Below, piece by piece: positions 1 to 33,573 of a stretch of 33,573 bases of DNA; within the stretch, counting starts at the first letter, position 1; each line of letters opens with the position of its first letter. The stretch spans positions 1-33,573 of the forward strand of contig CAADGB010000486.1 in NCBI GenBank assembly GCA_900696455.1, given 5' to 3'. Under the pieces are notes generated by a model. It saw only the letters and a program-made list of their open reading frames with translations, ran no database searches and was not told the DNA's origin. The translations under genes and the position numbers were made by a program. The stretch is from an uncultured delta proteobacterium. Lineage in GTDB: Bacteria; Myxococcota_A; Polyangia; Haliangiales; Haliangiaceae.

Positions 1-105
1 CGCAGCCGCCCGCGCCGCCGCCGCCGCCGCCGCCGCCGTAGGAGTCGGTGCCCTGGTCGCACCCGCCCGCGCCGCCGCCGCCGCCGCCGCCGCCGCCGTT
101 CTCGC
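1..105 (-). repeat. Gly-codon repeat encoding GGGGGGGGAGGC-type units
   Basis: Two runs of GCC-type triplets (about 8-40 and 61-99), each ending in the same CGCCCGC segment, encode poly-Gly followed by AGGC on the minus strand. They form a coding tandem repeat of about 60 bases inside the lipoprotein. It is a likely site of slippage and of assembly error. Confidence 0.6.
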
Positions 106-1825
106 CGGTGCCGCCGGGGTTGCCGGGGCGCCCGTACCAGTACCCGGTCGCGATCGTGCCGCCCGACTGGCGGGTGCCGCCGGCGCCGTTGGTGACCTCG
201 CCCGGACCGCCGTTGCCGGTGGCGCCGCACGACTCGCCGCCCGAGCCGCCGCCGCCGCCCTGGCCGAAGCTGCCGTTGCGGTAGTCGGCGTGGCTGCCGG
301 CGTCGCCGCCCCGCGCGTTGTAGTTGAGGTTGAGGATGTTGCAGTTGGTGTCCATCGTGCCGCCGCGGCCGCCGGCCCCGCCGTCCATGTCGCGGCTCGA
401 CGGGCTGGCGCGGCAGGTGTTGGTGCCGCGGGCGCCGCCGCCGCCGCGGGTCGAGTCGTCGCAGGTGGTCACGTACTCGTCGCCGTCGCCGCCGACCGTG
501 CCGTGCATGTGGCTCTGCGCGGTCACGGTCGCGGCGTCGAGGCCGTTGTCGCCGGCGGCGCCGGCCGCGCCGCTGCCGGCCACGAGCTGGACGCGCTCGA
601 GGCGGACCGTCGCCTGGTTGACGTGGACCACGTACGAGCTCCGGCCGTTGCCGTCGACCGTGCCGCTGGCGTTGGGCCCGTTGAGCACGACGTCGCCGAT
701 CGTGACCGGCACGATCAGGTTGTGGGCGCGGACCGTCAGGTACTCGCTCGCGCCGCCGGTGCCGCTGTCGAGCCCGCCGGTGATGGTCACGCGGTGGGCC
801 GGGTTGGAGTACGGTCCGCGCTGCCACGAGAAGCTGTAGCCGCCCCACACGTCGATGCCGTTGAGCAGCACGACCACCTCGTTGTAGGTGCCGGTCTGGA
901 CGAAGACCTCGGTGCGCGCCGCCTGGGCCGCGCGCACGATGCCGTGGCTGATGGTCTGGCACGGCGTCTGGGCGGTGAGGCCGCAGGTCGCGGTGTTGGC
1001 GCCGCCGCCGGCGACGAAGATGCCGCGGGTGACGTCGCCGTCGATGCCGTCGCAGTTGGCGTCCTGGTAGTTGCCGTCGGGCTCGTCGGTCGTCGAGGGC
1101 GGCGCGCAGGCGCCCCAGCCGGTCGCGCCCTGGCAGGTGCGGCTACCGGCGCAGGTGGTCGAGAACGGCGTCATGATCGTGCACGCCTCGGTGGTGCCGG
1201 TGCTGGTGGCGTCGCAGTCGCAGGCGCCGCTCTGGGGCACGCACTGGCGGATCACCGTGCCGCCCGCCGACATGTCCTCGCAGGTGTAGCCGCCCGGGCA
1301 CGCGACGTTGCGGCAGTCGCGGCCGCAGAAGCGCTTGCCGTCGGGGTACGTGAGGCAGCGATCCTGCCCGACCTGCGTGCACTCGGGGTCGCCGGTGCAG
1401 GCGCTGCAGAGCTGATCGATCACCGGCACGCAGACGTCGTGGACCGAGCCCGGCTCGATGATGTCGACGACGCCGAAGCAGCCCCAGTCGGCCGGACAGC
1501 TCCCGCCCGCGCACAGGTCGGTGCAGCGACCGCCGGTGCCGACGAAGATGCAGATGTTCGACTGGCACTCGGCCTTGTCGAGGCAGGGCTCGCCGAAGCC
1601 CTTGAGCATCGCGTCGGTCGGGGCGTCGGTGGCGTCGACCCCGCCGCCGTCGACGTCGGCGACGCAGGTGCTGGTGCCGTCGTCGCAGACGAAGCCGGCC
1701 GGGCACGTCCCCGGCCCGGTGCAGACGCAGGTCTCCTCGCCGGGATCGCAGCTCCCTCCCGGCTTGCTGGAGGCGCACGCGGTGACGAGGGAGACGCCGA
1801 GGACGAGGAGGACGACGCGCAGCAT
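1..1825 (-). CDS. Large secreted Cys-rich/Gly-rich lipoprotein (DUF1565-like), C-terminus beyond window
   Basis: Reading frame open from the ATG at 1825 to the left edge (608 complete codons), so the C-terminus is missing. The first 17 residues form a lipoprotein signal: a hydrophobic stretch ending in V-T-A-C with Cys17 as the lipidation site. A Cys-rich region follows, with short EGF-like spacing (CLDKAEC, CIFVGTGGRC). A middle part resembles DUF1565/right-handed beta-helix proteins (PCQTISHGIV, then GTYNEVVVLLNGIDVWGGY). The tail is very Gly-rich, with runs of seven to nine Gly ending in AGGC. Such proteins are common outer-surface lipoproteins in myxobacteria; the function is unknown. A TAGTGT element lies 7 bases before the ATG and supports this start. 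No enzyme motif is seen. Confidence 0.8.
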   Translation of the reverse strand, partial: MLRVVLLVLGVSLVTACASSKPGGSCDPGEETCVCTGPGTCPAGFVCDDGTSTCVADVDGGGVDATDAPTDAMLKGFGEPCLDKAECQSNICIFVGTGGRCTDLCAGGSCPADWGCFGVVDIIEPGSVHDVCVPVIDQLCSACTGDPECTQVGQDRCLTYPDGKRFCGRDCRNVACPGGYTCEDMSAGGTVIRQCVPQSGACDCDATSTGTTEACTIMTPFSTTCAGSRTCQGATGWGACAPPSTTDEPDGNYQDANCDGIDGDVTRGIFVAGGGANTATCGLTAQTPCQTISHGIVRAAQAARTEVFVQTGTYNEVVVLLNGIDVWGGYSFSWQRGPYSNPAHRVTITGGLDSGTGGASEYLTVRAHNLIVPVTIGDVVLNGPNASGTVDGNGRSSYVVHVNQATVRLERVQLVAGSGAAGAAGDNGLDAATVTAQSHMHGTVGGDGDEYVTTCDDSTRGGGGARGTNTCRASPSSRDMDGGAGGRGGTMDTNCNILNLNYNARGGDAGSHADYRNGSFGQGGGGGSGGESCGATGNGGPGEVTNGAGGTRQSGGTIATGYWYGRPGNPGGTGENGGGGGGGGGAGGCDQGTDSYGGGGGGGGAGGC

Positions 1826-1832
1826 CGCGTCG

Positions 1833-1838
1833 ACACTA
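1833..1838 (-). promoter_or_regulatory. Putative -10 (TAGTGT) for the left-edge lipoprotein
   Basis: On the minus strand TAGTGT is followed by 7 bases and then the ATG at 1825. This fits the TANNNT-near-start pattern seen at several other genes here. No convincing -35 was identified. Confidence 0.4.
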
Positions 1839-1909
1839 TCATGTGGCCTGACCGCTTCTCGACGCTCGCTCACCCTGCCTCCGACGACGTGGCCGGGATC
1901 GCGATGTAG

Positions 1910-2505
1910 TCAAGGCTGCGACAGCACCTGCTCCTCGGTCGGCCCGTACCAGGCGGTGAGGCGCGGCGCGCGCTCGACCTGGAGGTCGGCGACCGCCGGC
2001 AGGGCGCCGACGTCGACCAGCTCGAGCGAGGCGACGCGGGCCACGTGGAGGCGGCCCACGGCGACGAGCGCCGGCAGCATGAGCTCGGTCAGGACCGGAT
2101 CGTCGGCGATGACGATGGCTCCCGCCCGCGCCAGCGCCGGCAGGTAGACGCCGCCCAGCGCGAGGTTGCCGACGACGGCGAGCTCGCCGCCGACCTCGGT
2201 CAGCGCCGGCAGCCGCAGCCCCGACAGCGCGAACGTCGAGCGCACGACGAGGTCGCCGTCGATCCCGGTCAGCCCGGCCAGCGGCGCCAGCTCGAACGGG
2301 ACCGCGCCCCGCAGCTCGAGGCCGGCCAGCCGCGAACAGCCGCGCAGGCGATCGAGCTCGCGCTGGGCGGTCACCCGCACCGGCGCCGTCGGGCAGCGGG
2401 CCGCCGGCGTGGTCGCCGCCGCGCCGCCCCGGCAGCCGCCGAGCCCGACGCCGGCCGCGCCCGCGAGCGCGGTGGCCGCCGCGACCGCCACCGCCGCGCG
2501 ACCGC

Positions 2506-2509
<4 letters not shown>
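1910..2509 (-). CDS. Small leucine-rich-repeat (receptor L-domain-like) lipoprotein
   Basis: 199 residues from a GTG start whose bases overlap the pdxJ stop (GTGA junction), so translation is probably coupled. An Ala/Val-rich signal segment ends in L-G-G-C (Cys26), a lipobox. The mature part has repeats of about 23 residues built on LPALxxVGxLxV and xxLxxLxLPAL (for example [29 protein letters not shown]). This resembles the receptor L-domain/LRR solenoids of myxobacterial cell-surface proteins. A longer upstream reading frame exists but runs through pdxJ and is rejected. The family function is unknown; it is likely envelope-anchored. Its pairing with a vitamin B6 gene has no obvious functional explanation. 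Confidence 0.7.
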
Positions 2510-3264
<755 letters not shown>

Positions 3265-3317
3265 CGCCCTGCCTTACGACAGATCCGCCGCCGCGGCCAG
3301 CGCCCGGGCCCGGACGA

Positions 3318-4352
3318 TCAGAAGCGGCCGCGCACGACGAGGCCGGCCTGGCCGGGGCCCAGCACCGGCTCGAGCCGGGTGGCGCGCCCGGGGCCGACCG
3401 CCCGGGGCGACGACGGCGCCGTCAGGTAGAGCACGGCGCCGGTGATGACGGCGGCGGCGCCGACGCCGACCGCCACGTTGGCGACGAGCGCGCTGCCGCG
3501 CGCGCGGTCGACCTTGTCGGCCGCGGCCGCGGTGTCGCCGCGGCAGTCCTCGACGTCGCCGCCGCACAGCTCGCGGGCCTCGTCGAAGGCGCCGCCGGCC
3601 ATGACGCCGAACACCGCGCCCACGCCGAGGACGACCGCGCCGCTGCCCCCGACGATGAGCCCCAGACGGCGGCGCGCCGGGCCGCGATCGACCGGCGGTG
3701 GCGCCGGGACCGGGGTGCGGAAGACGTCGCGGCCACCGCCATCGCCGTCGCCGGGGGGCGGCGCGGGCGCCGGCTCCAGCGCCGGCACGTCGACGGTGAC
3801 GACCGTGCCCTCGCCGGCGAGGGTGACCTCGAGGGACCACGGCCGGAAGCCGGGCGCCGACGCCGCCAGCACCGACTTGCCGGGGTCGACCGGGGTCGCG
3901 ACGCCCATGAACGCGGTGACGTCGCTGTCGTCGCGCAGGAGCTTGAGCCCGGGGTGGCGCTCCTTGACCACGATCAGCAGGCGGACCAGGCGCGGCTCGA
4001 GCGCGCGGGCCCGCTTCTCGGCGTCGGCGCGCCGCGCCGGGTTGGTGTCCCGGGCCGCCAGCTCGGTCAGCTCGCCCCAGGCCGAGGCCAGGCGGCCGAG
4101 CTTGTCGTAGCAGAGCGCGAGGTTGTACTGGGTGCCGAACTGCGGGTCGAGCGCCATGCTCTGCTTGAACGCGGCGCAGGCGGCGGGCACGTCGGTGTCG
4201 ATGAGCTCCTTGCCCTGCCGGAACGCGGCCTCGGCCGCCGCCTTCTTCTGCGGGTCGGGCTGGGCCGCGACCGTCCCGACGCCGCCGGTGCCCCCGACGA
4301 CGACCGCGAGCACCACGACCAACCGGGGGACGAGCCGTGCCGTTGCCGCCAT
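3318..4352 (-). CDS. TPR/PEGA-like membrane protein, partner of upstream Ser/Thr kinase
   Basis: 344 residues. An N-terminal signal peptide (about 1-30, ending TVAA) precedes a TPR-like helical region (about 36-118, with [27 protein letters not shown]). A beta-rich PEGA-like part follows (about 126-192), then a Pro/Gly linker and two hydrophobic helices (about 231-253 and 288-310) separated by a segment with two Cys. This architecture is common next to myxobacterial Ser/Thr kinases. The gene starts 14 bases after the kinase stop. A TACGCT element 8 bases before the ATG may give it its own transcript. Molecular role unknown; it is probably an envelope scaffold or phosphorylation target. Confidence 0.75.
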
Positions 4353-4360
4353 GGTCTGGG

Positions 4361-4366
4361 AGCGTA
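4361..4366 (-). promoter_or_regulatory. Putative internal -10 (TACGCT) before the TPR gene
   Basis: TACGCT follows the kinase stop codon directly and lies 8 bases before the ATG at 4352. It may allow transcription independent of the kinase gene. Confidence 0.3.
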
Positions 4367-6121
4367 TCAGAAGCGCGAGTCGCCGAAGTCCGCCGAGCCC
4401 GAGCCCGAGCCGGTCGAGGCCGCGGTGCCGGCGCCCGAGCCGCGGTCGCTGCCTCGTCCCGAGCCCCGGCCCGACCCGCGATCGCTGCCCCGCCCCGAGC
4501 CCCGGCCCGACCCGCGCGCCGAGCCGCTGCCCTGGCCGTCCTCGGCGATCACCGCCGTCCCCGCGCCGGTCCCCGTCCCCGCGCCGGTCCCCGCCGTCCC
4601 CGCGCCCGCATCCGCGGCCGCCCCCGCCGCCGTCCCCGGATCCGCGGCCGTCCCCGCGCCCGGATCCGCGGCCGTCCCCGCGCCCGGATCCGCCGCCGTC
4701 CCCGCCGCCGAGCCCGATCCCAGCTCCGCCGCCGAGCCCGTCCCCGCCGCGGCTCCCGTCGCGCTGGCCGCGCCCGTCGCCGCCTCGCCGCCGCTCGCGC
4801 CGCCGCCGGCCGCGCGCGACGTCCCGCCGCCGCTCATGATCGCGATCCCCGCCACCGTCGCCACCACCACCGCGGCGACGCCCACCCACAGCCCGAGCCG
4901 GCGCCGGGGCGGCGCGGCCACCCCGGACGCGGCGCCGGTCAGGCCCGACAGCGTCGTGGGGTCGACCTCGTTCACCCCGGACGGTCGGGTCTGGGTGGCG
5001 GCGGCCTGGAGCTGCGTGCTGTGCTCGGCCATCGCCACCGAGCTCGCCCGGCGCGCGCTCGTCGACAGCCCGGCCTGGACCCGCGCGATCCGGCGCGCCA
5101 GCTCGTGGGCCGACGGCGGGCCGAACGGCGCCAGCTCGGCGGCCAGCTCGGCGATCGAGCCGTAGCGCGCCCCCGCGTCCTTCTCCAGGCAGCGGCGCAC
5201 CACCGCCTCGAAGCCGGGCGGGGTCGCGATCTCGAGCGGCGGCGTGGGATCCATCGCCACCTTGAGCGTGAGCTCGGTGATCGACTCGGCGGCGAACGGC
5301 GCCTTGCCGCCGACCAGCTCGAACAGGATGACGCCCATCGCCCACACGTCGGTGCGGGCGTCGACGTCGCGCGCCGAGCGGAGCTGCTCGGGCGACATGT
5401 ACCCGGGCGAGCCCATGATCGTCGCGGTCCGGGTCAGCGAGAAGTCCTGGGCGTCCTGGGTCGCCTTGGCGATGCCGAAGTCGAGGACCTTCACGGTCGG
5501 CGTGCCGTCGGCGCGCACGGTGAGGAACAGGTTGGCCGGCTTGAGATCGCGGTGGATGATCCCGATCGAGTGGGCCTCGGCCACCGCCTCGCACGCCTGG
5601 AGCACGAAGTCGACCGCCTGGGCCACCGGCAGGCGGCCGTGCTGGCGGCGGAAGACCTCGAGGTCCTGGCCGTCCAGGTACTCCATGACGATGTAGGGCG
5701 AGCCGGTGTCGAGGGTGCCGACGTCGATCACCCGGCCGACGTGCTCGCTCTTGAGCCGGACCGAGGCCCGGGCCTCGCGCAGGAAGCGCTCGACCGTGGC
5801 CTGATCGCGCATCGCCTCGGGCAGGAGGAACTTGAGCGCGACGAGCTGCTGGAGCTGGAGGTGCTGCGCCGCCACCACCACGCCCATGCCGCCCTGCCCG
5901 AGCACGCGCTCGATGCGGAACTTCCCGCCCAGGACCTGGCCCGGTTCGACCATGTCGGGAGCATACGCGGCGGGGTCGGGGCTGTCATGGAAACCGCCCG
6001 CGGGGAGACCGCCCGCGTCCCCCGCCGCGTCCACGCCCGCGTCGGGTTCGGGCCAGGGCTCCGCATCGGACGCCATGGCTGCTGGTACGCCGGCGGCCAG
6101 GTCGGGGTTACGGGCGCTCAC
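4367..6121 (-). CDS. Transmembrane Hanks-type Ser/Thr protein kinase with low-complexity tail
   Basis: 584 residues from GTG at 6121. The kinase domain covers about 65-335: Gly loop GQGGMGVV (75-82), catalytic Lys97 in VALKFL, HRDLKPAN (190-197, Asp192), DFGIAK (Asp214) and activation segment GSPGYMSPEQ. All catalytic residues are intact, so it should be active. A single membrane helix (about 410-429) follows a basic PPRRR stop. The C-terminal 150 residues are almost entirely Ala/Gly/Thr and then Gly/Ser/Arg/Asp repeats, predicted outside the cytoplasm. The start is uncertain: ATG codons at 6076 and 5953 (MVEPGQVLGGKF) are in frame, and the latter sits at the usual distance from the kinase domain. 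The TPR gene follows in the same operon. Confidence 0.88.
   Translation of the reverse strand: MSARNPDLAAGVPAAMASDAEPWPEPDAGVDAAGDAGGLPAGGFHDSPDPAAYAPDMVEPGQVLGGKFRIERVLGQGGMGVVVAAQHLQLQQLVALKFLLPEAMRDQATVERFLREARASVRLKSEHVGRVIDVGTLDTGSPYIVMEYLDGQDLEVFRRQHGRLPVAQAVDFVLQACEAVAEAHSIGIIHRDLKPANLFLTVRADGTPTVKVLDFGIAKATQDAQDFSLTRTATIMGSPGYMSPEQLRSARDVDARTDVWAMGVILFELVGGKAPFAAESITELTLKVAMDPTPPLEIATPPGFEAVVRRCLEKDAGARYGSIAELAAELAPFGPPSAHELARRIARVQAGLSTSARRASSVAMAEHSTQLQAAATQTRPSGVNEVDPTTLSGLTGAASGVAAPPRRRLGLWVGVAAVVVATVAGIAIMSGGGTSRAAGGGASGGEAATGAASATGAAAGTGSAAELGSGSAAGTAADPGAGTAADPGAGTAADPGTAAGAAADAGAGTAGTGAGTGTGAGTAVIAEDGQGSGSARGSGRGSGRGSDRGSGRGSGRGSDRGSGAGTAASTGSGSGSADFGDSRF
4380..4720 (-). repeat. 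In-frame 36-bp and 24-bp tandem repeats in kinase tail
   Basis: A unit of about 36 bases (GATCGCTGCC, then GAGCCCCGGCCCGACC) occurs about twice at 4443-4520 and encodes RGSGRGSD. A 24-base unit containing GGATCCGCGGCCGTCC occurs about three times at 4637-4710 and encodes AGTAADPG. Both periods are multiples of three, so copy changes keep the frame. Confidence 0.7.
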
Positions 6122-6223
6122 GCCGGCAGGTACGAGCCAGGTGGCCCGGCCGATCGAGCCGGCCGGCGGCCGCTTCGCTCGTGCCGCGCGCGAGCCTCGG
6201 TCGGACCGGCGGCGGACGGCCCA

Positions 6224-7272
6224 TCACAGATCGCTGCCGAGATCCTGGCGCAGGTAGCGGACGGTGTCGTGCAGCGTGAGCATGGGGTCGCGGGCCTCGA
6301 AGCCGAGCTCGCGCGCGGCCCGCGCCGAGTCGAACCACCAGAAGTGCTCGCTCATCTCGCCCGAGATGCGGTCGACGGGCGGCTCCTTGCCGCGCCAGCG
6401 GTAGACCTCCTCGAGCGCCTGCGCCCCCCAGCGCCCGAGCCGCGCCGGCAGCGCGAGCCACGGGCCGCGCACCCGCGCCACCCGGCCCAGGCGGGCGAAG
6501 AACTCCTTCATCGTCCAGTTGGGGCCGCCCATCAGGTAGCGCTCGCCGGGGCGGCCGGCGTCGAGGGCGGCGGCGGTGGCGGCGGCCACGTCGCGGGCGT
6601 CGACGAAGTTGATGCCGCCGGGCGGCACCGTCGGGATCTGTCCGCGCAGGAAGCGCACGACGTCGCCGGTCGACGACAGCCGCCGATCGCCCGGGCCGAG
6701 GAGCAGGCTCGGGTTCACCGCCACCACCTCGCGGCCCAGGGTGGCGCCCAGATCGAAGGCCAGGCGCTCCTGGTAGATCTTGGAGGTGTAGTACGGCCAC
6801 CCCGCCACCAGCTCCTCGCTGGTGCGGCTGCGCTCGTCGAGGATCTGCTCGTCCTTGCTGACCGCGATCGTGCCCGAGGTCGAGGCCAGGATCAGGCGCG
6901 GCACCTGGTGGCGGGCCATGGCCTCGAGCACCGCCCGGGTGCCCTCGACGTGCAGGCGCATCATCCGCGAGACGTCGGCGGGATCGCGCGACACCATGCC
7001 GGCGAGGTGGAAGACCGCGGCCGCCCCGGGCAGCGCCCGGTCGAGATCGGTCGCCGCCAGCACGTCGCCGCGGTGGAGCTCGCAGCCGAGCTCGGCCAGG
7101 TGATCGTTGCGGGTGCGGGCCAGGGCGCGCACGGTGTGGCCGCGGGCGCGCAGCGCGGCGCACAGGTGCTCGCCGAGGAAGCCGGTGGCCCCGGTCACCA
7201 CGACCGTCCGGGGGGCGGACGCGTCGGTGGGCCCGGCTCCGCCCGGGGGCGCGGTCGCGCTCATGGTCGCGC

Positions 7273-7276
<4 letters not shown>
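6224..7276 (-). CDS. NAD(P)-dependent epimerase/dehydratase (extended SDR), ElbE-like
   Basis: 350 residues. Rossmann motif [10 protein letters not shown] (28-37), acidic/basic cofactor region and the YxxxK pair (Tyr162, Lys166 in [10 protein letters not shown]) define an extended short-chain dehydrogenase of the 3-beta-hydroxysteroid dehydrogenase/dihydroflavonol reductase kind. STSGTIAVS supplies the active-site Ser/Thr region. The ATG at 7276 overlaps the stop of the large fusion gene (ATGA), so it is translationally coupled; a second ATG at 7264 is possible. It is the last gene of the ether-lipid-like operon. By position and family it resembles the SDR of the myxobacterial elb locus; the substrate, perhaps a keto or aldehyde lipid intermediate, is inferred only. 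Confidence 0.85.
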
Positions 7277-13562
<6,286 letters not shown>

Positions 13563-13579
13563 GGCTTCCTCGGGGGGCG

Positions 13580-14278
13580 TCAGGAGGCGGCGTGATCGAG
13601 GTCGAGGACCGGCCAGTCGTAGCTGCGGGCGATCGAGCGCAGCCGCAGGTCGGGGTTGACCGCGGTGGGGTGACCGACGACGGCCAGCATCGGGAAGTCG
13701 GAGAAGCTGTCGGAGTAGGCCCACGACGCCGCCAGATCGAGATCGTGGCGGCGGGCGTAGTCGCGCATGATCTCGGCCTTGGTGGCGCCGGCCACGAACG
13801 GCTTGCGGAGCTTGCCGGTGGCATAGCCGTCGACGAACTCGAGCCGGTTGGCGATCAGCTCGTCGACCTCGAGGTAGCGCGCCAGCGGCCGCAGCGTGAA
13901 GTCGAGCGCGCCCGAGACGATGACCTGGCGGCAGCCGGCGCGCCGCGACTCCTCGATCAGGTCGCGGGTGCGCGGGTAGATGTTGGGCTTGATGACGTCC
14001 TCGAACAGCTCCTCGGCCAGCAGCACGAGGCGGTCCTCGGACGCGCCCTGGTAGCCGCGGTAGAAGATCTCGTTGAACCACTTGCGCGAGATCTTGTCGG
14101 CGGCCCAGAACACCGGGACCGACGCGGCGGTGGCGAGGGGCCGCCGGGCCGACTCCAGGAGGGTCGGCTGGCGGCGGGCGTAGAACGCGAAGGCGTGGAC
14201 GATGTTGATCCGGATGAGGGTCCCGTCGACATCGTAGAACGCCGCAGAATTCTTGTACTTATGGTGTACCTGCCGCAT
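13580..14278 (-). CDS. HAD-IB family phosphatase, first gene of the ether-lipid-like operon
   Basis: 232 residues. HAD motifs: YDVDGTL (Asp16 nucleophile and Asp18 acid/base), VSGALDF (motif II Ser), Lys in GATKAEIM (motif III) and [10 protein letters not shown] (motif IV acids). The helical cap between motifs I and II and the SerB-like spacing place it in subfamily IB, whose members dephosphorylate phosphoserine or lipid phosphates. Related HAD proteins occur fused or next to PlsC-type acyltransferases. Here it leads the operon with a fused PlsC domain downstream, so a glycerolipid phosphate is a plausible but unproven substrate. The start at ATG 14278 has only a weak ribosome site; a promoter with a perfect TTGACA lies 20-50 bases upstream. 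Confidence 0.85.
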
Positions 14279-14296
14279 GGAGCGTCCGGGGCGCGC

Positions 14297-14325
14297 ACGT
14301 TTGCCCAGCCCGGCCCAAATGTCAA
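14297..14325 (-). promoter_or_regulatory. Sigma70-like promoter of the ether-lipid-like operon
   Basis: On the minus strand TTGACA (14325-14320) is followed by 17 bases and AAACGT (14302-14297). The predicted transcript start is near 14290, giving a leader of about 12 bases before ATG 14278. The -35 matches consensus perfectly; the -10 keeps only the most conserved A2 and T6. Confidence 0.5.
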
Positions 14326-14430
14326 CGCTGAGCCCCGATCGGTGCGGGGGCGTCGCCAGGCCGGTGTCGACGGCCCGACCAATCGCGGCGGCCGAGGCCG
14401 GGGCCCGCGCGGCCGTGGTATGTGGACGCC

Positions 14431-14736
14431 ATGGTCCCGCAGTGGTTGTCGCTGCTCATCGCCGCCTCGGTGATCCTGTTCGGCGTCTACCGCCTGTGGC
14501 TGGCCTTCGCCGGCCCCAGCGACGAGGAGCGCGCCGAGCACCGGCGTGGCCTCCTGGCGATGCCGCGCCGCCAGCACGGCGCGCTCGGCATCATCTTCCT
14601 CCTCGTCGGCGCCGCGCTCGTCGCCACCAGCTTCGGCTGGAACCCGTTCCGCCGCGAGGCCGCGACCACCGCGCCCGCCGGCCCGTCCGCGCCGGCGCCG
14701 GGCAGCGGCCCGGCGAGCGCGATCGTCGTCGAGTAG
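14431..14736 (+). CDS. Small two-helix membrane protein, unknown function
   Basis: 101 residues from ATG 14431; an in-frame GTG at 14422 would add three residues. Two hydrophobic helices are visible: about 2-24 ([20 protein letters not shown]) and about 48-67 ([17 protein letters not shown]), joined by a charged loop rich in Glu and Arg. The C-terminus is an Ala/Pro/Gly tail. TATGTG lies 6 bases before the ATG, like other start-proximal -10 elements here but with the last T missing; this favours the ATG. No family was recognised. It is transcribed away from the ether-lipid operon. Confidence 0.6.
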
Positions 14737-14760
14737 CGCGCGGCCTCGTGCCGCCCGGGT

Positions 14761-14820
14761 CAGCCCGGGTCAGCCCGGGTCAGCCCGGGTCAGCCCGGGT
14801 CAGCCCGGGTCAGCCCGGCT
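14761..14820. repeat. Six tandem copies of a 10-bp unit between convergent genes
   Basis: CAGCCCGGGT is repeated five times exactly and a sixth time with one change (CAGCCCGGCT), after an imperfect copy at 14751. It fills the gap between the stop codons at 14736 (+) and 14820 (-). Each unit holds the palindrome CCCGGG. Confidence 0.9.
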
Positions 14821-16667
14821 CAGGGCAGGCGCGCGCCGGCGCGCTCGCGCTCGTCGACCAGCTCCCCCACGTACGACAGCACCTGGGGGTGGGTCATGAT
14901 GATCTCCCGGAACACGCTCGACGGCATGCACAGGGCCAGGCAGCGGCCGCCGGCGGTGATCGAGACCTGCGACGGCTCGCCGGTGAGGAGCGCGCGCTCG
15001 CCGAACAGCTCGCCCGGCCCCAGCTCGCGCAGGCGCTGGCCGCCGGCGCTGACCTCGATCCGCCCCGACAGGAGCGCGTAGAGCCCCGCCGGTCGCCCGC
15101 CCTCGCGGACGATCGGCGTGCCGGCCTCGATCTCGAGGAAGCGGAACTGCCCCACCAGGTACTCGCGATCGGCGGCGGAGAACGAGGCGAACAGCGGGTG
15201 GGGCTGGGCCAGGCGGTCGACCAGGCGCTCGCGCAGGAAGCGCAGGAGCACCGGCAGGACGTCCGGGAACTGGCCGACCAGGGCGCGGATGGCGGCGCGG
15301 TCGATGGCGAGCAGGTGGCACGGGGTCTCGGCCACCACCGTCGCCGAGCGCGGCTGCTCGGTGACCAGCGCGATCTCGCCGAAGAACGCGCCGGGGCCGA
15401 GGGTCGAGAGCTGGCGCCGCGGCGGCCCCTCGGAGATCACCGCGACCGCGCCCTCGGCCACGACGTAGAGCGCGTCCCCGGGGTCCCCCTGCTGGAACAG
15501 GATGTCGCCGACCTCGAGCTCGACCAGCCCGAGGTGGTCGATGAGCTGCTCGAGGGCCGCCGCCGGCAGCCCGGCGAACAGCGGCGTGGCTTCGAGCGCC
15601 CGCTGGGCCGCCGCCGAGTACGGCCGAGGCTCGGCGAGATCCTCGAGGTCCTCGACCGCCAGCTCCACCGGCTCCTCGGCCGGCTCGATCGACAGCTCGA
15701 GGTCGCCCTCCTGCTCGCGCGGCACGGTCACCGCCTCGATCTCGACCGAGGGCACCAGCACGTCGTCGTCGCGGTCACCGAAGCCGTCGCCATCGCCGTC
15801 GCCGGGCTCGCCGGGCGGCTCGTCGTCGATGGGGATGACCAGGATGCCCGAGCTGCCGCCATCCGCGCGGCGCGCCGGCACCACGCCCGACACCCCGGCC
15901 AGCGTCACGCTGTCCAGCGGCGCGCCCGGATCGAGATGGATCGGACCGGAGATCGGCTTGCGCTTGGCGGTGTGCGGCTCGGGCTCGAGGCCGAGGTTGA
16001 CGCGCTCGACCGACAGCGCGTCGTCGAGCGAGAAGTCGTCGTCGAGCGGCGGCGGCGGCGGTGGGCGCGGCGGCGGCGCCGGACCGGTGAGCGAGGTCGG
16101 CTCGATGACCAGGGCCTCCGCCGGCACCTCGCTCACGACGATCGCCGGGGCCGACAGGACCGGCGGCGGCTCCGTGGCCCGCGGCGTCGGCGGCGGCGGC
16201 GGGAGCGACGGGCCCGGCTCCGGCGCCAGGCCGCCCGGCCCTGGCGGCGGCGGCCGCGGGATCCGCGGCTGCGGCCGCGGCGTCGGCTGACGGGTGGTCC
16301 CGCGGTGGCGCGCGACGATCGCGCCGGCCGAGGTGCCGGCGGCGTCCTGCTGCTGGGTGATCGTCGCCAGCCGCTGCTTGGTCGCCTCGTGCTGGGGATC
16401 GAGCTGGAGGATGACCTTGCACACGGCGATGGCCTGGACCAGGAAGCCGCTCTGCACGAACCGATCGACCGTGCGGTCGTAGGCGGCGAGGGCCTCGCGG
16501 TTCTTGCCGAGGCGGCGGTAGGTCTCGGCCGCGCGCTTGGGCCAGCTCGGATCGGCGGGCTCGAGGCGCTCGAGCTCGAGGTAGCACTCGAGCGCCTTGC
16601 GGTGCTTGCCCTCGGCAGCGGCCGCGCTGGCGGCGTCGCGGAGGGTCCGGGCGTCCCGGCGGGCCAT
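14820..16667 (-). CDS. TPR protein with two cyclic-nucleotide-binding domains
   Basis: 615 residues. The N-terminal 105 residues are TPR-like (KHRKALECYLELERLEPADPSWPKRAAETYRRLGK, then a second hairpin ending LQLDP). Residues about 120-350 are a disordered Pro-rich and then acidic linker. Two cNMP-binding beta-rolls follow: about 363-465, with FGEIALVTEQPRSATV (429-444) carrying the phosphate-binding Glu and Arg, and about 492-595, with FGERALLTGEPSQVSI, where the usual Arg is Gln. The first roll should bind ligand; the second looks degenerate. There is no DNA-binding, kinase or cyclase output domain, so it probably acts through protein contacts. A TATAGT element lies 8 bases before the ATG, inside the stop region of the upstream gene. 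Confidence 0.85.
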   Translation of the reverse strand: MARRDARTLRDAASAAAAEGKHRKALECYLELERLEPADPSWPKRAAETYRRLGKNREALAAYDRTVDRFVQSGFLVQAIAVCKVILQLDPQHEATKQRLATITQQQDAAGTSAGAIVARHRGTTRQPTPRPQPRIPRPPPPGPGGLAPEPGPSLPPPPPTPRATEPPPVLSAPAIVVSEVPAEALVIEPTSLTGPAPPPRPPPPPPLDDDFSLDDALSVERVNLGLEPEPHTAKRKPISGPIHLDPGAPLDSVTLAGVSGVVPARRADGGSSGILVIPIDDEPPGEPGDGDGDGFGDRDDDVLVPSVEIEAVTVPREQEGDLELSIEPAEEPVELAVEDLEDLAEPRPYSAAAQRALEATPLFAGLPAAALEQLIDHLGLVELEVGDILFQQGDPGDALYVVAEGAVAVISEGPPRRQLSTLGPGAFFGEIALVTEQPRSATVVAETPCHLLAIDRAAIRALVGQFPDVLPVLLRFLRERLVDRLAQPHPLFASFSAADREYLVGQFRFLEIEAGTPIVREGGRPAGLYALLSGRIEVSAGGQRLRELGPGELFGERALLTGEPSQVSITAGGRCLALCMPSSVFREIIMTHPQVLSYVGELVDERERAGARLP

Positions 16668-16675
16668 CGCTCGCG

Positions 16676-16681
16676 ACTATA
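16676..16681 (-). promoter_or_regulatory. Putative -10 (TATAGT) for the TPR-cNMP gene
   Basis: TATAGT, one base from consensus TATAAT, lies 8 bases before the ATG at 16667. It includes the TAG stop of the class IV PLP enzyme gene. Confidence 0.45.
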
Positions 16682-17528
16682 ACCCGCCGGGCGGCGCCGG
16701 CACGCCGGTGGCGCCCGGAGCCTGCGTGGCGATCCACGCCCGGTACGCCACCACCGCCGCCGCCGTCACCGGCCCGGGCGCGCGCGTCGCGCCGTCCAGC
16801 GCCACCACCGCGACCGGCCCGCGCCGGCTACTGGTGACGAACAGCGCGTCGGCGGCGCGCACCTCGGCCAGCGACACCGGCCGCGCCCGCACCGCGAACC
16901 CGGCGGCGCCGAGCAGGGTCGCCACCCGGGCCGCGGTGACGCCGGGCAGGAGGGCGCCGGTCGGGGTCGCCACCGCCTGGCCGCTCACGACGAACAGGCT
17001 GGCGGTCGCGGTCTCGAGCGCGCGGTCGTGCTCGTCGACGAGGAGGGCGTCGTCGGCGCCGCGATCGGCGGCGGCGGCCAGCGCCAGGGCGCTGCCCAGG
17101 TAGTTGCCGCTCTTGGCCGCGGCCGGGACCAGGCCGCCGCCGCGCCCGCCGCGCACCACCGCCAGCCGCACCCCGGCCGGCGGCGCCGGCAGCGGCTCGA
17201 CGATGATCACGAGGCGCGGCCCTCCGGCGGCCGGGGCCGGATCGCCGCGCGTCCACACCACGCGGACGCCGGCCTCCTCCTCGCCGGCCGCCGCCAGCGT
17301 CGCGGCGATCGCGGCCTCGACCCGCGGCAGGTCGGGGGCCGGCAGGCGCACCAGGCGCGCCGACGCCGCCAGCCGCGCGAGGTGCGCGGGGCCGTCGCAC
17401 AGCGCGGCGCCGCGGGCGCGGACGACCTCGAAGACGTGGTCGCCCCACAGGAAGCCGCGATCGGTCACCGGGATCCGCGCGTCGGCGAGCGAGGTGAGGA
17501 CGCCCGCGATCCAGCACGTGGCCGGCAT
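16677..17528 (-). CDS. Class IV PLP-dependent enzyme (aminotransferase / aminodeoxychorismate lyase family)
   Basis: 283 residues, typical of fold-type IV PLP enzymes (branched-chain aminotransferase, D-amino-acid transaminase, PabC lyase). Seen: ARIPVTDRGFLWGDHVFEVVR (17-37), the PLP lysine Lys139 in AAKSGNYLGSALAL, the GADDALLVDEHDRALETATASLFVV block with Glu172, and the C-terminal FVTSSRRGPVAVVALDG. The TSSRR loop is closer to D-amino-acid transaminase/PabC than to branched-chain enzymes, but the substrate cannot be assigned from sequence alone. A PabC role in folate synthesis is possible. T-rich TTCAAT lies 6 bases before the ATG. It diverges from the mannosyltransferase gene. Confidence 0.85.
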   Translation of the reverse strand: MPATCWIAGVLTSLADARIPVTDRGFLWGDHVFEVVRARGAALCDGPAHLARLAASARLVRLPAPDLPRVEAAIAATLAAAGEEEAGVRVVWTRGDPAPAAGGPRLVIIVEPLPAPPAGVRLAVVRGGRGGGLVPAAAKSGNYLGSALALAAAADRGADDALLVDEHDRALETATASLFVVSGQAVATPTGALLPGVTAARVATLLGAAGFAVRARPVSLAEVRAADALFVTSSRRGPVAVVALDGATRAPGPVTAAAVVAYRAWIATQAPGATGVPAPPGGL

Positions 17529-17627
17529 GGCGCGATTGAAGCACCGTTTCGGCGGGCGCGCGACGCGAGGCCGCGCGGGGAGCGGCGGGCGCGCGGCCGG
17601 CGCCGGCCCGGGTGCGACGGGATCGGG

Positions 17628-17633
17628 TATGGT
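17628..17633 (+). promoter_or_regulatory. Putative leaderless -10 (TATGGT) of the mannosyltransferase gene
   Basis: TATGGT is followed by exactly 6 bases and then the GTG start at 17640. This places the expected transcription start on or next to the first base of the start codon. Confidence 0.5.
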
Positions 17634-17639
17634 CCCCGC

Positions 17640-18347
17640 GTGGCTCCGCCCCGCGTCCTCATCATCGTGCCCACCTACAACGAGCGCGAGAACGTCGAGG
17701 AGGTCGCCCGCCACTTCCTCACGCCGGTCCCCGACGCCAGCATCCTGTTCGTCGACGACAACTCGCCGGACGGCACCGGCCCGATCCTCGACCGCCTCGC
17801 CGCCGCCGATCCCCGGCTCCACGTCCTGCACCGCCCCGGCAAGCAGGGCCTGGGCAAGGCCTACCTCGCCGGCTTCGCCTGGGGGCTGGCCCGCCCCTAC
17901 GACCTCTTCATCGAGATGGACGCCGACTTCAGCCACGATCCGACCTACCTGCCCCGCCTGATCGAGCTGGCGGCCGAGGCCGACGTGGTGGTGGGCTCGC
18001 GCAACGTCGCCGGCGGCGGCACCCGCAACTGGGGCCTGGGCCGCAAGCTCATCTCGCGCGGCGGCAGCTTCTACGCCCGCACCGTCCTCGGCGTGAAGGT
18101 CCGCGACATGACCGCGGGCTTCGTGTGCTGGCGGCGCAGCGCGCTCGAGGCGATCTCGCTCGACGACGTCGAGTCCAACGGCTACGGCTTCCAGATCGAG
18201 ATGAAGTACCGCGCGCTCCGTGCCGGGCTGCGGGTCGTGGAGACCCCCATCATCTTCGTCGACCGCCGGGTCGGGCAGTCCAAGATGTCCCGCGGCATCG
18301 TGGCCGAGGCCATGCGGATGGTCTGGCGGCTACGCGCAAAGGGGTGA
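17640..18347 (+). CDS. Polyprenol-phosphate mannose synthase (family 2 glycosyltransferase)
   Basis: 235 residues, the size of a dolichol/polyprenol-phosphate mannosyltransferase without a membrane tail. It would transfer mannose, or a related sugar, from a nucleotide sugar to a polyprenyl phosphate at the cytoplasmic membrane face. Motifs: VPTYNERENVEEVA (10-23), VDDNSPDGT (38-46), EMDADFSHDP (92-101, DxD metal-binding acids) and GSRN, plus a C-terminal QSKMSRGIV. The GTG start is set by homology and by the TATGGT element 6 bases upstream; longer upstream reading frame is open only because the GC-rich DNA lacks stops. Which acceptor pathway it feeds is not shown by its neighbours. Confidence 0.9.
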   Translation: MAPPRVLIIVPTYNERENVEEVARHFLTPVPDASILFVDDNSPDGTGPILDRLAAADPRLHVLHRPGKQGLGKAYLAGFAWGLARPYDLFIEMDADFSHDPTYLPRLIELAAEADVVVGSRNVAGGGTRNWGLGRKLISRGGSFYARTVLGVKVRDMTAGFVCWRRSALEAISLDDVESNGYGFQIEMKYRALRAGLRVVETPIIFVDRRVGQSKMSRGIVAEAMRMVWRLRAKG

Positions 18348-18353
18348 TTTCGG

Positions 18354-18368
18354 ACGCCCGCCGGGCGT
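18354..18368 (+). other. Hairpin between mannosyltransferase and PilZ genes
   Basis: ACGCCC (18354-18359), loop GCC, GGGCGT (18363-18368). It lies just after the mannosyltransferase stop and two bases before the TACGGT element of the next gene. There is no T-tract, so terminator or operator roles are both only possible. Confidence 0.35.
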
Positions 18369-18370
18369 GG

Positions 18371-18376
18371 TACGGT
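18371..18376 (+). promoter_or_regulatory. Putative -10 (TACGGT) of the PilZ gene
   Basis: TACGGT is followed by 10 bases and the ATG at 18387, predicting a leader of about 3 bases. Confidence 0.4.
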
Positions 18377-18386
18377 CGGCCCTCGC

Positions 18387-19007
18387 ATGAAGATCTTGAG
18401 GTTGCGCATCAAGAGCCACGACGAGTGGCAGACGTGCCTCACGGAGGGTGGGACCGGCGGGGCGATCTTCGTGCCGACCACCGAGCCGTTGACGGCGGGC
18501 GACGACGTGGTGGTGGAGATCGCCTCGCCCGGGCTGCCCAACAAGGTGCTCATCCGCGGCGCGGTCGACGCCTGGCGCCCCGCCCTGCCCCGCCTGCGGG
18601 TGCGGGCCGGGGCCACGGTCCGCTTCGCCGAGGCCGAGTCGCACAAGCGCGAGTTCGTCACCGACGCGCTGTCGGGCAAGCGCGCCGATCCGCCGCGCCG
18701 CCGCCACGATCGCTTCCCGGTCACCGTCAACGTGCGCTACCGCGTCGGGCAGAACCCGGAGCTCATCGACAGCACGCTGTGCGAGATCAGCGCCGGCGGC
18801 GGCATGCTCACCACCGACCAGCCCCTGCCCATGGGCCAGGACGTGCTGGTCGAGATCGCGCCGCCGGGCTCGGTGGCGCCGATGACGATCCAGGGCCGCG
18901 TCAGCTACCACGTGCCGTCGGGCGGCACCGGCCTCAAGTTCCTCTACCGCGACAGCGACGGCTCGCGGCGCCTGCGCGAGCTGGTGCGGCGCCTGGTCGC
19001 GCACTAG
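18387..19007 (+). CDS. PilZ-domain protein (c-di-GMP-binding family)
   Basis: 206 residues. The C-terminal half (about 103-200) is a PilZ domain: RRRHDRF (104-110) provides the RxxxR motif and CEISAGGGM (132-140) the xSxxG motif, with the usual Asp/Asn replaced by Glu133. The fold continues with PMGQDVLVEIAPPG and GTGLKFLYRD. The N-terminal half (about 1-95) looks like a second, divergent PilZ-type barrel (TAGDDVVVEIASPG, then GATVRFAEAE) without the binding motif. Such tandem PilZ proteins are frequent in myxobacteria and may act in motility or surface regulation. Ligand binding is likely but not certain given Glu133. It lies downstream of the mannosyltransferase gene, with a putative promoter of its own. 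Confidence 0.85.
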   Translation: MKILRLRIKSHDEWQTCLTEGGTGGAIFVPTTEPLTAGDDVVVEIASPGLPNKVLIRGAVDAWRPALPRLRVRAGATVRFAEAESHKREFVTDALSGKRADPPRRRHDRFPVTVNVRYRVGQNPELIDSTLCEISAGGGMLTTDQPLPMGQDVLVEIAPPGSVAPMTIQGRVSYHVPSGGTGLKFLYRDSDGSRRLRELVRRLVAH

Positions 19008-19028
19008 CGCCGCGTCCCGGCCGCCGCC

Positions 19029-19544
19029 ATGGCGCGCGATCGCTACGAGCGCCACGAGGGTGAGGCGCGAGGGCTCGCCGAGCTCCTGCCGGCCCTGGCC
19101 GAGGTCCACGGCCTGGGCCCGGTCATGCGCGCGCAGCGCGTGCTGCTCGAGTGGCACCACCTGGTCGGGCCGACGGTGGCCCGGGTCACCGCGCCCGACG
19201 GCCTGCACCGCGGCGTGCTCTCGGTGTGGGTCAAGACCTCGCCGTGGATGCAGGAGCTGCGGGCGATGAAGGACCGGCTCGTGGCCGACATCAACGCCGG
19301 CCTCGGCGATCCGCCCTTGGTCACCGATCTGCGCCTGCACTTCGGCGGCGGGCGGCTGGTCGCGGCCGACGATCCGGTGGCCCAGCTCCGGGCGTGGATG
19401 CGGCGGCGACAGCGGCCGGCGCCGCGACGCCCGACCCCGGCCGGCCCCGAGCGAGCGCAAACCATCGCCGCCGAGGCCGACGCGGTCGAGGACGAGGAGC
19501 TGCGCGCGCTCATCGCCGCGGTCCGCACCCGCTGGGATCGCTGA
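19029..19544 (+). CDS. DUF721 / DciA-like protein
   Basis: 171 residues. The first 110 residues follow the DUF721 pattern: LAELLPALAEVHGLG, EWHHLVGPTVARVTAPDGLHRGVLSVWVKTSPWMQELRAMKDRLVADINAG and a closing beta strand DLRLHF. DciA proteins of this family load the replicative helicase in bacteria lacking DnaC/DnaI-type loaders; more remote DUF721 proteins have no tested role. The tail (about 120-171) is Arg/Pro-rich, then acidic. The ATG is 21 bases after the PilZ stop, so the two are probably cotranscribed. Whether this is the genome's real DciA or a paralogue cannot be judged from the window. Confidence 0.75.
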   Translation: MARDRYERHEGEARGLAELLPALAEVHGLGPVMRAQRVLLEWHHLVGPTVARVTAPDGLHRGVLSVWVKTSPWMQELRAMKDRLVADINAGLGDPPLVTDLRLHFGGGRLVAADDPVAQLRAWMRRRQRPAPRRPTPAGPERAQTIAAEADAVEDEELRALIAAVRTRWDR

Positions 19545-19752
19545 GCCGAGCGCAGCGAGGCGGCTCTGGTCCGGAGGAGATCGGACGAGCCCGTCAGCGG
19601 GCGAGGTCGATCGATCGAAGGAGAGCCTGGCATCGATTCGATGACAGGCTCTGAGGCGAGCGAAGCGGTGCCGAGTTCTTCTGACTCGGGTCGGCACCGG
19701 CGTCCTCGCCGGGACCGACCGATCGACCCGAGCGTGTGGTTCCTTCACACGC
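19543..19752. ncRNA. Highly structured intergenic region: seven hairpins, candidate structured RNA or composite extragenic element
   Basis: Between two convergent genes lie seven inverted repeats: 19543-19566 (6-bp stem), 19569-19586 (GTCCG/CGGAC), 19589-19602 (GCCCG tcag CGGGC), 19622-19652 (8-bp AGAGCCTG/CAGGCTCT plus 5-6 more pairs after one mismatch), 19667-19698 (8-bp GGTGCCGA/TCGGCACC, or inner CCGAGT/ACTCGG), 19689-19720 (GGTCGG and CCGGCG pairing CGCCGG and CCGACC around TCCT), 19732-19752 (7-bp GCGTGTG/CACACGC). A TCGA palindrome lies at 19607-19618. The outer stem of hairpin five shares bases with hairpin six, so they exclude each other. The strand and whether it is transcribed as a discrete RNA are unknown; termination of both flanking genes is one simple role. 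The RNA type is a tentative label. Confidence 0.4.
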
Positions 19753-19775
19753 GCTGAGCCGCGCCGCCGCCGCGG

Positions 19776-20605
19776 TCAGCGCGGGGCGAGCGCCGCCCGC
19801 AGCTCGGACACCAGCGTCGCGACCGCGGCGGCGGCGCCGCCGGGCGGGGCCTGGCCGACGCGGGCGACGATGGCCGAGCCCACCACCACCCCGTCGGCGA
19901 GGGCGCCGACCGCGGCGGCGTCGGCCGGGGTCTTGATGCCGAAGCCGACGGCGACCGGGGCCCCGGTGGCGTCGCGGATCTCGCGCACCCGCTCGGGGGC
20001 GAGGCGGGCGCCGTCGAGGGCGGCGCCGGTCACGCCGGTGAGCGAGATGTAGTAGACGAAGGGCGGATCGACCGCGCGCACCCGCGCGATGCGCGCGGCG
20101 GTCGAGGTCGGCGCCACCAGCGGGATCACGCCGACGCCGTGGGCGGCCAGGGGCAGGCGCAGCTCGTCGAGCTCGTCGATGGGCAGGTCGACGGTGAGCA
20201 CGGCGTCGACGCCGACCGCGGCGCAGCGGGCGGCGAACGCCTCCACCCCCATGACGAACGGCGGGTTGTAGTAGCCGAACAGCACCACCGGCACCTCGCA
20301 GCCCGCGGCGCGCACCGCCGCCACCGCGTCGAGGGCGTGGTGGAGGCCGGCGCCGGCGGCCAGCGCCCGCTCCATGGCCGCCTGGATCGCGGCGCCGTCG
20401 GCGCTCGGGTCCGAGAACGGCACGCCGAGCTCGACGACGTCGGCGCCGGCGGCGGCGGCGGCGCGCACGATCGCCGCGGTCTCGGCCACGTCGCCGCCGG
20501 GATCGCCGGCGGTGAGGTAGACGACGAGCGCGGCCCGGCCCTCGGCCCGGCAGGCGGCGAGGCCGGCGCGCAGCCGGGGCGCGGTCGGCGCCGGCGCGAC
20601 GGCGG

Positions 20606-20609
<4 letters not shown>
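19776..20609 (-). CDS. trpA: Tryptophan synthase alpha subunit
   Basis: 277 residues. TrpA cleaves indole-3-glycerol phosphate to indole and glyceraldehyde 3-phosphate and passes indole to TrpB. Catalytic Glu60 lies in [15 protein letters not shown] and Asp71 closes that motif. Further family blocks are [14 protein letters not shown], the [11 protein letters not shown] loop, [11 protein letters not shown] (phosphate-binding) and [11 protein letters not shown]. The GTG start overlaps the trpB stop (GTGA), giving translational coupling as expected for the alpha2-beta2 complex. No other trp gene is in the window, so trpBA is separated from the rest of the pathway or the rest lies outside. Confidence 0.96.
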
Positions 20610-21829
<1,220 letters not shown>

Positions 21830-21838
21830 GACCGCCGG

Positions 21839-21860
21839 AGTCTACTAGAACACCGGATGG
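21839..21860 (-). promoter_or_regulatory. trpB promoter region with shared 15-bp motif
   Basis: On the minus strand CCATCCGGTGTTCTA (21860-21846) is followed after one base by TAGACT (21844-21839), which lies 9 bases before the trpB ATG. The motif matches 13 of 15 bases at the divergent kinase promoter. Confidence 0.4.
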
Positions 21861-21999
21861 TTGGAATGCGGTCGCGAGACGCGGACTTGTGAGGCAGATC
21901 CGGGCGCACGCCCGACGCGCAGCGACCCCCACGTGAGGAGCGAGCATCGGACGTACGCCCGAAGGTGCCAGAAGGCCGGGTCGCAGCACGCACTTCGAA

Positions 22000-22018
22000 C
22001 CGTTCGGTGTTCTATCAT
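22000..22018 (+). promoter_or_regulatory. Kinase promoter region with shared 15-bp motif
   Basis: CCGTTCGGTGTTCTA (22000-22014) overlaps TATCAT (22013-22018), a good -10, which lies 9 bases before the GTG at 22028. AAGGA at 22021-22025 is too close to the start for an ideal Shine-Dalgarno site. Confidence 0.45.
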
Positions 22019-22027
22019 CGAAGGACC

Positions 22028-23429
<1,402 letters not shown>

Positions 23430-23434
<5 letters not shown>

Positions 23435-23498
23435 CCCAGGCGCGCCGGCGGCGGTGACCCGCGCGCGCCGGCGCCGGTGACCGCGCGGAAACCGGCGC
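23430..23498 (+). repeat. Three tandem copies of a degenerate 23-bp unit
   Basis: Units start with GGTGACC at 23430, 23453 and 23476, each followed by a GCGCGCCGGCG-like segment; the third is diverged. The first copy contains the kinase stop codon. The repeat lies in the 179-base gap before the transglutaminase-DUF2126 gene; the rest of the gap shows no clear promoter. Confidence 0.65.
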
Positions 23499-23613
23499 GA
23501 AACCTCCTCGGCGCGGACCGCGGTCGGCGGCGCCGGTCCCGACGCGGCGACTCCAGTCTGGCGCCCGCGCCGCTTGAAGCGCTGGCGGCGCGCGGGCACG
23601 ATCGATCGTGGGC

Positions 23614-27053
<3,440 letters not shown>

Positions 27054-27057
<4 letters not shown>

Positions 27058-28909
27058 CCGCGACCGTGGCGCCGACCGGCGCCGCCGACCCGCTCGACGC
27101 CGCCCTGGCCGCCGCCGGGCTCGAGCTGTGGATCGGCGCCGAGCCGACCTTCACCCGCCGCGAGTCCACCGCGCCGTGGTGGCTGTGGCAGGCCGATCCC
27201 GACGAGCCGGGCGCCGACGACAAGCGACGGCGCGCCGCGACGCTGGCGCTGGCGCTCGGCCACGACGTCGACGGCGCGCAGGTCCGCCGCGTGGTCGGCC
27301 GGCAGTACCCCGACGAGGACGCGCCGCGCTTCTGCTACGGCGTCGCCCTGCCGCGCGCCGCCCTCGCCGCCGCCCTGGCCGAGCGCGGGCCGCGACCGCC
27401 GGCCCCCGACGACGACGTGGCGGGCCTGGTCGCGGCGACGCCGGTCGCGGCGCCGGCCGCCGACGCGGCGGCGGACGCGCGGCTGGCCTGGCTCACCGTC
27501 ACCGCCGATCCGGGCGTGGTCGAGGTCAACACCGCGCCCTGCGCCGACCTCGCCACCTTCGCCGCCCACCTCGAGCAGGTGTGGGCGGCCGCCGAGGCGG
27601 CGGGACTGTCGTCGTTCCGCTGGCGCTACAACGGCGACGAGGTCGACTCCGGCGGCGGCGGCCAGCTCACCCTCGGCGGCCCCAGCGCGGCGGCGAGCCC
27701 CTTCTTCCGCCACCCCGCGCTCCTGCCGCGGCTGGTCCGCTACCTCGGCAACCACCCGGCGCTGTCGTACTGGTTCCTCGGCGAGTGCGCGGGCTCGGCC
27801 TCGCAGTCGCCGCGCCCCGACGAGGGGGTGCGCGAGCGCGGGGAGGAGCTGGGCCTGGCCTGCGCCTGGCTCGAGCGCGAGGCCGCCGCCGGCCGCGTCA
27901 CGCCGGCGCGCCTGTGGTCGACCCTGGCCCCGCTCCTGGTCGACGCCGCCGGCAACTCGCACCGCGCCGAGCTCAACGTCGAGAAGCTGTGGAACCCGCA
28001 CCTGACCGGGCGCGGCCAGCTCGGCGTCGTCGAGCTGCGCGCCTTCCGCATGCCGCGCCACCCCGCCGACATGGTGGCGGCCGCCGCGCTGGTGCGGGCG
28101 GTGGCGGCGCGCTGCGCCCTGGCCCCCTACGACGAGCCGCTCGCCGACTGGGGGGCCGAGCTCCACGACCGCTGGGCGCTGCCGTTCTTCCTCGCCGACG
28201 ATCTCGACGCCGTGCTCGACGACCTCGCCGCCCACGGCCTCCCGCTCGAGCGCCACCACGGCCGCCTGCGCCACTTCCGGGCCCAGCGCCTGGGCCAGAC
28301 CCGGGTCGGGCGCCTCCGGCTCGAGCTGTCGCGGGCCGTGGAGTTCTGGCCGCTCCTGGGCGACGTGGCGTCGCAGGAGCGCGCCACCGCCCGCCTGGTC
28401 GACGCCTCCAGCGAGCGCCTGGAGCTGGTCGCCGAGACCGAGGCCGGGACCGAGGCCGGGACCGAGGCCGACGGGCGGCTCACGGTCGCGGTCGGCGGCC
28501 ACGCCGTGATCCCGCGGGTGCAGGCCGACGGGCCGTGGCGCTACCACGTCCTCGGGCTGCGCCGCCGCCAGTACGCGCCGGCGCCCGGCCTGGTGCCCGA
28601 GCTGCCCGCCGACGAGCCGCTGGCGCTGACCGTCGCCGCCGGCGCGCACGCCGCCCGCATCACCTGGCACGCGTGGCGGCCCGGCGGCGGCGCCTACGAC
28701 GGGCTGCCGGCCACCGCCGACGAGGCCCGGGCCCGCCGCGAGGAGCGCCTGACGATCGAGGCGGTGGCGCCGGCCGCGGGCCCGGCCGCGGCGCCCCGCC
28801 GCCTGACCACCTGGAGCCTCGACCTCCGCGTCGTCGGCCTCGTCGCGGGCGCCGCCGCGGACGCCGCCGGGCCGTCGCCGGAGCCGGGCCCCCGAGGAGA
28901 CGCCGCGCC

Positions 28910-28913
<4 letters not shown>
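27054..28913 (+). CDS. Second, stand-alone DUF2126 protein (paralogue of upstream gene)
   Basis: 619 residues from a GTG overlapping the upstream stop (GTGA) and preceded by GGAG. It aligns by eye with the DUF2126 half of the preceding protein: [11 protein letters not shown] (28-38), [12 protein letters not shown] (82-93), [13 protein letters not shown] (150-162), [11 protein letters not shown] (199-209), [13 protein letters not shown] (300-312), [15 protein letters not shown] (324-338), [14 protein letters not shown]. Likely metal and nucleotide ligands (Glu157, Asn159, His303, Arg304, Glu306, Glu327) are kept, so it may be active. It lacks the transglutaminase domain, and the N-terminal EWNSLALGPGK segment of the paralogue is replaced by a Trp-rich one. 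A TEAG repeat lies near 28434-28468. A tandem duplication followed by divergence is inferred. Confidence 0.85.
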
Positions 28914-30364
<1,451 letters not shown>

Positions 30365-30383
30365 TCCCGCCCGCCCACGCCGC

Positions 30384-30602
30384 CTACGCCCACGGCGCCC
30401 GCATGCCGCGCAGGAAGACGTTGAAGAAGAACCCGGTGAGGACCGCCAGCCCGACCACGCCCGCCGCCAGGAGCGCGCCGCCGACCACGCGCGCCCGCCG
30501 GCCGGCCCCCGCCCGCGCCTTGCGGGTCAGCGCCACCCCCGGCACCACCACCGCCAGCGCCCACGCCGCCATCGCCAGCAGGTACCACGAGGCCTCGCCC
30601 AT
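30384..30602 (-). CDS. 72-residue two-helix membrane protein on opposite strand within amidoligase block
   Basis: 72 residues: helix one about 5-25 (SWYLLAMAAWALAVVVPGVAL), a basic loop TRKARAGAGRRAR, helix two about 41-63 (VVGGALLAAGVVGLAVLTGFFF) and a short tail. The basic loop would be cytoplasmic by the positive-inside rule. TACGCT lies exactly 6 bases before the ATG, which supports a real, independently transcribed gene. It is convergent with the ATP-grasp gene and divergent (30 bases) from the alpha-E gene. No family was recognised. A spurious frame is possible, but the clean helix-loop-helix pattern and promoter argue against it. Confidence 0.6.
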   Translation of the reverse strand: MGEASWYLLAMAAWALAVVVPGVALTRKARAGAGRRARVVGGALLAAGVVGLAVLTGFFFNVFLRGMRAPWA

Positions 30603-30608
30603 GCCGCC

Positions 30609-30614
30609 AGCGTA
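30609..30614 (-). promoter_or_regulatory. Putative leaderless -10 (TACGCT) of the small membrane protein
   Basis: On the minus strand TACGCT is followed by GGCGGC and the ATG at 30602, the same 6-base spacing as at the mannosyltransferase and the amidotransferase-like genes. Confidence 0.4.
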
Positions 30615-30632
30615 CCAGGGACAGCCCCGACC

Positions 30633-31604
30633 ATGATCTCGCGCGTCGCCGATCACTGCTTCTGGTTCGGTCGCTACGTCGAGCGCGCCGAGTCCACCGC
30701 CCGGCTCCTCGCCACCACCCACAGCCTCGCCCTCGACGCCGAGCTCGAGCCCGCGGCCTGCTGGCGACCGGTGGTCGTCGTCGCCGGCGAGGAGGCGGCG
30801 TGCCGCGCCCGCTGGGGCGACGACGAGGCCACCTTCGCCGACGGCGAGCGGATCGAGCACGCCCTGACCTGGGACGAGGACACCTCGGTCTCGATCCGGC
30901 GCTCGGTCGCCGCCGCCCGCTGGAACGCGCGCACGATCCGCGAGGTGGTCTCGCTCGAGGCCTGGGAGACCACCAACGAGCTCCACCTCTACCTGCGGGG
31001 CGACGCGGCCCGCGCCGACTTCGCCGATCACCGCTTCGACTTCTACCGCCGCGTCCGCGCCGGCACCCAGCTCACCCTCGGGCTCCTGCGCTCGACGATG
31101 CTCCACGACGAGCCCCTCGACTTCATCTGGCTGGGGGTGATGCTCGAGCGGGTGAGCCAGACCGCCCGCATCCTCGACGTCCACCACCACGCCTTCACCA
31201 GCGGCGCTGGCCACCACGAGGTGGTCGCGACCTCGCTGTGGCTGTCGCTCCTGCGCTCGCTGTCGGGCTACGAGCCGTTCATGAAGCGGCACCAGGGCCG
31301 GGTGGCGTCGATGGCGGTGGTGCGCTTCCTCGTCGGCGAGGAGCGCTTCCCGCGCTCGGTCGCCTACTGCGTGCGCTCGGCCTACGAGCGCCTGTGCGGC
31401 ATCCGGCCGCCGACCGCCACCGAGCTCCCCGGCGGCCAGACCCTCGAGCGGCTGCGGGTCCTCGACGAGCTGGTCCGCGCCCAGCGCCACGAGCTGCGCG
31501 ACGGCGAGGACGTGCACGAGCTCCTGACCACGGTCGTCGACGAGACCCACGCCATCTGCGAGACCCTGGGCAAGGAGCTGCTCGGCCACGATCGGGCGGC
31601 GTGA
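30633..31604 (+). CDS. Alpha-E domain protein (COG2307 / DUF403)
   Basis: 323 residues, the full length of the family. It opens with the diagnostic MISRVADHCFWFGRYVERAESTARLL and is almost wholly alpha-helical with many Glu. Further blocks are SVAAARWNARTIREVVSLEAWETTNELHLYL, FYRRVRAGTQLTLGLLRSTMLHD and FIWLGVMLERVSQTARILD. Alpha-E proteins are obligate neighbours of the permuted ATP-grasp proteins and are sometimes fused to them; they are thought to be partners or carriers in the same reaction, with no proven activity. AGGGA lies about 15 bases before the ATG. It follows the ATP-grasp gene but is separated by the opposite-strand small gene. Confidence 0.93.
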   Translation: MISRVADHCFWFGRYVERAESTARLLATTHSLALDAELEPAACWRPVVVVAGEEAACRARWGDDEATFADGERIEHALTWDEDTSVSIRRSVAAARWNARTIREVVSLEAWETTNELHLYLRGDAARADFADHRFDFYRRVRAGTQLTLGLLRSTMLHDEPLDFIWLGVMLERVSQTARILDVHHHAFTSGAGHHEVVATSLWLSLLRSLSGYEPFMKRHQGRVASMAVVRFLVGEERFPRSVAYCVRSAYERLCGIRPPTATELPGGQTLERLRVLDELVRAQRHELRDGEDVHELLTTVVDETHAICETLGKELLGHDRAA

Positions 31605-31644
31605 GGCCGGGCGATCCCCGTTCGCGAGGCCCGGCGGGCGGTAG

Positions 31645-31650
31645 TACAGT
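31645..31650 (+). promoter_or_regulatory. Putative leaderless -10 (TACAGT) of the amidotransferase-transglutaminase gene
   Basis: TACAGT is followed by CGACGC and the GTG start at 31657, so the mRNA may begin at the start codon. It implies that this gene has its own promoter separate from the alpha-E gene 52 bases upstream. Confidence 0.5.
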
Positions 31651-31656
31651 CGACGC

Positions 31657-33573
31657 GTGCCCAACCTCCTCGCGATGTCCTTCGAGGGCGAGCTGGCGCC
31701 GTCGTTCGATCTGACCTGCCTGGAGCCGGGGCGGACCCTGCCCGACGGCTGGGGCCTGGGCTACTACCCGGGCGGCGAGCCGTCGGCCACCGTGCTCAAG
31801 GAGCCGGCGCCGCCCCAGGGCTCGATCCGCAGCCAGCTCGCGCGGGTGTGGGAGCACCTCGAGTCGTCCCTCTTCCTGCTGCACATCCGCAGCGCGCGCT
31901 GGGGCGCGATCACCGACGCCAACACCCAGCCCTTCGTCCGGAGCTGGGGGCGGCGCGACTGGATGATCGGTCACTCCGGCAGCTTGACCGCGCGCCCCGA
32001 CGAGCGCCTGGAGCGCGGCGTGTTCGAGCCGGTCGGCTCGACCGACACCGAGCTGGTCTTCTGCATCCTCATGTCGCGCTTCGCCGAGCGCGGCTGGAAG
32101 AGCATCGCCGACGCCGACCTGGCCGAGGTCCGGGGCTGGCTCGACGTCCTCGACGACGACGGCGGGCTGACGATCGCGCTCACCGACGGTCGCGACCTCC
32201 TGGTCTACGCCGACCGCGATCAGGACAGCGCGATCTTCCTCGGCCAGCTCGCGCCGCCCTACGATCGCTGCGTGCTCGGCGACGGCGACCTCGTGGTCGA
32301 CCTCGGCGCGCGCGGCACCAAGAGCCGCAAGGGCGTCATCGTCTCGTCCCTGCCGCTGCAGCCGGTGCCGGCAGCCGAGGGCGGCCAGCCCGATCCCGGC
32401 GCCCCCGGCGCCCCCGGTGACCCCGGCGCCGCCGTCGACCCGCCTCCGACCGCCGCCGCCCTGACCTGGACCCAGGTCCCGCCCGGCAGCCTCCTCGTCA
32501 TCCGCCAGGGCGCGGTGGTCGCCGACCTCGCGCCGCCGGCGCCCGGGGCGACGCCGCGGGCGTCCCTGGTCGCACCGGCGGTGCAGGCGCGCGCCGCCAT
32601 GGCCGGCGCCGCGGCGGCGGCGGTCCGGACCTACACGATCCGCCACCGCACGATCTACCGCTACGCCCAGCCCATCGAGCGCTCGACCCATCTCCTGCGC
32701 CTGACCCCGCGCTTCGACCGCATGCAGGAGCTGCTGGAGCACCACGTGACCGTCAGCGTGCCCGGGCAGTGCGCCGACTTCGAGGACGTCTTCGGCAACC
32801 AGGTCCGCCGCGTCCACATCGACACCCCGTGGTCCGAGATGGTGATCGAGGCGGTGAGCCGGGTCCGGGTCAAGGACGTGGCGCCGCTGGCCTTCCGCAC
32901 GCTCAAGGCGCGCTCGACGATCCCGCTGGTGTGGATGCCGTGGCAGCGCCAGATCATGGCGCCCTACCTGCTCCCGCCCGAGCTGCCGGAGAGCCAGCTC
33001 GACGAGCTCACCGAGTACGCGATGAGCTTCGTCAAGCGCAACGACTTCGACCTGCTCGACACCCTGCTCGACATCAACGCGACGATCTTCAAGGAGTACA
33101 CCTACCGCCAGGGCTCGACGACGGTCTTCACGACCGCCTTCGAGGTCTACGCCAACCGCCGCGGGGTGTGCCAGGACTTCACCAACCTCTTCATCTGCCT
33201 GGCCCGCCTCCTCGGCGTGCCCGCGCGCTACGTGTGCGGCTACATCTACTGTCCGCCGCCCGGCGACGACGCCGCCGGCCAGCGCGTCAACACCGTCCAG
33301 AGCGAGGCCTCCCACGCCTGGGTCCAGCTCTACCTGCCGCAGGTGGGCTGGAAGGGCTTCGATCCCACCAACGGCATCCTGACCCAGACCGAGCACGTCC
33401 GGGTCGCGGTCGGTCGCAACTACATCGACGCCACCCCGACCTCGGGCACGATCTACGTCGGCGGCGGCCCCGAGACCCTCGAGGTCGACGTCAAGGTGCT
33501 GCGCGCCGACGACGAGCCCGGCGCCGCGGCCGCGCCCGGCGACGCGGTCGCCGCCGCCGCCGCGCCCGGCGCC
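31657..33573 (+). CDS. Class II glutamine-amidotransferase-like domain fused to transglutaminase, C-terminus beyond window
   Basis: 639 residues to the right edge, with no stop seen. N-terminal domain (about 1-235) follows the YafJ/EgtC-type Ntn amidotransferases: LLAMSFEG, PDGWGLGYYPGG (29-40), FLLHIRSARWG (73-83), ANTQPF (88-93), IGHSGSL (104-110). Two key residues differ: position 2 is Pro instead of the nucleophile Cys, and the oxyanion Asn of the usual HNG is Ser107. Glutaminase activity is therefore unlikely. A Pro/Ala linker (about 236-322) leads to a transglutaminase (about 324-600) with its triad intact: Cys505 (GVCQDF), His553 (SHAWV), Asp569 (FDPTNG). The GTG start is supported by TACAGT 6 bases upstream. 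It belongs to the amidoligase-like block. Confidence 0.85.
   Translation, partial: MPNLLAMSFEGELAPSFDLTCLEPGRTLPDGWGLGYYPGGEPSATVLKEPAPPQGSIRSQLARVWEHLESSLFLLHIRSARWGAITDANTQPFVRSWGRRDWMIGHSGSLTARPDERLERGVFEPVGSTDTELVFCILMSRFAERGWKSIADADLAEVRGWLDVLDDDGGLTIALTDGRDLLVYADRDQDSAIFLGQLAPPYDRCVLGDGDLVVDLGARGTKSRKGVIVSSLPLQPVPAAEGGQPDPGAPGAPGDPGAAVDPPPTAAALTWTQVPPGSLLVIRQGAVVADLAPPAPGATPRASLVAPAVQARAAMAGAAAAAVRTYTIRHRTIYRYAQPIERSTHLLRLTPRFDRMQELLEHHVTVSVPGQCADFEDVFGNQVRRVHIDTPWSEMVIEAVSRVRVKDVAPLAFRTLKARSTIPLVWMPWQRQIMAPYLLPPELPESQLDELTEYAMSFVKRNDFDLLDTLLDINATIFKEYTYRQGSTTVFTTAFEVYANRRGVCQDFTNLFICLARLLGVPARYVCGYIYCPPPGDDAAGQRVNTVQSEASHAWVQLYLPQVGWKGFDPTNGILTQTEHVRVAVGRNYIDATPTSGTIYVGGGPETLEVDVKVLRADDEPGAAAAPGDAVAAAAAPGA

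Follow-up and report, generated by a model that had tools for sequence, protein, structure and literature searches.

The window, the whole stretch of 33,573 nucleotides analysed here, carries at its 3′ end a forward-strand open reading frame (ORF) whose GTG start codon is at 31657 and which continues past the window end. Pfam assigns it GATase_4, Bact_transglu_N and Transglut_core domains, in that order, and we refer to proteins of this type as fusions. The features of the locus are as follows.

23614..27057 (+), transglutaminase plus DUF2126 (putative amidoligase) protein; Pfam E 1.2e-291
27054..28913 (+), second DUF2126 (putative amidoligase) protein; Pfam E 9.6e-104
28910..30364 (+), circularly permuted ATP-grasp protein (PF14403/PF04174); Pfam E 1.6e-162
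30633..31604 (+), Alpha-E protein (PF04168), immediately 5′ of the fusion ORF; Pfam E 4.9e-71
31657..32530 (+), predicted pseudo-amidotransferase domain (Ntn fold), residues 1-291; Pfam, model, PDB superposition and alignments
31660..31662 (+), codon CCC of Pro2, aligned with the Ntn nucleophile Cys
31975..31977 (+), codon TCC of Ser107, aligned with the oxyanion-hole Asn (HNG)
32362..32457 (+), Pro/Gly/Ala-rich low-complexity insert spanning roughly residues 236-267, with low pLDDT and rapid evolution
32626..33573 (+), transglutaminase part, with Bact_transglu_N at residues 326-403 and Transglut_core at 468-570; 3′ end cut by the window and contig end

The adjacent genes at 23614-31604 make up an Alpha-E, circularly permuted ATP-grasp and DUF2126 amidoligase system. 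Because stop and start codons overlap by four bases at 27054/27057 and 28910/28913, joining the first three genes, the transglutaminase-DUF2126, second DUF2126 and ATP-grasp genes probably constitute one operon. The tandem DUF2126 pair (23614-28913), one member with and one without a transglutaminase domain, recurs in many homologous loci. Between the ATP-grasp and Alpha-E genes, a reverse-strand ORF (30384-30602) encodes a 72-aa two-helix membrane protein, which shows 42-57% identity in congeners (L004/L096 and L006/L090).

An in-frame stop lies five codons 5′ of GTG 31657 with no intervening start codon, and homologues share the start position, many of them opening with ATG-CCx-AAY. The start is sound, and no frame or start choice at this ORF yields a Met-Cys start. 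The encoded N-terminal domain matches GATase_4 (PF13230; class II amidotransferase) over residues 1-298 (E 3.9e-60) and displays the motifs (V/M)PNLLAMSFEG, PDGWG, HIRSA, NTQPF, HSGSL and STDTE. Sequence, Pfam and model agree in this with the sequence-only reading, which had described a class II amidotransferase pattern (PDGWG, HIRSA, NTQPF) that opens with Val/Met-Pro-Asn and reads HSG. That reading ended the domain at 32365, which is too short; it extends to about residue 291 (window position 32530), past a disordered insert at about residues 240-267.

Methods

Homologues were sought in 56 related genomes, in all bacterial species genomes and in 284 genomes of the phylum, the last of these searches contributing further fusion members and standalone relatives. 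The combined alignment comprises 17 standalone proteins and 101 distinct fusions, which fall into clade I (70 sequences, including that of the window), clade II (28) and clade III (3). The tree was built without the first two residues through a quick search with no bootstrap, and branch support is reported as SH-aLRT. An AlphaFold2 model was obtained from 62 fusion sequences (pLDDT 87, pTM 0.87); a low-confidence structure prediction for the clade II member L036 (pLDDT 70, pTM 0.53) was left out of the analysis.

Results

In class II amidotransferases (GATs), as exemplified by GlmS, Cys1 is the nucleophile and Asn98 the oxyanion Asn, while Arg73 and Asp123 bind glutamine by holding its alpha-carboxylate and alpha-amino groups. 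The modelled N-terminal domain adopts the alpha-beta-beta-alpha Ntn fold of this class. Its best superposition is with 1te5, from P. aeruginosa and itself predicted to be a glutamine amidotransferase (Z 31.1, 2.1 Å over 244 residues, 27% identity), and GlmS, PurF and EgtC follow at Z of about 21. As judged from the ends of the aligned ranges only, the model places Pro2, the first aligned residue, on the class II Cys position, opposite Cys2 of EgtC and Cys1 of GlmS and PurF. The domain combines the fold and several retained residues (Arg78, Asn89, His106, Gly108, Asp130 and Glu132) with the absence of both the N-terminal Cys nucleophile and the oxyanion Asn. By motif, we take Arg78 (in HIR) and Asp130 (in TDxE) to be the counterparts of GlmS Arg73 and Asp123.

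Comparison with known systems sets the domain apart from its nearest relatives. It shares the fold and the DGWG, HIR, NTxPF, HxG and TDxE motifs with GATase_4/YafJ-type proteins (PF13230; 1te5), but differs from them in lacking Cys2 and the HxG Asn, in being fused to a transglutaminase and in residing in an Alpha-E operon. EgtC (4zfj, 4zfk, 4zfl), from ergothioneine synthesis, shares the fold (Z about 20.7) and is a class II relative with a catalytic Cys2 whose substrate is a gamma-glutamyl amide instead of plain glutamine; the window domain scores 31.3 bits against the EgtC equivalog TIGR03442, below its cut-off of 218.65. Beta-lactam synthetase (1jgt, 1mc1), a relative of asparagine synthetase, is a fold match at Z 11. 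Its GAT domain is vestigial and lacks the Cys, and hence provides a precedent for a non-catalytic class II GAT within a fusion, but its partner is a synthetase and the fold match is more remote. A literature search found no paper on a GATase_4-transglutaminase fusion.

The fusions occur in Myxococcota, Planctomycetota, 'Candidatus Wallbacteria', Acidobacteriota, Gemmatimonadota, Spirochaetota and one gammaproteobacterial MAG, the taxonomy of MAGs being that of their record titles. All 17 standalone relatives have Cys2, and all 17 have HNG. Among the 101 distinct fusions Cys2 was found in none, although the search patterns came from Cys-less fusions and a distant case with Cys2 could escape them. 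Residue 2 in clade I is Pro in 65 of the 70 sequences, Leu in four, all of them Corallococcus/Myxococcaceae homologues, and Ser in one. The nucleophile position of clade II is occupied by Ser (21) or Thr (7), and that of the three clade III members by Ser, His and Ala; some homologues bear additional residues ahead of this position. The residue between His and Gly of HxG is Ser (41), Ala (23), Gly (5) or Asn (1) in clade I, Asn (18), Asp (5), Ser (3), Gln (1) or Thr (1) in clade II, and Ala (2) or Val (1) in clade III. Of the two residues singled out for a conservation check, Pro2 thus holds up and Ser107 does not: what clade I conserves at the HxG site is the loss of Asn, and Ser107 was discarded as a new conserved functional residue since Ala and Gly are also common there.

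Standalone proteins and fusions are split with 99% SH-aLRT, and clade I forms one side of another branch with 99% SH-aLRT. Since fusions and standalone proteins separate in the tree, the fusions are a single branch at whose base Cys2 was already absent, and its loss is old. The oxyanion Asn, in turn, was lost in clade I and, through several further losses, within clade II. One genome, G253, encodes two unlike fusions (L162 and L128), one of clade II type with HDG and one of clade III.

The glutamine pocket follows a different course. Within the clade I alignment (n = 70), Arg78, His106, Gly108, Asp130 and Glu132 are conserved at 97-100%, with Arg78 and Asp130 invariant. Clade III has lost the pocket Arg, His and Asp too, the three sites reading HTR/HTH/LAD, SCAG/SSAG/SFVG and TPVE/SPAE/SPAE; one member (L130) still shows an HTR triplet. 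A clade II group (L040, L042 and L043) retains HNG, and its HIR Arg is not alignable. Because clade III indicates that the fold survives the loss of Arg, His and Asp, their retention in clade I suggests selection for a ligand of the pocket. Values of dN/dS range over 0.10-0.50 for the pseudo-GAT domain, 0.18-0.49 for the transglutaminase and 0.51-0.87 for the linker; being Nei-Gojobori counts on GC-rich sequence, they are meaningful only in comparison between regions, and on that comparison the pseudo-GAT domain is under purifying selection, constrained like the transglutaminase. Pro15, Lys48 and Gly178 are invariant in clade I and II fusions and Trp65 is present in 96%, a pattern that the standalone relatives do not follow, and these four residues may form an interface between the two domains.

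The transglutaminase part of the window protein matches both PF08379 and PF01841 and has an intact Cys505-His553-Asp569 triad; the Cys-His-Asp triad is likewise found in all 84 fusion sequences that extend that far, and the fused transglutaminase-like enzyme looks active. The C-terminal part of the model matches 3isr (Z 26.2, 2.6 Å, 22% identity), a putative cysteine protease (transglutaminase-like) of Cytophaga hutchinsonii, which is the closest solved structure of this part and whose solved chain, unlike the window fusion, has no GAT domain.

Genomic context ties the fusion to Alpha-E. Alpha-E is present in 41 of the 54 homologous loci that have 3.5 kb or more of sequence to either side, and in 39 of them the ATP-grasp gene accompanies it. 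Across the 284 genomes of the phylum, Alpha-E is present in 46, the fusion in 32 and both in 31, so that the fusion is found in 31 of 46 Alpha-E-positive versus 1 of 238 Alpha-E-negative genomes. In the 56 close relatives, 26 of the 28 Alpha-E genomes carry the fusion; the two Alpha-E genomes that have none (G045 and G053) encode a transglutaminase that is associated with Alpha-E but lacks the GAT domain. The genetic tie of the fusion to Alpha-E is near-obligate. In the account that PMC6376114 and PMC5666114 give of Iyer et al. 2009, a peptide-tagging role has been predicted for the Alpha-E system.

Anbu is the usual Ntn-fold member of the Alpha-E system, and tests of Anbu detected no peptidase activity (PMC6376114). 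The Anbu operon, described by Iyer et al. 2009 as cited in PMC6376114 and PMC5666114, resembles the window in its Alpha-E, ATP-grasp and transglutaminase genes and in an Ntn-fold protein without detected activity; in the window, by contrast, a pseudo-GAT joined to the transglutaminase provides the Ntn fold. The draft genome to which the window belongs gave no match to an Anbu query, and its sole PF00227 match, on another contig, is of HslV-like length, so that, as far as the draft shows, the system is not of the Anbu type. Anbu was detected in 6 of the 284 genomes, of which four (G183, G220, G210 and G229) also encode fusions; these have damaged pockets, two being of clade III and two of clade II without an alignable HIR Arg. 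The presence of Anbu alongside damaged-pocket fusions is suggestive, and confined to two lineages. The idea that the pseudo-GAT strictly takes the place of Anbu was not upheld: four Anbu genomes carry a fusion, and the numbers are too small for such a claim. In two loci, L180 (within a region of 4.6-6.5 kb) and L181, Anbu lies together with the damaged-pocket fusion.

Discussion

Judging from the residues that are missing, catalysis has very probably been lost in the class II amidotransferase domain of the window. The sequence-only reading had proposed a repurposed, non-glutaminase domain, and the homologues support that proposal, with an ancient loss common to 101 of 101 fusions, the remainder of the domain kept and the domain under purifying selection. 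We class the domain as a variant of a known phenomenon because dead class II GATs, such as that of beta-lactam synthetase, have precedents.

Our preferred reading, to which we assign a probability of about 0.5, is that the pseudo-GAT domain works within the Alpha-E, permuted ATP-grasp and DUF2126 system by binding glutamine or a gamma-glutamyl ligand on behalf of the transglutaminase. A glutamyl or other amide linkage would come from the ligases encoded in the operon; the pseudo-GAT pocket would recognise glutamine or a gamma-glutamyl group and then either hold the substrate for the transglutaminase or gate it; and the transglutaminase would make or break, by transfer or cleavage, an isopeptide or amide bond. 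Candidate ligands are free glutamine and the terminus of a glutamyl peptide or glutamyl tag produced by the ATP-grasp and DUF2126 ligases. That the pocket binds such a ligand at all we hold to be slightly favoured, and the coupling between pseudo-GAT and transglutaminase we infer from the fusion. The earlier suggestion that the domain binds substrate and presents it to the fused transglutaminase is accordingly plausible where it draws on the invariant glutamine-binding Arg and Asp of clade I, and loses ground in clade III, where both are gone. The conserved Arg and Asp could also be retained for structure, which would count against a ligand, as does the clade II group in which HNG persists with an HIR Arg that cannot be aligned.

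The strongest alternative takes the pseudo-GAT domain to be a structural module only, serving folding, oligomerisation or docking with the Alpha-E or ATP-grasp protein around an empty pocket. The fusion-specific Pro15, Lys48, Gly178 and Trp65 suggest a new interface, clade III retains the domain despite a destroyed pocket, and inactive Ntn-fold scaffolds are known, such as the proteasome alpha subunits (PMC9140057). Scaffolding alone, however, leaves unexplained why none of the 70 clade I sequences departs from the glutamine-binding Arg and Asp when clade III could lose them, and we consider this alternative rather unlikely.

Far less probable is a domain that is still enzymatic, using a Ser/Thr nucleophile in clade II and the N-terminal Pro or another group in clade I. 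All 28 clade II sequences carry Ser or Thr, 18 of them with HNG, which speaks for such an enzyme, and Ntn hydrolases elsewhere employ Ser or Thr, as with Thr1 of Anbu (PMC6376114). In some clade II members (among L036, L034, L033, L038, L114, L125 and others) the Ser/Thr is preceded by 1-10 residues, and its persistence behind this propeptide-like extension can be read in the same direction, as can the retention of Pro2 in 65 of 70 clade I sequences. Yet in 10 of the 28 clade II sequences Asn has given way to Asp, Ser, Gln or Thr with Ser/Thr unchanged, implying that the two sites are uncoupled; Ser and Thr are frequent at the second residue of proteins; and the catalytic nucleophile given for class II GATs is Cys alone (PMC9140057). 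A catalytic N-terminal Pro is unlikely, Pro offering no side-chain nucleophile and being replaced by Leu in four homologues and by Ser/Thr in the sister clade. The same substitutions, together with the extra leading residues of some homologues, tell against the idea that a Pro exposed after Met removal is a feature of the family.

A compound scenario fares marginally worse than an enzymatic domain: clade II would consist of Ser/Thr class II GAT-fold Ntn hydrolases acting on gamma-glutamyl tags, and the clade of the window would be a later, ligand-binding-only derivative that gates the transglutaminase. A local loss of Cys2, or an artefact of start codon or sequencing, might be suspected from the GTG start and the draft genome, but is contradicted by the in-frame stop upstream, by the lack of any Cys2 fusion among those found and by the same Pro in congeners and many Myxococcota, some ATG-started and including named genomes (Minicystis, Polyangium), and can be set aside; the loss that the sequence-only reading had made conditional on finding neither a Cys2 homologue nor a corrected start or frameshift stands.

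Conclusions

The Alpha-E and permuted ATP-grasp system is widespread, and the role predicted for it is the synthesis or attachment of peptide tags. A pseudo-GAT domain with a kept pocket on the transglutaminase of this system would be a lead to the substrate of the system, pointing to glutamine or a gamma-glutamyl group, and the pocket may offer a handle for substrate discovery through ligand binding or co-crystallisation. The family would also lay out a series from Ntn enzyme to pseudoenzyme, running from standalone active paralogues through Ser/Thr fusions and Pro fusions to pocketless fusions.
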